NCBI RefSeq assembly: GCF_008124865.1
Contig: NZ_VNHY01000002.1
Location: 1-64,000, forward strand
Origin: Fodinibius salinus
GTDB taxonomy: Bacteria; Bacteroidota; Rhodothermia; Balneolales; Balneolaceae
Direction of reading: 5' to 3'
Length of the DNA stretch: 64,000 nucleotides
Below are positions 1-64,000 of this stretch, in pieces; the first letter of the stretch is position 1; the number at the start of each line of letters is the position of its first letter. The notes under the pieces are model-generated. The model saw only the letters and a program-made list of their open reading frames with translations. It had not been told where the DNA came from and made no database searches. Position numbers and translations under genes: made by a program.

Positions 1-50
1 CACCCAAGATTAACCGGTAGTAAACTCTTTTTGTCATCAAATAATCTTTT

Positions 51-88
51 CCCGCAGTGGCGTCACAGCTGCTGCGGGTTTTATTATG
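51..88 (+). terminator. intrinsic terminator, copy 1 of a duplicated unit
   Basis: A 7-bp stem (CCCGCAG at 51-57, CTGCGGG at 72-78) is followed by TTTTATTAT. It presumably ends a rightward gene lying left of the window; a TAG at 18-20 could be that gene's stop. The same terminator, with one mismatch over about 37 bases, lies at 1505-1541 after the next gene, which suggests a tandem gene duplication. The rest of the stretch up to 290 shows no credible gene. Confidence 0.7.
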
Positions 89-290
89 GGTCAGACCTGC
101 CGGGGTTTATGATCAAATTCATTTGTCCTCTTTTTCTCTTCCGATACGCATATTGCAATGTAGGAGTAGTCTATCGTTGGCTTTGTTGGGCAGGTAATTC
201 CCTTAGGGGTACCCCTGCCGCCGATGTGTATAACAACCTGTGATGATATCCAATCACGACAGTTAACTTAAACAAACCTCTTATTCCATT

Positions 291-1472
291 ATGAAACGAC
301 CAATACAACTAGCGACTTTATTCTTGACCATCCTATTGGTGGCGGCTTGTGGCGATGACGGCCATGGCCCGACCAATGGCAACAACAACGATAATGACGA
401 GCCCACCACCGGGGCGGTGGAAGTGGCTACTAACAGCACCGGCGACGATATTGACGGCGACGGCTACACCGTCACTGCCGGTGGGGCCAGCCAAAGCGTG
501 TCCTCCTCGGGCACCGTAATCTTGGCCGGCCTCTCCGAAGGGGACGTGGATGCCAAACTAACCGGTATTGCCGGCAACTGCTCGGTCAACGGCAGTAATC
601 CCCAAACGGTGACCATTACCGCCGGGGATACCACCTCTACCTCCTTCGACGTGAACTGCGAGACGGTCGCCGACGGCCAGATTGCCTTTAACAGTAACCG
701 CGACGGAGATCCAGAAATATTCCTAATGAATACCGACGGCTCCTCACCGACGAAACTAACCGATAATACCACCCAAGATGGTGCTCCTACTATCTCTCCC
801 GATGGTACTAAGATCGCCTTTTTAAATGATGGCAGTGGTAGTTTTGAGCTCTTTGTCATGGATGCTGATGGTTCTAATGTTCAGCAACTGGCCTCTCCAG
901 TACCGGCGACAAGTTATGTCAGTTGGTCTCCGGATAACAGTACAATAGCCTATGCAAAACCACAAGGTGGTAATAATGAAATCTATAAAATCAATGCCGA
1001 CGGCAGCGGGGAACAACGGCTGACCAACAACAACGCTGCTGATTTATATCCCCACTGGTCGCCGGACGGATCCAAGATTCTCTATACCAGCGATATCGAC
1101 GGAGATGCGGAAATTTACACTATGAACCCAGACGGCACCGGCCGCCAGCAGCTTACAAACGATACGGATCGTAATATGCAACCCCGTTGGTCACCCGATG
1201 GCAGCAAAATTGCTTTTACCAGCAACCGTTCGGGCAATAATGAGGTGTATACCATGAACCCCGACGGCAGCGGCGTGCAGCAAGTAACAAACAGTTCTGC
1301 TAACGATCAGCGGGCCAGCTGGTCACCGGATGGTTCCGAGCTGGTATTTGACACTGACCGCAACGGGAATGCTGAAATCTATAAAATCAATGCCGACGGC
1401 AGTGGTACCCTCGTCAACTTAACGGCAAATAGTGCATTTGAAAGCTATGCACACTGGAGCCCGATGGAGTAA
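291..1472 (+). CDS. TolB-like PD40 beta-propeller lipoprotein
   Basis: This is a predicted outer-surface or periplasmic lipoprotein of 393 residues. The signal peptide ends in a lipobox (LVAAC, Cys20), then comes an Asn/Asp/Gly/Thr-rich linker. A small beta-rich region (about 40-125) precedes a C-terminal propeller (about 130-393). The propeller is built of PD40/WD40-like repeats: the SPDG(S/T)KI motif recurs and each blade ends in forms such as IYxMNPDGxxxQQLT. Such propellers usually bind proteins or glycans; no enzymatic motif is visible. The gene stands alone and ends in an intrinsic terminator shared with the sequence upstream, which implies a neighbouring paralogue. The first third of the gene is visibly richer in GC than the rest. 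The exact role is unknown. Confidence 0.85.
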   Translation: MKRPIQLATLFLTILLVAACGDDGHGPTNGNNNDNDEPTTGAVEVATNSTGDDIDGDGYTVTAGGASQSVSSSGTVILAGLSEGDVDAKLTGIAGNCSVNGSNPQTVTITAGDTTSTSFDVNCETVADGQIAFNSNRDGDPEIFLMNTDGSSPTKLTDNTTQDGAPTISPDGTKIAFLNDGSGSFELFVMDADGSNVQQLASPVPATSYVSWSPDNSTIAYAKPQGGNNEIYKINADGSGEQRLTNNNAADLYPHWSPDGSKILYTSDIDGDAEIYTMNPDGTGRQQLTNDTDRNMQPRWSPDGSKIAFTSNRSGNNEVYTMNPDGSGVQQVTNSSANDQRASWSPDGSELVFDTDRNGNAEIYKINADGSGTLVNLTANSAFESYAHWSPME

Positions 1473-1504
1473 ACGATGGGTATTTTTCCGAATAATAACT
1501 TTTA

Positions 1505-1541
1505 CCCGCAGTGGCGTCACAGCTACTGCGGGTTTTATTAT
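1505..1541 (+). terminator. intrinsic terminator, copy 2
   Basis: The CCCGCAG stem arm (1505-1511) pairs with CTGCGGG (1526-1532) and is followed by a TTTTATTA tract. It ends the TolB-like gene and is nearly identical to 51-88. Confidence 0.75.
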
Positions 1542-1711
1542 GTTTATACCTGCTTATCGAATTCAAGCAGAACTATTACAGCATAGAAGATTACCCCCCC
1601 TGGAAGAGTTGGCGGGATAGATTATTATCAGCTGGAAATAAAAATTTAAATAATAATGATCTAAACGAATTAGAGAAATGATATTTCCCGAATACTCGGA
1701 ACTGTGTCAAT

Positions 1712-1741
1712 ATGGTTTTAACGGTCGGCTTTTAAAACCAT
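1712..1741. terminator. AT-rich hairpin at the 3' end of the HemD-like gene
   Basis: A perfect 10-bp inverted repeat (ATGGTTTTAA / TTAAAACCAT) with a 10-nt loop lies 15 bp past the stop of the leftward gene. It lacks a clean U-tract, so it could be a weak terminator or an mRNA 3'-end stabiliser. Confidence 0.4.
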
Positions 1742-1755
1742 AACCCCAAATACTA

Positions 1756-2496
1756 TTACAACAATGCACCAATTTCTTCTAAAATACCTTTCCAGCTGCC
1801 ATCGGCCTGTACGTCCGGGCTAATGTCTTCGTTCTGCAGTTTGTCTGTAACAGCTTGGGCGGCAGAGATAATATGAGCATCCTCAAAATTAAGGTTGGGA
1901 AAGGCCGCCAGCGTTCGATTCACTGATCGACGAGAATGAAAAACAATAATTTCCACCTGTTGTGCCGCAATTTCTTTTTGATACTCTTGCAACTTCGGCT
2001 CTCCGGGTCCTTCTAGCGTAAACAGCACAAGCTCTTCTACCGGCATGTCCAATTCCTGCAAAAAACCGGGCAGATCTTCAGCCGTCTCGTCACCACAGGG
2101 ATAAAGTGTATCCCCCAGACGCTTAATACGCAACATAAACTCCATCAGATCTATGGCTTCGCCATCGGAATGCGGATGTACAGCCGGTATGCCGGCTTCC
2201 TCTAAAAAGTCTGCAGTATGCTGATCAACCGCTAAATTTAGCTGGTTTCGCGCCGCTTCGATCTTATCATACTGCTTAAGCTTCTGCACAAAAAATTTCG
2301 CGTTACGCTTACTGCCGTGTACAATATTCTCAAATTCATCCAGCTGCTGCAATGTATCTTGCACCTGCTGATCCTCTTTGAGTAACTCATACGTTTCCAG
2401 TGGACAGTACAACAAATCTACTTGCTGCTCTTCCAGCGCATTACGAAACTGTTCGGTATCTTCGATAGCGGCTGTCAATAATATAGATTTACTCAT
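1756..2496 (-). CDS. uroporphyrinogen-III synthase-like protein (second HemD-like paralogue)
   Basis: This 246-residue protein has the two-lobed layout of the HemD family. The N-terminal lobe starts with ILLTAAIEDTEQF. The hinge region contains LYPCGDETAEDLPGFL, matching the place where HemD has a G(N/D)xxR-like loop. The C-terminal stretch VEIIVFHSRRSVNRTL followed by IISAAQAVTDKLQ matches the HemD pattern of hydrophobic strand, S-P/R-S, then AxGxxTAxAL. HemD closes hydroxymethylbilane to uroporphyrinogen III in the cytosol. The true hemD of the haem operon lies 20 kb away at 22457-23194, and this copy is highly diverged. It may be a redundant synthase or may have another role. It is transcribed alone. 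Confidence 0.6.
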   Translation of the reverse strand: MSKSILLTAAIEDTEQFRNALEEQQVDLLYCPLETYELLKEDQQVQDTLQQLDEFENIVHGSKRNAKFFVQKLKQYDKIEAARNQLNLAVDQHTADFLEEAGIPAVHPHSDGEAIDLMEFMLRIKRLGDTLYPCGDETAEDLPGFLQELDMPVEELVLFTLEGPGEPKLQEYQKEIAAQQVEIIVFHSRRSVNRTLAAFPNLNFEDAHIISAAQAVTDKLQNEDISPDVQADGSWKGILEEIGALL

Positions 2497-2607
2497 ATCG
2501 CGTTAGCAAAATGCTGGTTTTAATTATCAATCAAACTATGAATACGCAAAACGCAGGTTAATTACTAGCTTGAACTTTCCTGCAGATTTACTCCTCATTG
2601 TGGTTCG

Positions 2608-3750
2608 TTAAAATAAATATCCTATACCAATATAAATACGGCTTACATCCTCAGAAAATCCTATTTCACCGCGCAAAATAAAGTCAGGATTAAAAATAGA
2701 CATCGCGCTGCCAAATCCGACGGTCTGCTTGTACCCCTCAAATAAATCGGCGGCATCATTTTGTGGGGTAAATACGCGGCCGGCATCGGCAAATACATGG
2801 GCTCCCAGCTTCATCTGATAAAATTCAGGAAACTCGTAAAGCCAGCCACGCACCTCAAGCGTATAGGCTATTGAACTGTTCCCTTTAAAACGATTTAGCG
2901 GATATCCCCGGAGTGTTGATTTATTGCCAAGGGTAGAAAGTTCCCAGTAAGGAACATCACCTTGTACGTGCCGAAGCTGCAGCCGATTGGCTACGGTTAG
3001 CCAGTTGAATAACTGAAAATACTGACGGAATCCGGCGCTGAAAGATGTAAATGCATAACTGCTTACCGGTTCCGGTGTATAACGAATTTCCAAATCTGCG
3101 CGATTGCCGTGATGAGGATCAAACTCGCTGTCCCGGTTTTCCCAAATCAACCCGGTAGAAATGGTATTTACCCATCCGCCATCACTGCCGGGCGGTGGCT
3201 GCCGGGCAAAAGAAGACTGCTGCTTTTTAGTGTACGGAATCTGATAGGACGTACTGAGTCCTGCTTTTACATCCAGCTGACTATCATCATCTGAATAGAT
3301 TGGTTTTCGCATCGTGTAGCTCAAGCCTAAGCTGATGGAACGGAAATAATAGTAACCATTTTCCCATCGTGCTTTTGAAAAAGGTACATCATTACCTACT
3401 CCAAAATAAACATCGGACGTATAGCGATAAAAATACGTCTTCCAGATACTTCGGATGTTGCGATCAAAAGTACGAGTTTGCTCAAACCGTCCATCTACTT
3501 CTATAAAACCCTTTGTGGATACCAAAACCGCCGACTCCAAATAGTTTTTAAAAGGACGAGTAGTACCGCTGTAATCATACCGGTTATATATAGCACCACC
3601 TACCAACCCTTCAATTGAACTATAACTCACAACCGGGACAACAGCATTATTTACAGAATCAGCACCTACAGTTCCGCCAACCAGCTGTGCTACAGAAACT
3701 GAACTACAGCTGAACAACATTACTATGCTAAGAAAAAAATATCGAATCAC
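2608..3750 (-). CDS. omp85/BamA-type outer-membrane beta-barrel protein
   Basis: This is a predicted outer-membrane protein of 380 residues. A signal peptide (about 1-21, ending SVSVAQ) precedes a barrel with alternating strands. The C-terminal half carries hallmarks of bacterial surface antigen (D15/omp85): a strand resembling the VRGY lid motif (STLRGYPLNRFKG), then a SIAYTLEVR strand. The last residues are IYIGIGYLF, with the terminal Phe used by the BAM machine. No POTRA domains are present, so it is a short barrel-only member related to patatin C-terminal barrels. The start is GTG at 3750; the next ATG would remove most of the signal peptide. The AhpD-like gene lies 13 bp upstream on the same strand, so the two are probably cotranscribed. 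Confidence 0.75.
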   Translation of the reverse strand: MIRYFFLSIVMLFSCSSVSVAQLVGGTVGADSVNNAVVPVVSYSSIEGLVGGAIYNRYDYSGTTRPFKNYLESAVLVSTKGFIEVDGRFEQTRTFDRNIRSIWKTYFYRYTSDVYFGVGNDVPFSKARWENGYYYFRSISLGLSYTMRKPIYSDDDSQLDVKAGLSTSYQIPYTKKQQSSFARQPPPGSDGGWVNTISTGLIWENRDSEFDPHHGNRADLEIRYTPEPVSSYAFTSFSAGFRQYFQLFNWLTVANRLQLRHVQGDVPYWELSTLGNKSTLRGYPLNRFKGNSSIAYTLEVRGWLYEFPEFYQMKLGAHVFADAGRVFTPQNDAADLFEGYKQTVGFGSAMSIFNPDFILRGEIGFSEDVSRIYIGIGYLF

Positions 3751-3762
3751 AACAGATATGAT

Positions 3763-4134
3763 TTATGAATCCAAAGTGCCTTCTTCTTCCAATATTTCAA
3801 GCGTCTCATTCGCATGTCGAAGATGTGGAATTACAATACTCCCACCCACCGTCAGCGCCACGCTCAGAGCATCTACGAGTTCCTCTTTTGAAAAACCGGC
3901 CTTGGCTGCCTCCTCAAGGTGATAATCGATACAATCATTACAGCGCAATACTGTTGAGGCCACCAGTCCCAGCAATTCTTTAGTTTCGGCTGGCAACGCA
4001 CCGTCAGAATAGGTATTGTTATCAAGATTAAAAAAACGCTTGATTCCCAAATGGTCAAGATTGAGAATTTTTTCGTTTGCCTCTTCTCGATCTTTGCGAA
4101 ACTCTTCTAAACGGTTATTTTCTGTTTTGCTCAT
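3763..4134 (-). CDS. carboxymuconolactone decarboxylase (AhpD-like) family protein
   Basis: This is a 123-residue cytosolic protein of the AhpD-like fold. The redox motif Cys65-x-x-Cys68-x3-His72 (RCNDCIDYH) is intact, followed by the usual helix EEAAKAGFSKEELVDAL and a glycine-rich segment. Members act as alkylhydroperoxidases or thiol reductants; the specific substrate cannot be told from sequence. It has the usual length for the family. It sits directly upstream of the omp85-type gene. The N-terminal 35 residues are charged and helical and lie outside the core domain. Confidence 0.85.
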   Translation of the reverse strand: MSKTENNRLEEFRKDREEANEKILNLDHLGIKRFFNLDNNTYSDGALPAETKELLGLVASTVLRCNDCIDYHLEEAAKAGFSKEELVDALSVALTVGGSIVIPHLRHANETLEILEEEGTLDS

Positions 4135-4239
4135 TGTTTTACTTACTTTCTGATTGTAAAAATAAGTCGTTAAGATACGAGAATTTCACAGGAACTTTAA
4201 TTGGTAATTGTGTGTGCTCGATAATTTTATTTGTTATTA

Positions 4240-5757
4240 ATGAGAGGATCAAAGGATACCCCCAAACATAAACTTGTAGTGTTAGGAGACAGCGTCAGCC
4301 AGGGGTTTCAAAATGGCGGCATTTATCGCACGGATCTTAACTTTCCCAGTTTTTTGCGTAACTGCTGGGAACCGACACCCGATTTTGACCAGCCTCAATT
4401 TACGGCACAAGCCGGTATACCGCTAAATTTGGAAGTACTTACCCGCGGATTGGAAGATGAGTTTGACCATAGCATCGAATGGAATGAATACCTGCCAGCC
4501 ATCACGCATTTATATTCTACTCTCAAGCGGATAAAAAAATACTGGGAGGGCGAAATGAAGCCCCTTAACATTGACCGGAATGTACCCTTCCATAATCAGT
4601 CGGTTTGGGGCTTTGCCATGAACGATGCCTGGATGGTTACCGAAGAAAATAGTCGCAAACATATCGAAACGCGAAAAGAAACCTATTCCATTTTTGATAT
4701 GCTGCCCGACCACGCCATGTACACTACGGCTCGGCTGGTCCTGAATCCCTCATTCGGTAATCGCTTTAGCCGTAACACACCCATTGACAACGTCACTTAC
4801 CTGCAAAATCACGGAGGCATAGAAAACCTTATTGTCTCTATGGGACATAATAATATTATCGGAGCTGTGTCTGACTTAAAGTTTGTTCTTTCTGAAGAAG
4901 AGGATCTTAATAAATTCCCCTCCGACCGCAACTATACCGTATATCGACCAGAACATTTTGAGCAAGAATTTCGCACACTGGCCGAGAAGGTCAGTCAAAT
5001 TGGAGCAGAACGAGTCATTACTCAAACTATACCCTATGCTACCATTCCTCCGGTATCTCGCGGCGTGAATGCCGACAAATCCCGCGAGGGACACACCGGC
5101 TATTTCGATTATTATACACGTTTTTGGATCTGGGACGCGGATTTTGATCCCGAAGTTCATCCACACCTCACCAAAGAGCAGGCGATTTCGCTGGATCAGC
5201 ATGTTGATGAATACAATGCCATTATTCGAAAAGTAGCAAAAGAATACGGCTGGATTACAGTACCATTAAACCAGTATGTGAGCGGTATTGCACGCCGACG
5301 GCTGGGAGGCGACATTCGCATTCCATATCCCAAGGATTTTCGCAAGGCTATGGAAAATAATCCTGAGACCGCACACCTTGTTGAATCACCGGGCAAACCT
5401 GTACTTAGTACTGATTACCTACGGGTGGATGAGCAAACGGGGAAAGTTTTTAAGGGGGGTATTTTTAGTCTTGACGGTATCCATCCCACCACTATTGGCT
5501 ATGGGCTTATTGCCCATGTCTATAAAGAAACGATGGAACAACATGGCATCAGTTTTGATAAACCGCTGGACTGGGAACATATCATTGCCAGTGACACCTT
5601 GGTGACTGATCCCCCCTCCCTCTTGGTAGAGCTGCGTAATTTTCTGCGCTTTTTATCACTTGGCAATCAAGATAAAATATCAGTAGTTGGTAACGGAGTA
5701 CTGAACCAGCTGATGAACATCTTTTCCCCAAGAGACGACTCACAGCAAATTCCTTAA
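4240..5757 (+). CDS. SGNH/GDSL-like hydrolase family protein
   Basis: This is a 505-residue protein, starting at the ATG at 4240 rather than the TTG nine bases upstream. Block I appears as VVLGDSVSQGF near the N-terminus, an Asn block as SMGHNNIIG, and block V as LDGIHPTTIGYGLIAHVY with the Asp and His. These place it in the SGNH hydrolase superfamily, which includes esterases, lipases and acyl-hydrolases. No signal peptide is visible, so it is probably cytosolic. It is much longer than typical SGNH enzymes of about 200 residues. Its stop codon overlaps that of the convergent apbE gene by four bases (TTAA). The substrate is unknown. Confidence 0.7.
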   Translation: MRGSKDTPKHKLVVLGDSVSQGFQNGGIYRTDLNFPSFLRNCWEPTPDFDQPQFTAQAGIPLNLEVLTRGLEDEFDHSIEWNEYLPAITHLYSTLKRIKKYWEGEMKPLNIDRNVPFHNQSVWGFAMNDAWMVTEENSRKHIETRKETYSIFDMLPDHAMYTTARLVLNPSFGNRFSRNTPIDNVTYLQNHGGIENLIVSMGHNNIIGAVSDLKFVLSEEEDLNKFPSDRNYTVYRPEHFEQEFRTLAEKVSQIGAERVITQTIPYATIPPVSRGVNADKSREGHTGYFDYYTRFWIWDADFDPEVHPHLTKEQAISLDQHVDEYNAIIRKVAKEYGWITVPLNQYVSGIARRRLGGDIRIPYPKDFRKAMENNPETAHLVESPGKPVLSTDYLRVDEQTGKVFKGGIFSLDGIHPTTIGYGLIAHVYKETMEQHGISFDKPLDWEHIIASDTLVTDPPSLLVELRNFLRFLSLGNQDKISVVGNGVLNQLMNIFSPRDDSQQIP

Positions 5758-6728
5758 CTGCCAGGCAATAGCACTGTACGCACCTCAGAAGGGACGTCGG
5801 CACCAACAAAAGAAGCTGTTGACCACGCATCAGCATAGATGGCAGAAGAGTGAACAGCACTAACAGAACCAACCGGTTCTACGGGCTCTGCCTGATTAGG
5901 TAACAGCAAATGTCCCCACGACTGCTCTTTAGAATTATGCCTGCGATTTTGATAGGCACCACTGGTACTTAAGGCTTCATTAGAAAGTTCCACAGGATCT
6001 GCAATAGGCTGTTGTGTTTGTGGATCCACGAGGTAGACTGGCCATTTTTGCCCCTTAAAAGGTTTACCAAAGCAATGAACATCTCCACTGAAATTAATAA
6101 AGGAAGCAGAAATATCGCACTTCTTCATTGTATCTATCGCTTTATCAAGTGCGTATCCACCGGCAATCCCCCCAGTATCAATCGCCATACCCTGCTCGGC
6201 AAGCAATATATTATTATTCTCAATGATAATTTTATCTGAACCTATAATACATTCCAGATTTCTCAACTCTTCATCTGTAGGTCGAGAAATAACTTTTCCG
6301 GGGTTATCGCGAAAGCCCCAACGCTTCATTGCTGGCTCAACGGTAACATCAAAATAATTATCACTTTGTTGGTAAACATTTTTTGCAAAACGCAAAAGTT
6401 CTACGGACTCATCAGAAACGACCACAGGCTTTGTTCCAGCCTTGCGGGCAAGCATCGCCATCTCACTTTTCTCATCATACATAGAAAACTTTTTCTCGAG
6501 AGAACGGAACGTCTGCTCAGCACGACGAATAGCTTCATACCCTGCCTTTTCAGTCTCTGCCACAACCTGAAAAGATATCATTGCCCCCATTACAACACTC
6601 TGTCTGCTCACCGATGTCAGAGAAACTCCCCCTTCACTCCATTTGTCAGGAATTACAGATCCACCCAAAAGCGTACCAAGACCACCGGTGATAGCTAATT
6701 GCAAAAACTGTTTACGGTCAACACTCAT
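5754..6728 (-). CDS. apbE: FAD:protein FMN transferase
   Basis: ApbE covalently attaches FMN from FAD to a Ser/Thr of extracytoplasmic flavoproteins. The 324-residue sequence has an N-terminal signal or anchor (LAITGGLGTLLGGS, preceded by DRKQF, which lacks the Arg pair of a true Tat signal). It then shows the ApbE blocks MAIDTGGIAGGYALDKA, NFSGDVHCFG, EALSTSGAYQNR and SSAIYADAWSTASFVG. The Lys usual in GIAKGY is Gly here. It is the last gene of a leftward run and lies 2 bp after the four-TM gene. That run also encodes a protein with an FMN_bind domain, the expected substrate. Identification is firm; the assignment of substrate is an inference from context. Confidence 0.93.
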   Translation of the reverse strand: MSVDRKQFLQLAITGGLGTLLGGSVIPDKWSEGGVSLTSVSRQSVVMGAMISFQVVAETEKAGYEAIRRAEQTFRSLEKKFSMYDEKSEMAMLARKAGTKPVVVSDESVELLRFAKNVYQQSDNYFDVTVEPAMKRWGFRDNPGKVISRPTDEELRNLECIIGSDKIIIENNNILLAEQGMAIDTGGIAGGYALDKAIDTMKKCDISASFINFSGDVHCFGKPFKGQKWPVYLVDPQTQQPIADPVELSNEALSTSGAYQNRRHNSKEQSWGHLLLPNQAEPVEPVGSVSAVHSSAIYADAWSTASFVGADVPSEVRTVLLPGS

Positions 6729-6730
6729 AA

Positions 6731-7234
6731 TTAGCCCTTATCTTGTTTTGATAACGATTCTTTCATAACGACAAAGCTCATCCACGCGTAAGTGCCCACC
6801 ATCAAGGCCCCGCTTAATATTACTATATAAACAAATGGTGACCACAGATATCGCATCACCCATAATCCCCCAAACGTTACAAAAAGTGAAATAAGAGGCT
6901 CTACCGCAATAGAAAGCTGCAGCCAAGAATCTCTACCTGTTGCCAAGTATAAAAAACCCGTTATAAAAAACAGGGAGGAAAGACCTAAGATATGATTATG
7001 GGTAGTAATGAGCATCTCTTTAACGGGCTTGGGGAACTTCAATTCCTCGGAAGCCTCAATTTTACTTTTACTAATTCCTTTATATTGCTCTACCACGCCC
7101 TGTGGGGTTAAATGCGTCGTTACTTCAATCATCACACCGCCCACGACTACCCCTATAAAAGAGATCAATACAAAGGTGAAAACCAGCTTTTTAAAAGGTT
7201 TGGGCCATGCTCTCAGTACTGGTAATGATTTCAT
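6731..7234 (-). CDS. four-TM membrane protein of the flavin/iron operon
   Basis: I do not recognise this family. The 167 residues form four predicted membrane helices (about 17-38, 82-99, 106-128 and 133-156). An extracytoplasmic loop of about 40 residues lies between the first two. Histidines His41, His79 and His81 (TTHLTP and TTHNHI) sit at membrane edges, where haem or metal ligands are often found in small electron-transfer subunits. The gene start overlaps the stop of the FMN-binding gene (TAATG), which indicates translational coupling, and apbE follows 2 bp later. From context I infer that it passes electrons to, or anchors, the flavinylated protein. This is not shown by homology. Confidence 0.6.
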   Translation of the reverse strand: MKSLPVLRAWPKPFKKLVFTFVLISFIGVVVGGVMIEVTTHLTPQGVVEQYKGISKSKIEASEELKFPKPVKEMLITTHNHILGLSSLFFITGFLYLATGRDSWLQLSIAVEPLISLFVTFGGLWVMRYLWSPFVYIVILSGALMVGTYAWMSFVVMKESLSKQDKG

Positions 7235-7800
7235 TAGGGTAATGATATCTGGTTAATGATTAATAAGAGATCATGAACAGAATTGGTAATAGAACGAACT
7301 GATATAGTAGCACCACTTATATTCTGTATGCCTCTCCTAAATCTCACCTGCTTTGGTTTCGTCTTTCCTTTAAACTGATCTCGAAAATAAGAGTAATCAA
7401 TTTCATATCCATAATTTTCCCGGTAGTCCAATACATCAATACCGGTAATCTTTTTTGAAGAATCAAAATAGAGTAGATACGTAAACTCTTCGGAACGACT
7501 TGGGGCAATATCCGGCAAAACATATTGTGTGCCTCCCCCCGTAGTAATCGTACCTACATATACCGTATCCGGCACCTCAGCCTTTGCCCGTAACTTATCC
7601 GCAATCAGTTGAGCCGTACTGTCAGAGACTACAATTTCCGTCCATTGAGGCTTTTGTTTCACTCCCCAAACTTCGTTTACTGACTTAGAAATAAGTGCTT
7701 CGTTTAGCTCATCAGGATGTACCTGCCCCATAACGTTATTACCTAAAACCAACAACAGGACAATAGATACAAAGAATGTAGAAATAACCGTTCTATTCAT
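7234..7800 (-). CDS. FMN-binding domain protein, probable ApbE substrate
   Basis: This is an exported protein of 188 residues. A signal peptide (about 1-26, ending NNVMG) is followed by one FMN_bind domain. The flavinylation motif is Ser162-Gly163-Ala164-Thr165 (NISGATIS), where the Thr is the expected site of the phosphoester-bound FMN. The acidic residue usual six positions before the acceptor is Gln here, so modification should be verified. The domain is the kind found in NqrC/RnfG and in many extracytoplasmic electron-transfer chains. It lies between a porin gene and the four-TM gene, with which it overlaps, and apbE is in the same run. Confidence 0.85.
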   Translation of the reverse strand: MNRTVISTFFVSIVLLLVLGNNVMGQVHPDELNEALISKSVNEVWGVKQKPQWTEIVVSDSTAQLIADKLRAKAEVPDTVYVGTITTGGGTQYVLPDIAPSRSEEFTYLLYFDSSKKITGIDVLDYRENYGYEIDYSYFRDQFKGKTKPKQVRFRRGIQNISGATISVRSITNSVHDLLLIINQISLP

Positions 7801-7863
7801 ATCATCAAAAATATAAAAAGGGAGAAATCCGAAGACTTCTCCCTTGAAAATGGTAATAATTGC

Positions 7864-9006
7864 TTAGAAGTTATATCCTACACCAATGTTTAATTGGTGC
7901 TTGTCATTAAAACCACCTTGTGTTGTTAGCAGCTGATAATCTGCTTTAACAGCAACTTGAGATACCGGCTTATACGTCAAGCCAAAAGTATATTCGTATC
8001 GTTCGTTTTCTGGATTATCGACAACGTTAACCGTAGATGCCTGGGTATCATATACTTCAGCACGGCCAAACAGGTTCAACTGCTGTTCCGTTGGCTCTTC
8101 TTTGAAACGAAGCAAATCGTACGAAAGCTCCACATACCCACCGTACTGTGTGTCACCTATAGGTTGATGAGAAGGTGCCCATACTCCGGAACCGAGCGTA
8201 GTGTTAATATCATCCGCGTTACTTACTGCACTATATACAAACAATCCGCGAGCTTCAAAACCAGCGTTGTTGTATATTGCATGCCCATCAATCATATGAA
8301 TGGCAGCTCCGTCCATTGCTGAACCATACGTATAGTTCGAAGATAGCTGGGAGAAGAAATAAGAAGCACCAAAAGTAAGATTCAAGTTCGGACGATAGTC
8401 TAAACGTCCCGTTACTGCCCAGTTGTCGGTAGAAGCTTTATACGCTTTTTGACGAGCGCCACGAATACCACTGCTTCCCGATATTCCTTCCGTATCCAGA
8501 CCAGCCATCAGGTAGAGCTTATAACTCAGTCCAGATTCGGTTTTCCCGTAAATTCCGGCACCGGCTTCTCTCCATGTAGATGGAATAATGTACTTCTCTA
8601 CATTCGGACGCTCGACACCGTTAAATGTTGGGGGCTCATGCACAGGATTTACAATTCCCATAGGAACCAACATAATACCACCACGGGCACCAAAACTCTT
8701 TTTAAAAGCCAGATCAATATAAGCCTGTTCAAGAGCAATTTCGCCCTGTCCTTCTTCAACATAAGTATGTTCTACTTCTAACTCTGAACGGAATTTAACC
8801 CAGTCATTAAAGTCGTATCCTGCGTACAAGATAAAACGATGAAAATCGAGTTTGCCCGGCGGCTGCTGTCCATTGGCTTTGTAGGTCACATCATTGTAAT
8901 GAAGCTCTCCATATCCCCCGAGCGTAGCTCCTTGCTGGGCAAATACTGCCATTGAAAATGACAGAAGAAGAATGACTGCTAAACTAACTGTTTTTAAAAA
9001 ACGCAT
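7864..9006 (-). CDS. porin of the phosphate-selective OprP/OprO-like type
   Basis: This is a predicted outer-membrane barrel of 380 residues. The signal peptide ends near MAVFAQQ, the first strand is LGGYGELHYND, and the C-terminus is NIGVGYNF with a terminal Phe. Repeated amphipathic strands (YAGYDFNDWVKFRSELEVEH, LTFGASYFFSQLSSN) and an IVNPVHEPPTFNGVERP loop resemble the porin O/P-like family seen in Bacteroidota. It lies 65 bp downstream of the Fe(3+)-binding lipoprotein gene and 63 bp upstream of the FMN-binding gene, all on one strand. A role in letting ferric complexes through the outer membrane fits the context but is inferred. Confidence 0.75.
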   Translation of the reverse strand: MRFLKTVSLAVILLLSFSMAVFAQQGATLGGYGELHYNDVTYKANGQQPPGKLDFHRFILYAGYDFNDWVKFRSELEVEHTYVEEGQGEIALEQAYIDLAFKKSFGARGGIMLVPMGIVNPVHEPPTFNGVERPNVEKYIIPSTWREAGAGIYGKTESGLSYKLYLMAGLDTEGISGSSGIRGARQKAYKASTDNWAVTGRLDYRPNLNLTFGASYFFSQLSSNYTYGSAMDGAAIHMIDGHAIYNNAGFEARGLFVYSAVSNADDINTTLGSGVWAPSHQPIGDTQYGGYVELSYDLLRFKEEPTEQQLNLFGRAEVYDTQASTVNVVDNPENERYEYTFGLTYKPVSQVAVKADYQLLTTQGGFNDKHQLNIGVGYNF

Positions 9007-9071
9007 ATTTCTATTCGTAGTATTAGGTTATTAATTAATATTTCAGGTGACTGATCTATAGGTTAAACTTC

Positions 9072-10127
9072 TTAAATAATTCCTGCTTCGCGCAGCATAT
9101 TTAACGTTCCTTCAAGCTGCTTGAGCTGCTCATAATCATAGTCGGGACTCAATTCCAAGGCCTCTTTAGCTTCCAGCATATACTTGGGGAGTTCCGCCTT
9201 TTCTGTTACCGGATATTCATTCACTGATTGAGCCGCATATTCTTGAGCCTGTTTTGACAGTAGAAAACTTATGAACTTCTGTGCCAGCTTTGGATTATCA
9301 GCAGTTTTTAACTGTGACACTCCTGTTACTAATGCCAAGTTTCCAATATCGCCATTGTCAAAGTGATACGTTTCAATATTAGCATCAGGGTTAGGACCTT
9401 CCTCTCCATAATGTTCATGATCTTCGAAATATCCTTCCTTGCCCCCATGCTTTGTTTGGATTACATAGTAGTGGTTGGTGAGTCCGAGATCGATTTCACC
9501 GGCCATAATAGCCTGTACCATCGGCGTGTTAGAACTATAAGCTTTAGGATTGAGAAGCTGCATATTCAGAAGCCACTTTTTAGCCGTTTCGTTATCTTCG
9601 GTCAATCGAAGAGCTGTGATAAAATCATAGAAACTGGAATAGGTGGGTGTCCATCCAATGCGACCTTTGAATCCATCCATTTTTGGTAAATCAAGAACTG
9701 AGCTTGGCAGATCTTCAGGGTTTACGGTTTCAGGATTGTATGCCAAGACTCGAAATCGCGCTGTTACCGGTACCCATTCTCCGCTTGCAGATTGATAAGC
9801 ATCCGGCTTTTTAATCAATGAATCAGGCAGTGTTGTTAACATCCCCTGTTCTTTTGCCTGTGCAAGAGCTCCTGTTGTATTTGCCCAATACACATCTGCC
9901 GGACTTTGGTCGCCCTCTTCACTCATCACGGCCAACAATTCGGCATCGTTTCCATAACGCACTTCAATATCGATACCAGTCTGTTTCTTAAAATCGGTGA
10001 CCAGTTGCTTTACCAGTGCCTGGCTACGTCCGGAATAAACCACCAATTGGTCAGAAGAAGACTGCGTACAAGAACCAATTAGAAAAATCGTCAATACGGT
10101 AAGAAATACTTTTGTTAATTGCTTCAT
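9072..10127 (-). CDS. Fe(3+) ABC transporter substrate-binding lipoprotein (FbpA/FutA-like)
   Basis: This is a 351-residue periplasmic binding lipoprotein. The lipobox is IGSC with Cys20. The mature protein begins QLVVYSGRSQALVKQLV, the classic start of class IV ferric-binding proteins. The paired tyrosines in GLTNHYYVIQ match the two Tyr ligands of FbpA-type proteins. In most genomes this gene is followed by permease and ATPase genes, but here it is followed by a porin and a flavin redox run, so the transporter subunits must lie elsewhere. A hairpin and a palindromic operator lie upstream, between it and the haem gene. It heads the leftward operon that runs down to apbE. Confidence 0.85.
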   Translation of the reverse strand: MKQLTKVFLTVLTIFLIGSCTQSSSDQLVVYSGRSQALVKQLVTDFKKQTGIDIEVRYGNDAELLAVMSEEGDQSPADVYWANTTGALAQAKEQGMLTTLPDSLIKKPDAYQSASGEWVPVTARFRVLAYNPETVNPEDLPSSVLDLPKMDGFKGRIGWTPTYSSFYDFITALRLTEDNETAKKWLLNMQLLNPKAYSSNTPMVQAIMAGEIDLGLTNHYYVIQTKHGGKEGYFEDHEHYGEEGPNPDANIETYHFDNGDIGNLALVTGVSQLKTADNPKLAQKFISFLLSKQAQEYAAQSVNEYPVTEKAELPKYMLEAKEALELSPDYDYEQLKQLEGTLNMLREAGII

Positions 10128-10179
10128 AATATCTGATCCGAGATCTTCACTTTTCGTTTACATTAAAAGCGTATCATCG

Positions 10180-10198
10180 GGCTCGAGACAGACGAGCC
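10180..10198 (-). other. 5' UTR hairpin of the iron-binding protein transcript
   Basis: The inverted repeat GGCTCG / CGAGCC surrounds a 7-nt loop, about 55 bp upstream of the start codon of the leftward gene. No U-tract follows on either strand. It could be a leader structure; I matched it to no known riboswitch. Confidence 0.35.
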
Positions 10199-10213
10199 GC
10201 ACGAAACACTATG

Positions 10214-10238
10214 CTTAATTAGATTAATTCTAATTAAG
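10214..10238. promoter_or_regulatory. palindromic operator between iron operon and haem gene
   Basis: A perfect 10-bp inverted repeat, CTTAATTAGA and TCTAATTAAG, is separated by 5 nt. It lies in the 139-bp gap between the divergent iron-binding protein gene (start 10127) and the protoporphyrinogen oxidase gene (start 10267). The TTAG...CTAA core recalls operators of DtxR/IdeR-type metalloregulators more than the classic Fur box. Coordinate iron control of both directions is an inference. Confidence 0.55.
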
Positions 10239-10266
10239 GAACGGAAGGTATTTAATTTATTATACA

Positions 10267-11637
10267 ATGACTAATAAAAAATCCCCTGTTGCCATACTTG
10301 GCGCAGGTATTTCGGGACTAACAACTGCCCATGTCCTAGCCCAACAAAATGTGCCTGTCACAGTCTATGAAAAACGGGACGAAGTAGGTGGTGCTATCCA
10401 TTCTACACAGAAAGACGATTGGCTAGTTGAGGAGGGGCCCAACACCCTGATGGTACGCACACAAAAAGTTTGGGATTTTCTGGCCGAACTGGAACTTGAT
10501 GAACGCATCCGAGAAGCAAATGAGGCCGCTCAAAAACGGTTTATCATTAAAAATGGCACGGCTGTTGTCCTACCAAACTCACTCGGGAGTTTTTTGTCTA
10601 CTCCGCTATTTTCTGCGGGCGCAAAGTTACGGCTCCTGAAAGAGCCTTTTATTAAAGCGTCGGCAAAAGAAGATGAGAGTATCGCTGATTTTATTGAACG
10701 TCGACTGGGCAAACAGCCTCTTGATTACGGAGTGAATCCTTTTGTCTCTGGTATCTTTGCGGGCGATCCCAAACAGCTTTCCATTAAACATACTTTTTCG
10801 AAACTCTGGGAGATGGAACAAAAACATGGAAGCCTAGTCAAAGGCATGTTTAAAAAGGATCGTTCAAATACCTCTCCCAGAAAAGCATTAATCTCTTTTG
10901 ATGGAGGTAATCAGGTACTTCCAAAAGCACTAGCGACTGAACTATCCGGAGCCATTCAAACATCCACAACAGTTACATCTGTTACCTCCAAAGATGGTGG
11001 ATGGCAGGTTAAAGCAAAGACCGGTACAGAAAATATTACAAATCAACATGATTGTGTGGTATCTACCATACCGGCTTATGCAACAACAGGGATTTTTGAG
11101 AACACTATTTTCGATGAGTTTGCTAAACTTCCTTACGCTCCACTCAGCGTGCTGGCTTTAGGCTATAAAAAAGAACAGGTCTCCCATCCGCTAGACGGAT
11201 TCGGCATGCTTGTCCCTGAAGTTGAGGCGTATAATCTTCTTGGGTGCCTATTCTCGTCCACCCTTTTTGAAAGACGTGCTCCTGAAGGCCATCATCTCAT
11301 CACCTGCTTTATTGGAGGAGCTCGAAATCCAAGTTTGGCTTCAAAGCCTAAACAAAAGTTACGTTCTATAGTAACAAGCGAACTCGATGAACTGCTGGGT
11401 ATAGCAGGCGATCCCCTATTTTGCCATCATAAATTTTGGGATAAAGCTATCCCCCAATACGAGGTTGGCTATGATCGCTTTATCTCCCAGATGGAGAAAA
11501 TAGAGCGGCAGCAGCAGGGCCTCTACTTCGATGGGAACTATCGCAATGGCGTATCAGTACCAGACTGCATATCAACAGGAATGAAAACTGCTGAAAAAGT
11601 ATCCTCATTCTTAAGAGATCATAATAAAAAGACATAA
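10267..11637 (+). CDS. hemY: protoporphyrinogen oxidase, FAD type
   Basis: This 456-residue enzyme oxidises protoporphyrinogen IX (or coproporphyrinogen III in some lineages) in late haem synthesis. It has the N-terminal Rossmann FAD motif VAILGAGISGLTTAHVLA. The family segment VYEKRDEVGGAIHST then WLVEEGPNTLM follows, and the C-terminal FAD segment is LYFDGNYRNGVSVPDCISTG. It is the only haem gene here outside the hemH-to-hemL operon at 17-26 kb. It supplies the step between HemF and HemH missing from that operon. It is divergent from the iron-uptake operon across a palindromic operator, which suggests shared iron control. Confidence 0.9.
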   Translation: MTNKKSPVAILGAGISGLTTAHVLAQQNVPVTVYEKRDEVGGAIHSTQKDDWLVEEGPNTLMVRTQKVWDFLAELELDERIREANEAAQKRFIIKNGTAVVLPNSLGSFLSTPLFSAGAKLRLLKEPFIKASAKEDESIADFIERRLGKQPLDYGVNPFVSGIFAGDPKQLSIKHTFSKLWEMEQKHGSLVKGMFKKDRSNTSPRKALISFDGGNQVLPKALATELSGAIQTSTTVTSVTSKDGGWQVKAKTGTENITNQHDCVVSTIPAYATTGIFENTIFDEFAKLPYAPLSVLALGYKKEQVSHPLDGFGMLVPEVEAYNLLGCLFSSTLFERRAPEGHHLITCFIGGARNPSLASKPKQKLRSIVTSELDELLGIAGDPLFCHHKFWDKAIPQYEVGYDRFISQMEKIERQQQGLYFDGNYRNGVSVPDCISTGMKTAEKVSSFLRDHNKKT

Positions 11638-11739
11638 GCTCCCTTCGTCAATTTTGCTAAAATTTTAGTACCTTCATAAACGGAATAAAAGAACCATTTT
11701 TGTACCAAAGAAAATCTGAAAATAAAGTAAGACAGTATT

Positions 11740-13371
11740 ATGGCTAATGCATTTTTTGAACTCCGGGAACCGGAGAACGAACCGGTTTATTCTTATGCCC
11801 CGGGCACACCCGAACGGGAAAAACTAAAAGAAGAAATAGAACACCTGAAAGCGCAGCAAATAGAGATCCCTGCTATTATTGGTGGTCAAGAAGTAAAAAC
11901 AGGGAACACTACTGATCTTGTGACGCCCCATGACCATAGCCACAAACTGGGTGAAACACACCTTTGTGGAAAGAAAGAAGTGGAAATGGCTATTGATGCT
12001 GCTATGGAAGCTCGTGAAGAATGGGCAAAGATGGATTGGCAAGATCGCGTAGCTATCTTTAAGAAAGCAGCAGCCCTGTTGTCAGGATCTTGGCGATATA
12101 AAATCAATGCCTCTACTATGTTGGCACAATCCAAGACCGCCCATCAGTCTGAAATTGATGCTGTTGCCGAACTGGCCGACTTCTTCCGATTTAATGCCTA
12201 CTATTTAACTCAGATTTATCAAGATCAGCCCGATTCCCCTGAAGGAATGTGGAATCGCTCGGAGTATCGTCCACTTGAAGGATTTGTTTTTGCAGTTACT
12301 CCGTTCAACTTTACCTCTATTGCGGGGAACCTGCCATCAGCACCGGCAATCTGCGGAAACGTTGCCCTCTGGAAACCGGCAACTTCTTCGGTCTATTCCA
12401 ACTACTTTATCATGAAACTTCTGCAAGAAGCAGGTCTGCCCGATGGTGTTATTAACTTTCTGCCTGGTAACGGTGCCGATATCGGAGATCCTGTACTTCA
12501 AAGTGAACATCTCTCAGGACTACACTTTACCGGCTCTACCGGAACTTTCCAGCACTTGTGGAAAAGCATTTCTGACAATATTGAAATGTACAACACTTAT
12601 CCACGTATTGTTGGGGAAACCGGCGGTAAGGACTTTATCTTTGCACACAATGAAGCAGACGTCGATGCACTGGTTATTGCTGCGCTGCGAGCAGCTTACG
12701 AATTTCAGGGGCAAAAATGCTCTGCTGCTTCTCGCATGTATATTCCGGAATCGTTGTGGAATGAGTTCAAAGAGAAATTTACTGCTGAAGTTGAAAAAAT
12801 TAAGATGGGCGAAGCAGAAAACTTCAGCAACTTTATGACTGCTGTTATCGATCAGGGGGCTTTCGACAGCATCACTGAGTATATCGACTATGCCCATAAT
12901 GCTGATGACGCCGATGTTCTGCTTGGTGGTGACTATGATGATTCGGAAGGCTTCTTCATTGAACCTACTTTTGTACATGCTAAAGACCCTCACTTCAAAA
13001 CCATGGAAGAAGAGATCTTTGGTCCTGTATTAACGGCTTATGTATATGAAGATGACAAGTTTGATGAAACACTCGAACTATGCGATAATACGTCGCCATA
13101 TGCACTTACAGGAGCAATCTTCTCACAAAATCGTTATGCTCTTAATAAAATGGCCGATCGTCTGCGTCAAGCAGCCGGTAACTTCTATATTAATGACAAG
13201 CCCACTGCGGCCGTTGTAAACCAGCAACCCTTTGGTGGTGCACGAAAGTCCGGCACAAACGATAAAGCCGGAAGTGCGGCCAACTTGATGCGCTGGATTT
13301 CGATTCGTTCTATCAAAGAAACCCAGGAGCCACCCAAAGACTGGACTTATCCATTTATGGGTGACGAATAA
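11740..13371 (+). CDS. pruA: L-glutamate gamma-semialdehyde dehydrogenase (1-pyrroline-5-carboxylate dehydrogenase)
   Basis: This NAD-dependent aldehyde dehydrogenase makes the second step of proline degradation, glutamate semialdehyde to glutamate. At 543 residues it matches the monofunctional ALDH4-like P5CDH. The catalytic Cys327 lies in FQGQKCSAASRMY, the general-base Glu in VGETGGKDF, and the C-terminal segment contains NDKPTAAVVNQQPFGGARKSG. No proline dehydrogenase is nearby, so it is not fused or linked to PutA. The gene ends in a strong intrinsic terminator shared with the convergent lipoprotein gene. Confidence 0.93.
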   Translation: MANAFFELREPENEPVYSYAPGTPEREKLKEEIEHLKAQQIEIPAIIGGQEVKTGNTTDLVTPHDHSHKLGETHLCGKKEVEMAIDAAMEAREEWAKMDWQDRVAIFKKAAALLSGSWRYKINASTMLAQSKTAHQSEIDAVAELADFFRFNAYYLTQIYQDQPDSPEGMWNRSEYRPLEGFVFAVTPFNFTSIAGNLPSAPAICGNVALWKPATSSVYSNYFIMKLLQEAGLPDGVINFLPGNGADIGDPVLQSEHLSGLHFTGSTGTFQHLWKSISDNIEMYNTYPRIVGETGGKDFIFAHNEADVDALVIAALRAAYEFQGQKCSAASRMYIPESLWNEFKEKFTAEVEKIKMGEAENFSNFMTAVIDQGAFDSITEYIDYAHNADDADVLLGGDYDDSEGFFIEPTFVHAKDPHFKTMEEEIFGPVLTAYVYEDDKFDETLELCDNTSPYALTGAIFSQNRYALNKMADRLRQAAGNFYINDKPTAAVVNQQPFGGARKSGTNDKAGSAANLMRWISIRSIKETQEPPKDWTYPFMGDE

Positions 13372-13432
13372 TGCATATGCTATTCATCGGATGACAATCT
13401 TAGCCGCCCGATGAAAATTAAATGCTTTAACT

Positions 13433-13466
13433 AAAAAAGGCCCCGAGCATTCGGGGCCTTTTTTGT
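13433..13466. terminator. bidirectional intrinsic terminator
   Basis: A 14-bp perfect stem (A-run, GGCCCCGA, loop GCAT, then its complement and a T-run) lies between the convergent pruA and lipoprotein genes. It has U-tracts on both strands, so it can end both transcripts. Confidence 0.9.
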
Positions 13467-13489
13467 TTTTGTTCTTCTGCGCTCAAAAA

Positions 13490-13924
13490 TTATGAGTCAA
13501 TACCTAAATCTTCTTTTAGGTTATTAAAAGAATTGTTAAGGCTGTCTAGCTGGGCATCAACGCCTTCTTTTAAATCCTGCCAATTCTCACGAGACTTAGC
13601 CTTCATCTCTTCCAGATTATTTTCCAGTGTTTCTTTCTGATCCTGCATCTTTTGCCACTGCTTTTTTAGCTTGGCTTTAGACTCACCGGACTCCTCGCTA
13701 ATCCTTTGTTGTAAAATATCCATCTCGGATTCGATAGCAGCCAAATCTTCCTCTACATTGTTTATAAATTCTTCTTTAGTTACTTCAAGCTCTTTTTGTG
13801 CAGCTTCCATTGTTTCTTTAGCTTCTTCTTGAGTCTGGCTCATATTATCTTTTGACTTCTCTGCACATCCTAAAAAAGCCAGACTCACAAATATCACAAA
13901 AATAATAAGTGAAATACGTTTCAT
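13490..13924 (-). CDS. small coiled-coil lipoprotein
   Basis: This is a 144-residue predicted lipoprotein. The signal peptide ends in the lipobox FLGC (Cys20). The rest is almost entirely charged helix rich in Glu, Lys and Gln with heptad-like spacing, from TQEEAKETMEAAQKELE to the C-terminus. That is typical of periplasmic coiled-coil proteins of stress or envelope type. No catalytic motif is visible and the function is unknown. It stands alone and converges on pruA. Confidence 0.75.
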   Translation of the reverse strand: MKRISLIIFVIFVSLAFLGCAEKSKDNMSQTQEEAKETMEAAQKELEVTKEEFINNVEEDLAAIESEMDILQQRISEESGESKAKLKKQWQKMQDQKETLENNLEEMKAKSRENWQDLKEGVDAQLDSLNNSFNNLKEDLGIDS

Positions 13925-14059
13925 AATGGAATAGATTTAATTCATTATTCGTTATATAATAGTGACATACATACTGATGTTTGTTCCAATCATTAATAAT
14001 GACATTGCTCTGCACTTTTTAGATATTTAACGCTGTTATTTTCAACTGGGATATAAATT

Positions 14060-14899
14060 ATGACAATCAGCATTTTAGGATGCGGATGGCTTGGCCTGCC
14101 TTTGGCTGAGAACCTCCGTGATAGTGGTCACACAGTTAAGGGATCAACAACCTCAGCAGAAAAACTCAATCTGCTCAGAAATAAAAATATTACTCCTTTT
14201 TTACTGGAGCTTACACCCCAAATTGAATGCGAGGAGTGTAATGATTTCTGGGATAGTGATCTATTAGTACTCAATATTCCGCCGGGACGAGGTCGAGACA
14301 ACATTGAAGAATACCATCTTCAACAAATAAATACTGTTGCAGAACAACTTAGTGGCAGTCCAATTGATCGCCTCATATTTATTAGCTCTACCTCTGTTTA
14401 TCCTCCCCAACCGGGCATTGTTGCAGAATCGGATACTGAAAAAGGTAATGCCAAACGGCCTTCAGGCAATGCATTATTGAAGGCTGAAACGTTATTAATG
14501 GAGCAAGAATCTTTCGATACCACCATTATTCGTTTCGGTGGTCTTTATGGCTATGATCGAAATCCTGCACATTTTTTGGCAGGACGCAAGAATGTATCCG
14601 GCGGGAATGCTCCTATAAACCTAATTCACCGCGATGATTGTATCGGCATTATTGATCGAATTATTGATAAAGATGTAAGAGGCGAAATATTTAACGGTGT
14701 TTCCGATGGACATCCACCCAAGAATATGTATTACCCCGCTGCAGCAGAATCACTTGGGCTGGAACCACCTTCTTTTGATGAAAACGAAGATAAAGACAAA
14801 AATTATAAAGTGGTCTCTAACCGAAAACTAAAAGAACTACTGGATTACCGCTTTACGTACCCCAATCCCATGGACAAACTCCAACTGGTAGAATCGTAA
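14060..14899 (+). CDS. YeeZ-like NAD(P)-dependent epimerase/reductase (extended SDR)
   Basis: This is a 279-residue cytosolic protein with an N-terminal Rossmann motif, ISILGCGWLGLPLAENL, of the GxGxxG type. The middle holds ISSTSVYPP, where the Ser and Tyr are typical of extended SDR enzymes, and IIRFGGLYGYDRNP lies further on. This pattern matches the YeeZ group of atypical SDRs, whose substrates are unknown. It is transcribed alone with about 120 bp on each side. Confidence 0.75.
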   Translation: MTISILGCGWLGLPLAENLRDSGHTVKGSTTSAEKLNLLRNKNITPFLLELTPQIECEECNDFWDSDLLVLNIPPGRGRDNIEEYHLQQINTVAEQLSGSPIDRLIFISSTSVYPPQPGIVAESDTEKGNAKRPSGNALLKAETLLMEQESFDTTIIRFGGLYGYDRNPAHFLAGRKNVSGGNAPINLIHRDDCIGIIDRIIDKDVRGEIFNGVSDGHPPKNMYYPAAAESLGLEPPSFDENEDKDKNYKVVSNRKLKELLDYRFTYPNPMDKLQLVES

Positions 14900-15019
14900 T
14901 ATGCAGGATATTCTTTTGCGTAACATATTTTGATCAGTTAAAATTAACTTTCCCATTCACTTGAAGATGCTTTTAAAACATCTATTTTATGGGAGGAACC
15001 GTTAACAAAATTTTTTGGT

Positions 15020-15670
15020 ATGGAAAAAGATATACAAACATACGAGTCCGAAGAATTAACTATCGAATTCGATAAGAACAGATGCATCCATTCAGCAGAG
15101 TGCGTAAATAATCTTAACGAGGTTTTTGATCCCCAGAAAAAACCGTGGATACAACCTGAGGAGGCATCAGCCCAAAAAATTAAAGAAACGGTCCATCATT
15201 GTCCCACTGGTGCATTGCACTATTCTGGCGCGGAAGAGGAAAAGCCAGCGCGGGAAAATACAATTACTGTTGTTCCTGATGGCCCTCTCTATTTACGGGG
15301 TAATATCGAAATCCAAAATGCAGAGGGAGAAACAGTGCTTGAAGATACGCGCGTTGCGCTGTGCCGATGCGGGGCATCGGAAAACAAACCACTCTGCGAT
15401 AATTCTCATGAGCAAATTGATTTCAATGCTGAAGCTGGCTTTGATGAAGCAAAACTAAATCCTACCGACGACGGTGACACATCCCCAAAGAAACTTATTG
15501 TAAAACTGATGGATGATGGCCCTATGCTTTTAGAGGGTACGTATCGCGTTCATTCCATTGCTAACCAAGCGGTAAATAGCTCAAAAAATGTAGCACTATG
15601 CCGATGCGGAGAATCCAGCGGCAAACCTTTTTGTGATGGTACGCATAAAGATGTCGGATTTGAAGCATAA
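15020..15670 (+). CDS. divergent ferredoxin domain plus two CDGSH iron-sulfur domains
   Basis: This is a 216-residue cytosolic iron-sulfur protein with three cluster sites. Residues 1-70 form a Fer4_19-like domain with Cys22, Cys28 and Cys61 (RCIHSAEC and HHCPTGAL). Residues about 80-140 and 160-216 are two CDGSH domains. The first uses Cys115, Cys117, Cys126 and His130 (CDNSH, with Asn for Gly). The second uses Cys194, Cys196, Cys205 and His209 (CDGTH). The 3Cys-1His sites bind redox-active 2Fe-2S clusters in this family. The physiological partner is unknown. Neighbours are small housekeeping genes. Confidence 0.85.
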   Translation: MEKDIQTYESEELTIEFDKNRCIHSAECVNNLNEVFDPQKKPWIQPEEASAQKIKETVHHCPTGALHYSGAEEEKPARENTITVVPDGPLYLRGNIEIQNAEGETVLEDTRVALCRCGASENKPLCDNSHEQIDFNAEAGFDEAKLNPTDDGDTSPKKLIVKLMDDGPMLLEGTYRVHSIANQAVNSSKNVALCRCGESSGKPFCDGTHKDVGFEA

Positions 15671-15732
15671 CCATCATTATATTTCAACAACAGATATAAT
15701 ATCTAACTATTAACACATAACCCTTTGTACCT

Positions 15733-16119
15733 ATGTCTTCCGAAACTGTGGCAGAAAATATGAACATCGAATCGGGCATGGAAATCGGGTTCTTTCACGA
15801 GCCAGATGATATCATGGATCTGCTTGGCGACTTGCCGGATGATGTTGAATTCACTGATAATTTAGTTGGTGCCCGGGTAGATATATTGCTTGCTTTTATA
15901 GAAAACCGCAAAACACTGGAAGCATGCCTCTCTTTACTTAAAGGATCAATGAAAAGAGACGGTACTCTTTGGTTAGCTTATGAAGATGGAGACGAAAATG
16001 AAGATAGCGAGCTGGACCAAGAGTATATCATCAATTTTGCTTCGTCCCTAAATCTTACCGCCGTGGGAGACGTTTCGTTTAATGACGACTGGATGGCTGT
16101 ACAATGTGAACGAGAATAA
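15733..16119 (+). CDS. DUF3052-like small protein
   Basis: This acidic protein of 128 residues has the pattern IGFFHEPDDIMDLLGDLPDDVEF and then LLKGSMKRDGTLWLAYEDGDEN. It ends with SLNLTAVGDVSFNDDWMAVQCERE. This matches the layout of DUF3052-type proteins, which have no known activity. The stop lies 3 bp before the start of the DUF423 gene, so the two are probably cotranscribed. The family assignment is moderate. Confidence 0.55.
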   Translation: MSSETVAENMNIESGMEIGFFHEPDDIMDLLGDLPDDVEFTDNLVGARVDILLAFIENRKTLEACLSLLKGSMKRDGTLWLAYEDGDENEDSELDQEYIINFASSLNLTAVGDVSFNDDWMAVQCERE

Positions 16120-16122
16120 CCT

Positions 16123-16497
16123 ATGCAAAAGCTATTTCTAATAATTGGCAGTCTTGCAATGGCAGTTGCTGTTGCCCTGGGAGCTTTTGGTGCGCATGGA
16201 CTTAAGGAAATGCTTACCCAAGAAATGCTCGATATTTTTGAGACTGGTGTCCGCTATCATTTCTACCATGCTATTGGCCTTCTTTTCATAGGAGTGATAA
16301 CTCACTGGCTTCCTGATTCTCTTCTGCTCCAATGGTCGGGATGGCTAATGGTTGCAGGTATTGTCATTTTCTCGGGCAGCTTATATAGCTTGTCAATTAG
16401 CGGACTCCGCTGGCTAGGTGCTATTACACCCGTCGGGGGGCTCTGTTTTATCGCTGGATGGATCATGCTGGCCACTACACTTTGGCAAACAATGTAA
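16123..16497 (+). CDS. DUF423 family inner-membrane protein
   Basis: This 124-residue protein has four predicted membrane helices. The family signature is near the N-terminus: LGAFGAHGLKEML followed by FETGVRYHFYHAIGLLFIG. The length is normal for the YgdD/YwdK group. The function is unknown. It is tightly packed behind the DUF3052-like gene. Confidence 0.88.
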   Translation: MQKLFLIIGSLAMAVAVALGAFGAHGLKEMLTQEMLDIFETGVRYHFYHAIGLLFIGVITHWLPDSLLLQWSGWLMVAGIVIFSGSLYSLSISGLRWLGAITPVGGLCFIAGWIMLATTLWQTM

Positions 16498-16605
16498 ATA
16501 GATCACGTTACGATTTTCGCTCATCCAGATTCCCAGTTTCCACAACTATAAAAAAGACTTGCAGTTCCCGTTCAATATTATAACTTAACACTAATTATTG
16601 AACAT

Positions 16606-16632
16606 TGTCTCAATTGCTTAGAGACAGCTTTT
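16606..16632 (+). terminator. weak hairpin terminator after the DUF423 gene
   Basis: The inverted repeat TGTCTC / GAGACA with a 9-nt loop is followed by GCTTTTAT. The stem is short; the rest of the 264-bp gap is AT-rich with no gene visible. Confidence 0.35.
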
Positions 16633-16761
16633 ATAATCTGTGGCAAGCACAATAATACAACTATCTATGTAATGGTTAGCCACATTTAGAACAAAATAAC
16701 TTATTTACAACGCTGAAAAGCTCACTTAATTAGTAAAAAACTTCACTAATAACTAATATTC

Positions 16762-17130
16762 ATGACCCTAGACGATTTTCAAGAATTTTGTCTTTCATTC
16801 AATGGCGTATCCAAAGACTTTCCCTTTGATGATGAAACGACCCTGGCCTTTCAAGTAATGGACAAAATTTTTGCTATCACAAATATTGATACCTATGAGG
16901 GTATCAACCTTAAGTGTGACCCTATAAAAGCAGCGATGCTGCGCGACCTCTATGAGGAAGTACAGCCAGGACAACACATGGATAAGAAAAACTGGAATAC
17001 GATAATACCTGAAGGGAAACTGGATGATGAACTCATTGAGGAATGGATTAAAGACTCCTACAACCTAGTAGTAGAAGATCTTTCGCGCAAAAAACAAAAG
17101 AAGCTGGAAAAAATGGAAGAGGACGATTAA
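16762..17130 (+). CDS. MmcQ/YjbR family protein
   Basis: This 122-residue protein belongs to the MmcQ/YjbR (CyaY-like fold) family. It begins MTLDDFQEFCLSFNGVSKDFPFDDETTLAFQV and later has INLKCDP, GQHMDKKNWNTII and DSYNLVVEDLSRK, all family positions. Members are presumed DNA-binding proteins of unknown role. The last four bases overlap the stop of the convergent small membrane gene. Confidence 0.88.
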   Translation: MTLDDFQEFCLSFNGVSKDFPFDDETTLAFQVMDKIFAITNIDTYEGINLKCDPIKAAMLRDLYEEVQPGQHMDKKNWNTIIPEGKLDDELIEEWIKDSYNLVVEDLSRKKQKKLEKMEEDD

Positions 17131-17444
17131 CGGTTTTCGCGCACAAACAAAGATTTGATGCGGTGGAGGCTTTTCTTTTCAAAATTCCACACAAATTCAA
17201 ACTGGCCGAGAATAAATCCAAAAAAGAGAAACAAAATCTGGTAGGATGGAAATACCACCAATACCCAGGCTAGGATTTCAACCACCAAGGGCGTTTGGGA
17301 ACTAAATCCCAACCACCCAAAGACCAGTTTTCGTACATACAGTGCGGTCATTCCCGTTATCGAAAAGATAAACAGGATAAGCAGTAAGCCGCCGATTGTC
17401 TCGACCCCCCACCGTTCCATTAGCTTGTCAATCAGTTCACCCAT
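17127..17444 (-). CDS. small membrane protein (DUF6787-like)
   Basis: This is a 105-residue inner-membrane protein. It has an amphipathic start (MGELIDKLMERWGVETIGG) and two hydrophobic spans of about 20 residues each (about 19-37 and 54-80). A conserved-looking segment, FEFVWNFEKK, follows. It resembles the short Bacteroidota family sometimes mislabelled diacylglyceryl transferase; it is far too short for that enzyme. It lies 15 bp after hemL and is the last gene of the haem operon. Its function is unknown. Confidence 0.6.
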   Translation of the reverse strand: MGELIDKLMERWGVETIGGLLLILFIFSITGMTALYVRKLVFGWLGFSSQTPLVVEILAWVLVVFPSYQILFLFFGFILGQFEFVWNFEKKSLHRIKSLFVRENR

Positions 17445-17459
17445 CGTATTTTGGGATAG

Positions 17460-18758
17460 CTATTTTGTAGTTTCTAATGCGTGCTGCACTGATTTATCAG
17501 CGGCTTCTATCGTTTCATCCAATAATTCTTGCGTTAATGAGTTTGCTAAAAATAACGCTTCAAACGGTGACGGGGGCAAATAAATACCATTCTCTAACAT
17601 GGCATGGAAATAAGCTTTAAAGAATTCCTGATCTGTGGTATTAGCCGTTTCAAAATCCACTACTTCCTGCTCGGTAAAGAATACGCTAATCATTGACCCT
17701 ACCCGATTAATCGTAGCCGGCACCTCATGATCTGCAAACACTTCTTTTAAGCCCGTATAGAGATAGGTTGTCTTTTCTTCGAGCTGATCATAGTGCCGCG
17801 GATTTTTGTGCAGCTCCGAGAGCAGCGCATATCCCGCAGCCATCGCCAGCGGATTGCCCGACAGCGTACCTGCCTGATATACATCCCCAACAGGTGAAAC
17901 TACATCCATAATTTCCTGCTTGCCGCCAAAAGCACCTACCGGCAATCCTGCACCGATGATCTTGCCATAGGTCACCAAGTCGGCCGTAACGCCGTATCGC
18001 TGCTGGGCTCCACCTTTGGCTACGCGAAAACCAGTCATTACTTCATCAAAAATAAGTACTACATCGTGAGCATCACACAACTCACGGAGACCGGCCAAAA
18101 ATCCTTCCTCGGGCGGGATACACCCCATATTCCCGGTTACCGGCTCAATAATAATCGCCGCTACTTCACCTTCATATTCCTTGAGTAGTTTTTTTACTGA
18201 ATTTAAATCATTAAAACTGGCTGTGAGCGTATCCTTTGCCGTACCTTCCGTAACACCCGGACTGCTGGGCGTCCCTAATGTCAGGGCTCCACTACCGGCG
18301 TTAATTAAGAATGAATCACCGTGCCCATGATAATTCCCTTCAAACTTAATGACCTTATCTTTACCGGTATATCCTCGCGCCACGCGGATGGCACTCATAC
18401 ACGCTTCGGTACCTGAATTTACCATGCGTATTTTATCAACACCAGGCACCATCTTCTTGACGAGCTCAGCCATTTTTACTTCAATTTCGGTCGGAGCCCC
18501 AAATGAAGTAGATTTTGCAGCCGTCTCTTGTACAGCTTCAATAACCGGCTCATAGGCATGGCCCAAAATCATAGGTCCCCACGATCCTACATAATCGATA
18601 TACTGTTTACCGTCAACGTCTATAAGGATAGACCCATCAGCCTGATCGAAAAAGACAGGTGACCCACCTACAGCATTAAAAGCCCGGGCCGGAGAATTTA
18701 CACCGCCGGGAATAAATTTTTGTGCTCGCTTAAATAACTTTTCGCTCTTTTCTTGCAT
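17460..18758 (-). CDS. hemL: glutamate-1-semialdehyde 2,1-aminomutase
   Basis: This PLP enzyme makes 5-aminolevulinate from glutamate-1-semialdehyde in the C5 route. The 432-residue sequence has [13 protein letters not shown] at the start and [16 protein letters not shown]. The Schiff-base Lys is in [20 protein letters not shown] chose the ATG at 18758 over the TTG two codons earlier. It sits after hemB in the operon, separated by 71 bp that hold a degenerate REP-like hairpin. Confidence 0.95.
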
Positions 18759-18784
18759 ATTCAAATAATTAATTTTAATCCCAT

Positions 18785-18810
18785 GTTATCTTGAATTCAT
18801 GTCAGGATCA
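18785..18810. repeat. degenerate REP-like hairpin between hemB and hemL
   Basis: This 26-bp segment matches 19 of 26 positions of the hairpin repeat found at the ends of the GIY-YIG element (41899-41927 and 42445-42473). The GTCAGGAT arm is best kept. It is probably an old copy. Confidence 0.4.
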
Positions 18811-18829
18811 GCATGACATGAACCGTTGG

Positions 18830-19825
18830 TTACAATTTATTCTTTAATATTTTCGATGCAGCTTTTGCAAAATACGTTGCAATGAGGTCAGCACCAGCAC
18901 GTTTAAAGCCAACCAGCGTTTCCACCATAACTTGTTCTTCATCTAGCCAACCTTTTTCGGCCGCGGCTTTTAACATCGCATATTCACCAGATACATTATA
19001 AACGGATACCGGCACGCTTACATTCTCCTTAACCGCCCGAATTACATCCATGTACGGCAGTCCGGGCTTAACCATCACGATGTCTGCTCCTTCCTGTTCG
19101 TCCAGCTGTGCCTCTTTAATAGCTTCCTGCACGTTCGCCGGATCCATCTGGTAGGTTTTTTTATCACCAAAACCGGGCGCAGAGTCCAGTGCATCTCGAA
19201 AGGGCCCGTAGTAAGCGGAGGCATATTTAGCACTGTAGGCCATAATGCCAGTGTGGTTAAATCCTTGTTCATCAAGTGCTTGGCGCATGGATCCAATACG
19301 TCCATCCATCATATCTGATGGAGCCACCATATCAGCTCCCGCTTCGGCATGACTTACGGCCATTTTCGTCAGCACTTCTACGGATTCATCGTTCAAAATT
19401 TTACCATCTTCTACAATACCATCGTGCCCATAGCTGGAATACGGATCCATCGCAATATCGGTCATCACCAACATTTCAGGAAATTGTTCTTTGATAGCAC
19501 GAACGGCTCTCTGCATTAATCCCTCGGAATTTAATGCTTCAGTACCTTTATTGTCTTTTTTATTCTTGGGCACTTTGGCAAAAATTACCAGTGAACGAAT
19601 ACCTACATTCTTTAGCTCTTGCACTTCTTCGAGCAGCAAATCCAGCGTATATCGATAGTAATCGGGCATGGATGGAATTTCGACTTTCTCATTTTCGCCT
19701 TCCATCACAAAAACCGGGGCGATAAAATCAGCTGGCTTAAGATTGTGTTCTGCCACCATATCGCGGATGGCCCCACTTGCCCGAAGCCGTCGCCCGCGAA
19801 TATATGGAAATTGTCCGTGTGTCAT
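18830..19825 (-). CDS. hemB: delta-aminolevulinic acid dehydratase (porphobilinogen synthase), Zn-independent type
   Basis: This 331-residue enzyme condenses two aminolevulinates to porphobilinogen. The active-site lysines are in MAYSAKYASAYYGPFRDAL and VMVKPGLPYMDVI. Where zinc-type enzymes have a Cys-rich loop, this one has DIAMDPYSSYGHDGIV, the Asp/Ala form linked to Mg/K-dependent enzymes. It lies between hemF and hemL on the same strand. Confidence 0.95.
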   Translation of the reverse strand: MTHGQFPYIRGRRLRASGAIRDMVAEHNLKPADFIAPVFVMEGENEKVEIPSMPDYYRYTLDLLLEEVQELKNVGIRSLVIFAKVPKNKKDNKGTEALNSEGLMQRAVRAIKEQFPEMLVMTDIAMDPYSSYGHDGIVEDGKILNDESVEVLTKMAVSHAEAGADMVAPSDMMDGRIGSMRQALDEQGFNHTGIMAYSAKYASAYYGPFRDALDSAPGFGDKKTYQMDPANVQEAIKEAQLDEQEGADIVMVKPGLPYMDVIRAVKENVSVPVSVYNVSGEYAMLKAAAEKGWLDEEQVMVETLVGFKRAGADLIATYFAKAASKILKNKL

Positions 19826-19922
19826 GTCAACAGTTTTTAAACGTTACTTTTCTAAAAAATTAAAACAGATCTTGGAGTCATTCAGTTTTTATAACTGCCC
19901 TAAACAACCTTTTCTTCTTAGA

Positions 19923-21278
19923 CTAGTTATTTAGAATCCCTTCTTCTTTACCATATTCAATCCAGTCAATAGGATTTTTAAACCGCTCAATTAAACATGC
20001 TTCTCGACTATCTTCCTCAATTTCAAAGTCATAGTCCCAACGAACCTTCGGCGGTAAACTCATCAAAATCGACTCCGTCCGGCCATCAGTTTTCAGACCA
20101 AATAAAGTACCGCGATCGTGGATCAAATTAAACTCTACATATCGGCCGCGACGAATCTCCTGAAAGTATTGTTGCCGATCAGAATATGATTCATCCTTAC
20201 GCCGTTCGACAATAGGCACATAGCTTTCTAAAAATGCATTTCCTACATCAGTCGTAAAATGATACCAATCTTCTGCCAAACGATTATCCGTAGGCCGCAG
20301 GTAATCAAAAAATAATCCACCAATACCGCGCCCTTCCGAACGGTGATCATTATAAAAATATTCGTCGCACTCTTTTTTAAATTTAGGATACAGTTCTTTG
20401 CCGTGCTCATCACAAGCTTTCTTTAGTACCTGGTGGAAATGCACCGCATCCTCATCCCATAAATAATAAGGCGTCAAATCTGCACCGCCGCCAAACCAAC
20501 AATCGCGCACTTCGTTCATATCCGCATCATCGTAAAGTTCAAAATAGCGGAAATTGGCATGTACTGTAGGTACCATCGGGCTTTGGGGATGTAGTACAAG
20601 CGAAAGCCCCCCGGCCCAAAACCAGCCCTGATCAACTTCAAAGCGCTTTTTAATTAACTCTGGTAGCTCACCATGCACCGCCGAAATGTTGACTCCGCCT
20701 TTTTCAAATACTTCTCCTTTTTCAATCACGCGGCTGTGCCCACCGCCCCCTCCTTCACGATCCCAGTCGTCATGGCGAAACCGGGCTTTGGGTTCAAAAT
20801 CTTCAAGACGATTACAGATTTTATCCTGAAGATCTTGGATGTAGGCCTTAAACTTATTTTTCAGGGATGCGTTCGAGTCCCCCTTCGAAGGGGGGGCAGG
20901 GGGATGATTTACAATCCATCCTTTAATAGATCGTTCAACATTTTTGAGATCGTTCATAACTTCCTCATCCGAAAATCGCAGTACTGTAAAACCTTTTTCT
21001 TCGAGCTTTTTTTGCCGCTCTTTATCCTCATACCACTTTCGCTCATCCTCGTGTGAATAGCCGTCTACTTCAATAACAAGCTGGAGTTCCTTGCACATAA
21101 AATCAGCGATATAATTTAATACCGGGCGCTGGCGCAAAAAAGTATAACCCTTCATCTTACCTGCCCGTAACAGTTCACTCCAGAGCCGAATTTCAGCACT
21201 GGTAGAATCTTTACGAAGTTTACGGGCAAGCTCTTTTAGATCCTTATTGTAACCGTAATTATTATCTTCAACTGACAT
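19923..21278 (-). CDS. hemF: DUF559 nuclease domain fused in frame to oxygen-dependent coproporphyrinogen III oxidase
   Basis: The C-terminal part (residues 139-451, 313 aa) is a complete HemF, which oxidatively decarboxylates coproporphyrinogen III. It has GGGGGHSRVIEKGEVFEKGGVNISAVHG, given here only as landmarks near residues 170-195, then WFWAGGLSLVLHP and WFGGGADLTPYY. In front lies an extra 138 residues: a full DUF559 domain (about 10-118) with YIADFMCKELQLVIEVDGYS. This is the Vsr-like PD-(D/E)xK fold with the acidic residues kept. The linker PPAPPSKGD is encoded by a terminal inverted repeat of the inserted element (20878-21325). The codon where native HemF should start is CTG (20862-20864), so the gene now appears to depend on the start at 21278. 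Confidence 0.9.
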   Translation of the reverse strand: MSVEDNNYGYNKDLKELARKLRKDSTSAEIRLWSELLRAGKMKGYTFLRQRPVLNYIADFMCKELQLVIEVDGYSHEDERKWYEDKERQKKLEEKGFTVLRFSDEEVMNDLKNVERSIKGWIVNHPPAPPSKGDSNASLKNKFKAYIQDLQDKICNRLEDFEPKARFRHDDWDREGGGGGHSRVIEKGEVFEKGGVNISAVHGELPELIKKRFEVDQGWFWAGGLSLVLHPQSPMVPTVHANFRYFELYDDADMNEVRDCWFGGGADLTPYYLWDEDAVHFHQVLKKACDEHGKELYPKFKKECDEYFYNDHRSEGRGIGGLFFDYLRPTDNRLAEDWYHFTTDVGNAFLESYVPIVERRKDESYSDRQQYFQEIRRGRYVEFNLIHDRGTLFGLKTDGRTESILMSLPPKVRWDYDFEIEEDSREACLIERFKNPIDWIEYGKEEGILNN

Positions 21279-21325
21279 AATTTCTTGCTTTAGGTCATCC
21301 CCCTTACTCCCCCTTCAAAGGGGGA
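20878..21325 (-). mobile_element. 448-bp inverted-repeat-bounded element carrying a DUF559 ORF, inserted in the 5' end of hemF
   Basis: The ends are imperfect inverted repeats of 30-31 bp (20878-20907 and 21295-21325), identical at about 27 of 31 aligned columns. Each has a core of the form CCCCCTT(C/T)GAAGGGGG followed by GGGGGATGA. The only gene inside is the DUF559 reading frame, which starts at 21278, 17 bp inside the right end, and exits through the left end without a stop into hemF. There is no transposase. hemE ends 20 bp beyond the right end. Confidence 0.75.
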
Positions 21326-21344
21326 GATTGTGATACTAAGCTGT

Positions 21345-22400
21345 TTAAGTACTTGCTTTTGCTTCATACTCCTTAACCGTATCCACAAAGGCACGGGCAT
21401 GATCTACAGGGATGTTCGGGCGAATGCCGTGACCCAGATTTGCAATATATTTTTGGGGACCAAAACGATCAATCATTCGCTTGGTTTGGTGCTCAATTTC
21501 ATCAATCGACATCAATAATTTTGAGGGGTCAATATTGCCCTGCAGTACAATGTCACCACGTGTTTTTTCACGAGCATATTCTGGAGTGATCGTCCAATCG
21601 ATGCCTAAGGCAGCAGCACTACTTTTAAAACTGAGCCGCTCTAATGCATACCAACTGCCCTTGGCAAAAAGAATGACAGGCACCTCATCAATAGCATCAC
21701 AAATTTCCATCAAGTACGGCATAGCCCATTCGTTGAAATCCTCAGGACTTAGCAAGCCGGACCATGAATCAAACAGTTGTACCACCTGCGCCCCGGCATC
21801 CACTTGTGCCTGTAGATAATCGATAGTTGCCTTGGTCAACTCTTTCATAACATGCTTGGCCGCATCAGGATGCTGATACATAAAGGCTTTGGCTTTGGAA
21901 AAATGCTTAGATCCTTCACCCTGAACCATATAGCAAAAGAGCGTCCATGGTGCACCGGCAAAACCAATCAATGGAACCCGCCCGTTGAGTTCTTTACGCG
22001 TCAATGTGATTGCCTCCATTACATGATTGAGCTTCTCCGGCACATCTTCAGCCAAAATAGCAAAAGCATCATCCACGCTTCGGATAGGATTTTCCATTAC
22101 CGGCCCCTTGCCCTTTACTAAATCCACATCAATGCCCAGTGCCTGTGGAATCGTCAAAATATCAGAAAAAAGGATAGCCGCATCGGGCTCCAATTCATCG
22201 ATGGGCTGGATAGTAATTTCACAGGCCAGCTCCGGCGTTTCGACACGTTCGAAAAACGTATATTTCTTACGCAACTTCATATATTGCGGCAGGTATCGTC
22301 CAGCCTGTCGCATCATCCACACTGGCGGACGTTCTACCTCTTCACCACGAAGAGCACGAAGTAACAAATCGTTTTTAAGTTCTGGAAAATTGTTGCTCAT
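21345..22400 (-). CDS. hemE: uroporphyrinogen decarboxylase
   Basis: HemE removes four carboxyl groups from uroporphyrinogen III to give coproporphyrinogen III. The 351-residue sequence begins with the signature RPPVWMMRQAGRYLPQYMKLR, whose Arg residues bind substrate carboxylates. It carries DAAILFSDILTIPQALG, with the catalytic Asp, and GFAGAPWTLFCYMVQG. The ATG at 22400 is preferred to the TTG just upstream. It follows hemD by 56 bp in the operon. Confidence 0.96.
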   Translation of the reverse strand: MSNNFPELKNDLLLRALRGEEVERPPVWMMRQAGRYLPQYMKLRKKYTFFERVETPELACEITIQPIDELEPDAAILFSDILTIPQALGIDVDLVKGKGPVMENPIRSVDDAFAILAEDVPEKLNHVMEAITLTRKELNGRVPLIGFAGAPWTLFCYMVQGEGSKHFSKAKAFMYQHPDAAKHVMKELTKATIDYLQAQVDAGAQVVQLFDSWSGLLSPEDFNEWAMPYLMEICDAIDEVPVILFAKGSWYALERLSFKSSAAALGIDWTITPEYAREKTRGDIVLQGNIDPSKLLMSIDEIEHQTKRMIDRFGPQKYIANLGHGIRPNIPVDHARAFVDTVKEYEAKAST

Positions 22401-22456
22401 CAATCTATATTATTTTATTGGATGCAGACCTGACAGACAAGCACGAATGAATCGGT

Positions 22457-23194
22457 CTAATCTGAAGTCTCTCCTTGAACCTGATTAAAGATATAATTAG
22501 AAGTTGTTCGGAGCAGTACTTCGGTATCGGGCTGTTTAGCAATTTCAATATGCTGATCCGTTTCTTTTTTTAATGCTTTTGCTGTTGTTGGCCCGATAGC
22601 AAAAAGCGGCGGCAACTCATTATCAAAACCTTCACCTTGTGCAAATCCTTCGACAGCACTGGGACTGTAAAACAGAATACCACTTATATGTTCTCTGGGC
22701 ATTTCTACAGGGTTAATAACCGTTTCGTATACTTCTACCTCAATAACTTCAATATCATTCTCAACAAGCCGGTTAGTCATTTCATCGCGGCTCAAATTAC
22801 CATGAAAATAAATAAGTGAATCACTTTTACCCTCTTCAATAATCAGCTCAGCTAAATGCTCGCTGTCTTCGGTCCGAGGGACTTTTGCATTGAGTCCCAA
22901 ATCCTGTAGGGCTTCTCTGGTTTTTGAACCCACTGCAAATAGTTGCACTTCGGGACGCACTTGCAAGCCGGCCTGCATTAGTTCGTTTAATGCTTTTACG
23001 CCGTTCGTACTAGTAAAGACCCAATTCGACTTTAGGTTCTCGTTGATTACTTTAAGCACGCTGTCCCAATAATCAGGGAAGTTGAAATGTAGCGCAGGTT
23101 TGATAATCGGTTCGAGTCCTAATATACGAGCATACTCGATCTGCCGCGCCGTTAATGGACGCGTAACTAAAATATTTCGTTTATCTTGTCTCAT
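22457..23194 (-). CDS. hemD: uroporphyrinogen-III synthase
   Basis: The 245-residue protein (ATG at 23194; an upstream GTG would add eight hydrophobic residues) shows the HemD pattern. It starts ILVTRPLTARQIEYARILGLEP. The first-lobe motif is WVFTSTNGVKAL, the linker LIYFHGNLSRDEMTNRL, and the second lobe has GILFYSPSAVEGF and LFAIGPTTAKALKK. Position between hemC and hemE supports this as the working synthase of the pathway. The more diverged paralogue at 1756-2496 has none of this context. Confidence 0.9.
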   Translation of the reverse strand: MRQDKRNILVTRPLTARQIEYARILGLEPIIKPALHFNFPDYWDSVLKVINENLKSNWVFTSTNGVKALNELMQAGLQVRPEVQLFAVGSKTREALQDLGLNAKVPRTEDSEHLAELIIEEGKSDSLIYFHGNLSRDEMTNRLVENDIEVIEVEVYETVINPVEMPREHISGILFYSPSAVEGFAQGEGFDNELPPLFAIGPTTAKALKKETDQHIEIAKQPDTEVLLRTTSNYIFNQVQGETSD

Positions 23195-23279
23195 AAATAA
23201 ATAGAACGCTAATAACACAGATTAAGCAAACATTAAGATCTTGCAAATCAATCAAACCAGCTAAATCTGTGTTCACTTC

Positions 23280-24203
23280 TTATTCTGATTTCATTTCTTC
23301 AATAACTTTGATCGCACCTTGACTGAGAAGGGCCTGTGCCGCCGCATGACCAAGTTCACCGGCTTGCCCTACTGATACAGATTCTTCATAATCGTATTGC
23401 TCACGGCCATCCAGTGTCAATGCAACAGCTTTAAAATGTACTTGACCATCGTCAATAAACGCATACGCACCTACCGGAGCGCTGCATCCTGCTTCCATAT
23501 CGTGCAGAAAGTCGCGTTCAATTGTTGTACACAGAGCGGTCTCATCATGATCTAATTGAGAAACAACCTCCTCCATCTCCGTATCTTCTTCCCGTATCAT
23601 TACTGCCATAGCTCCTTGTGCCGCAGCTGATACCATCCAGTCGAGGTACTCACTGATATGATGTTCAAGATCGATACGCTCCAAGCCTGCCGCAGCAAAG
23701 ATAGCACCATCCCAACTGTTTTTTTCAACTTTTTCTAACCGGGTATTAACATTTCCGCGAATACCAACAACTTCGTGATGAGGATACCGATGCAACCACT
23801 GCGCACGGCGGCGATTACTGCCTGTAGCAATAGTGGCTACATAATTGGGATCATCAAGGAAGCGCGTTCCACCAGGCGCAACCAATGAGTCACGTGGATC
23901 AGCTCGGTCTAAAATAGCCGCAACCTTAAGCGGTAACGGATTTTCGGTTGGCAGATCTTTAAAAGAGTGGACAGCAATATCAATTTCATCAGTAAGCTGC
24001 GCATCGTCAAGTGCTTTGGTAAACACGCCCTTTCCTCCCAACTCCGTAAGTGGTGTGGTACGATCGATATCACCCTGTGACTTTACAAAGATAAGCTCGG
24101 TCTCGTAACCAAGTCCTTTCAATTTTTGGGCTACCTGCTTGGCCTGCCACGTGGCAAGTTGGCTGTCCCGGGTACCGATACGAATAGTATTTTGCTTACT
24201 CAT
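23280..24203 (-). CDS. hemC: hydroxymethylbilane synthase (porphobilinogen deaminase)
   Basis: HemC polymerises four porphobilinogens using a dipyrromethane cofactor bound to a Cys, seen here in MEAGCSAPVGAYAF. Other landmarks are IRIGTRDSQLATWQA, DIAVHSFKDLPTE with the catalytic Asp region, and ATGSNRRRAQWLHRYP. I place the start at 24203 (307 aa), where ATGAGTAA overlaps the hemA stop by 8 bases. This is typical of translational coupling. The upstream ATG at 24233 would overlap hemA by 38 bases. Confidence 0.95.
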   Translation of the reverse strand: MSKQNTIRIGTRDSQLATWQAKQVAQKLKGLGYETELIFVKSQGDIDRTTPLTELGGKGVFTKALDDAQLTDEIDIAVHSFKDLPTENPLPLKVAAILDRADPRDSLVAPGGTRFLDDPNYVATIATGSNRRRAQWLHRYPHHEVVGIRGNVNTRLEKVEKNSWDGAIFAAAGLERIDLEHHISEYLDWMVSAAAQGAMAVMIREEDTEMEEVVSQLDHDETALCTTIERDFLHDMEAGCSAPVGAYAFIDDGQVHFKAVALTLDGREQYDYEESVSVGQAGELGHAAAQALLSQGAIKVIEEMKSE

Positions 24204-25458
24204 TGGCTTTGGTTTCGAGCTTAAACATGTCATTAACCACTTTGGTCACCTCTTCCGACTCGTGATGGTCACGCAGGTGCTCGATGGAGTAAGCGGCAAT
24301 TTTATTAACAATACGGCGGGTTAGATTCTCAACTTTGTCACGATCAGTATCCGAAATTTTATTCTTAAAAAAATCGAATTCATCTTCGCGAATGTTATCG
24401 AATTTGCTAGTCAGCGCCTTGATCGTTGGCACTACCTTCTGCTTACTGAGCCAATTTTTGTAATCCGTAAGCTCATCATCAATAATCTTTTTGACCAACG
24501 GAATATTTTCTTCGCGCTTACGGTAGGCCTCATCGGTCACATCCGTCAGGAAATCCATATTAGCCAGGTCTATAAAATTCAGATCACCAATTTCGGGATC
24601 AATATTACGCGGCACTGACAGATCCACCATCACTTTAAAATTGGGATCCAAAATTGAAGGTTTCATATCGTCAAGTTCCACCACCGGCTCCTGTGCTCCT
24701 GTAGCCACGATAATCAAATCAGATGCGGCAATTTCTTGCGGCAGCTTTTCCATATCAGCTACCTGCAAATTAAACTTATCAGCTACAAACTCTGCACGAT
24801 CCCGAGTCCGATTGATAAGCGTCAGCTTCTCTGCTCCAAGGTTGATTAAATTCTTGCAAGTCACTTTGCCAATCTTGCCAGTGCCGACCAGCAAAATATT
24901 TTTGTCTTTCAGATTATCAAAAGCTTCAATAGCAAACTGGACTGCGGCATAGGCCGTTGTAGCAGCTCCTTCGCCCAAAGACGTCTCGTTGCGGGATCGC
25001 TTGTGCGCCCGAAAGACGTGCTGCATCAGCCGGTGAAGCTCACTGCCAACCGCATCCATCCGGCCGGCCAGCTCATATCCTTCTTTTACCTGGTTCACCA
25101 CTTGAACATCACCCAAAATCTGGGAGTCAAGACCTACCGTAACCTGGAACAGATGCTCCACCGCACGCTCACCTTCTTTCTCAAATCCATAGTTATGAAA
25201 CTCCTCAAGTGATGCATTGGAATACGTCACCAGCAGCCGAATCAACTCTTGGGGAGCAATATCCTGGGCAAACATTTCGGTACGATTACAGGTTGATACT
25301 ACAAAGAGACTGTCAATACCTTCGCGTTTAGCACCTTCTATAAGTTCGTGAACCTGATCATCACTTAAACTAAATTGTTCACGTACATTAATCGAAGCCT
25401 CCCAATGGTTTACTCCGACGGCACAAAAATCAGATATTTGCGGATGATCTGTTGACAT
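24196..25458 (-). CDS. hemA: glutamyl-tRNA reductase
   Basis: This starts the C5 haem route by reducing glutamyl-tRNA to glutamate-1-semialdehyde. The 420-residue protein has the catalytic Cys in FVVSTCNRTEMFA and SQILGDVQVVNQVKEGYE. The NADPH-binding motif is ILLVGTGKIGKVTCKNL, and a C-terminal dimerisation helix is present. The start abuts the hemH stop (TAGATG). Charged-tRNA use ties haem supply to translation, as is known for the family. Confidence 0.95.
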   Translation of the reverse strand: MSTDHPQISDFCAVGVNHWEASINVREQFSLSDDQVHELIEGAKREGIDSLFVVSTCNRTEMFAQDIAPQELIRLLVTYSNASLEEFHNYGFEKEGERAVEHLFQVTVGLDSQILGDVQVVNQVKEGYELAGRMDAVGSELHRLMQHVFRAHKRSRNETSLGEGAATTAYAAVQFAIEAFDNLKDKNILLVGTGKIGKVTCKNLINLGAEKLTLINRTRDRAEFVADKFNLQVADMEKLPQEIAASDLIIVATGAQEPVVELDDMKPSILDPNFKVMVDLSVPRNIDPEIGDLNFIDLANMDFLTDVTDEAYRKREENIPLVKKIIDDELTDYKNWLSKQKVVPTIKALTSKFDNIREDEFDFFKNKISDTDRDKVENLTRRIVNKIAAYSIEHLRDHHESEEVTKVVNDMFKLETKANE

Positions 25459-26586
25459 CTATTCAGCTGATTGTTTTTGCGGTTGCTGTTCTAACGCTCC
25501 ATCAACTGATATCTCATGATCCAACTTATGTAACACCTGGTCCCCAAGCGCTTTAATAAACTTAGGATGATCATTAATACCTTCCATGACTTTGAGATTG
25601 TCAAACTCGTACCCCTCTTCTTCAAGATCTTCGACCAGCTCAACACCAAGCTCAAATAACGTTTCTACATGATCAGTCACAAAGGCGATGGGGATCATCA
25701 AAAAGTTCTTAATGCCGTATTCAATATGACGCTCAACCAATTCAGCAGTGTTGGGCTGTGTCCATTTTTGCGGACCTACTTTTGACTGGTAGCCCAGCCA
25801 GTAGTCATGGTCATAGTCGCGCATCTCCATGATTGCTTCCATAGTCTGATTAATCTCATTAGTATAAGGATCGCCACTGCGAACTTCGAGCTTGGGCGTG
25901 CCGTGCGCGCTAAAAATAAAATGGGTTTTGTTCCTCGTTTCCTCATCCATCTCGGCCAATGCCTCATCAATACGATCGTTCATGGCCGAAAGATAATCAT
26001 CATTCAAATGATAGTTCTTAACGTGGAATTCTTTCCACGGCGTGTCGTGGCCAAACTTATCTTCTCGCTTGGTTTCCCAGTCACGATAGCTACTTCCAGT
26101 GGTTGTCCACGAAAATTGTGGATACAGCGGAACCATCACCGCATGAGTAATACCATCTTCTTCCATGTCCTCCATGGTAGTTTCAGCAAAGGGCAGCCAA
26201 TAGCGCATACAGGTATAGACCTTCACAAACTGATCATCCGGCATAACACCTTTAAGATGCTTTTCGAGTCCCCGCCGCTGTTTTTCAGTCAGGCTATTGA
26301 TGGGCGAACAACAGGTTGAGGTAACACTATTCTTACGATTCAAGCAGTGTTTATTGCCCATGCATCCACGGGGACATCCATTAATTTCTTCGTAATCTTC
26401 CTGCACGCTGGATGCCCGAAACTTAGAAATGATATTCGCAAAAAAGTCTTGAAATTTTCCACCGCCTATCTTAATAATATCTTCATCGCGAAACAGATTA
26501 TATAAAAAGGGGCGAACAGCATAATCGGCCGTAGGACCGCCGAGGTTCATAAGAACAACGCCAATACGTTTTTCTTCAGTGGACAT
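25459..26586 (-). CDS. hemH: ferrochelatase with a cysteine-rich insertion
   Basis: HemH inserts Fe(2+) into protoporphyrin IX. The 375-residue sequence has VVLMNLGGP at the start, the catalytic His in HFIFSAHGTP, and the acidic partner in VTDHVETLFELG. An insertion of about 25 residues interrupts the usual EEIGGxSPIN loop. It carries Cys71, Cys75, Cys81, Cys92 and Cys93 (CPRGC, HC, TCC) just before SPINSLTEKQ. A metal or Fe-S site there is possible; classic 2Fe-2S ferrochelatases use C-terminal cysteines instead. It is the first gene of the haem operon, with about 250 bp of non-coding sequence upstream. Confidence 0.93.
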   Translation of the reverse strand: MSTEEKRIGVVLMNLGGPTADYAVRPFLYNLFRDEDIIKIGGGKFQDFFANIISKFRASSVQEDYEEINGCPRGCMGNKHCLNRKNSVTSTCCSPINSLTEKQRRGLEKHLKGVMPDDQFVKVYTCMRYWLPFAETTMEDMEEDGITHAVMVPLYPQFSWTTTGSSYRDWETKREDKFGHDTPWKEFHVKNYHLNDDYLSAMNDRIDEALAEMDEETRNKTHFIFSAHGTPKLEVRSGDPYTNEINQTMEAIMEMRDYDHDYWLGYQSKVGPQKWTQPNTAELVERHIEYGIKNFLMIPIAFVTDHVETLFELGVELVEDLEEEGYEFDNLKVMEGINDHPKFIKALGDQVLHKLDHEISVDGALEQQPQKQSAE

Positions 26587-26801
26587 AAATTTTTCTTTTT
26601 TTGACTCTAAACCTATTACTACGAAAACACTAACCAGTTACAGTCAGCTACATTTTTACTGTCTTTCAAGTGTTTTAGCAGTTTATGAATTATCATGGTA
26701 AAGAAACCCATTCTTTGTGAAGGGAATTTGAAGAAGGTACAGGTGATTTTATTTAGAACGAATCTATGGCAATCTTTTATCTACCTTTTGGCTAGGCCTA
26801 T

Positions 26802-26828
26802 CCCGACGGACGCAATGTGGTTATCCAG
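26802..26828 (+). pseudogene. fragment resembling the amidinotransferase-fold gene at 31110
   Basis: These 27 bases match 31857-31883 inside the arginine deiminase-related gene at 25 positions. Both differences are codon-conservative (Asn synonymous, Ile to Val), reading PDGRNVVIQ against PDGRNVIIQ. The flanks show no clear continuation. It looks like a relic of a second copy, upstream of hemH. Confidence 0.35.
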
Positions 26829-26839
26829 CTGATAAAATC

Positions 26840-28240
26840 TTATCCTCGAGGCAAGCTAAACCAAAAACGTGTTCCCTTTCCCGATTCACTTTCTACATGA
26901 ATCTCACTATCGTGGGCACTAAGGATACTCTTGACCACGGATAACCCCAGACCCGTACCACCTTTGTCGCGTGAGCGTGCTTTGTCTGTGCGATAAAAAC
27001 GATCAAAAAGCCGGCTGAGATGCTCATCGGAAATACCAATGCCGCTGTCTTCAATAACTATCTCAACGGAATCCTCATTCCGCTCATATCGCAGGTTAAC
27101 ACTACCCTCATTGGTATATTTTATAGCATTGGATATGAGGTTATCAATAACCTGTTCTATTTTTCCGGGATCGCCAATTGCCTTACACGAATGGTCGTCA
27201 ACGTTAAGTGTTATACCTTTATCAGTCGCTCGATCACCATAAAGTTGCTCCATATAATCGGCAATGGGCAACAAATCGAACTCTCGGGTTTCAATAAAAT
27301 ATTCATCGGAATCGTAACGCTGCAGCGTTTTTAAATCTTTAAACAACCGCGTAATACGCTCTGTCTGCTTTTGGGCTGAGCGGATGTACTTCTGTTTTTT
27401 ATCGGTATCAAGATCCTGCAGCTGCAACATTTCAAGCGCAGCCGAAATAGTATGCAACGGATTGCGAATTTCGTGAGTAATATCCGCAAAAAATTGGCGC
27501 TGTTTTTCAGCAAACTGCTTAATCTGTTCAGTATCATCCCGCAGCTTCGAGGCCATCTGGTCCAGCGAATTAGCCAGTGTACCAAATTCATCACCCCGAT
27601 TGATATTAATTTCCCGATTTACATTGCCGTCGGCAATATCCTGTGCGGCATTCTTAATCTGCGTAATAGGCTTGGTGAGATAACGCGACATCCATATACT
27701 CACGATAATGACTAATCCTATAGAAATGAACATCCCGTAATAAATAATCCAGCGGATGGTTTTGATGGGAGCATAAATCTCATCCTTAAGCTGAGCAGCC
27801 TGCAGATATTGCACACTATCAATACCTGAAGAAGAAAGAGCAATATAGCTATTAAGTATTTCGGAGTCGTCCCGCCGGGGAATTAGCGGCAGCCCATTGC
27901 GGGCCTTCAGATTTTCGATAATGCCTGTATCTAACTGATAAGTGTGAATTAAGGTGGTATCCTTCTCATGATAAGTATTTACCTGTCGGCCTGTGGAGTC
28001 ATAGATGGCCAGTTGGTATCCCGATGTACGGGCAGCCTGTTCCAGATGCTTGTCAAACTGCTGGTCAGCAGATAGATTGGACACCGTTACGGCCAGCAAT
28101 CGGGTATCTCGCTCCATTTCGACGCGTCCCTCCTTTAAAAGATAATCCCGGATAAATAGAATAGAGTAACTACTGATAGAGGTAATACCAAAGATCAGCA
28201 GTAAAATAAAGGTCCACGCTAATTTTGATCTTATTCTCAT
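26840..28240 (-). CDS. membrane sensor histidine kinase with HAMP domain
   Basis: This 466-residue inner-membrane kinase has TM1 (about 8-30), an extracytoplasmic sensor of about 130 residues and TM2 (about 163-184). HAMP (about 185-237) follows. HisKA carries His256 in ADITHEIRNPLHT, and the HATPase domain has the N box NLISNAIKYT and G boxes DSGIGIS and GGTGLGLS. It works with the OmpR-type regulator encoded 68 bp upstream on the same strand. The signal is unknown. The adjacent haem operon is a possible but unproven target. Confidence 0.93.
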   Translation of the reverse strand: MRIRSKLAWTFILLLIFGITSISSYSILFIRDYLLKEGRVEMERDTRLLAVTVSNLSADQQFDKHLEQAARTSGYQLAIYDSTGRQVNTYHEKDTTLIHTYQLDTGIIENLKARNGLPLIPRRDDSEILNSYIALSSSGIDSVQYLQAAQLKDEIYAPIKTIRWIIYYGMFISIGLVIIVSIWMSRYLTKPITQIKNAAQDIADGNVNREININRGDEFGTLANSLDQMASKLRDDTEQIKQFAEKQRQFFADITHEIRNPLHTISAALEMLQLQDLDTDKKQKYIRSAQKQTERITRLFKDLKTLQRYDSDEYFIETREFDLLPIADYMEQLYGDRATDKGITLNVDDHSCKAIGDPGKIEQVIDNLISNAIKYTNEGSVNLRYERNEDSVEIVIEDSGIGISDEHLSRLFDRFYRTDKARSRDKGGTGLGLSVVKSILSAHDSEIHVESESGKGTRFWFSLPRG

Positions 28241-28308
28241 AGAACAGAAAGATAGCTAATTGGACTGCTAACCTACTAGTTTAATATTATACCAAGTCTG
28301 TGTCCTGT

Positions 28309-29010
28309 TCACACCTTCACAATTTCGCGATTTAATCCATAGCCAATACCCCGGTATGTTTTGATAACTTCCCCCGCATCACCCATCTTGAGCCGCAGAT
28401 TTTTTACGTGAACATCCACAGTACGATCAAACACAAACTGATCTTCTTCGGTAATATGTTCTAAAATTTCCTGCCGCGTATATACCCGCTTGGGATTCTG
28501 ATAGAGAAGCTCAATAAGAGTATATTCGGTAGAAGTCAGCTCAACCTCTTCGTTATCCACATATAGCTGCTTGGCATCGGTATCCAGATAGGTATCACCA
28601 TACTGTAGCCAGTTTGCCGTCTGCGGATTTTGGCGGCGCAGCAATGATTCAACATGCGCCTTTACCAGATTGAGACTGGCCGGTTTGGGGATATAATCAT
28701 CAGCCCCGAGCTCGAGTCCTTCAATTTCATCCTGCTCTTCGTCTTTGGCCGTCAGGAAGATGACGGGAATATCGTTAAGTACCGGATGTCGGCGAATATG
28801 TTTGCAGATTTCTTTACCATCTACATTGGGCACCATAATATCGAGAATAGCCAGATGAATTTCCCCTGCATACTCGTCGATAATCTCTAGGGCTCGATTA
28901 CCCTCATAAGCGGTAAGTACATTGTAATCATTCATCTCAAGGAAATTAGTCAGCATTTCAGCCGACTCTTCTTCATCCTCAACTAATAATATGCTGTGCT
29001 TGGGTTTCAC
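28309..29010 (-). CDS. OmpR/PhoB-family response regulator
   Basis: This is a 233-residue regulator. The receiver domain has the acidic pair in LLVEDEEES, phospho-acceptor Asp57 in AILDIMVPNVDG, and the conserved Thr/Lys in IFLTAKDE. The C-terminal winged helix (about 135-228) has ELTSTEYTLIELL, TVDVHVKNLRLKMG and IKTYRGIGYGL. The start codon is GTG. It is cotranscribed with the kinase gene that follows. The divergent SDR gene lies 187 bp upstream. Confidence 0.94.
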   Translation of the reverse strand: MKPKHSILLVEDEEESAEMLTNFLEMNDYNVLTAYEGNRALEIIDEYAGEIHLAILDIMVPNVDGKEICKHIRRHPVLNDIPVIFLTAKDEEQDEIEGLELGADDYIPKPASLNLVKAHVESLLRRQNPQTANWLQYGDTYLDTDAKQLYVDNEEVELTSTEYTLIELLYQNPKRVYTRQEILEHITEEDQFVFDRTVDVHVKNLRLKMGDAGEVIKTYRGIGYGLNREIVKV

Positions 29011-29197
29011 TATGATAGACTTTTCTTACAGAATGAGCTAAAAAACAGCATTCAAATCAAAATCGTTGTCATTTAAGATACCAAAGATTACCGAGTTTCT
29101 GAATAGATTACTATTTCAAAATCGCTCTTGTCTTGCTGATGTTGATTCCTCATCTTATGTTCAACTTTAGCATTGATTAATAATTAGCGAATTCCAG

Positions 29198-29992
29198 ATG
29201 TCATTTCAAGATAAAGTAGCCTGGATAACCGGTGCTTCATCAGGCATTGGTGAAGCCCTGGCATATGCCTTACATGATCGGGGTGCTAAACTTATCCTCT
29301 CCTCCCGCCGTAAAAATATATTAGAAGAGGTTAAAGAACAGTGTCCGGGTGATCCTGCGGATGTTACCATTCTTCCGCTGGACTTATCCGAAACTGACAA
29401 ACTTCCGGATAAAGCCCAACAAGCACTCAATATTTATGGTCATATTGATTATTTGTTTAATAATGGAGGGGTAAGCCAACGTTCTAAAGCCATAAATACC
29501 GACGTAGACGTAATGAAAAGAGTGCTGGATATTAATTTTTTGGGATCTGCCGTGTTGGCTAAAGAGGTACTGCCTTCAATGATTGAGCGTAAATCAGGGC
29601 ATATTATCGTCACCAGCAGCGTGGTGGGAAAATTTGGTACGCAACTTCGATCCAGCTATGCGGCCTCTAAACATGCTCTGCACGGTTACTTTGATTCCCT
29701 TCGTCAAGAAGTGTTTAATAAAAATATCAGTATCTCCTTGGTTTGTCCCGGATTTATAAAAACAAATGTTACCAAAAACGCTCTTGAGGGAAACGGGGAA
29801 AAACATCAAAAAATGGGCAAAGGGCAACAAAACGGTATGACCCCCGCACAATTTGCAGAAAAACTACTCCCAAAAATCGCCAAAGGAAAAGAAGAAATTT
29901 ATATTGGCGGAATGGAAATTATGGGTATTTATTTCCAACGATTTGTGCCTTCGCTTTTTCACAAGATACTGCGCAAGATTGACGTCACTTAA
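29198..29992 (+). CDS. short-chain dehydrogenase/reductase
   Basis: This 264-residue NAD(P)-dependent SDR has the cofactor motif VAWITGASSGIGEALA, the NNGG motif in LFNNGGVSQRS, and the catalytic Ser and Tyr-x3-Lys in TSSVVGKFGTQLRSSYAASKHAL. The C-terminal part, with IYIGGMEIMGIYFQRFVPSLFHKIL, is hydrophobic and resembles the DHRS7B-like subgroup that works near membranes. The substrate is unknown. It stands alone. Confidence 0.88.
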   Translation: MSFQDKVAWITGASSGIGEALAYALHDRGAKLILSSRRKNILEEVKEQCPGDPADVTILPLDLSETDKLPDKAQQALNIYGHIDYLFNNGGVSQRSKAINTDVDVMKRVLDINFLGSAVLAKEVLPSMIERKSGHIIVTSSVVGKFGTQLRSSYAASKHALHGYFDSLRQEVFNKNISISLVCPGFIKTNVTKNALEGNGEKHQKMGKGQQNGMTPAQFAEKLLPKIAKGKEEIYIGGMEIMGIYFQRFVPSLFHKILRKIDVT

Positions 29993-30056
29993 CAGCTTTT
30001 AAATCACAGAAATTTCCAGAGTATAAAACCCATTCTCTATCATATCTGCGGTTTAG

Positions 30057-30977
30057 TCACCCCAGTCGTTTGCGTTTATTTAAATAGGCCAGCAGTGCCA
30101 GATCAAATTCACTTTGCGTATCTAACGACTCAAAATCAATCTGGAATTCGCTGCACGCCATCTTAAAACGATGCGTTAGCTCTTCTACTTTCTTTTTATA
30201 GTCTTTTCTAATTTGCGCCGGCATTACCTCTATATTTTCACCGGATTCCATATCCTGCATCATAATGCGATGGTCCTGAAAGTCGAGGTCACGTTCACTT
30301 TGTTGTTCAAGCACATTAAAAAGTAATACCTCATGTTTTCGGTGCCGTAGGTGCTTTAGGGATGATATTAGCTGATCGTGCTCATCCACATTTTCAAACA
30401 GATCCGTAAGTACCACCACTAGGCTGCGATGATTGAGCCGCTCGGCTACTTCGTGAATAACTTTTGCCGTAGCCGTTTTTCGCTGCTCTTGTTCCTGTTG
30501 TTCCTCTTCTTCGAGTAATTGTTCAAACTCAGAAAAAAGCAGTCGCAAATGTGAATACGACGACTTTGCCGGAAAGAAATGGTTAATTTCCTCATTAAAC
30601 GTAATGAGTCCACAGGCATCGCGCTGGCGGTTCATCAAATACATCAGAGCCGAACCAAAATGGATAGCATAACGCAATTTTGACCAGGGACTAAAATATT
30701 TGTAAAACATCGAGCTGCTGGTATCAAGTAAAATATAGCAGCGTAGGTTCGTCTCTTCCTCGTATTTCTTCACAAAAAGCCGCTCACTCTTGGCATACAC
30801 CTTCCAGTCGATATGCTTGATCTCATCACCCGGATTATACGGACGGTGTTCGGCAAACTCTACGCTAAATCCATGATGAGGACTTTTGTGCAGTCCCGAG
30901 ATAAATCCCTCGACAATTTTTCGGGCCCGAAGTTCCAGCGGAGCAAGTTGTGATAACAGTTCGTGGTCTAAAAGCAT
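30057..30977 (-). CDS. DUF58 domain protein (vWA-like)
   Basis: This 306-residue cytosolic protein has the DUF58 signature RPYNPGDEIKHIDWKVYAKSE followed by a von Willebrand A-like segment. The MIDAS-type motif DTSSSM lies in CYILLDTSSSMFYKY. DUF58 proteins normally sit next to a MoxR AAA ATPase; none is visible here, so this is a solitary copy. A Gln/Glu-rich stretch (about 150-165) interrupts the domain. The role is unknown, possibly in chaperone-like assembly. Confidence 0.88.
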   Translation of the reverse strand: MLLDHELLSQLAPLELRARKIVEGFISGLHKSPHHGFSVEFAEHRPYNPGDEIKHIDWKVYAKSERLFVKKYEEETNLRCYILLDTSSSMFYKYFSPWSKLRYAIHFGSALMYLMNRQRDACGLITFNEEINHFFPAKSSYSHLRLLFSEFEQLLEEEEQQEQEQRKTATAKVIHEVAERLNHRSLVVVLTDLFENVDEHDQLISSLKHLRHRKHEVLLFNVLEQQSERDLDFQDHRIMMQDMESGENIEVMPAQIRKDYKKKVEELTHRFKMACSEFQIDFESLDTQSEFDLALLAYLNKRKRLG

Positions 30978-31109
30978 AGTAATTACCTTTAAAATTGAAC
31001 CTACAAAACTAACACTCTTTTGCCTAATAGTTTATTCTTTGCTACAAATGATTATCTTTATCATTCATAATCTAAACCGTAATCCATTACCTACAAGCCA
31101 TATTCGTAA

Positions 31110-32009
31110 ATGGGACAAGTCATAACATCCGCAGATCAACTTGATTTTACAGCCCAAGATATTCCTTCAATGCCCCTGCCTACCGATGTGCTGATGGTTC
31201 GGCCACTTCACTATTCTGTTGATTATGTCATCAACCCACACATGGCCGATCAGGTTGGCAAAGTAGATAAGATCGTAGCCAACAATGAATGGGAGCTTGT
31301 TCGTTCTCTTTTTGAACAGGTAGGCCTTAACGTAAATATTATTGAAGACCAGAATGGACTGCCTGACATGGTGTTCTGTGCCAACCAAAGCTTGCCCTAT
31401 ATTGATGAAGACGGCAAGCAACATGTTTTTATGAGCATTATGCATGCTGACCAGCGCAAAGAGGAAGTACCTTATATAGAACAGTGGTACCGCCAGCATG
31501 GCTACGAAATGCACTACCTAGACGAAGATAAAATTAGTGATTTTGAAGGCTGTGGTGATGCTATCTGGCACACCGGCAGGCGCTTGCTATGGGGTGGCTA
31601 TGGCTATCGATCCTCGCTGGAAGCTTATGAAACTATTTCAGAAACTTTTGATATCCCCATTATTGCACTAGAACTGGTTGACGAGTCCTTTTACCATCTT
31701 GATACCTGCCTGTGCATATTGGATAAAAATACTGCCCTTATTTATCCCGATGCCTTTACTCAACAGGGACTTGCAATGATTAATCAGATGTTCGATACAA
31801 TTATCAAAGCATCAAAATACGAGGCCGAAGAACTGTTTGCCTGTAATGCTTCTTGCCCCGACGGACGCAACGTGATTATCCAGCAGGGTTGTACCGACGT
31901 AAATAAAAACCTTCGTGATAATGGGTTTTCTGTGCACGAAGTAAGTACCTATGAATTTCTTAAAAGCGGCGGCAGTGTATTCTGCATGAAAATGTTACTA
32001 TGGTCATAA
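31110..32009 (+). CDS. arginine deiminase-related (DDAH/amidinotransferase-fold) hydrolase
   Basis: This is a 299-residue enzyme of the guanidino-group modifying superfamily. It has MVFCANQSLPY near the substrate-binding Asp, FEGCGDAIW, the catalytic His in FYHLDTCLCIL, and the C-terminal nucleophile Cys in KSGGSVFCMKM. Family members hydrolyse arginine, methylarginine or citrulline-like compounds. Which one applies here cannot be decided. It is transcribed alone, 86 bp before the acylase gene. A 27-bp stretch of it recurs upstream of hemH. Confidence 0.83.
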   Translation: MGQVITSADQLDFTAQDIPSMPLPTDVLMVRPLHYSVDYVINPHMADQVGKVDKIVANNEWELVRSLFEQVGLNVNIIEDQNGLPDMVFCANQSLPYIDEDGKQHVFMSIMHADQRKEEVPYIEQWYRQHGYEMHYLDEDKISDFEGCGDAIWHTGRRLLWGGYGYRSSLEAYETISETFDIPIIALELVDESFYHLDTCLCILDKNTALIYPDAFTQQGLAMINQMFDTIIKASKYEAEELFACNASCPDGRNVIIQQGCTDVNKNLRDNGFSVHEVSTYEFLKSGGSVFCMKMLLWS

Positions 32010-32095
32010 AAACAAGCATTAGATCGTGGGTTTTAAAGCATTGAGCAGCTGATAGTAAATTATAATCCACTGATCATAAATCAATAATAACTGGG

Positions 32096-34525
32096 ATGGG
32101 GAAAAAATATTTTCGGCTGTTGATTGCAGCCCTTACAACAATAGCACTTTTTGTTTTATTATCCATTCCGCTGGGTCCGGCTCCACCGATGGGTGCCTTT
32201 TGGAATCCCCAGAGCGGATTCTGGGCCAATGCCCAAACAAATAAGTTTGCCAGCCAGAATATTTCGCTAGATGATGAAACCCTGTCCGATACCGTAGGCG
32301 TTTATTTTGACCAACACCAGATTCCCCACATTTTCGCTTCCAACAACCGCGATCTCTACTTCGCACAGGGATATATTACCGCCCGAGATCGCTTATGGCA
32401 AATGGAACTACAAACACGTGCTGCTGCCGGTCGTCTTTCCGAAATTTTAGGATCACGCACCCTCCAATTTGATCGATATCGACGCCATATTGGTATGGGC
32501 TATGCCGCCGAACAAGCTCTTGAGGGATTATTGGGAAATCCCCGGACCGCTAAAGCTGTTAAAGCATACGCCGCGGGCGTCAACGCTTGGATTGACCAAT
32601 TGCAACCCCAGGAATATCCACTGGAATACAAATTTTTAAATCACCATCCCGAGAGCTGGACACCGCTAAAAACTGCTCTTTTGCTTAAAAATATGACCTA
32701 CACGCTGGCCGGTCGCAATTCTGATCTGCGAATGAGTAATACGCGGGCCGTCTTCGGTGATGACTTTATAAAGCAGATACTCGATTTAGAACATCCGTTA
32801 ACGGATCCCATCATCCCCAAAAGCAAAAAATGGGATTTTGCATCACAGGCCCCTCAAAAGCCTGAAGATACATTTACTCCTTCCATTGTTGATACGGTAA
32901 CTCCCTTTCAACCAGATCCCCAAAACGGAAGCAACAACTGGGCAGTTAGTGGATCCAAAACAGCTAATGGTTATCCCATTTTATCAAACGATCCCCATCT
33001 TAATATGACCTTGCCTTCCATCTGGTATGCTGTGCAGCTGCACAGTCCAGACCAAAATGTGATGGGAGTCTCTCTACCGGGCGCACCGGCAATCATTATC
33101 GGTTTTAATGAAGATGCCGCTTGGGGTACCACAAATGTTGGAGCCGATGTATGGGATTGGTATGAAATCACATTTCGCGATTCAACCTTCGGGGAATATA
33201 AATATGACGGTAAATGGCAATCTACGAAAAAACGAATTGAAAAAATTAAGGTAAAAGGGCAGCCAACCGTTACAGATACAGTAGTTTATACTCATCATGG
33301 TCCGGTGGTACAAACTTCTGGTGAGGAATCAATGCGTTCCGACATCCCAAAATATCATGCGATGCAATGGATTGCTTATAAGAAATCTAATGAGCTTCGC
33401 TACTTTCTGGATATTAATAAAGCCGAAAACTACAAGGATTATCGTCAAGCTATCCGCCATTATGAAAGCCCAGCACAGAACTGGGTATTTGCCGACAGTT
33501 CCAATATCGCACTTACTGTTGCAGGGAAATATCCGCTCAAGTGGAATGAACAAGGGCGTTTTATTGGTGATGGTTCTAACCCCAAATACGACTGGCAAGG
33601 TTGGATCCCATTTGAACAAATCCCCTATGTCAAAAACCCTGATCGCGGCTTTGTAAGTTCAGCCAACCAAACCCCTACTGATTCCACCTACCCGTATTAT
33701 TTGGATAGTAATTTTGCCCCCTATGAACGCGGACATCGCATTAACAAACGGTTGGCAGCGATGGATAACATCACGCCCAAGGATATGCAACACCTACAGA
33801 TGGATGTTTTCAGTAATCACGCCAAGAATGTATTACCAACACTGTTACAATATTTAAATACTGATACCTTATCCCAGCTTCACAAAAAAGCGAAAGGAAA
33901 ACTTGCAGACTGGCGATACGACAATAAAGGAGAACTCATTGCTCCATCTATTTTTGACTACTGGTGGGATGAACTCTACGAAGCAATATGGAATGATGAA
34001 TACTCAAAAACAGATGTCCCCCTTGAATGGCCCAGCCGAGACCAACTGGCAACATTTATACATAACAACCCAACCAGCCAATGGTACGACAACATAAATA
34101 CACCAGAAAAAGAAACGCTTGAGGAGTTGATTAATCAATCTTTTAACCAAGCAATAGTAGCTCTGCAAAACAAATACGGTAATATGGGCAACAACTGGCA
34201 ATGGGGATATGTTAACGATACAGATATAGGACATGTCGGTCGCTTACCCGGCCTGGGCCGCAAGGATGTATTCACCGGCGGTGGAGCAGAATCAATAAAT
34301 GCCGTACGTGGCAGTCACGGTCCCTCTTGGCGTATGGTTGTACAATTGGGGCCTAAGATAAAAGGATGGGGCATTTATCCGGGCGGGCAGTCTGGTAATC
34401 CCGGCTCAAAATATTATGACAATATGGTTGATGAGTGGCAAAACGGAGATCTGTTTCCGCTTTGGTTCATGCAACAACCCCCTGTACCGGCCGACTCTCT
34501 GCACTATACCATCACCCTAAATTAA
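32096..34525 (+). CDS. penicillin acylase-family N-terminal nucleophile amidohydrolase
   Basis: This is an 809-residue exported enzyme. The N-terminal hydrophobic segment (about 6-26) is a signal peptide or anchor. The alpha-chain region has YFAQGYITARDRLWQMELQTRAAAGRLSE, given here as a landmark only in part. The autoprocessing site is Gly278/Ser279 in NGSNNWAVSGSKT, where Ser279 becomes the N-terminal nucleophile of the beta chain. Members cleave beta-lactam side chains or acyl-homoserine lactones; the substrate here is unknown. The small membrane gene follows after 6 bp. Confidence 0.9.
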   Translation: MGKKYFRLLIAALTTIALFVLLSIPLGPAPPMGAFWNPQSGFWANAQTNKFASQNISLDDETLSDTVGVYFDQHQIPHIFASNNRDLYFAQGYITARDRLWQMELQTRAAAGRLSEILGSRTLQFDRYRRHIGMGYAAEQALEGLLGNPRTAKAVKAYAAGVNAWIDQLQPQEYPLEYKFLNHHPESWTPLKTALLLKNMTYTLAGRNSDLRMSNTRAVFGDDFIKQILDLEHPLTDPIIPKSKKWDFASQAPQKPEDTFTPSIVDTVTPFQPDPQNGSNNWAVSGSKTANGYPILSNDPHLNMTLPSIWYAVQLHSPDQNVMGVSLPGAPAIIIGFNEDAAWGTTNVGADVWDWYEITFRDSTFGEYKYDGKWQSTKKRIEKIKVKGQPTVTDTVVYTHHGPVVQTSGEESMRSDIPKYHAMQWIAYKKSNELRYFLDINKAENYKDYRQAIRHYESPAQNWVFADSSNIALTVAGKYPLKWNEQGRFIGDGSNPKYDWQGWIPFEQIPYVKNPDRGFVSSANQTPTDSTYPYYLDSNFAPYERGHRINKRLAAMDNITPKDMQHLQMDVFSNHAKNVLPTLLQYLNTDTLSQLHKKAKGKLADWRYDNKGELIAPSIFDYWWDELYEAIWNDEYSKTDVPLEWPSRDQLATFIHNNPTSQWYDNINTPEKETLEELINQSFNQAIVALQNKYGNMGNNWQWGYVNDTDIGHVGRLPGLGRKDVFTGGGAESINAVRGSHGPSWRMVVQLGPKIKGWGIYPGGQSGNPGSKYYDNMVDEWQNGDLFPLWFMQQPPVPADSLHYTITLN

Positions 34526-34531
34526 TCAATT

Positions 34532-34885
34532 ATGTTTTTAGCACTTTTACTTGCCCTTACAGCTTGGTTGCTGGGTCTTGTCTTTCCTTGGTGGTCGCTC
34601 GCTATTCCCGGCCTGATACTAGGCGGGCGACTCGGAAAATCAGGGACACATGCTTTTGGTTATGGCTTTTTAGGCATTGGCGGACTCTGGTTTCTGCTGA
34701 CACTCACCACACACATTAGTAATAATGGCATTTTAACAGAACGTATCGCCAATCTGTTTAGCCTACCCCATCCGTGGCTTGTCATCCTCATTACTGTTCT
34801 TATTGGTGGACTGGCCGGCGGATTTACAACATTAACCGGCTATCTTTTTTCCGATACGTTTTTAGGCAAAAAAACAAATCAGTAA
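34532..34885 (+). CDS. small polytopic membrane protein
   Basis: This 117-residue protein has about four hydrophobic helices (about 2-14, 19-33, 40-62, 80-105) rich in Gly and Leu. I recognise no family. It starts 6 bp after the acylase stop, so it is very likely cotranscribed. Its job is unknown. Confidence 0.7.
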   Translation: MFLALLLALTAWLLGLVFPWWSLAIPGLILGGRLGKSGTHAFGYGFLGIGGLWFLLTLTTHISNNGILTERIANLFSLPHPWLVILITVLIGGLAGGFTTLTGYLFSDTFLGKKTNQ

Positions 34886-34954
34886 ATAGGATAATTACCT
34901 TATCATTTAGCGATTTATAGTTGTGGCTTGTCCACTAACTGTGATAGAAATCTT

Positions 34955-35155
34955 ATGCGACAACAAAACACCACTTCCGCTGAATACCACTGCGCATACT
35001 GCGGCGAACGTAACCGCACCTTCGTGGATCCCTCGCAGGGCGATACCCAAACCTATATTGAAGACTGCCAGGTTTGTTGTCGCCCCAACAAACTCTCGGT
35101 TTCATATGACAAATGGAATGAAAAATTTATTATTCAGAGCCGGCAATCCCAGTAA
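34955..35155 (+). CDS. CPXCG-motif cysteine-rich zinc-ribbon protein
   Basis: This 66-residue protein starts at the ATG at 34955; a TTG 27 bases upstream would lengthen it. Two Cys pairs, HCAYCGERN and CQVCCRPN, form a zinc-ribbon-like knuckle, and the segment FVDPSQGDTQTYIEDCQVCC fits the CPXCG family. The role is unknown. It is the last gene before the carA leader. Confidence 0.85.
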   Translation: MRQQNTTSAEYHCAYCGERNRTFVDPSQGDTQTYIEDCQVCCRPNKLSVSYDKWNEKFIIQSRQSQ

Positions 35156-35211
35156 CTAAATTTATCCCAAAAAAACCGTTGAAAATAGAAATCTGTATTT
35201 GTATTTTTGTA

Positions 35212-35219
35212 TAGTTTTG
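35212..35219 (+). promoter_or_regulatory. candidate -7 element (TAGTTTTG) of the carA leader
   Basis: TAGTTTTG fits the Bacteroidota TAnnTTTG element and lies about 250 bp upstream of carA. The spacing to any TTTG-like -33 element is poor, so this is tentative. Confidence 0.35.
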
Positions 35220-35252
35220 CGCTGGAATTGGGCCGGCACTACATACACAATA

Positions 35253-35309
35253 ATGATGGACAACAAATCTTCAACATTTGATATACAACGAAGCGTCCGT
35301 TACAGCTGA
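35253..35309 (+). CDS. possible 18-codon leader peptide upstream of carA
   Basis: A short frame (MMDNKSSTF..., stop TGA at 35307) lies between the candidate promoter and the leader terminator. Two of its last six sense codons are Arg (CGA, CGT), which would suit sensing of charged arginyl-tRNA for a carbamoyl-phosphate gene. The gap 35156-35464 holds no other credible gene. Translation is unproven. Confidence 0.25.
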   Translation: MMDNKSSTFDIQRSVRYS

Positions 35310-35388
35310 CGGCAGAACACACTGCCCGCAAAAAAAGAATGCATTATCTGCCTGGCATCAGATACAGCGCACCTCATTCCCTTTTCTG

Positions 35389-35423
35389 AAATCCGACACC
35401 TATTTTGTTGTCGGATTTTTTTT
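35389..35423 (+). terminator. intrinsic terminator in the carA leader (attenuator candidate)
   Basis: A perfect 10-bp stem (AAATCCGACA / TGTCGGATTT, loop 10 nt) ends in a run of eight T and lies 41 bp before the carA start codon. It could end the upstream transcript or act as an attenuator of carAB. Confidence 0.85.
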
Positions 35424-35464
35424 ATATCTAATCTCGAACCCCTCAAACTACGACCTCCTTTAAC

Positions 35465-36583
35465 ATGTCTCAATATCCAAGAGATAAAGCTATTATTGCA
35501 CTATCTGACGGTACTGTAGAACACGGTTTTGCTATCGGCAAAAAGGGTACTACCGGCGGCGAACTCTGCTTTAATACCAGCATGGTGGGCTATCAAGAAA
35601 TTTTTACTGATCCCAGCTACTATGGACAGCTCATGATGATGACCTACCCTCATATCGGAAATTATGGTACCATGAGCCGCGATGATGAAGCCCGAAATGT
35701 AATGATTGCCGGACTGATTGTTCGTTCTTTTTCATGGGAACACAGCAATTCCCAAGCCGACGGCAACCTGCAAGAATACCTAGAGCAGCACGAAGTTGTT
35801 GGCATCAGCGGCGTAGATACGCGCAAGCTTGTCCGCCACATCCGATCCAAAGGTGTAATGAATGCCGTCATCTCATCCACCGAACTTGACGAAGATAAGC
35901 TGGTGGAAAAAGCTAAAAACTGGGATGATATGGAGGGGCTCGAGCTTGCCACAGAAGTAACACGGCAAGAACCCAATACCGTACACAGCGATGGTCCGTT
36001 TAAAATAGCCGCCTTCGACTACGGTATTAAACAAAGTATTATCGATAATTTTGTAGATCGGGGATGCTCCCTCCGAATCTTTCCTGCTAAAGGAGATTTT
36101 GAAGAAGAACTAGAACAGTGGGATCCCGATGGGTTCTTTTTTAGCAATGGTCCCGGAGATCCCAATGCTACCAGTGAATACGCGCTGGAAGTCGTAAATT
36201 ATGCTAAAAATACTGGCAAGCCCATCTTCGGCATCTGCCTGGGCCATCAGCTGATGGCGCTTTCAGAAGGAATCTCAACAAAGAAAATGTATGTAGGTCA
36301 CCGCGGTGCTAACCATCCCGTAAAAAATTTAGAAACCGGGCTGGTAGAAATTACTACACAAAATCATGGTTTTGCAGTTGATGAAGAAGATCTGGATGAG
36401 TCCAAAGTGGAAGTTACGCACCTGAATTTAAATGATGATACCATCGAAGGACTGCAGTTTAAAAATTTCCCGGGCATGTCGGTACAATATCACCCCGAAG
36501 CATCACCCGGTCCGCACGACTCGCGATATCTTTTTGATCAGTTCTTGGATATGATAAAAGAAGAAAAGAAAGAGCTGACGTAA
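35465..36583 (+). CDS. carA: carbamoyl-phosphate synthase small subunit
   Basis: CarA is the glutaminase subunit that supplies ammonia to CarB for arginine and pyrimidine synthesis. The 372-residue protein has the N-terminal CPSase domain (DGTVEHGFAIG, then VGYQEIFTDPSYYGQ) and a class I amidotransferase domain. The nucleophile Cys lies in GKPIFGICLGHQLMAL and the His/Glu pair in VQYHPEASPGPHD. carB follows after 128 bp that contain a large hairpin. Confidence 0.96.
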   Translation: MSQYPRDKAIIALSDGTVEHGFAIGKKGTTGGELCFNTSMVGYQEIFTDPSYYGQLMMMTYPHIGNYGTMSRDDEARNVMIAGLIVRSFSWEHSNSQADGNLQEYLEQHEVVGISGVDTRKLVRHIRSKGVMNAVISSTELDEDKLVEKAKNWDDMEGLELATEVTRQEPNTVHSDGPFKIAAFDYGIKQSIIDNFVDRGCSLRIFPAKGDFEEELEQWDPDGFFFSNGPGDPNATSEYALEVVNYAKNTGKPIFGICLGHQLMALSEGISTKKMYVGHRGANHPVKNLETGLVEITTQNHGFAVDEEDLDESKVEVTHLNLNDDTIEGLQFKNFPGMSVQYHPEASPGPHDSRYLFDQFLDMIKEEKKELT

Positions 36584-36597
36584 CAGATTGCAGCCTA

Positions 36598-36652
36598 AGC
36601 GCAGTTCGGCAAATGAAGTCCAAGGCATATTTGGCTTCACTTTCGTTGCGCT
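36598..36652. repeat. 55-bp REP-like hairpin between carA and carB
   Basis: Outer arms AGCGCA / TGCGCT enclose an inner near-palindrome (GAAGTCCAA, then TTTGGCTTC with one mismatch). It has no U-tract, so it may process or stabilise the mRNA, and it looks like an intergenic repeat. Confidence 0.55.
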
Positions 36653-36711
36653 CAATGTGCTTATACTTAATGAATATAAATTTTGAAGACCAAAAATTAG
36701 CTTAATATAGA

Positions 36712-39549
36712 ATGCCACGACGTGACGACATTAACAAAATATTGATCATTGGTTCCGGCCCCATCGTAATTGGACAAGCCTGTGAATTTGACTATTCTGG
36801 ATCTCAGGCATGTAAATCCCTAATGGAAGACGGATACGAAGTTGTACTCATCAACTCGAATCCCGCTACCATTATGACCGATCCGATGATGGCCGACGAG
36901 GTATATTTAAAACCGCTGACCATTGAGTCAATCAAAGAAATTGTAGAAAAAGAAAATCCCGATGCAGTACTGCCAACTATGGGTGGGCAAACGGGCCTGA
37001 ATCTAACCCGCGACCTTCAACACGAGAATTATTGGACTGAACGCGATATCGATATTATTGGCGTGGACATTGATGCCGTAGATATCACTGAAGATCGTCA
37101 GGAGTTTCGTGATCTAATGGACGAAATTGACATCCCACAGTGTCGAAGTCGCGCCGCTGAATCAGTACTCGAAGCTAAAGAAATTGCCGAAGATCTGGGA
37201 GGATTGCCCATCGTTATCCGTCCTTCATTTACTATGGGCGGAGCCGGCGGCGGCATAGTATGGAGCGAAGATGAGTTTGAGGAAAAGGTACTGCGTGGAC
37301 TGGAAATGAGTCCCGTACACCGCGTGCTTATCGAAGAATCTATTTTTGGATGGAAAGAGTACGAACTGGAACTGTTGCGCGATCCCAATGACAATGTGGT
37401 TATCATTTGTACTGTCGAAAATATTGATCCCATGGGCGTACATACCGGTGACTCCGTAACCGTAGCGCCCTCGCAAACGCTCACCGATAAGCAGTTTCAG
37501 ATGCTACGCGATGCAGCCATCAAAATGATGCGCTCTATTGGTACCTTTGCCGGCGGATGTAACGTGCAGTTTGCCGTGGATCCTGAAAGTGACCGCTTTG
37601 TAGCCATTGAGATTAACCCGCGTGTAAGTCGATCATCAGCACTTGCATCCAAAGCAACAGGATATCCTATCGCCAAAATTGCTACAAAACTGGCTGTAGG
37701 ATATAATCTTGATGAGCTGCCTAATCCCATTACTGGTAACACCTCGGCCTGTTTTGAACCATCCATAGACTACGTCATTGTTAAAACCCCACGGTTCAAC
37801 TTCGAGAAATTCCCCAATGTAAATGAAGAACTTACTACGCAGATGAAAGCGGTAGGGGAAGCGATGTCGATTGGCCGAAACTTCCCCGAAGCACTAAACA
37901 AGGCATTCCAATCTCTTGAAATTGGACGGGCCGGTTTGGGTGCGGATGGCTACGAAGAACTCGATCGTAAAGAAGTACGCGAACGACTCAAAAAGCCCTA
38001 TTGGGATCGCATGCTCAATATCCGCAATGCATTTAAGCTAGGAGCCTCCGTCGAAGAAATTGCTGACATTACCAAGGTAGATCCCTGGTTCTTACAGCAA
38101 ATTCGTTACATGGTGTCGCTGGAAAATCGTACTGAGGGACAATCACTCGACAACATCACCGAAGAAGATCTATTTGAACTCAAACAAGCTGGTTTTGGAG
38201 ATGAACAGATTGCCTGGATGCTCAGCCAGAGCGATGGTAACGTAACGGACAATGAAGTCCGTGCCAAGCGAAAAGAATTTGATATGCTGCCATCCTTTAA
38301 GGTAGTGGATACCTGCGCAGCTGAATTCCCCGCCGAAACACCCTACTTTTACTCGGCTTACGAAGGCGAAAACGAGAGTAAAGTATCCGACAAGAAAAAG
38401 GTACTTATTCTTGGTAGCGGTCCCAACAGAATTGGACAGGGTATTGAGTTTGACTACTCCTGCGTACATGCTGTAAAGGCTGCTCAAGATATGGGCTATG
38501 AAGCCATTATGGTGAACTGCAATCCCGAAACGGTTTCTACGGATTTCGATATTGCCGACAAACTTTATTTTGAACCTGTATTTTGGGAGCGCGTGATGGA
38601 TATTTATGAGCACGAACAGCCCGAGGGCGTGATTCTACAGGTGGGCGGACAGACAGCTCTAAAACTTGGCAAGCGTTTCGTGGAAGAAGGCATTAAAATC
38701 TTCGGTACTGATTTTGAGAAAATAAACTTTGCCGAAGATCGAGGTGCATTCTCTGACTTTCTCAATGATCTCGATATTCCCTTTCCCTCTTACGGTACTG
38801 CCAAAGATGTGGACGGAGCCATCGAAATTGCCGATCGAATTGGCTATCCGGTACTCATCCGCCCCAGCTATGTGCTCGGCGGACAAGGTATGCGCATTGC
38901 TGTAAAGCAGGATGAACTTGAATTTTATACCGAACGCGTCTTGGACACGCATCCCGAAAATGCGTTCCTTATTGACAAGTTTCTGGAAGATGCCGTAGAG
39001 GTAGATGTGGATGCCGTCTATGACGGCGACGACATGCATATTGCTGGTATCATGCAGCATATTGAGCCTGCGGGTGTCCACTCGGGAGATTCCACAGCCG
39101 TGATTCCAACTTATTCACTCAGCGATACTGCCCTCGATAAAATTCGAGAATACCATGAAAAGATTGCTGATAATATGGGCATCAAAGGATTTTTAAATGT
39201 CCAATATGCCATACAGGGTGATGATGTATATGTGCTGGAAGCTAACCCGCGGTCCACACGTACAATTCCATTTTTGGCCAAAGCAACCGAACGTCCCGAA
39301 GCACAAATTGCGGTTAAAGTAATGCTTGGAGCAAAAATAAGCGACTTTGATGAAGATGAGTTAACCTCCAGCCTCAATCAATGGGCTATCAAAGAACCCG
39401 TCTTTCCCTTCGATAAATTTCCAGAGGTCAAGAAAGAATTGGGACCCGAAATGAAATCCACTGGTGAAACCATTTACTTTATGGAGGATTTCAACGACGA
39501 GCACTTTAAGAAGCCATTTGAATTTAAGAACCTTTATCTTAGTAAATAA
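36712..39549 (+). CDS. carB: carbamoyl-phosphate synthase large subunit without MGS domain
   Basis: CarB makes carbamoyl phosphate from bicarbonate, ammonia and two ATP. Two homologous ATP-grasp halves are present: ILIIGSGPIVIGQACEFDYSG starts the first and ILGSGPNRIGQGIEFDYS the second. At 945 residues it ends LGPEMKSTGETIYFMEDF...NLYLSK and lacks the C-terminal MGS-like domain of about 120 residues that binds UMP and ornithine in the 1070-residue enterobacterial enzyme. This short form is known in Bacteroidota, so it is not a truncation. Feedback control may therefore act on the carA leader instead (inference). Confidence 0.95.
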   Translation: MPRRDDINKILIIGSGPIVIGQACEFDYSGSQACKSLMEDGYEVVLINSNPATIMTDPMMADEVYLKPLTIESIKEIVEKENPDAVLPTMGGQTGLNLTRDLQHENYWTERDIDIIGVDIDAVDITEDRQEFRDLMDEIDIPQCRSRAAESVLEAKEIAEDLGGLPIVIRPSFTMGGAGGGIVWSEDEFEEKVLRGLEMSPVHRVLIEESIFGWKEYELELLRDPNDNVVIICTVENIDPMGVHTGDSVTVAPSQTLTDKQFQMLRDAAIKMMRSIGTFAGGCNVQFAVDPESDRFVAIEINPRVSRSSALASKATGYPIAKIATKLAVGYNLDELPNPITGNTSACFEPSIDYVIVKTPRFNFEKFPNVNEELTTQMKAVGEAMSIGRNFPEALNKAFQSLEIGRAGLGADGYEELDRKEVRERLKKPYWDRMLNIRNAFKLGASVEEIADITKVDPWFLQQIRYMVSLENRTEGQSLDNITEEDLFELKQAGFGDEQIAWMLSQSDGNVTDNEVRAKRKEFDMLPSFKVVDTCAAEFPAETPYFYSAYEGENESKVSDKKKVLILGSGPNRIGQGIEFDYSCVHAVKAAQDMGYEAIMVNCNPETVSTDFDIADKLYFEPVFWERVMDIYEHEQPEGVILQVGGQTALKLGKRFVEEGIKIFGTDFEKINFAEDRGAFSDFLNDLDIPFPSYGTAKDVDGAIEIADRIGYPVLIRPSYVLGGQGMRIAVKQDELEFYTERVLDTHPENAFLIDKFLEDAVEVDVDAVYDGDDMHIAGIMQHIEPAGVHSGDSTAVIPTYSLSDTALDKIREYHEKIADNMGIKGFLNVQYAIQGDDVYVLEANPRSTRTIPFLAKATERPEAQIAVKVMLGAKISDFDEDELTSSLNQWAIKEPVFPFDKFPEVKKELGPEMKSTGETIYFMEDFNDEHFKKPFEFKNLYLSK

Positions 39550-39639
39550 ACAGAACACAGATTAACGGGTTCAACAGATTCCCGCGATTAAATGCGTTTA
39601 TTTTTGTTATCCACGTTCTATTTTAACCTATTTTAGTAC

Positions 39640-41814
39640 ATGATTAAAGAAGCACATAATAAATTAACAAACGTTTTTGGATTTGAAGATTTTCGTCCCC
39701 TGCAGGAAGAAGTCATATCGCAAGTACTCGACAAAAAAGATGCCCTTGTTATTATGCCCACCGGCGGCGGTAAATCGCTTTGCTATCAAATTCCTGCACT
39801 ACTATTTGATGGGTTGACGATCGTTGTTTCTCCACTCATCTCTCTGATGAAAGACCAGGTAGAACAGCTTCGCCAATACGATATTCCAGCGATTTTCCTG
39901 AATAGCACCCTCACGCCAGAGGAGTACGAGGAAAACGTACAAAAAATTAAAGACGGCGATGTAAAGATGGTCTATATGGCGCCGGAAACCCTGATGATGG
40001 ATAAAACGCGCGAGCTGCTCTCCAATCAGCAGATAGATCTGTTTACTATTGACGAGGCACACTGTATTTCTGAATGGGGTCATGATTTTCGTCCCGATTA
40101 CCGGGCACTCACAGAGGTACGGGAAGATTTTCCTGAAGCTGTTTGCCTGGCACTCACCGCTACGGCAACACCACGCGTACGGGAAGATATTAAAGACATC
40201 CTCAATTTTGGAAAATCCGAAACCTTCTTGGCCAGTTTTGATCGTAAAAATCTATTCTTGAAAGTGGCCGACAAAGAAGATCCGCTGGAACAAACGCTGG
40301 ATTTTCTTTACACCAGAAAGAAACAATCAGGCATCATTTACTGCTTTTCGCGCAAGCAGGTGGAAGAACTCTATGTAGAACTCAAAAAAGAAGGGCACTC
40401 GGTCAAGCCCTATCATGCGGGGCTGTCGAAAAAACTGCGCAATAAAAACCAAGAAGCTTTCATCCGCGACGATATCCAGATTATCGTGGCTACCATTGCT
40501 TTTGGGATGGGCATCGACAAGCCTAATGTACGTTTTGTAATGCACTATGACTTACCCAAAAATATTGAATCCTACTACCAACAAATTGGTCGCGCTGGTC
40601 GCGATGGACTGCGGGCCGATTGCCTGGTGCTGTACAACCGATCAGACAAACGGAAGATTCAGTACTTTATTAATCAAAAAGAAGGTACCGAAAAGAGAGT
40701 AGCCGAAAAGCATCTAAAAGAGATGCTGAAGTTTATGGAGACCGATGAATGCCGGCGTGTTCCCCTCATGGGATACTTTGGTGAAACCTATGAGAACGAC
40801 AACTGCGGGATGTGCGACAATTGCCTGTCTATTGATGCTGAAGTAGAAGATTTGACGGTTCAGGCTCAAAAATTTATGTCTTGTGTAGCACGCACCAATG
40901 AAGAGTACGGCCCCTATTATATTGCGGATATTCTTCGTGGATCAACCAAAAAAGAAGTGCTTGAAAACGGACATGATGAACTTTCAACGTACAATGTAGG
41001 CAATGAATGGGCTAAAGAGCACTGGATTTTACTAGGACGTATGCTGGTAAAACAAGAATATCTGTCACAGCAGGAAAGTCGGGGACCACTTATACTTACC
41101 GACCAGGCCAAGGCCGTTCTCAACGGTAAAGAAAATGTGTTTGGTGCCCTCGACCGCAGTGATACCGTAGTGGGTGACGAAGCAATTGAAAGAACCAGCT
41201 CGGAAGTACAAAATAATTTTGAAGAAGATCTGTTTGAACAGCTCGAAATAAAACGGAAAGAGCTAGCCGATGAGCAAGCAGTACCTCCTTATGTTATCTT
41301 TCCCGATACTACATTGATGGAAATGTCTTATTACTTGCCGCAATCTACTGATCACCTGATGCCCATCTATGGAATGGGGACGGTTAAAAAGAAAAAGTAT
41401 GGCATGGATTTCCTCAAGATCATTCGCAATTATTGCGAAGAGCATAACCTCGAAGAACGCGAAAAAACGCTTAAGAAAAAGAAAAAAGCCTTATCAGAAA
41501 AAGATAAGCATCAGCGTATTGGAGAACATTTTAATAATGGAAAATCCATTGCACATCTGGCCGAGCAGTATGGGGTTAAAAAGGTAACCATTATTAAACA
41601 TCTGAAAACATATTTAGAGAATGGTAATGAGTTACGTCCCGAAGGCATTGTAGAAGCTTCTTCACTTTCAACCCGCAAAAGGAATAAAGTGCTAGAAGTC
41701 TTTGATGATATAGCTCCACATATGCTTCGGCCGATTTATAATAAGCTGGATAAAAGCGTAGGCTACGACGAACTTCGAATTATACAGCTCTATTATATGG
41801 CTCAACAAAAATAA
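39640..41814 (+). CDS. recQ: RecQ-type ATP-dependent DNA helicase
   Basis: This 724-residue 3'-5' helicase has FRPLQEEVI (motif 0), Walker A IMPTGGGKSLCYQIPAL, the DEAH box in IDEAHCISEWGHDFRPDY, and motif VI QQIGRAGRDG. A zinc-binding segment (CRRVPLMGYFGE, CGMCDNC) and RQC winged helix follow. An HRDC-like domain comes next (YVIFPDTTLMEMSYYLP to about 605), then a C-terminal helix-turn-helix (SIAHLAEQYGVKKVTIIKHLKTYL). This tail is usual in Bacteroidota RecQ. It acts in recombination and fork repair. Confidence 0.93.
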   Translation: MIKEAHNKLTNVFGFEDFRPLQEEVISQVLDKKDALVIMPTGGGKSLCYQIPALLFDGLTIVVSPLISLMKDQVEQLRQYDIPAIFLNSTLTPEEYEENVQKIKDGDVKMVYMAPETLMMDKTRELLSNQQIDLFTIDEAHCISEWGHDFRPDYRALTEVREDFPEAVCLALTATATPRVREDIKDILNFGKSETFLASFDRKNLFLKVADKEDPLEQTLDFLYTRKKQSGIIYCFSRKQVEELYVELKKEGHSVKPYHAGLSKKLRNKNQEAFIRDDIQIIVATIAFGMGIDKPNVRFVMHYDLPKNIESYYQQIGRAGRDGLRADCLVLYNRSDKRKIQYFINQKEGTEKRVAEKHLKEMLKFMETDECRRVPLMGYFGETYENDNCGMCDNCLSIDAEVEDLTVQAQKFMSCVARTNEEYGPYYIADILRGSTKKEVLENGHDELSTYNVGNEWAKEHWILLGRMLVKQEYLSQQESRGPLILTDQAKAVLNGKENVFGALDRSDTVVGDEAIERTSSEVQNNFEEDLFEQLEIKRKELADEQAVPPYVIFPDTTLMEMSYYLPQSTDHLMPIYGMGTVKKKKYGMDFLKIIRNYCEEHNLEEREKTLKKKKKALSEKDKHQRIGEHFNNGKSIAHLAEQYGVKKVTIIKHLKTYLENGNELRPEGIVEASSLSTRKRNKVLEVFDDIAPHMLRPIYNKLDKSVGYDELRIIQLYYMAQQK

Positions 41815-41898
41815 TCAGTTATTGGAATGGGGATAGATACTGACTTTGCAGGCTATTATCAGGTATTTCCATTTTTTGTTAATAACCCTTTCATGCCG

Positions 41899-42473
41899 AG
41901 ATCCTGAAACAAGTTCAGGATGACAAGCCGTTATATTGTTAGGAGGTATGTCTGAATATTATCAATACCCGAAATTTCCTGTACTTTTCTTACACCTACT
42001 ATAGAAGTATAGCCAGTACATTTTAGACGATACTTTTTTAAAAGTTGTTTTCTTAATTCATTTGGAAGTAACAATTTTTGGCCAAAGATCTTTTAAAGAT
42101 GGGTTATGTTTCCTAATCAAATTAAACTTCCATTCTCTGTGCCAATTCTTAAGTTGCTTTTCTCGGTTAATAGCTCTTTCCAAATGTTTAAAGGACTCAT
42201 AATAAACCAAGTATTTGACCCTATATTTTTGAGTGAACTCAGATCCTCGACTGTGTCTATGCATCCAAATTCTCTTTACTAAATTATTAGTAACACCAAT
42301 ATAGAGAACTGATCTTGTCTTATTGGAAAGGATGTAAACATACCCTCTTTTCGTAACAATATTTTGAAAACGCATTTTATGTAGCTTTATAAGTAAGAGG
42401 GTATTCACACCTCATCCTTACAAATAAATATTTATTTAAAATCGCTTGTCATCCTGAACTTGTTTCAGGATCT
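41899..42473. mobile_element. 575-bp element: GIY-YIG ORF between perfect inverted REP hairpins
   Basis: The two ends (41899-41927 and 42445-42473) are perfect 29-bp inverted copies of each other. Each is itself a hairpin, with arms ATCCTGAA / TTCAGGAT around a 5-nt loop, then GACAAG on the inner side. The only gene inside is the GIY-YIG reading frame at 42058-42375. There is no transposase. The element lies in the recQ-ddl gap. Related hairpins occur alone at 50523 and 55068. Confidence 0.75.
42058..42375 (-). CDS. GIY-YIG single-domain nuclease
   Basis: This 105-residue protein (ATG at 42375; a GTG 33 bases upstream is possible) has a complete GIY-YIG core. YVYIL begins the first strand, LYIGVTNNLVKRIWMHR gives the YIG strand and the catalytic Arg, and LERAINREKQLKNW gives the metal-binding Glu. 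It matches the UPF0213/YhbQ-like short type. It is the only gene within an element bounded by inverted REP hairpins. The role could be DNA cleavage at a target or at the hairpins; that is inference. Confidence 0.85.
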   Translation of the reverse strand: MRFQNIVTKRGYVYILSNKTRSVLYIGVTNNLVKRIWMHRHSRGSEFTQKYRVKYLVYYESFKHLERAINREKQLKNWHREWKFNLIRKHNPSLKDLWPKIVTSK

Positions 42474-42617
42474 GCCCGTTAGCCCCTTCTTATTATGCCA
42501 TGGTGCCCAATAACAGGACTTAAGAACCCACCTAAATAGTCTACTTTCATTATCACATCTGAAGTGATCTTTTATTATTATTAAAGCGATTGGTAAACAT
42601 AAATTTCAGACTGTTTT

Positions 42618-43808
42618 ATGAGTTCAAAAAATATTGCCGTAGCCTTTGGCGGTATCTCACCCGAACATGAAGTATCTGTACTCTCTGCCATGCAAGTAAT
42701 TGCATCCCTAAAAGAGAGTAGTTTTAACCTTATCCCATTATATATCACCAAATCAGGTCGCTGGTTAACGGGGACGCCTCTCCTGGAGCTCGAAAATTAC
42801 CAAGATCTTGACCAGCTCCGTAAACAGGCTACTGATTGCACCTTTTCACATAATGATATTGGAAAACCTATCCTCCTGGAAACTGAAAAAAAGAGCTTCT
42901 TCGGCAGTCGCGAGGAATATCCAATCTATGCTGTTATACCAGCCTTCCATGGCTCTGAGGGAGAAAACGGATCGTTCCAGGGCACCTGCGAAACGTATAA
43001 CATTCCCTATGCCGGCAGCGGTGTTTTTGCCTCGAGCATTGGCATGGACAAAGTTAAAGCAAAAGAGTTATGTCGGTCTCAAAACCTGCCCGTCGTTGAT
43101 GAGTTTGATTTCTTTGAAAAAGAGTGGGAAAATGACCAACAAACTATACTTCATTATGCCGAAAAACTGGAGTACCCGGTAATTGTAAAACCCACTACCC
43201 TGGGCAGCAGCATCGGTGTAACAAAAGCGGAAGACGAACAAGCCCTTATCGAAGCTATAGAAACTGCATTTCGGTACGATAATAATTTGATGATAGAAAA
43301 GGCAGTAACACCTTTAATGGAGATCAACTGCTCAGTACTTGGCACCCCCGAAGAGCTACAAACCAGCGTCTGTGAACGTCCACTAGGACAAGAAGAAACG
43401 CTCTCTTTTGAAGATAAATACCAGGCCGAAGGCGGACAAAAAGGAATGGCTTCTGCCGATCGGGTAATCCCCGCCGATATTCCTGATGCAATGACCGAAA
43501 AAATTCAATCTCTTTCTGAGCAGATCTTTAAAACTTTTCGGGCCAGTGGCATAGCTCGACTAGATTTCTTGATCAATGAAGACACAGAAGAAATCTTTTT
43601 CAACGAAATAAATACCATCCCAGGCTCATTTTCCTTTTACCTATGGGAAGAAAGCGGAATGAATATGAAAGAATTAATGCTACGATTAATTGATATTGCT
43701 ATAATACAACACCAACAAAAAATGGGACGTGTCCGCTCATACGATACAAATCTGCTTGATGAAAAGGCAATCAAAGGAATAAAAGGGCTTAAAGGATCCA
43801 ATGATTAA
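42618..43808 (+). CDS. ddl: D-alanine--D-alanine ligase
   Basis: This ATP-grasp enzyme makes the D-Ala-D-Ala end of peptidoglycan precursors. The 396-residue protein has VAFGGISPEHEVSVLSA at the start, HGSEGENGSFQGTCE, VKPTTLGSSIGV for ATP binding, and FNEINTIPGSFSFYLWEESG with the Mg-binding Glu and Asn. It overlaps the next frame at ATGATTAA, so the binding-protein gene may be translationally coupled. Confidence 0.95.
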   Translation: MSSKNIAVAFGGISPEHEVSVLSAMQVIASLKESSFNLIPLYITKSGRWLTGTPLLELENYQDLDQLRKQATDCTFSHNDIGKPILLETEKKSFFGSREEYPIYAVIPAFHGSEGENGSFQGTCETYNIPYAGSGVFASSIGMDKVKAKELCRSQNLPVVDEFDFFEKEWENDQQTILHYAEKLEYPVIVKPTTLGSSIGVTKAEDEQALIEAIETAFRYDNNLMIEKAVTPLMEINCSVLGTPEELQTSVCERPLGQEETLSFEDKYQAEGGQKGMASADRVIPADIPDAMTEKIQSLSEQIFKTFRASGIARLDFLINEDTEEIFFNEINTIPGSFSFYLWEESGMNMKELMLRLIDIAIIQHQQKMGRVRSYDTNLLDEKAIKGIKGLKGSND

Positions 43809-43845
43809 AAACCTGCTCTTGTATCCTAAAACAAATTCGACATCT

Positions 43846-45342
43846 ATGAAATCATTAACTACTCATCATAAGCTGCTGATTGTTTTATCTATCCTGTTTT
43901 TGTTCACAGGCTGTAAACAACCGGAAACTGTAGTTGTAGATCGGTCTCCCACTGCTGCGGCACCTGATGACTCTGTTACTACAACTTCAGCTGATGACCA
44001 AGCAGGATTTCGCCAATTATCGATAGGTGAGCTACAGCCCATCCACACCCTCGACCCCCTCTTCGCTGATAAAGCCTCTTCGATGCGGGCTGTGCAACTT
44101 GTTTATGAGGGACTCACGAGACTAAATGCGCAGGGCAACATTGTTCCCGGTATCGCAAAAAGCTGGCAGGTTAATAATGATTCAACGGAATTTACCTTTA
44201 CAATCCGGCAAGATATTTACTACCACGATAATGACGCCTTTAGTACCGGGACCGGCCGCAGGCTCAAAGCATCGGATGTAAAATATGTGTTCGAACGTAT
44301 GGCCAAAATTAATGTACCCCCGCTTGCGGCACAGATGTTTATGAACATCAGCGGCTTTAACTCTTACTTTCAGGAACAGCGAATGGTTTATAATCCTGAA
44401 GAACGAAATCTTACCGGCATAGACGGAATCCAAATACCGAACTCCCGAACCGTTACCTTTTCATTAAATGATACTGATCCAAAATTCTTACATAAGCTGG
44501 CCACGCCGCTTGCTGCCATCTATCCCAGCGAAGCAGTGGGGAAATCTGTAACAGATTTTAAGGCTGTAGGTACCGGACCATTTAAGTTTTCGAAACGTGA
44601 TGCTGATTCAACGCTCATCTTCAGCAAGTTTCGTAACTATTATGAGTCATCAGCTATAAATATCAATCGGATTGATATTAAAGTCTATTCTTCAGAATCA
44701 GATCTTTTTCAATCCATGAGTAAAGGGGACCTTTATCTACTGCCACAACTTGGTCCCCAGCTGATCAAGAATCTAATTACAGATGATGGACAGCTGCGCA
44801 ACTCGTATACCAATCGCTATAACCTGCAAAAACCAGGTGGTTCCACTATATATGCCATGCGGCATAATACAAATTCAACATTATCCGAAGCAGAAGCGCA
44901 AAATCTAAAATCGTTGATGTCCGATTCGCTGGCTTATTTTAATCAATTTCCGGACAGAACAGTATCTCCAACATCAACTAACGGTAGCCAATCCAACCGT
45001 ATATCCTCTGACAGCCTGGACTCGGTCATTTACTCTTCATACTCCGATAATCAATTTGTACGTACCTTCCTGGGAGCATTTTCACAGGTTCTTAGTTCAC
45101 AAAATTCGTCACTTCGGATGCTACAAATCCGTGCACCTTCTCGAGATACCGGGTTGTTTTTTACCCAGCACTATCCGTTGATATCCGTCAAAGAATGGAG
45201 TACTTCACCGCTTTTTAGATTTTCTGTACAACAGCTTGCCCTTTTTCGCTCAGAAATTAATGGGCTTCAATTTAATCAGCATCCTTGGTGGATTGATGTT
45301 CGCGGTGTCGAACTGCCCGCCGCTGAAAATATGACTAACTAA
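43846..45342 (+). CDS. family 5 (peptide/nickel type) ABC substrate-binding lipoprotein
   Basis: This exported lipoprotein is about 498 residues from the ATG at 43846. The lipobox is LFTGC (Cys23). An ATG at 43801, overlapping the ddl stop, would add 15 residues. The mature part has LQPIHTLDPLFADKASSMRAVQLVYEGLTR, shown here as a landmark at the start, then GIAKSWQVNNDSTEFTFTIR, and a TGPFKFSKRD segment. All are typical of OppA/DppA-like proteins. No permease or ATPase gene is near. It may feed cell-wall peptides back to the cell, given the ddl neighbour (inference). Confidence 0.82.
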   Translation: MKSLTTHHKLLIVLSILFLFTGCKQPETVVVDRSPTAAAPDDSVTTTSADDQAGFRQLSIGELQPIHTLDPLFADKASSMRAVQLVYEGLTRLNAQGNIVPGIAKSWQVNNDSTEFTFTIRQDIYYHDNDAFSTGTGRRLKASDVKYVFERMAKINVPPLAAQMFMNISGFNSYFQEQRMVYNPEERNLTGIDGIQIPNSRTVTFSLNDTDPKFLHKLATPLAAIYPSEAVGKSVTDFKAVGTGPFKFSKRDADSTLIFSKFRNYYESSAININRIDIKVYSSESDLFQSMSKGDLYLLPQLGPQLIKNLITDDGQLRNSYTNRYNLQKPGGSTIYAMRHNTNSTLSEAEAQNLKSLMSDSLAYFNQFPDRTVSPTSTNGSQSNRISSDSLDSVIYSSYSDNQFVRTFLGAFSQVLSSQNSSLRMLQIRAPSRDTGLFFTQHYPLISVKEWSTSPLFRFSVQQLALFRSEINGLQFNQHPWWIDVRGVELPAAENMTN

Positions 45343-45350
45343 TCAATACT

Positions 45351-46223
45351 ATGACATTTGCGGTAATTGCCAATCCCGAAAAATACTCGGTTAAAGACCC
45401 CTTTATACAGCTGCTGCAGTGGTCAGACGATCACGGGGTACAAATCCTCTTCAACGCTGATCTGCAAGAGCTATATTCCGGCCAACAACATGCAGCGGCC
45501 CAACCAGTTGCTAACGAAAAAAAAGCTATTGATCAGGCAGATATCATTATTGCACTCGGTGGGGATGGCACCATGCTATATACAGCCCGACTGATGAAAA
45601 ACATCCAGAAGCCAATTTTAGGCATTAACAGCGGTCGGCTGGGATTTATGGCCTATACGCAAAAAGAAAATTTAGAGCAGGCCATGCAGTTTTTAATAGA
45701 AGATAACTATCGTATCGACAAACGGTATCTTCTGGAGGCTGAGGATGACGACGGACATATTTACCATGCCCTAAATGAGTTTTTGTTTGCCAAAAAGGAT
45801 TCCACCTCAATGGTGAATGTACAAGCTGAATATGATGATATGTTCATCAATAATTATTGGTCTGACGGTCTCATCGTCGCTTCACCCACGGGCTCTACGG
45901 CCTATAACTTATCGTCTGACGGTCCCATTGTGATGCCCGACAGTAATGTAATGGTGCTCACTCCCATTAATCCGCATACATTAACCACTCGTCCTCTGGT
46001 CCTGTCATCCAACAAAGCTCTGAAGGTACGTGTTGAACAGCAGGATCATGAAGTCTTATTTTCGTATGATGGGCAAATTAAACAAATCGACAGCTACCCT
46101 TTTGAAGTTAAGATCAAACGATCGAATTTTACCGTTGATCTAATTGAACTACCCACACAAAATTATTTTGATACGCTCCGTCGCAAGCTGATGTGGGGTA
46201 TGGACTCACGGAATGGAAGTTAG
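45351..46223 (+). CDS. nadK: NAD kinase
   Basis: This 290-residue enzyme phosphorylates NAD to NADP. The GGDGT motif is in IIALGGDGTMLYTARL, followed by ILGINSGRLGFMAY. The NE motif is in HALNEFLF and the substrate loop in ASPTGSTAYNLSSDGPIV. It follows the binding-protein gene by 8 bp. Immediately after its stop begins the left arm of the four-helix-bundle element. Confidence 0.95.
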   Translation: MTFAVIANPEKYSVKDPFIQLLQWSDDHGVQILFNADLQELYSGQQHAAAQPVANEKKAIDQADIIIALGGDGTMLYTARLMKNIQKPILGINSGRLGFMAYTQKENLEQAMQFLIEDNYRIDKRYLLEAEDDDGHIYHALNEFLFAKKDSTSMVNVQAEYDDMFINNYWSDGLIVASPTGSTAYNLSSDGPIVMPDSNVMVLTPINPHTLTTRPLVLSSNKALKVRVEQQDHEVLFSYDGQIKQIDSYPFEVKIKRSNFTVDLIELPTQNYFDTLRRKLMWGMDSRNGS

Positions 46224-46226
46224 AGG

Positions 46227-46821
46227 TTGGAGTTCGGAGTACTGAGTTCTAAGTATTGAAGTTTTCAGCAGTGTTGGAGTTTAGAAATTTCTGGCATTTA
46301 ATTTAAAATTACTTGTAAGGACAGACTCTGTAATTGGTCTTACTTGTACAGATCAATTAAACTGCGAAATATGTCAGGGGTCAAAAAGTTTGAAGAACTG
46401 GAATGCTGGAAAGAAGCCCGAACTTTAGTCAAAATGGTGTATGAACTCACACTCAATCCTGAATTTCGAAAAGATTTCGGATTGAAAGATCAGATTCAGC
46501 GTACCTCTGTTTCCGTAATGACAAATATTGCAGAAGGTTTTGCCCGTTTCTCTATTAAAGAATTTATTCGGTTTCTGGATTATACACAAAGCTCAAGCGA
46601 AGAAGTAAAGAGCTTATTATACGTGGCTTTTGATTTGGGATATATAGATAAACAGGAACTAGAAAAGACTTACCAAAAAGCTAGTGATGTTAGAAATATG
46701 ACACTTTCTCTTATTAAGTACCTGAGAAAATCAGAACGAGCTCAATAGTACGTTTAATTCTGTCACTCAATTAATGAACTCCAACACTGAGAACTTCGAA
46801 CTTCAGCACTCAAAGTTCCAA
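46227..46821. mobile_element. about 595-bp element: four-helix-bundle ORF between degenerate inverted arms
   Basis: The left arm (46227-46281) and the reverse complement of the right arm (46777-46821) align over about 45-55 bases. A perfect inner 13-mer is at 46269-46281 and 46777-46789 (CAGTGTTGGAGTT and its complement). The arms are low-complexity, of the form TTGGAGTTCGGAGT. One gene lies inside; there is no transposase. The exact ends are uncertain. Confidence 0.6.
46371..46748 (+). CDS. four-helix-bundle protein (23S rRNA IVS / S23 type)
   Basis: This 125-residue helical protein starts at the ATG at 46371 (a TTG at 46344 is less likely). It has the family pattern FEELECWKEARTLVKMVYELT, a middle DQIQRTSVSVMTNIAEGFARFS, and FLDYTQSSSEEVKSLLYVAFDLGY. 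It matches the S23 protein encoded in 23S rRNA intervening sequences and related to Avd, the helper of diversity-generating reverse transcriptases. Here it is not in rRNA and no reverse transcriptase is near. It is the sole cargo of an inverted-repeat element. Confidence 0.88.
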   Translation: MSGVKKFEELECWKEARTLVKMVYELTLNPEFRKDFGLKDQIQRTSVSVMTNIAEGFARFSIKEFIRFLDYTQSSSEEVKSLLYVAFDLGYIDKQELEKTYQKASDVRNMTLSLIKYLRKSERAQ

Positions 46822-46907
46822 TACCTATTTAGCCCTCACGGCTGATATTCAACAATAATAGTTTTATCTTTAGCCTAAATTTACAATCGCAAAAAACTCT
46901 TAGTCTC

Positions 46908-47864
46908 ATGAAAGTAACAGTAGTCGGTGCCGGTGGTAATGTCGGCTCTACCGTATCAATGGCCGTAGCACAACGCGATTTCGCCGAAGAAGTTGTAATG
47001 GTGGATATCGTTCAAGAAAAAGACGGCGACAAAATTTATCCCTCAAAAGGACGTGCCCTCGATCAGTGGGAATCATCGCCTATCCATAAATTCGATACCA
47101 AGCTTAACGGAACCGTTGATTATGAAGATACTGCCGGTTCTGATGTTTGTGTTATTACAGCCGGTGTTCCGCGCAAGCCGGGCATGAGCCGTGATGACCT
47201 GCTCGAAATTAATGCTAATATTGTTCAAGATGTGACGGAGAAACTTGTTAAGCATTCTCCTAACACCATCATCATTGTTGTATCCAACCCGCTTGATGTG
47301 ATGGCGCAAGTTGCCTTAGAAACCAGCGGCCTCGACTCTAGCCGTGTTATGGGCATGGCCGGTATCCTTGATACCGCCCGATACCGTTCCTTCCTGGCTG
47401 AAGAAATCGGTGTTTCACCAAAAGATATTCAAGCACTCTTGCTTGGTGGACACGGAGACACCATGGTACCGCTGCCTCGTTTCACTACTGTTTCCGGTAT
47501 GCCAATCAAGCAGTTTATTGATGACGATAAGCTCGAAGAAATTGTTGAACGCACCAAAGGTGGTGGAGGAGAGCTCGTCAACCTGATGGGGACTTCTGCA
47601 TGGTACGCACCCGGTGCTGCTGCCGCACAGATGGTAGAGGCTATTATGCTCGATCAAGATCGTGTGTTCCCATGCGCTGCAAATTTAAACGGCGAATATG
47701 GGCAAGAAGACCTATTTCTCGGTGTTCCGGTGAAGCTTGGCAAGGGCGGAATCAAAGAAATAATCGAAGTTGACTTAAACGACGAAGAACAAGAACTTTT
47801 AGATGAATCAGCCGACCACGTTCACTCTGTACTTAAAGAGTTCCGTCAGCTGATGGATAAATAA
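46908..47864 (+). CDS. mdh: malate dehydrogenase
   Basis: This 318-residue LDH-like malate dehydrogenase of the TCA cycle has the NAD motif VTVVGAGGNVGSTVSMAVA. VCVITAGVPRKPGMSRDDLL carries the substrate Arg residues, and the catalytic His lies in ALLLGGHGDTMVPL. A good terminator follows at 47913. A near-consensus -7 element (TATCTTTA) lies about 40 bp upstream of the start. Confidence 0.95.
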   Translation: MKVTVVGAGGNVGSTVSMAVAQRDFAEEVVMVDIVQEKDGDKIYPSKGRALDQWESSPIHKFDTKLNGTVDYEDTAGSDVCVITAGVPRKPGMSRDDLLEINANIVQDVTEKLVKHSPNTIIIVVSNPLDVMAQVALETSGLDSSRVMGMAGILDTARYRSFLAEEIGVSPKDIQALLLGGHGDTMVPLPRFTTVSGMPIKQFIDDDKLEEIVERTKGGGGELVNLMGTSAWYAPGAAAAQMVEAIMLDQDRVFPCAANLNGEYGQEDLFLGVPVKLGKGGIKEIIEVDLNDEEQELLDESADHVHSVLKEFRQLMDK

Positions 47865-47912
47865 ATCGCAATAAATTTGAGGACGTAAGGCCCTCACTAC
47901 TTGCATTTACAT

Positions 47913-47955
47913 AAAAAGGGACTCTGCAGACCACAGCAGAGTCCCTTTTTTATTT
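47913..47955 (+). terminator. intrinsic terminator of mdh
   Basis: A 15-bp stem (AAAAAGGGACTCTGC and its complement, loop 8 nt) is followed by a T-rich tract. The remaining gap to 48129 shows no gene. Confidence 0.9.
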
Positions 47956-48129
47956 TAGCCTGTCCTAATGGCTGTAACAAATTGCCATCCCTTTCCTAAA
48001 CCGAAATCATTCTAGCATCTGATCAGAAGATAATACACATCTCATAGTACAAGTAAATACTTGCACTATACCGTTGCTTTCAAAATTAATGCATTCTACT
48101 AACTGCAATCCCAAGAGTTAAATAAACTT

Positions 48130-48939
48130 TTATGGTGCAGAAACAAGTACCGCATCCTCAGCAACCAAACCCTTTTCATTCTCTACCAGGTCGAACTCAA
48201 AAATGAGATCACGGCTGGGTAAGTAGCTAGTATCAAAGTTCTCTTCAAGCTCAGAAATATGTGCAAAAACCGTTTCGTAAGGTGATTCCTCAAAACGGGA
48301 ATCAGTAATCCAAAGATTTTCGTTTAGTGTTACAAGAAAACGGAAAAATCCATAGCCTTCTTCATGAGAAAAGTCGTAGCATACACCCCGCACCCGAGAA
48401 TTTTCTTCTCCCCAAGGATAAGGTGAATCGATAGGCAGCAGGCCCGGAATCAAATATCCCGAAATATACATATCAGCCTCCTTCTTTAACTGCTGCGGCA
48501 TATCATCAAAACCAATAAGCTCAACGCGGCTTCCTTTTTGCTGTACAGCATTAATCACACTTACGTAACTGCCGTTATTAGTCAGCAGAATAATTTTATC
48601 GAGATGATCGGCCTGCGTAATCATATCCACCGCCATATCTATACTTACGGTGGATTGGGAAATCACCTCATCCGTCTCCTCATCCCGGTAGTATTGCAAT
48701 GGCTTTTCAAGCACTTTGTATTCAAAATCACGAAGTACCTCACAAAACCGACTGGTCTTTTCCCGGTAGGATTGATCTTCTTCAGCTCGGCGTTCATCAT
48801 AAGCTAAATATACATTCATCCGAGCAGGTGACAGTCCATCGCGGCAGGCAAACTTGCGGAGAATATCATACCGAAGTCCAAAGCCACCATTCATCGTTAC
48901 ATTTACTGCATCTACAAAAATACCAACATGACCTTCCAT
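48130..48939 (-). CDS. NYN-domain protein with C-terminal OB/cold-shock-like domain
   Basis: This is a 269-residue cytosolic protein. Residues 1-165 form a NYN (PIN-like, LabA/DUF88) RNase domain. It has acidic positions in GIFVDAVNV and STVSIDMAVDMI, and the strand IILLTNNGSYVSVINAV, where the usual Asp of SGDSDF is replaced by NNGSY. Residues about 180-269 look like a cold-shock/OB fold (VRGVCYDFSHEEGYGFFRFL, then TVFAHISELE). Targeting RNA through the OB domain is likely. Loss of one acidic residue raises doubt about catalysis. It is transcribed alone. Confidence 0.75.
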   Translation of the reverse strand: MEGHVGIFVDAVNVTMNGGFGLRYDILRKFACRDGLSPARMNVYLAYDERRAEEDQSYREKTSRFCEVLRDFEYKVLEKPLQYYRDEETDEVISQSTVSIDMAVDMITQADHLDKIILLTNNGSYVSVINAVQQKGSRVELIGFDDMPQQLKKEADMYISGYLIPGLLPIDSPYPWGEENSRVRGVCYDFSHEEGYGFFRFLVTLNENLWITDSRFEESPYETVFAHISELEENFDTSYLPSRDLIFEFDLVENEKGLVAEDAVLVSAP

Positions 48940-49007
48940 AATACTTACCTAATAATTTCTAAATTATGTTAGCAAGTGCTACAGGCAGGAAAGACAGAAG
49001 ACGCAAT

Positions 49008-50492
49008 CTAAAAATTAAATAATGTTTTAAACTTTGATCGCGGTATCGCCAACAAGATCATTCCTGCACTTCCTAATATTAACATCAGAAAACGAGCTGT
49101 CCATTCCGATTGTATCCAATCTATGGCGGTGGGGACAAAATAGACACAGGCAGCGGCAACCCCCATCATCAGAAAGGTACGCATTAGTTGATAGTTAATA
49201 GGATAAACCTGCACGCTCTTGTAATACAACAACATAGCCATGACTCCATAACTGATAAGCGTGGCTGTAGCTGATCCCATCATGCCATAAGAGGGAATTA
49301 ATATGAGATTTGCAATGATCGTCACAGCACCCCCAACCAGCGTAATGATGGAAAGCACCTTGGTCTCTTCCTCGATGAAGATACCAGCCGTAAAATTCAT
49401 ATACCAGCCGTGAAACCAATACGCACCCAGCAGAATCGGCACGATACCCAATCCCGCCCAGTATTCCTGTCCCACGATATAGGCATCCATAATGGGGATT
49501 TTAATTTGTACAATCTGTTGCGCAAAAAGAGCAACAATCAAAAAACAAATGCCGGCAATAAGGTTATAATAACGAAAAACATCTCGAAAAAGGGACGGAG
49601 CTTCGGGATCATCCGCATTTCTTAAAAAGAACGGCTGCCAGGCCATCCGAAACATCTGAACGAGCAACAGCATAAACACCGACAATTTATAGCATGCACT
49701 ATAAATACCGACGATATCATCCGGGACTAAATCTGGTCCATATAACTGGTTGACCGTATTTTGTGACAAATAATTGCCGAGAAAAAAACGGTCGAGCATC
49801 TCGTTGATAACAAAACCCAGACCGGCCGGGATAAAGGGCAGGCCAAACCGCATTGCCTTTTTGAGAACGGGCGTATCCCACGACCCCATAATTAAGTCAG
49901 CGGTACAGGCCCAGATCACAAAAGCAGTAAGTGCCGAAGCAACAAAACTAGCAAAAAATACCGCATCGATACTCCAGTTGAGGTTAAGGATAAAATAAAA
50001 CTGGAGACCAACATTCACCACAATATTACCTGTTTTGAGTGCAGCAAACAGCCATTTTCGACGATCCAGCCGCAACTCAGCAAAAGGTACCAGCACCATC
50101 GTATCGAACCAAAGGATGCCCAGCATCAGCCAAAACAGATTCTGATTGCCCGTACTTTCAAGATTCATCGCAGGCATAATGACAGGTGCCAACAAGATCA
50201 GCAGCAACACTAAAACCGTGGACAGCGCAGCCAATCCTGCCTGCAGAGTAGTAAAAATATCGCTAGCCTTATCACGCTCTTCCGCATAGCGGAGGTAAGC
50301 AGATTCCATCCCAAAGGTGAAAATAACGTTCAGAAAAGCCAGTCCGGCATATACCAAACTAATAACACCATACTGCGAGGTGATAAACTCAGCAGTATGC
50401 AACGGCACCAGCAGGTAGCCAATAAAACGCGCCAGCACATTGCTGATGCCATAGACAATTGTATCAGAAAAAAGTTCGCGTAGCTTCTTCAA
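49008..50492 (-). CDS. oligosaccharide flippase family protein (Wzx/MATE-like)
   Basis: This 494-residue polytopic membrane protein has about 12-14 hydrophobic helices. The start MKKLRELFSDTIVYGISNVLARFIGYLLVPLH is shown only as a landmark of the polysaccharide flippase N-terminus. The start codon is TTG at 50492; no better start is seen upstream. Members flip undecaprenyl-linked glycans. No glycosyltransferase gene is near. A REP-like nested hairpin lies just upstream. Confidence 0.85.
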   Translation of the reverse strand: MKKLRELFSDTIVYGISNVLARFIGYLLVPLHTAEFITSQYGVISLVYAGLAFLNVIFTFGMESAYLRYAEERDKASDIFTTLQAGLAALSTVLVLLLILLAPVIMPAMNLESTGNQNLFWLMLGILWFDTMVLVPFAELRLDRRKWLFAALKTGNIVVNVGLQFYFILNLNWSIDAVFFASFVASALTAFVIWACTADLIMGSWDTPVLKKAMRFGLPFIPAGLGFVINEMLDRFFLGNYLSQNTVNQLYGPDLVPDDIVGIYSACYKLSVFMLLLVQMFRMAWQPFFLRNADDPEAPSLFRDVFRYYNLIAGICFLIVALFAQQIVQIKIPIMDAYIVGQEYWAGLGIVPILLGAYWFHGWYMNFTAGIFIEEETKVLSIITLVGGAVTIIANLILIPSYGMMGSATATLISYGVMAMLLYYKSVQVYPINYQLMRTFLMMGVAAACVYFVPTAIDWIQSEWTARFLMLILGSAGMILLAIPRSKFKTLFNF

Positions 50493-50522
50493 ATAAAAAC
50501 GTAGATTTTGAAACGGTGTATT

Positions 50523-50571
50523 AGATCCTGAAAAGGTACTGAGACAAGCTCAGCACATGGTTCAGGATGAC
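50523..50571. repeat. nested REP-like hairpin
   Basis: Outer arms ATCCTGAA / TTCAGGAT enclose an inner hairpin CTGAG-ACAAG-CTCAG, and the whole ends in GATGAC. It has the outer arms and ACAAG loop of the GIY-YIG element's ends, with an inner insertion and no ORF. Confidence 0.7.
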
Positions 50572-50655
50572 ATTATTTTTTATAAGCAAAAATAGGAATA
50601 CAAGCTATTGACATCCGCGGTGAATCCTCCTTGAAGCGTACTTTTGAGATCACAA

Positions 50656-51087
50656 TCACTTTTCAACTAACTTTTCAAGGGCATGTACCCCAAGCACATA
50701 ACTCTGGTTCCCAAACCCAGTAATAATGCCATCGGCAACAGCTCCCGTGAGCGTTTGTTCCCGAAATTCTTCGCGTGCATGGATATTAGACAAATGTACC
50801 TCAACAATAGGCAATTCAACCAGTTCCAGCGCATCGCGGATAGCAACAGAAGTATGAGAATAGCCTCCAAAATTAACAATCACCCCATCCCTGTTACTGT
50901 CAGTGAGTGACTGAATTTCCTCAACGAGCTCCCCCTCCAGATTACTCTGGAAAAAGCTTATCTCATATCGGGGAAAAGTATCGACAAGTAATTGCTCTAT
51001 GTCTTCCAAGGTTTCACTTCCATACTGCTCGGGATCGCGCCGGCCCAGCATATTCAAATTAGGGCCGTTTAAAACCAATAACTTCAT
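50656..51087 (-). CDS. aroQ: 3-dehydroquinate dehydratase, type II
   Basis: This 143-residue shikimate-pathway enzyme has the type II signature LLVLNGPNLNMLGRRDPEQYG, where the Tyr region is catalytic. It also has GVIVNFGGYSHTSVAIRDAL and VEVHLSNIHAREEFR with the His. It overlaps the HIT gene stop by four bases (ATGA), so the two are coupled. Confidence 0.95.
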   Translation of the reverse strand: MKLLVLNGPNLNMLGRRDPEQYGSETLEDIEQLLVDTFPRYEISFFQSNLEGELVEEIQSLTDSNRDGVIVNFGGYSHTSVAIRDALELVELPIVEVHLSNIHAREEFREQTLTGAVADGIITGFGNQSYVLGVHALEKLVEK

Positions 51088-51482
51088 AATGATATATGAG
51101 ATGAAATTTGTTCTTTTAGTTCAACCATTCGCTCCTCGCTTACCGGTACATTGTGTCCCAATGCCATCGGCTGCGTCTTTTTATATAACGGTACCAAGTG
51201 CAGGTGTGCATGAGGCACTTCCAGTCCCTGTACAATAATACCCGTACGTAACGGATTCAACGCTTCATCTATAGCTCCGGATATGGTTCGGGACAGGCTC
51301 ATTGTACTTTGCATAAGCTCCGTTGGCAGATCAAAAAAATAATCAATCTCTTGTTTGGGTACTACCAGCGTATGCCCCTCTGCAATAGGATTGATATCCA
51401 AAAATGCAATATGCTCATCCGTCTCTGCAACCTTGTGGCAGGGTATTTCGCCCTCAATAATTTTCGTAAATATGCTAGACAT
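51084..51482 (-). CDS. HIT-family nucleotide hydrolase
   Basis: This 132-residue protein carries the histidine triad in VPHAHLHLVPLY and starts IFTKIIEGEIPCHKVAE, as in Hint/HinT proteins that cleave nucleoside phosphoramidates. The length is normal. Its stop overlaps the aroQ start by four bases. Confidence 0.92.
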   Translation of the reverse strand: MSSIFTKIIEGEIPCHKVAETDEHIAFLDINPIAEGHTLVVPKQEIDYFFDLPTELMQSTMSLSRTISGAIDEALNPLRTGIIVQGLEVPHAHLHLVPLYKKTQPMALGHNVPVSEERMVELKEQISSHISL

Positions 51483-51553
51483 AGTAATTAGTGGTTAAAT
51501 TTTTGTTCATCGAAGCTCTAATAATTTTTCATTCTTAATTTATAATTCCTAAT

Positions 51554-52501
51554 TCAAATACGCTCGTATTCCATCTTTTGCTCATCCAGGCCTATCGTAC
51601 CTTCCTTTATACCCCAATCCAGATACCCCAACACCTCAGATAATACCAAAAAAATCGCTCCGCTTTTTATTGCATCGGGAAACATCCGTTGAGACAGCTT
51701 TATTAAGCTCATGGACTGTTGTTCTAATAATTGCTGTATTTTCTGATACCGTTTTTTGTGCTCCGCAAGATGATGGTCTGCCACTTCAGTAATATTATCA
51801 ATTTGCTCTCCGTGGCCCGGCATCACGACTCCTTCTTGTTTCCTGATCCATTGCAACGACTCCCGATATTGCAACAAACTTTTGTTTCGCTGTCCCGTAT
51901 CAGCATCAAAATTAATAAGTGCATTTGTACTGATATGGCCGAGCAGCAAATCTCCGCTAAAAATAATGCCTTGATCGGTTACAAATGATAAATGACCCGG
52001 GGCATGGCCAGGCGTTAGGCACACCTCTGCACCTATAGATCCGCTGCTTAAATGATCACCATCCGAAATCCATTGTGGCTCTAATGGTTGCTGGTACTGC
52101 TGTAGCCACTCCAGCTGCTCGAGCATTTGCTGAGTAAGGGTTTCAGGAATATTATGCCGATCAAAAAATGCTTCAAACAATTCACTGTTATCATTAGCTG
52201 CAAAATTAGTACGATCTTTAGGATGACCCATAACCGTTGCTCCCGAACGGTCCGCCAGCTTCACGGCCTGGCCATAATGGTCCGGATGGCCGTGCGTAAG
52301 CCAAATTTCATCCAGATCTTTAACCTGTAAATCATGATCCCTCAGATGTTGTTTCACCGTCTCATATGCCTCATCACTGTAATGTCCGGTATCAACAAGC
52401 ACAATTTTTTCATCAATGATTAAATAGCTAAATACATCACCTACGGCAAAAGGTGTAGAAATCCGAATAGGAAAAACTGGCAGATCAGAAAATTTGTCCA
52501 C
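51554..52501 (-). CDS. MBL-fold metallohydrolase
   Basis: This 315-residue protein has the metallo-beta-lactamase metal motif WLTHGHPDHYG (HxHxDH). It also has TPGHAPGHLSFV, GIIFSGDLLLG with the bridging Asp, and a third His in VVMPGHGEQI. A C-terminal helical extension (about 225-315) is of the kind seen in LACTB2-like proteins. The start codon is GTG. It could be a thiolesterase or an RNase-like hydrolase; the substrate is unknown. It lies 71 bp upstream of the HIT gene. Confidence 0.88.
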   Translation of the reverse strand: MDKFSDLPVFPIRISTPFAVGDVFSYLIIDEKIVLVDTGHYSDEAYETVKQHLRDHDLQVKDLDEIWLTHGHPDHYGQAVKLADRSGATVMGHPKDRTNFAANDNSELFEAFFDRHNIPETLTQQMLEQLEWLQQYQQPLEPQWISDGDHLSSGSIGAEVCLTPGHAPGHLSFVTDQGIIFSGDLLLGHISTNALINFDADTGQRNKSLLQYRESLQWIRKQEGVVMPGHGEQIDNITEVADHHLAEHKKRYQKIQQLLEQQSMSLIKLSQRMFPDAIKSGAIFLVLSEVLGYLDWGIKEGTIGLDEQKMEYERI

Positions 52502-52625
52502 GTATGTCTTCGTCTTTAAAATTCTTGGTCTTTACCTCTTCAAGGTATCATTTTTTAGGCAAAATCATCAGTCCCTTCTGGCAGACAACTCAATTTGAAC
52601 TCAAAAAATTAATATAAATTAATTC

Positions 52626-52657
52626 TTGAATTTATTTGTCGTAAAACCGTATATTTG
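52626..52657 (+). promoter_or_regulatory. Bacteroidota-type promoter of tRNA-Lys
   Basis: TTG (52626-52628), 21 nt, then TATATTTG (52650-52657) matches the TTTG / TAnnTTTG consensus of the Bacteroidota primary sigma factor. The mature tRNA begins 20 nt downstream. Confidence 0.75.
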
Positions 52658-52677
52658 GACTCTCATTTTTAATGGAA

Positions 52678-52750
52678 GAGTCGGTAGCTCAGTTGGTAGA
52701 GCAACGCCCTTTTAAGGCGTGGGTCGTGGGTTCGATCCCCTCCCGACTCA
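52678..52750 (+). tRNA. tRNA-Lys (anticodon UUU)
   Basis: This is a complete 73-nt cloverleaf. The acceptor stem is GAGTCGG / CCGACTC with discriminator A, the D arm GCTC...GAGC. The anticodon stem is ACGCC / GGCGT with loop CTTTTAA and anticodon TTT at 52711-52713. The T arm has GTTCGATCC. CCA is not encoded. Confidence 0.97.
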
Positions 52751-52774
52751 CAATATTTTTGATACATTGCATAT

Positions 52775-52812
52775 AACCTCTGTCGGTTAGTTCCGCAGAG
52801 GTTTTTGTTTTA
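52775..52812 (+). terminator. intrinsic terminator after tRNA-Lys
   Basis: The stem AACCTCTG / CAGAGGTT, extended inside by CGG / CCG, is followed by TTTTTGTTTT. Confidence 0.85.
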
Positions 52813-53061
52813 GATACGGCAGCAAAAGCTAAGATAACGAGATCATATAAATGTTCCGGTCTATACAAATCGCAATTACTGAAAGAATGTTACATACATT
52901 TCTCAACATCTATTCTGCCGTTACCGTAATTTCACACGGTCTTTTTGCCCTACAAAGCAGAAAAGGTTTGAAACAATGCTATGAAGATGGAATGCAATTC
53001 CTTATCTTTCATGTTTATTGATATTTATACTTGCACGAATTAGCTCGAATAACACTACTAT
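52813..53061 (+). promoter_or_regulatory. ftsH upstream region
   Basis: This completes the gap of just over 300 bp between the tRNA and ftsH. It is AT-rich. A TATACTTG at about 53025-53032 is one mismatch from the TAnnTTTG element and would give a short leader for ftsH. I see no gene or repeat. Confidence 0.3.
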
Positions 53062-55035
53062 ATGTCTGAACAAGAACAGCAACAAACAGAAAAAAATAAC
53101 GCTAAAAAGGATAACGACGGCCTAAAAACCCCCGGAGGCAAGCACCAATATACTTTTTATTGGATTGTTATTGCTGCCCTTCTCGGATTTTGGATATTTA
53201 GCTCACAGGGTGGTGGCTTCTTTGGCGGACCTCCGACCATTGATTACAGTGAGTTTCGTAATCAAATCAAGGATAATAACGTACAAAAAGTTACTATCCG
53301 CGGAGAGCAGATTGAAGGTAAACTCAAGCAAAAGAGAGCCCTTAAAGCCTCTGAAAATGATACCGCACGTTACGGAAATTTCAAGACCTACCTCCCTTCT
53401 TTCGGCGACGAAAAGCTGATGAACATACTGGAAGAGAATGAGGTTCAGGTTCAAACCATGCCCAAGAGTAACTTTAACTGGTGGACAGTCTTGCTATGGG
53501 GTATTCCGCTGGCATTTCTTATTATTATTGGCCTACAGTTTTTCCGTCAGATGAAGATGCAGGGCCAAAACATGTTCCAAATTGGCCAGAGTAAAGCCAA
53601 GCTGCAAGATTCTGAAAAAGTAAACACTACCTTTGATGACGTAGCCGGGCTTGAGGGTGCAAAAACCGAACTACAAGAAATTATCGGCTTCCTCAAAGAT
53701 CCGGATAAATTTGATTCGCTGGGTGGAGAAATTCCCAAAGGTGTACTGATGGTAGGCCCACCCGGAACCGGAAAAACCTTGCTGGCTCGCGCCGTGGCCG
53801 GAGAAGCCAAAGTGCCCTACTTTACGATCACCGGATCTGATTTTATGGAGATGTTTGTAGGGGTAGGTGCCAAGCGTGTGCGCGATATGTTTGAAAAAGC
53901 CAAAGATAAAGCACCGGCTATCATTTTTATCGACGAAATTGATTCTATTGGCCGTAAACGTGGTGCCGGACTCGGCGGTGGACATGATGAACGTGAACAA
54001 ACGCTTAACCAACTACTCTCTGAGCTTGACGGTTTTGAACCCAACGAAGGCGTTGTAGTGATGGGCGCAACCAACCGTCCCGACATTCTGGATAAAGCAC
54101 TGTTACGCCCCGGCCGCTTTGACCGGCAAATTACCGTGCACCTGCCCACACAAGAACACCGAGAGCAAATCCTTGAAATCCATGCCGAGGACAAAAAACT
54201 TTCTGATGAAGTTGATTTAGGCGAAATTGCGCGTTCTACTCCCGGCTTTAGCGGAGCTGATCTGCACAACTTGCTTAATGAGGCAGCACTTATCGCAGCA
54301 CGGTATAAGCGTGATGCTGTTGAACAACAAGATATTGATCAGGCACGCGACAAGGTCATGATGGGGCTTAAACGAGAAGGTATGCGCCTGACAGACCGCG
54401 AGAAAGAGATGCTTGCTTACCACGAAGCGGGTCACGCCGTTGTAGCTGCTGTGCTTCCAAATTCAGACCCTATTCATAAAGTCACCGTAATACCGCGTGG
54501 CCAAGCAATGGGAGTTACCATACAATTACCCGAGAAAGAAAAGTATTTGTATGAGAAAAAATATATGCTCGATCGCATGGCTGTAATGATGGGCGGACGA
54601 GCAGCTGAAAATCTCATTTTTGATACTTCCACCAGTGGGGCAGAAAATGACCTTAAACAAATTACTAAACTTGCCCGCAAGATGGTGCTCGACTGGGGCA
54701 TGAGCGAGAAGTTCAACAATATTGCATTTGGCGGCCAGCAGGAACAAGTATTCCTGGGCGAACAAATGGGTAGTCAACGTGAATACAGCGACAGTACAGC
54801 TCGCGAAATTGATGAAGAAGTACAGCGCATCCTCAAAGAAGCATTCGACCGGGCGATGACCTCTATTCAAGAAAATCGTGATGTGCTTGATAAACTTGCC
54901 GATGAGCTGCTTGAACGCGAAGAAGTTCCCGGCAAAGAAGTTATGAAATGGCTCAACGGCAAAATAGATGCTGATAAGGCTGAAGAAATTACAGACTCAC
55001 AAGAAGAAGACATAGCCAAATCTGAAGAAGAATAG
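53062..55035 (+). CDS. ftsH: ATP-dependent zinc metalloprotease FtsH
   Basis: This 657-residue membrane AAA protease degrades misfolded or regulated membrane proteins as a hexamer. TM1 (about 30-46) and TM2 (about 134-154) flank a periplasmic region. The AAA domain has Walker A GPPGTGKT, Walker B IIFIDEID and the [23 protein letters not shown]. The zinc site is [10 protein letters not shown], with the third ligand in the downstream Asp-rich helix. The acidic C-terminal tail is [13 protein letters not shown]. Length and layout are typical. Confidence 0.97.
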
Positions 55036-55044
55036 CTTTCAGAA

Positions 55045-55164
55045 GTCTTTGCAAAACCTTAAGAATTGTCATTCTGAACCTGCCGAGGAGTTCAACTAGC
55101 GATCGGCACCTGTTAAGGAGACCCTTCAGGGTCGTTCAGGATGACAACCGAATTTTGCAAAGAC
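55045..55164. repeat. 120-bp MITE/REP-like element with nested inverted repeats
   Basis: The outer arms GTCTTTGCAAAA and TTTTGCAAAGAC (perfect 12-mers at 55045-55056 and 55153-55164) enclose a second pair, GTCATTCTGAAC / GTTCAGGATGAC (55068 and 55134, one mismatch). The inner pair resembles the REP hairpins at 41899, 42445 and 50523. No ORF lies inside. Confidence 0.7.
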
Positions 55165-55198
55165 CGCTTTTCAATCCAACCTTTAACATTTTCAGGAA

Positions 55199-55369
55199 AT
55201 GACCTATAACATCATTTTTGAAAGTGGAGTAACAACAACAATTAAAGCTAAGTCTATTGAACTCAACGATGTGCTCGACAAAGTTGAGGTTATTGGACAA
55301 GACGGTGAAGAACGAGACGACATCTATCTCAACGTCGAACACATCTCAGGCATCATCCCGCAGGATTAA
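55199..55369 (+). CDS. small acidic hypothetical protein, 56 aa
   Basis: The frame begins at the ATG at 55199 after an AGGA-like sequence and ends at TAA 55367. The product (MTYNIIFESGVTTTIKAK... to ...HISGIIPQD) has alternating hydrophobic residues that suggest a small beta-rich fold. Codon use looks like that of the neighbours. I recognise no family. It lies after the REP element that follows ftsH. Confidence 0.5.
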   Translation: MTYNIIFESGVTTTIKAKSIELNDVLDKVEVIGQDGEERDDIYLNVEHISGIIPQD

Positions 55370-55406
55370 CATATCCTTCAAGAAAATTTTGAAATACATC
55401 CTGCTT

Positions 55407-56957
55407 CTATACAAACAGAATCACCAGCAGAGTGTATAGGCCGGCACCTAGGCCCGCAGCAGTAAGTGCCAGCGGAATTTGGGTATAAACGTGATCCATA
55501 AGATCACAGCCGGTAGCCAGTGACGAAAGGATAGTGGTATCCGAAATGGGCGAACACTGATCCCCGAAGACACTGCCGCCTACCACTGCTCCGAAGCAGA
55601 GGGTGATAAAAAACTCATCGGGCATCACTGACCATGCCAACGGCATTGCTACAGGAAACACCACTGCATAAGTTCCCCACGATGTACCTGCTGCAAAAGC
55701 AATAATCATACAAAGCAGCATTAATATAGCAGGCAAGACAGGCGGAGCAATAGCACCTCCCACCAGTTCAACAACGTATGCTGCAGTTCCCACAGAATCA
55801 GCTACTTCTTTTAAGGTAACCGCCAACGCCAAGATGATAGCGCCTATCGTCACCCCTTTACATCCATCTACAAAACCATCCATGACTGTTTTTAACTTCA
55901 TACCTTTGGCCAGCGCCACAAACATGCCTGTAAGCACAGCCAGCACAAAGGCTTCGGCAATAAGTAAGGTCGGATCTTCGGTATTGCCCATAATGTAGGC
56001 TGTATATCCATACGGGATGATAGCTACCCCCAACAACGTACCGATGGGACCAAAGAAATCTACCAGCCCGGAACTGTAATCTTCCGGAATATCCATTTCA
56101 GTTAGTTCGGATGAGGACATTGGATCTGCCCCATCACGGTCAAGCTTACCGGTCTCTCGGGATCGGCTGATCGCTTTACGCATCTTTTTGCCCGGCACCC
56201 ACGGCAACAGCTCCCACGCAAACAGGAAGGTAATGATGAGGGCAAAAATCCCATAAAAATTAAACGGCAGGGCCTGTATAAAAAATGCCACACCATCCTG
56301 CGTAGTCTCAAAAAGTGGAATCGTTCCTACCACAAGTCCGGCAATATAAATAGGCCAAACGTTAAACGGAATTATCGTTGCGGCGGGAGATGCAGTAGAA
56401 TCAACCATATACGAAAGTTCTTCATGAGACACTTCTTGCTCGTCAGCAATAGGCCGAACAGTAGCTCCCGTCAACACCGTACTTATGGTCCCGCCCTGAT
56501 GAAAGACAAGCCCCATCAGCCAGGTAAAAAACTTGGCAGACTTGGGACCTCGTACAATCTTTTCACTGGCCCATGCGGCAAACCTTTCGGCCCCGCCGGT
56601 GCGCGTCCAAATACCAATGAGTCCGCCAAGCGACCATAAATAAACCAGTAGAATAAGAGCAAAATCTTCTGTGCCAATCGACGGTATCAGGTAGGCATCA
56701 ACGATATTGATATTACCGGATATAAATCCCCCGAGAGCAATACCCACAAACAACGAACTAATCACTTCTTTGGTCCAAAAAGCCAATCCAATAGCTACAA
56801 GCGGCGGAAGGATCGACCAAAAACCGAAGTGCCCGCCCTGTTTGGGAATCTCCCCTGCAAAGACAATCCCTACTACCACTACAATAAATGCGATAGTAAG
56901 ATTAAGCCAGTTACCGTCGGATATTTGCCACGAAGAGCCGTTGTTCATTTTGGTCAT
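55407..56957 (-). CDS. NhaC-family Na+/H+ antiporter
   Basis: This 516-residue inner-membrane protein has about 12 helices and the NhaC/ArcD-like pattern. Landmarks are WSILPPLVAIGLAFWTKEV, GTISTVLTGATVRPIADEQEVSHEELSYMVDSTASP (partial landmark), and the late GSVFGDQCSPISDTTILSS with conserved polar residues in the transport core. It exchanges sodium for protons, which fits a salt-tolerant lifestyle. A cytosolic loop of about 40 charged residues is present near the middle. It is transcribed alone. Confidence 0.88.
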   Translation of the reverse strand: MTKMNNGSSWQISDGNWLNLTIAFIVVVVGIVFAGEIPKQGGHFGFWSILPPLVAIGLAFWTKEVISSLFVGIALGGFISGNINIVDAYLIPSIGTEDFALILLVYLWSLGGLIGIWTRTGGAERFAAWASEKIVRGPKSAKFFTWLMGLVFHQGGTISTVLTGATVRPIADEQEVSHEELSYMVDSTASPAATIIPFNVWPIYIAGLVVGTIPLFETTQDGVAFFIQALPFNFYGIFALIITFLFAWELLPWVPGKKMRKAISRSRETGKLDRDGADPMSSSELTEMDIPEDYSSGLVDFFGPIGTLLGVAIIPYGYTAYIMGNTEDPTLLIAEAFVLAVLTGMFVALAKGMKLKTVMDGFVDGCKGVTIGAIILALAVTLKEVADSVGTAAYVVELVGGAIAPPVLPAILMLLCMIIAFAAGTSWGTYAVVFPVAMPLAWSVMPDEFFITLCFGAVVGGSVFGDQCSPISDTTILSSLATGCDLMDHVYTQIPLALTAAGLGAGLYTLLVILFV

Positions 56958-57115
56958 AAAAGAAAATATCAGAAATTAAAAAGCCACTTTAATCTGTCTA
57001 AATCATCGCTTCTAATCAAATGGATACTGGACTATCATTGACGGATGATTTTGGTATATTTTAATTCATTTTATCGGAATACATTGATACGAACTCTGCA
57101 AAACTGAACAGCTGT

Positions 57116-57883
57116 ATGACCACTTCTGATTTCGGCACGGGAGAATACGTGCGAAGCATCATAGCTATTACCGCTTTTTTTATCATCTTTCTGATCGCTA
57201 CCCCTGTCATCCTTTTTCTGCTGCTAATTACTTTTGGGAAGGCCTCTAACTTTGTTGTTGAGCAAATCGCTCCATTGATGATGTACCCCGTCTTCTGGAT
57301 CAGCGGAATATCTTTTGATCAAAAGATCCATGCCGATCACCTTCCCGAACCTGCCATTTATATTATTAACCACAGCTCTACACTGGATGTACTTACTATA
57401 CTGGCACTGGGATTACCGAAGATACGCTTCGTAGCCAAATGGGAGTTCCAGTATAATCCCATCTTTCTGCTGCTGGGGCGGCTCACGGGACAGATTTTTA
57501 TCAAACGCGATAAATCAGAAAAAGCCGTTGAGACACTCCAGAAAACATATCGACGTATCAAAAGAGATGAGCTATCTATTATGATGGCGCCCGAAGGATC
57601 GCGTAAACATCCCGGCGTTATCGGCCCATTTAAAAAAGGACCTTTTCGGATGGCGATGGACCTCGATTATCCCATTGTGCCCATATATTTTGAAGGCAAC
57701 CAGCAACTTAGCAAAGGTGGCACGCTGATCACAAAATCAGGAGAACTTACTGCACACATTCATGAAGCGATTGACATTTCGGACTGGACCGTCGATAACC
57801 TGGAACAACATATTACAGAAGTGCGCAGCCGGTATATCAAATGGGCCGGCGTTGAAAATGATGACGTGCGCCCCATTGCTTGA
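57116..57883 (+). CDS. plsC: 1-acyl-sn-glycerol-3-phosphate acyltransferase
   Basis: This 255-residue membrane enzyme makes phosphatidic acid. It has an N-terminal hydrophobic anchor (about 14-40), the catalytic NHSSTLD motif (NHX4D), FIKRDKSEKAVETL, and the substrate motif APEGSRKHPGVIGPFKKG. The order and length fit PlsC. It is followed by a repeat-rich gap of about 185 bp before the CYTH gene. Confidence 0.9.
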   Translation: MTTSDFGTGEYVRSIIAITAFFIIFLIATPVILFLLLITFGKASNFVVEQIAPLMMYPVFWISGISFDQKIHADHLPEPAIYIINHSSTLDVLTILALGLPKIRFVAKWEFQYNPIFLLLGRLTGQIFIKRDKSEKAVETLQKTYRRIKRDELSIMMAPEGSRKHPGVIGPFKKGPFRMAMDLDYPIVPIYFEGNQQLSKGGTLITKSGELTAHIHEAIDISDWTVDNLEQHITEVRSRYIKWAGVENDDVRPIA

Positions 57884-57991
57884 TAATAACACCACTATCC
57901 CGTACCCCAGTGCTTTGGAAAAAGAATTATCCGTAACGAAGCTACGGATGAAAATATACGTTCCTTATTTGTCTCTTGTGGTGATCGGCAC

Positions 57992-58048
57992 GCCCCAAAA
58001 AGCGGGGCTCACGATGACAATTTCAAATGGAGGTGGTTTTGCAAAACC
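57992..58048. repeat. hairpin and palindrome cluster before the CYTH gene
   Basis: GCCCC / GGGGC (57992-57996, 58004-58008) forms one hairpin, and GGTTTTGCAAAACC (58035-58048) is a perfect 14-bp palindrome. The TTTGCAAAACC part also occurs at the end of the 55045 element, so this is probably a related relic. Confidence 0.45.
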
Positions 58049-58067
58049 CTCAACAAATTAAAAAGTG

Positions 58068-58592
58068 ATGAACATTCTCAATATCGAAATTAAAGCACGC
58101 TGTGAAGATCCCGAGACAATCCGCTCTATTCTCGAGGACCAAAATGCCGACTACAAAGGTACCGACCACCAGATAGATACCTACTTTAATGTCCCCGAGG
58201 GACGTCTAAAACTTCGGCAAGGCAACATTGAAAAAAACCTCATTTTTTATCGGCGGCCAAATTCCCAAACCCCCGAAGCCTCTAATATTGATCTCATGCC
58301 GGCCGAACATCCCGAAAAATTACATGCCCTGCTTGATAACGCACTCGGCACTATGGTCGTTGTTGACAAAGAGCGCGAAATCTATTTTATCGACAACGTA
58401 AAATTTCATATCGACCACGTTGAGAAACTAGGCCATTTTGTTGAGATTGAAGCTATTGATGAGGGCGGCAGTATCGGAGAAGAAAAGCTACGTTCGCAGT
58501 GCCAGCACTACCTCGAGCTATTTGATATACCAGCTGAACAGTTGGTGGCTGAGTCTTATTCTGACCTGCTGATGAATTTGGATAGTGATTGA
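58068..58592 (+). CDS. CYTH-domain (class IV adenylate cyclase-like / triphosphatase) protein
   Basis: This 174-residue protein starts at ATG 58068 (a GTG precedes it). The domain signature is LNIEIKARC, the ExExK-like N-terminal strand, followed by DTYFNVPEGRLKLRQG and FHIDHVEKLGHFVEIEA. CYTH proteins include ThTPase, inorganic triphosphatases and CyaB; which reaction is used here is unknown. Confidence 0.85.
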   Translation: MNILNIEIKARCEDPETIRSILEDQNADYKGTDHQIDTYFNVPEGRLKLRQGNIEKNLIFYRRPNSQTPEASNIDLMPAEHPEKLHALLDNALGTMVVVDKEREIYFIDNVKFHIDHVEKLGHFVEIEAIDEGGSIGEEKLRSQCQHYLELFDIPAEQLVAESYSDLLMNLDSD

Positions 58593-58634
58593 TTAAGTGA
58601 TTAAGTGTTAAGTTTTAAGTGTTCAAGTGTTAAG
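58592..58634. repeat. low-complexity AAGTGTTAAG repeat tract
   Basis: About four imperfect tandem copies of (A)TTAAGTG lie directly after the CYTH stop. This resembles the low-complexity arms of four-helix-bundle elements and may be a relic without cargo. The rest of the gap to 58790 shows nothing clear. Confidence 0.4.
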
Positions 58635-58790
58635 CACCAGGGCAACAAAGCTGGGCCGTTGACTGGCGACAGACGACCCCAACATCTAGTTCCAATTTCC
58701 ACCTTCCAACAACCTGCCTTCACGAATCACGTTTCACTATTCCTGATTTTTCCCTTATTCTGCTAGAAATTTGGTCTAAAGAACACTGCT

Positions 58791-60359
58791 ATGAATCTGG
58801 ATAGAAATACATTAATAAAACAACTCGAAGACGATCCTGAAATATGGGATATTATTATCATTGGTGGTGGGGCAACTGGGCTCGGAACCGCCGTTGATGC
58901 CGCCGCTCGCGGATACCAAACCCTGTTGTTAGAACAGCACGATTTTGCCAAAGGCACCTCCAGCCGCAGCACGAAACTAGTTCACGGCGGTGTGCGATAT
59001 CTTCAGCAGGGTGATATTAAACTTGTCAAAGAAGCACTGCGCGAACGCGGGCTGATGCATCAAAATGCCCCTCACCTGGTAAAGAACCTTTCCTTTGTGG
59101 TGCCCGCTTACAAATGGTGGGAAGGGCCCTTTTACGGATTTGGGCTCAAGATCTACGATGCCATGGCCGGCGACCTTGGGTTAGGTCCCTCCAAGCTACT
59201 CTCCAAAGAAGAGACCCTGGAGCATCTGCCTACCCTTGAAACCGACGGACTCGACGGCGGTATTCTTTATCATGATGCCCAATTTGACGACGCCCGCATG
59301 GCCATCACACTGATGCAAACGATCCGCGACCAAGGCGGCACAGCCATCAACTATATGAAAGTAACCGACCTGCTTAAGTCTGATGGCAACATAACCGGCG
59401 TACAGGCCCGTGATCAGGAATCCGGTGATACCTACGAGCTTAAGGCCAAATGCGTAATCAACGCCACCGGTATTTTTACCGACCAGATCAGAAAAATGAA
59501 TAATCCATCTGTCTCATCCATCATTCAGCCAAGCCGCGGCGTTCACATCGTACTAGATGATTCCTTTCAGCCGGGCGACAGCGCCATGCTGGTTCCCCAT
59601 ACCGATGACGGACGCGTTATCTTTGCCATCCCCTGGAAAGAACGCATCCTTATCGGCACCACGGATGTACCAATGGAACAACCCGAACTGGAACCGTATC
59701 CCACCGATGAAGAAATTAACTACCTACTTAAATATGCTCAAAAATACCTGGAAGGCGATCCCACGCGCAGTGACATACTCAGTGCCTATGCCGGCATTCG
59801 TCCCCTTGTCTCACATTCTCCGGATGGTGATACCGCCGACATTTCGCGCGACCATACGCTACTCACCGATTCATCAGGGCTTATCACTATTGCCGGCGGC
59901 AAGTGGACGACCTATCGCAAGATGGCAGAAGATACCATCGACCAAGCAGCCGAGGTAGGAGGATTAGCATCCCGGGAATCCCCAACAGAAGAATTACATC
60001 TCCACGGGTGGACGTTCAACAATGAGCCGGCTGACAGCTTTCAGCAGTACGGCTCCGAATCTTCAGCGCTCAAAGAAATTGCCGAGAATACAGACAATGG
60101 CCGTGAACCCCTGCACCCCAACCTGCCATATACTCCGGCCGAAGTTATCTGGGCGGCCCGCAACGAGATGGCACGCACCGTAGAAGATGTACTGGCCCGG
60201 CGCACACGCGCTCTGCTGCTAGATGCCCGTGCAAGCATAGAAATTGCTGAAGCCGTCGCCAGCCTGCTTGCAAATGAGTTGAACAAAAGTCAGGAATGGG
60301 AAGAAGCACAGGTAGAAGCATTCACCAAATTAGCTAAGCAATATTTGGTGACTCCTTAA
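58791..60359 (+). CDS. glpD: glycerol-3-phosphate dehydrogenase, FAD-dependent
   Basis: This 522-residue enzyme oxidises glycerol-3-phosphate to DHAP and feeds electrons to quinone. It has the FAD motif IIIGGGATGLGTAVDAA, TSSRSTKLVHGGVRYLQQGD, and the C-terminal DAO_C domain with AEVIWAARNEMARTVEDVLARR (partial landmark). The last 26 bases overlap the 3' end of the convergent DUF559 gene. No glycerol kinase is near. Confidence 0.95.
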   Translation: MNLDRNTLIKQLEDDPEIWDIIIIGGGATGLGTAVDAAARGYQTLLLEQHDFAKGTSSRSTKLVHGGVRYLQQGDIKLVKEALRERGLMHQNAPHLVKNLSFVVPAYKWWEGPFYGFGLKIYDAMAGDLGLGPSKLLSKEETLEHLPTLETDGLDGGILYHDAQFDDARMAITLMQTIRDQGGTAINYMKVTDLLKSDGNITGVQARDQESGDTYELKAKCVINATGIFTDQIRKMNNPSVSSIIQPSRGVHIVLDDSFQPGDSAMLVPHTDDGRVIFAIPWKERILIGTTDVPMEQPELEPYPTDEEINYLLKYAQKYLEGDPTRSDILSAYAGIRPLVSHSPDGDTADISRDHTLLTDSSGLITIAGGKWTTYRKMAEDTIDQAAEVGGLASRESPTEELHLHGWTFNNEPADSFQQYGSESSALKEIAENTDNGREPLHPNLPYTPAEVIWAARNEMARTVEDVLARRTRALLLDARASIEIAEAVASLLANELNKSQEWEEAQVEAFTKLAKQYLVTP

Positions 60360-60717
60360 TCTGCTTTATTTGCTGCTTTAATCGCTCTACTACACGCTTG
60401 ATATTATTTTTGATCTGCAGGTCAGTGATCGTTACTACCTTTACACCAAATCTTTCGATCTCTTTCCGACGCCTTTTATCATAACCGGATTTATAATCAG
60501 CCTTGCTGTCTTTGATTTCAATGGCCAGCATAAGCTCCGGAGAATAAAAGTCAACAATATATTCGCCCAGCGGCTTGTGTCGATCAAACTTATAGCCCAG
60601 CAGCTTTCTCTCTCGTAGCTCTTCCCAAAGCAACTTATTGCAAACCGTGCTGTTGTTACGCAGCTTTACTGCCAACGGCACTAATTTTTGATTATATGGA
60701 ATAAATGAAATTGCCAT
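60334..60717 (-). CDS. DUF559 (Vsr-like PD-(D/E)xK) protein
   Basis: This 127-residue protein starts at ATG 60717 (a TTG 27 bases upstream is unlikely). The DUF559 pattern is AVKLRNNSTVCNKLLWEELR, then GEYIVDFYSPELMLAIEIKDSK. The usual VDG after the strand is KDSK here, so the active site is altered but its acidic residues remain. No inverted repeats are seen around it, unlike the copy fused to hemF. It overlaps glpD tail to tail and stands at the edge of the restriction island. Confidence 0.8.
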   Translation of the reverse strand: MAISFIPYNQKLVPLAVKLRNNSTVCNKLLWEELRERKLLGYKFDRHKPLGEYIVDFYSPELMLAIEIKDSKADYKSGYDKRRRKEIERFGVKVVTITDLQIKNNIKRVVERLKQQIKQIKESPNIA

Positions 60718-60933
60718 AACACAGTAAGACCGTTGGGAAACCAAATCCTTACAATTTTTCTCATTTTTCCGACCTGATAATTAGTCAATTGCAACTACGG
60801 ATACCCCTCCCCAAGAATAGTAATAATATCGAGCATGGGGAGAAGCGAAGTGGATCACAACTTACGGTACGGCAATGCCTGTACTGCTGAACAAATAAAT
60901 GCTATATCCGGCAGGTTTTAATTGTTGATCTTT

Positions 60934-61821
60934 CTAGCTCTCCGGACCGGGACTTTTAAATACTTCGTCATGATTCCAGGCGATATAATTGACGGCCGGC
61001 TCATATACCGCACGGACCGGTGGACGAATTTCATCACCGTGAAAGCGCCCCAGCCACAAGTCAAAGCCGTCGGTGCCTACCACTTTTTCGGATATCAAAA
61101 ACTGTAGGTCTTCATCGAGAGTGAATGCGCCCAGATCAAACAGTTTATGATGTAGAGTGCACAGGGCAATGCCGTTGGTGATATCATCCGGACCGCCGTG
61201 ACTATGCCATTTGATATGAGCCGCTTCTATGCAGAGCGTTTTAGCTCCCATCCGCACGTCGAAATCACATATCGCACAACGATACTCGTAGGCCTGCAGC
61301 ACATTATGCCTGAAATTGGGGTCGCGCTTTTTCCGACTTATAGTTTGCTCCTCAAGCGAAATCCCTGTTTCGTGGATAATATCTTCATGAATAGTATCGG
61401 GGAAATGAGCATCCAGCAGTTGGGAACAGATTGTATTGATAACAGAGGGATGCTCTTTCAAAAATTCATAAACTTCCGGCTTAAAGCCCGCCCGGATCTC
61501 TTTCTCCCGCAGATCCGTTTTTCGTACGCCGCCACTACTATTGAGAACCAGCTCATCACCTCTTTCTACCTCCCACATCCCATCGTTCTGCAAACGCCAA
61601 AACGGATAGTGGGTATTCCCTGCATTTCGCGGAGTGCCAAATTCAGTTAGTAATTCCTTCAGCTCGGGGTCAATCTCTTTGTACCCCAACAGCCGCTTAT
61701 CATTATTCTGCAGATACCCAATCGCCAACAGCACCAGCAGCGGCTTGTGGGGTGCCCGGCGGTCACCGCTTTTCCAGACGGTGAGAGATTGGAATTTTTG
61801 CAGGATTTCTTGCTCCGTCAT
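60934..61821 (-). CDS. SBD-HNH phosphorothioate-dependent-type restriction endonuclease
   Basis: This 295-residue protein has an N-terminal sulfur-binding-domain-like region (HKPLLVLLAIGYL, then YPFWRLQNDGMWEV), as in ScoMcrA-type endonucleases. A C-terminal HNH nuclease follows: the zinc Cys pair in RCAICDF, core AAHIKWHSHGG, and NGIALCTLHHKLFD. Such enzymes cut DNA with phosphorothioate or other modifications. It starts 9 bp after mcrC and so appears to be the third gene of the mcrB-mcrC operon. Confidence 0.8.
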   Translation of the reverse strand: MTEQEILQKFQSLTVWKSGDRRAPHKPLLVLLAIGYLQNNDKRLLGYKEIDPELKELLTEFGTPRNAGNTHYPFWRLQNDGMWEVERGDELVLNSSGGVRKTDLREKEIRAGFKPEVYEFLKEHPSVINTICSQLLDAHFPDTIHEDIIHETGISLEEQTISRKKRDPNFRHNVLQAYEYRCAICDFDVRMGAKTLCIEAAHIKWHSHGGPDDITNGIALCTLHHKLFDLGAFTLDEDLQFLISEKVVGTDGFDLWLGRFHGDEIRPPVRAVYEPAVNYIAWNHDEVFKSPGPES

Positions 61822-61830
61822 CTTTTTACC

Positions 61831-63270
61831 TCAAAATAACTTTCGGAGAATATCCATTTCTGTATCCTTCATGGAAAAAGGAATGGCCGTAAGATTAAGT
61901 TGAATATGCCGATTACCTCGACTTATTTCCGCAGTGTGCACATGACGCCCTCGCTCTATTAACGATTCCCACGTTTTCTTTTTACAGGGATACATTAGGG
62001 AACATCGAATTTCTTTATCTTCTGGAAGAGAAGCATAAGCTAATATTTGTAACAAATCGTTGCGGTGCCGCTCCCTAATGGTATCACCAATATTATACCA
62101 GCTTTCGGTATTCAAGTCCTCCCAGTGATCTTTATATTTGGCATCAATGATATGAACTATATCTTCTTTTTCTACGACAAGGTCTGGTACCAGTGAACCT
62201 TGTGAACCGAGAAAGGGTGGATCCCACGAAATTGGTACTACCGTTTCTCGGTTTCGGCCACTTTTTAACGTACCGCCCGTCTGTTGCACAATTTCCCCTA
62301 TTACTGTCTCAACGTATGACTCAAACAACTCTTCCATATTCATCTTCCACGGCAAGCCGCTTAAATCTCCCAAACCAGCTAACCCTTGATTTTCAGTGGT
62401 CCAGACTATGGCCTGTAATCCCTTTTCAATAGCTTCACCCTGTAAGGAAGATGACTGCAAGTAATCAATTTGGAGATTATTAGGTTGTCTGGGAGCACAA
62501 TCAGACACTTTTTGAATGAGCTGATTACACAAATCAACAAGTTGTAGAACATAAACACCAGCATCTCGCTGGGTTGCCAAGCTCTGTCGTTGTTTCTTTA
62601 ATGCAAAATGAACGACAGATTTAAGCTCACGATTTTCCTGCAATTCCGGATATCGACATTTGAAATTCAGGAACTTTCCTTTAGAAACCTGTTTCTGCGC
62701 ATAGTCCGCCCAATCTACTTTTCCTTTGGGCTTGGACCTATGTAACTCGTCCATTTCGAAGCGACGATCGAGCTGTTTGATCAACTCTTCCAGGCGACCC
62801 AAAATAACACTCGATAATACCCACGGTGGAACGCGCCGCTCGGATATTTTAAGCTGTGGCAAATTCAGGATATTGGGTAGAATCTTCCACCCTGTTGTTG
62901 ATAGGATAGGCCCAATACCCTTCCAGCCAAAGCGAGGTGTTATAATCAAACTGTATTCATACTTATGCGTTATTGGAGAAAGAAGAGGAATCGCACCGAC
63001 AGACGTATGTGACCTTAATTTCAACTTTAAACTATCTCCGGAATAATAAATCTCAGAGTCCAGATCTAGTTTATTTAGTGGATCCCTATTAAGATTTAAA
63101 AACTGTTGCCCCAATTTTGCCGTAATTTTGTCCTCATATCGAGCATCCACGTGCTTCGACAAAAATTCAGTACTCAGATAGGCCGTTTGATTATCGTGAA
63201 GCTCTAAGACGTCCGAATGATTAGCCTGTAGATCCTTGGCCCATTCGTCAGCTGTTTGCTTTTTAGCCAT
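61831..63270 (-). CDS. mcrC: McrC-type nuclease subunit of a McrBC restriction system
   Basis: This 479-residue protein has the McrC N-terminal region and a C-terminal PD-(D/E)xK nuclease. The core is GSQGSLVPDLVVEKEDIVHIIDAKYKDHW, given as a landmark only in part, where the Asp and the DAKYK are catalytic. McrC joins the McrB GTPase ring and cuts modified DNA. It lies 14 bp after mcrB and 9 bp before the SBD-HNH gene. Confidence 0.9.
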   Translation of the reverse strand: MAKKQTADEWAKDLQANHSDVLELHDNQTAYLSTEFLSKHVDARYEDKITAKLGQQFLNLNRDPLNKLDLDSEIYYSGDSLKLKLRSHTSVGAIPLLSPITHKYEYSLIITPRFGWKGIGPILSTTGWKILPNILNLPQLKISERRVPPWVLSSVILGRLEELIKQLDRRFEMDELHRSKPKGKVDWADYAQKQVSKGKFLNFKCRYPELQENRELKSVVHFALKKQRQSLATQRDAGVYVLQLVDLCNQLIQKVSDCAPRQPNNLQIDYLQSSSLQGEAIEKGLQAIVWTTENQGLAGLGDLSGLPWKMNMEELFESYVETVIGEIVQQTGGTLKSGRNRETVVPISWDPPFLGSQGSLVPDLVVEKEDIVHIIDAKYKDHWEDLNTESWYNIGDTIRERHRNDLLQILAYASLPEDKEIRCSLMYPCKKKTWESLIERGRHVHTAEISRGNRHIQLNLTAIPFSMKDTEMDILRKLF

Positions 63271-63284
63271 AGCAGTTCTAATCC

Positions 63285-64000
63285 TTAAAGTTGCTCAATC
63301 TCCTGGATATAAGCATGAATAGCATCCGCAAAATTGGCCACATATCCTTGTGATAAATACTCTTTCAAAAGCGGAATCAAATTCGTCTGCATTTGAGTGG
63401 CGGCATCCACATCTTCGTGAGCAATGAAATAGGAGTGTCCGGGCATGAGGTCAAAAGAATCTTCGGAAGCATAATTGATAAAAATAGATAATAATTTCTG
63501 GTAAGCTTCCTTGGTCATCTCATTTCCTTTTTCTTCTACCACTTCTACTTGTGGCCACATATTAAGGAAAGCAAACCGACGACGAATGGCTACATCCAAA
63601 ATAGCGATACTGCGATCTGCCGTATTCATCGTTCCAAGAATATGTAGATTATCAGGAAAGGTTAGCTCTTGGCCAACTTCTCCACCAAAATCATAGGGCA
63701 GTTGAATAGTACGGTCCTCATAAGGCTCCAATCCATAGATAGCCTCACCCAATACTTTCGCCAAATCTGCCCGGTTAATTTCATCAATAACCAACAGAAC
63801 ATTCTCTTCTGTTTGGTAGGCTTGTTCAACGGCATCCAACAAATGTCCCCGGCTAATGCTGAAATTTAATCCTAGCTCTGTTCCTGTAGATGTGGGAAAC
63901 AGTCCTCCAATAAAATTTTCATATGTGATATTGGGATGAAACTGGATGGTCATTCCCTCATTGTCATAATCTTCTTCTAATAATTTATTCGCCAGTCGAG
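63285..64000 (-). CDS. mcrB: McrB-type AAA+ GTPase subunit (5' part outside window)
   Basis: The frame is open to the right edge, so the start and the Walker A region lie beyond 64000. The visible 238 residues hold IQFHPNITYENFIGGL, Walker B VLLVIDEINRADLAKVLGE and the McrB signature GTMNTADRSI, followed by RRRFAFLNMWP. McrB is the GTP-driven motor that recognises modified sites and recruits McrC. A Met at 63951-63953 is internal, not the start. Confidence 0.9.
   Translation of the reverse strand, partial: RLANKLLEEDYDNEGMTIQFHPNITYENFIGGLFPTSTGTELGLNFSISRGHLLDAVEQAYQTEENVLLVIDEINRADLAKVLGEAIYGLEPYEDRTIQLPYDFGGEVGQELTFPDNLHILGTMNTADRSIAILDVAIRRRFAFLNMWPQVEVVEEKGNEMTKEAYQKLLSIFINYASEDSFDLMPGHSYFIAHEDVDAATQMQTNLIPLLKEYLSQGYVANFADAIHAYIQEIEQL

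Follow-up and report, generated by a model that had tools for sequence, protein, structure and literature searches.

A GIY-YIG nuclease gene framed by inverted CGTC-type REPs is a candidate for the missing enzyme of a bacterial repeat superfamily

In the genome of Fodinibius salinus, a gene for a small GIY-YIG nuclease is positioned between two inverted CGTC-type REPs. We consider it likely that this unit is a very small selfish element, consisting of the nuclease and its own hairpin ends, and that its nuclease subfamily serves the CGTC REP superfamily as a dedicated enzyme, in the way that RAYTs serve GTAG REPs. Short repeats of the CGTC type are widespread in bacteria, and Di Nocera et al. 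reported in 2013 no dedicated transposase and no linked enzyme for them (PMC3733652). Because the pairing of gene and hairpin recurs across many phyla, the nuclease is, on comparative grounds, the best candidate for the enzyme that disperses these repeats and that has long been missing. No publication linking this GIY-YIG subfamily to CGTC REPs was found in a search that did not include preprints and most subscription journals.

The unit in the Fodinibius salinus window

The window, i.e. the whole stretch of 64,000 nucleotides that was analysed, contains the following features.

41899..42473, no strand assigned: whole unit, composed of an inverted CGTC-type REP, the GIY-YIG gene, and an inverted CGTC-type REP; located between recQ and ddl, with an orthologous unit at the same place in Fodinibius halophilus
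41899..41924, minus strand: left REP hairpin, reads GTCATCCTGAACTTGTTTCAGGATCT, GTC tag toward the gene
42448..42473, plus strand: right REP hairpin, reads GTCATCCTGAACTTGTTTCAGGATCT, GTC tag toward the gene
42058..42375, minus strand: gene for the GIY-YIG nuclease; start probably the ATG at 42375, with the open frame extending at most to a GTG at 42408
41901..41908, plus strand: left copy of the 8-bp direct repeat ATCCTGAA common to both inverted REPs; deletion junction in a relative (G010)
42451..42458, plus strand: right copy of the 8-bp direct repeat ATCCTGAA
39640..41814, plus strand: RecQ-type helicase, flanking host gene that stops 84 bp ahead of the unit; named by sequence recognition only
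42618..43808, plus strand: flanking host gene of the D-alanine-D-alanine ligase type; named by sequence recognition

A preliminary description of this DNA had placed a GIY-YIG gene, as the only gene, between perfect inverted hairpins. This is exact at 41899-41924 and 42448-42473. The two REPs are identical over 26 bp, the perfect inverted match extends to 30 bp, and a longer alignment of 37 bp has 92% identity. Each hairpin has an 8-bp stem and a 5-nt loop, with an unpaired GTC on one side and CT on the other, and is predicted to fold as single-stranded DNA at -6.1 kcal/mol (z -3.8). The window has two matches to the hairpin core, for which the chance expectation is a mean of 0.02; none of 100 shuffles has two. 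The sole gene between the hairpins corresponds to the open reading frame 42058-42408 (minus strand), and comparison with the F. halophilus ortholog suggests that its true start is at 42375. The solo hairpins of the same kind that had been reported elsewhere in the window are not there, as the window holds only the two flanking copies. A GTCAT-headed stem-loop of another type is located at 21294-21328 (plus strand, GTCATCCCCCTTACTCCCCCTTCAAAGGGGGAGAT); such hairpins do not exceed their chance count.

According to PMC3733652, a CGTC REP has an unpaired YGTC tag, a stem of 8-9 bp that starts with AT, a loop of 4-5 nt, and a short tail; the superfamily includes dRS3 of Neisseria and RPE-4 and RPE-6 of Rickettsia, and among its members head-to-head dimers are the prevailing form. 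The window hairpins meet this description in tag, AT-started stem, short loop, and short tail, and fit as members of the known superfamily. A known RNA family was also tested for and was rejected. In 276 copies, the base ahead of GTC is C in 46% and T in 36%, T predominates in the tail, and conservation is not strong anywhere beyond the repeat edges. A target site common to the copies, which the preliminary description had proposed to look for, did not emerge among these 276 beyond their own Y-GTC...ATCT edges.

In pattern searches of the F. salinus genome, the degenerate hairpin pattern has 21 matches, and the reversed pattern has one. Dimers with the tags outside occur several times in this genome and many times in its relatives, although no systematic count was made. 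Solo and dimeric hairpins reading GTCATTCTGAACTTGTTTCAGAATCT are found at G000:C1:16941 and other positions of the genome (L011/L012, L016, L026/L027, L030, L014, and L021). These hairpins have extended flanks in common, about CAAAACTATCTCCATCTTGTC... on one side, and so make up a longer, MITE-like repeat, roughly 100-120 bp in length and present about six times. The hairpin pair at C1:1006123/1006862 was examined for a lost gene, and no GIY-YIG remnant was recognised between its members.

The window protein matches the Pfam family GIY-YIG (E = 1.9e-14) and otherwise only the related T5orf172. Its AlphaFold2 model has a pLDDT of 91, and the best structural matches are UPF0213 (1zg2), Slx1, and UvrC. 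Slx1, whose family includes E. coli YhbQ and B. subtilis YazA, cuts branched DNA in a structure-specific manner. Residues Y25, Y36, R46, H50, E83, and N102 are invariant in 58 sequences. Their spacing resembles that of the catalytic residues of Thermotoga UvrC: Y19, Y29, Y43, and N88, as named in the titles of PDB mutant entries, together with R39 and E76, which we take to be catalytic as well.

Recurrence and co-evolution of gene and hairpin

The preliminary description would have been contradicted by repeats that are not enriched around GIY-YIG genes, or by relatives that carry the gene without repeats. Both points were checked, and neither contradicts it. In the F. salinus genome, all three close GIY-YIG paralogs are flanked by CGTC-type hairpins, and neither of the two distant GIY-YIG genes is. 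In the clade closest to the window gene, a repeat lies within 300 bp of 24 of the 25 genes. In 59 related genomes, a hairpin is present within 700 bp of 49 of the 71 genes, and on both sides of 34 of them; the remaining 22 have no canonical hairpin within that distance, and some of these bear variant inverted repeats. In a motif-free test for inverted repeats, 40/71 genes exceed the 99th shuffle percentile, compared with 0/71 segments further out.

The enrichment is strong beyond the relatives as well. A set of 80 loci covers Bacteroidota, Balneolota, Ignavibacteriota, Pseudomonadota, Thermotogota, candidate phyla, and others. A CGTC-type hairpin lies within 400 bp in 70/80 of these loci, compared with 7/80 at 900-1300 bp; REPs are present on at least one side in 70/80 and on both sides in 45/80. 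The broad alignment gave no usable scan pattern and a closer one was used instead, which biases the set of 80 toward the REKQ[LI]K[NK]W subgroup. At the same loci, REPs occur in 104/140 spacers adjoining the gene and in 14/72 other intergenic spacers (p = 1e-14). Essentially no such hairpins are found around 14 GIY-YIG loci that are more distantly related, the majority of which lie in genomes with REPs.

Hosts of CGTC REPs listed in 2013 were compared at the level of species or genus. In Novosphingobium aromaticivorans, plasmid pNL2 carries the gene with a perfect inverted REP pair. The gene lies between two REP dimers in Azospirillum lipoferum, inside a dRS3 array in Neisseria gonorrhoeae, and among the host's own repeats in S. 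meliloti. An element of Rhizobium tumorigenes has no REP pair that could be recognised by script or by eye.

Several individual loci have further features. The third F. salinus paralog (L007, G000:C2:578762-579290) is flanked by three CGTC-type hairpins of two sequence types, with a tag-outside dimer on one side. On the A. lipoferum plasmid AZO_p3, the unit (L196), with a head-to-head REP dimer on each side, is located between sufB and sufC of an iron-sulfur assembly operon. The N. gonorrhoeae gene within the dRS3 array (L204), on a chromosome-sized record filed as a plasmid, is unannotated. At L086, L091, and L051, tandem copies of the GIY-YIG gene lie a few hundred bases apart, and in two of these cases the copies are near-identical.

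Hairpin type tracks enzyme clade within genomes. When hairpins are shuffled inside genomes that hold several enzyme paralogs and several repeat types, the observed Spearman correlation of 0.304 is not reached in any of 500 permutations (0.05 +/- 0.06). In these multi-paralog genomes, each paralog tends toward the repeat type of its relatives in other genomes. Repeat orientation is clustered on the enzyme tree, requiring 57 changes compared with 76.6 when shuffled. In the same tree, the Porphyrobacter sequences are nested in a Bacteroidota-Balneolota group, which suggests horizontal transfer. No phage homologs of the enzyme were found, so carriage by phages is not supported.

Enzyme copy number also correlates with repeat density (rho 0.75 in 59 genomes, 0.83 inside the family). 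The genomes are not independent, however, and the reversed control pattern correlates with copy number too, with weaker rho of 0.45 and 0.43, indicating that background accounts for some of the signal. A specific pattern whose reversed control is zero everywhere was searched in 247 genomes of the phylum; the enzyme is present in 48/53 repeat-positive and 75/194 repeat-negative genomes (odds ratio 15). One genome, G234, has 29 CGTC-type repeats and no detectable member of the enzyme family. The repeats of G234 include many heterodimers with a near-constant spacing of ~65 bp. As far as comparison can tell, co-mobility and co-evolution of enzyme and hairpin are supported.

Selection, element boundaries, and proposed mechanism

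Comparison of the coding sequences shows that the enzyme is under purifying selection with its active-site pattern intact. The dN/dS of the window gene against its F. halophilus ortholog is 0.08, and values range from 0.06 to 0.24 where computable; a simple counting method was used, and dS is often near saturation. Such strong selection, vertical inheritance between recQ and ddl in two species, and a fold near that of the structure-specific Slx1 would also be expected of a domesticated host function, in which the nuclease acts on REP cruciforms, by trimming or resolving them, or controls RNA that contains REPs, with the flanking REPs as regulatory sites of its own. This is unlikely, as presence is patchy, genomes hold up to ten diverged copies, many copies are broken, the loci are unrelated with edges at the REPs, and clades mix distant phyla.

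The edges are defined by comparing elements with each other. Elements at unrelated loci share homology across the gene and both REPs, as far as the outer edge of each, including pairs within one genome (L033 and L074 in G003; L040 and L062 in G016). In 61 pairs of non-orthologous elements, 92/169 alignment ends fall within 2 bp of the outer edge of a REP, where about 3 are expected. The likeness of the REPs themselves explains part of this count, but the sequence beyond the REPs differs. The unit between recQ and ddl is common to the window and F. halophilus (G004). In a third genome (G010), whose flanks are orthologous and whose Ddl stretch is closer to the window than that of F. halophilus (93% compared with 89%), only AGATCCTGAACTTGTTTCAGGATCT takes the place of the unit. 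This scar corresponds to the outer halves of both REPs, fused via the 8-bp direct repeat ATCCTGAA. In eight further members of the genus, the recQ-ddl spacer has no CGTC REP; in the stretch examined for a ninth (L186), the end of recQ was not found.

The same three states exist on Sphingobium plasmids, in the spacer between fnrL and a response regulator gene: TomMM7A and TomTYG46 have the full element, TYG74 and TYG64 have a symmetric fused hairpin, and TYG72 and TYG65 have no REP. Symmetric fused forms are rare in the 59 genomes, with 4 sites of the G010-scar form and 5 of the other form. In S. meliloti Ak57, two REPs with only parts of the element between them lie beside a full element, and by its sequence this pair is a non-autonomous derivative made by internal deletion. 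Comparison of Ak57 with K101 gave no clean empty site. No target-site duplication was recognised either, as the element-free sites (recQ-ddl and the Sphingobium plasmids) are too diverged or scarred. Comparison of loci thus shows the unit of inheritance to be REP-gene-REP, which is bounded by the REPs wherever it occurs at unrelated loci and which, at orthologous sites, may be present in one genome and missing in another. Its movement is inferred from these comparisons, and no transposition, cleavage, or binding has been observed.

The same boundaries bear on whether the REPs are landing pads, i.e. whether another enzyme spreads the CGTC REPs and a GIY-YIG cassette uses them as insertion sites. 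Insertion sequences that target REPs are known (PMC1525189), REPs are common in spacers, and some GIY-YIG genes sit in REP arrays. We regard this as quite improbable, given that each flank has a full REP and not one half of a split one, that hairpin type follows the enzyme paralog within one genome, and that the element-free sites in the eight readable genus members and on two Sphingobium plasmids have no CGTC REP. Moreover, Di Nocera et al. linked no other enzyme to CGTC REPs (PMC3733652).

A passenger association, in which mobile accessory genes and REPs gather by chance in the same dispensable spacers, is very hard to maintain. Genes and REPs are both found in intergenic DNA, and the reversed control pattern has its weak correlation with copy number, but the other spacers of the same loci are far poorer in REPs, more distant GIY-YIG genes lack them, repeat orientation is clustered on the enzyme tree, and hairpins match enzymes inside genomes. 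The hairpins are stem-loops near gene ends, but that they are mere transcription terminators for the gene and its neighbours can practically be dismissed, since no T run follows them, no terminator-like site was found in the region, conservation of the unpaired GTC tag is confined to one side, and termination needs no perfect identity of the two ends; an intrinsic terminator was tested for and rejected.

For the selfish element that we favour, recognition or cutting of the hairpin by the nuclease is plausible, an inference without binding or cleavage data. While the repeat is extruded or in single-stranded form, the Slx1-like protein would recognise the hairpin together with the unpaired YGTC tag, and it may nick at the foot of the hairpin. 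GIY-YIG enzymes hydrolyse DNA and are not known to form a covalent enzyme-DNA intermediate, so the enzyme probably only cuts, and strand transfer by the enzyme is unlikely. The segment thereby set free, REP-gene-REP or REP-REP, would then be copied or joined at another place by host repair; this route of insertion is our preferred guess, but a tentative one that may well prove wrong. On this view, solo REPs and head-to-head REP dimers would have been mobilised in trans, as non-autonomous derivatives, and loss between the REP arms would leave one symmetric hairpin scar. The scar may be made by the enzyme or by ordinary deletion between short direct repeats without it, and sequence cannot decide between the two.

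The broadest form of the proposal is a new class of mobile element whose sole enzyme is a GIY-YIG nuclease, hydrolytic and Slx1-like, that cuts the element's own hairpin ends and leaves insertion to host repair. This class would be the source of the whole CGTC superfamily in many phyla, including dRS3 of Neisseria and RPE-4 and RPE-6 of Rickettsia. On this we are evenly divided. With a small conserved nuclease subfamily that matches CGTC REPs clade by clade, the question of the missing enzyme is directly testable with one protein and one oligonucleotide. If the proposal is true, systems that combine REPs with a nuclease have at least two origins, each with an enzyme unrelated to the other, and many genes annotated only as 'GIY-YIG nuclease family protein' gain a function. 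If the enzyme is shown to move the repeats, the unit represents a new class of element.

Comparison with known systems

Alongside RAYT/REPtrons, the unit appears to represent a second REP-plus-enzyme system, independent of them and built on a nuclease of the Slx1/UvrC fold. RAYTs (REP-associated tyrosine transposases, IS200/IS605-like) are defined by inverted REPs on both sides, co-evolution, and a correlation of abundance (PMC2817692). The preliminary description had likened the layout to that of RAYTs with a different enzyme class, and this is supported, as all these hallmarks hold here. Like a REPtron, the window unit and its two paralogs have one small nuclease gene enclosed by inverted REPs, the enzyme co-evolves with the REP (0/500 permutations), the presence of the enzyme tracks the abundance of REPs, and the genome contains non-autonomous REPs and dimers. 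However, the enzyme is a GIY-YIG protein with the Slx1/UvrC fold and no HUH-tyrosine, and the tag is YGTC, of the CGTC superfamily, and not the GTAG of RAYTs. The defining HUH enzyme and GTAG tag were both tested for and are absent, ruling out a RAYT. In its workings the unit is like a REPtron, without being a RAYT.

The repeats resemble the CGTC REPs of PMC3733652 in the unpaired YGTC tag, the 8-bp AT-started stem, the 5-nt loop, the short unpaired tail, and the occurrence of head-to-head dimers. In contrast to that work, which identified no dedicated enzyme, a GIY-YIG subfamily is attached to the repeats here. The protein itself resembles the single-domain GIY-YIG proteins of the UPF0213/Slx1 type (E. 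coli YhbQ, B. subtilis YazA, 1zg2) in domain, fold, and small size. To our knowledge, YhbQ and YazA are encoded by single housekeeping genes without REP flanks.

The GIY-YIG homing endonucleases I-TevI and I-BmoI are likewise encoded by selfish genes, whose spread could use host repair. Unlike them, the unit has terminal hairpins, no intron, and no single homing site, and it occurs at many unrelated intergenic loci. The one conserved target site, often inside an intron, by which a homing endonuclease is recognised is lacking at these loci. MITEs are similar in their short length, their terminal inverted repeats, and their internal-deletion derivatives, such as that of S. meliloti, but the unit described here ends in hairpin REPs and is paired with an enzyme that is not among the known transposases.
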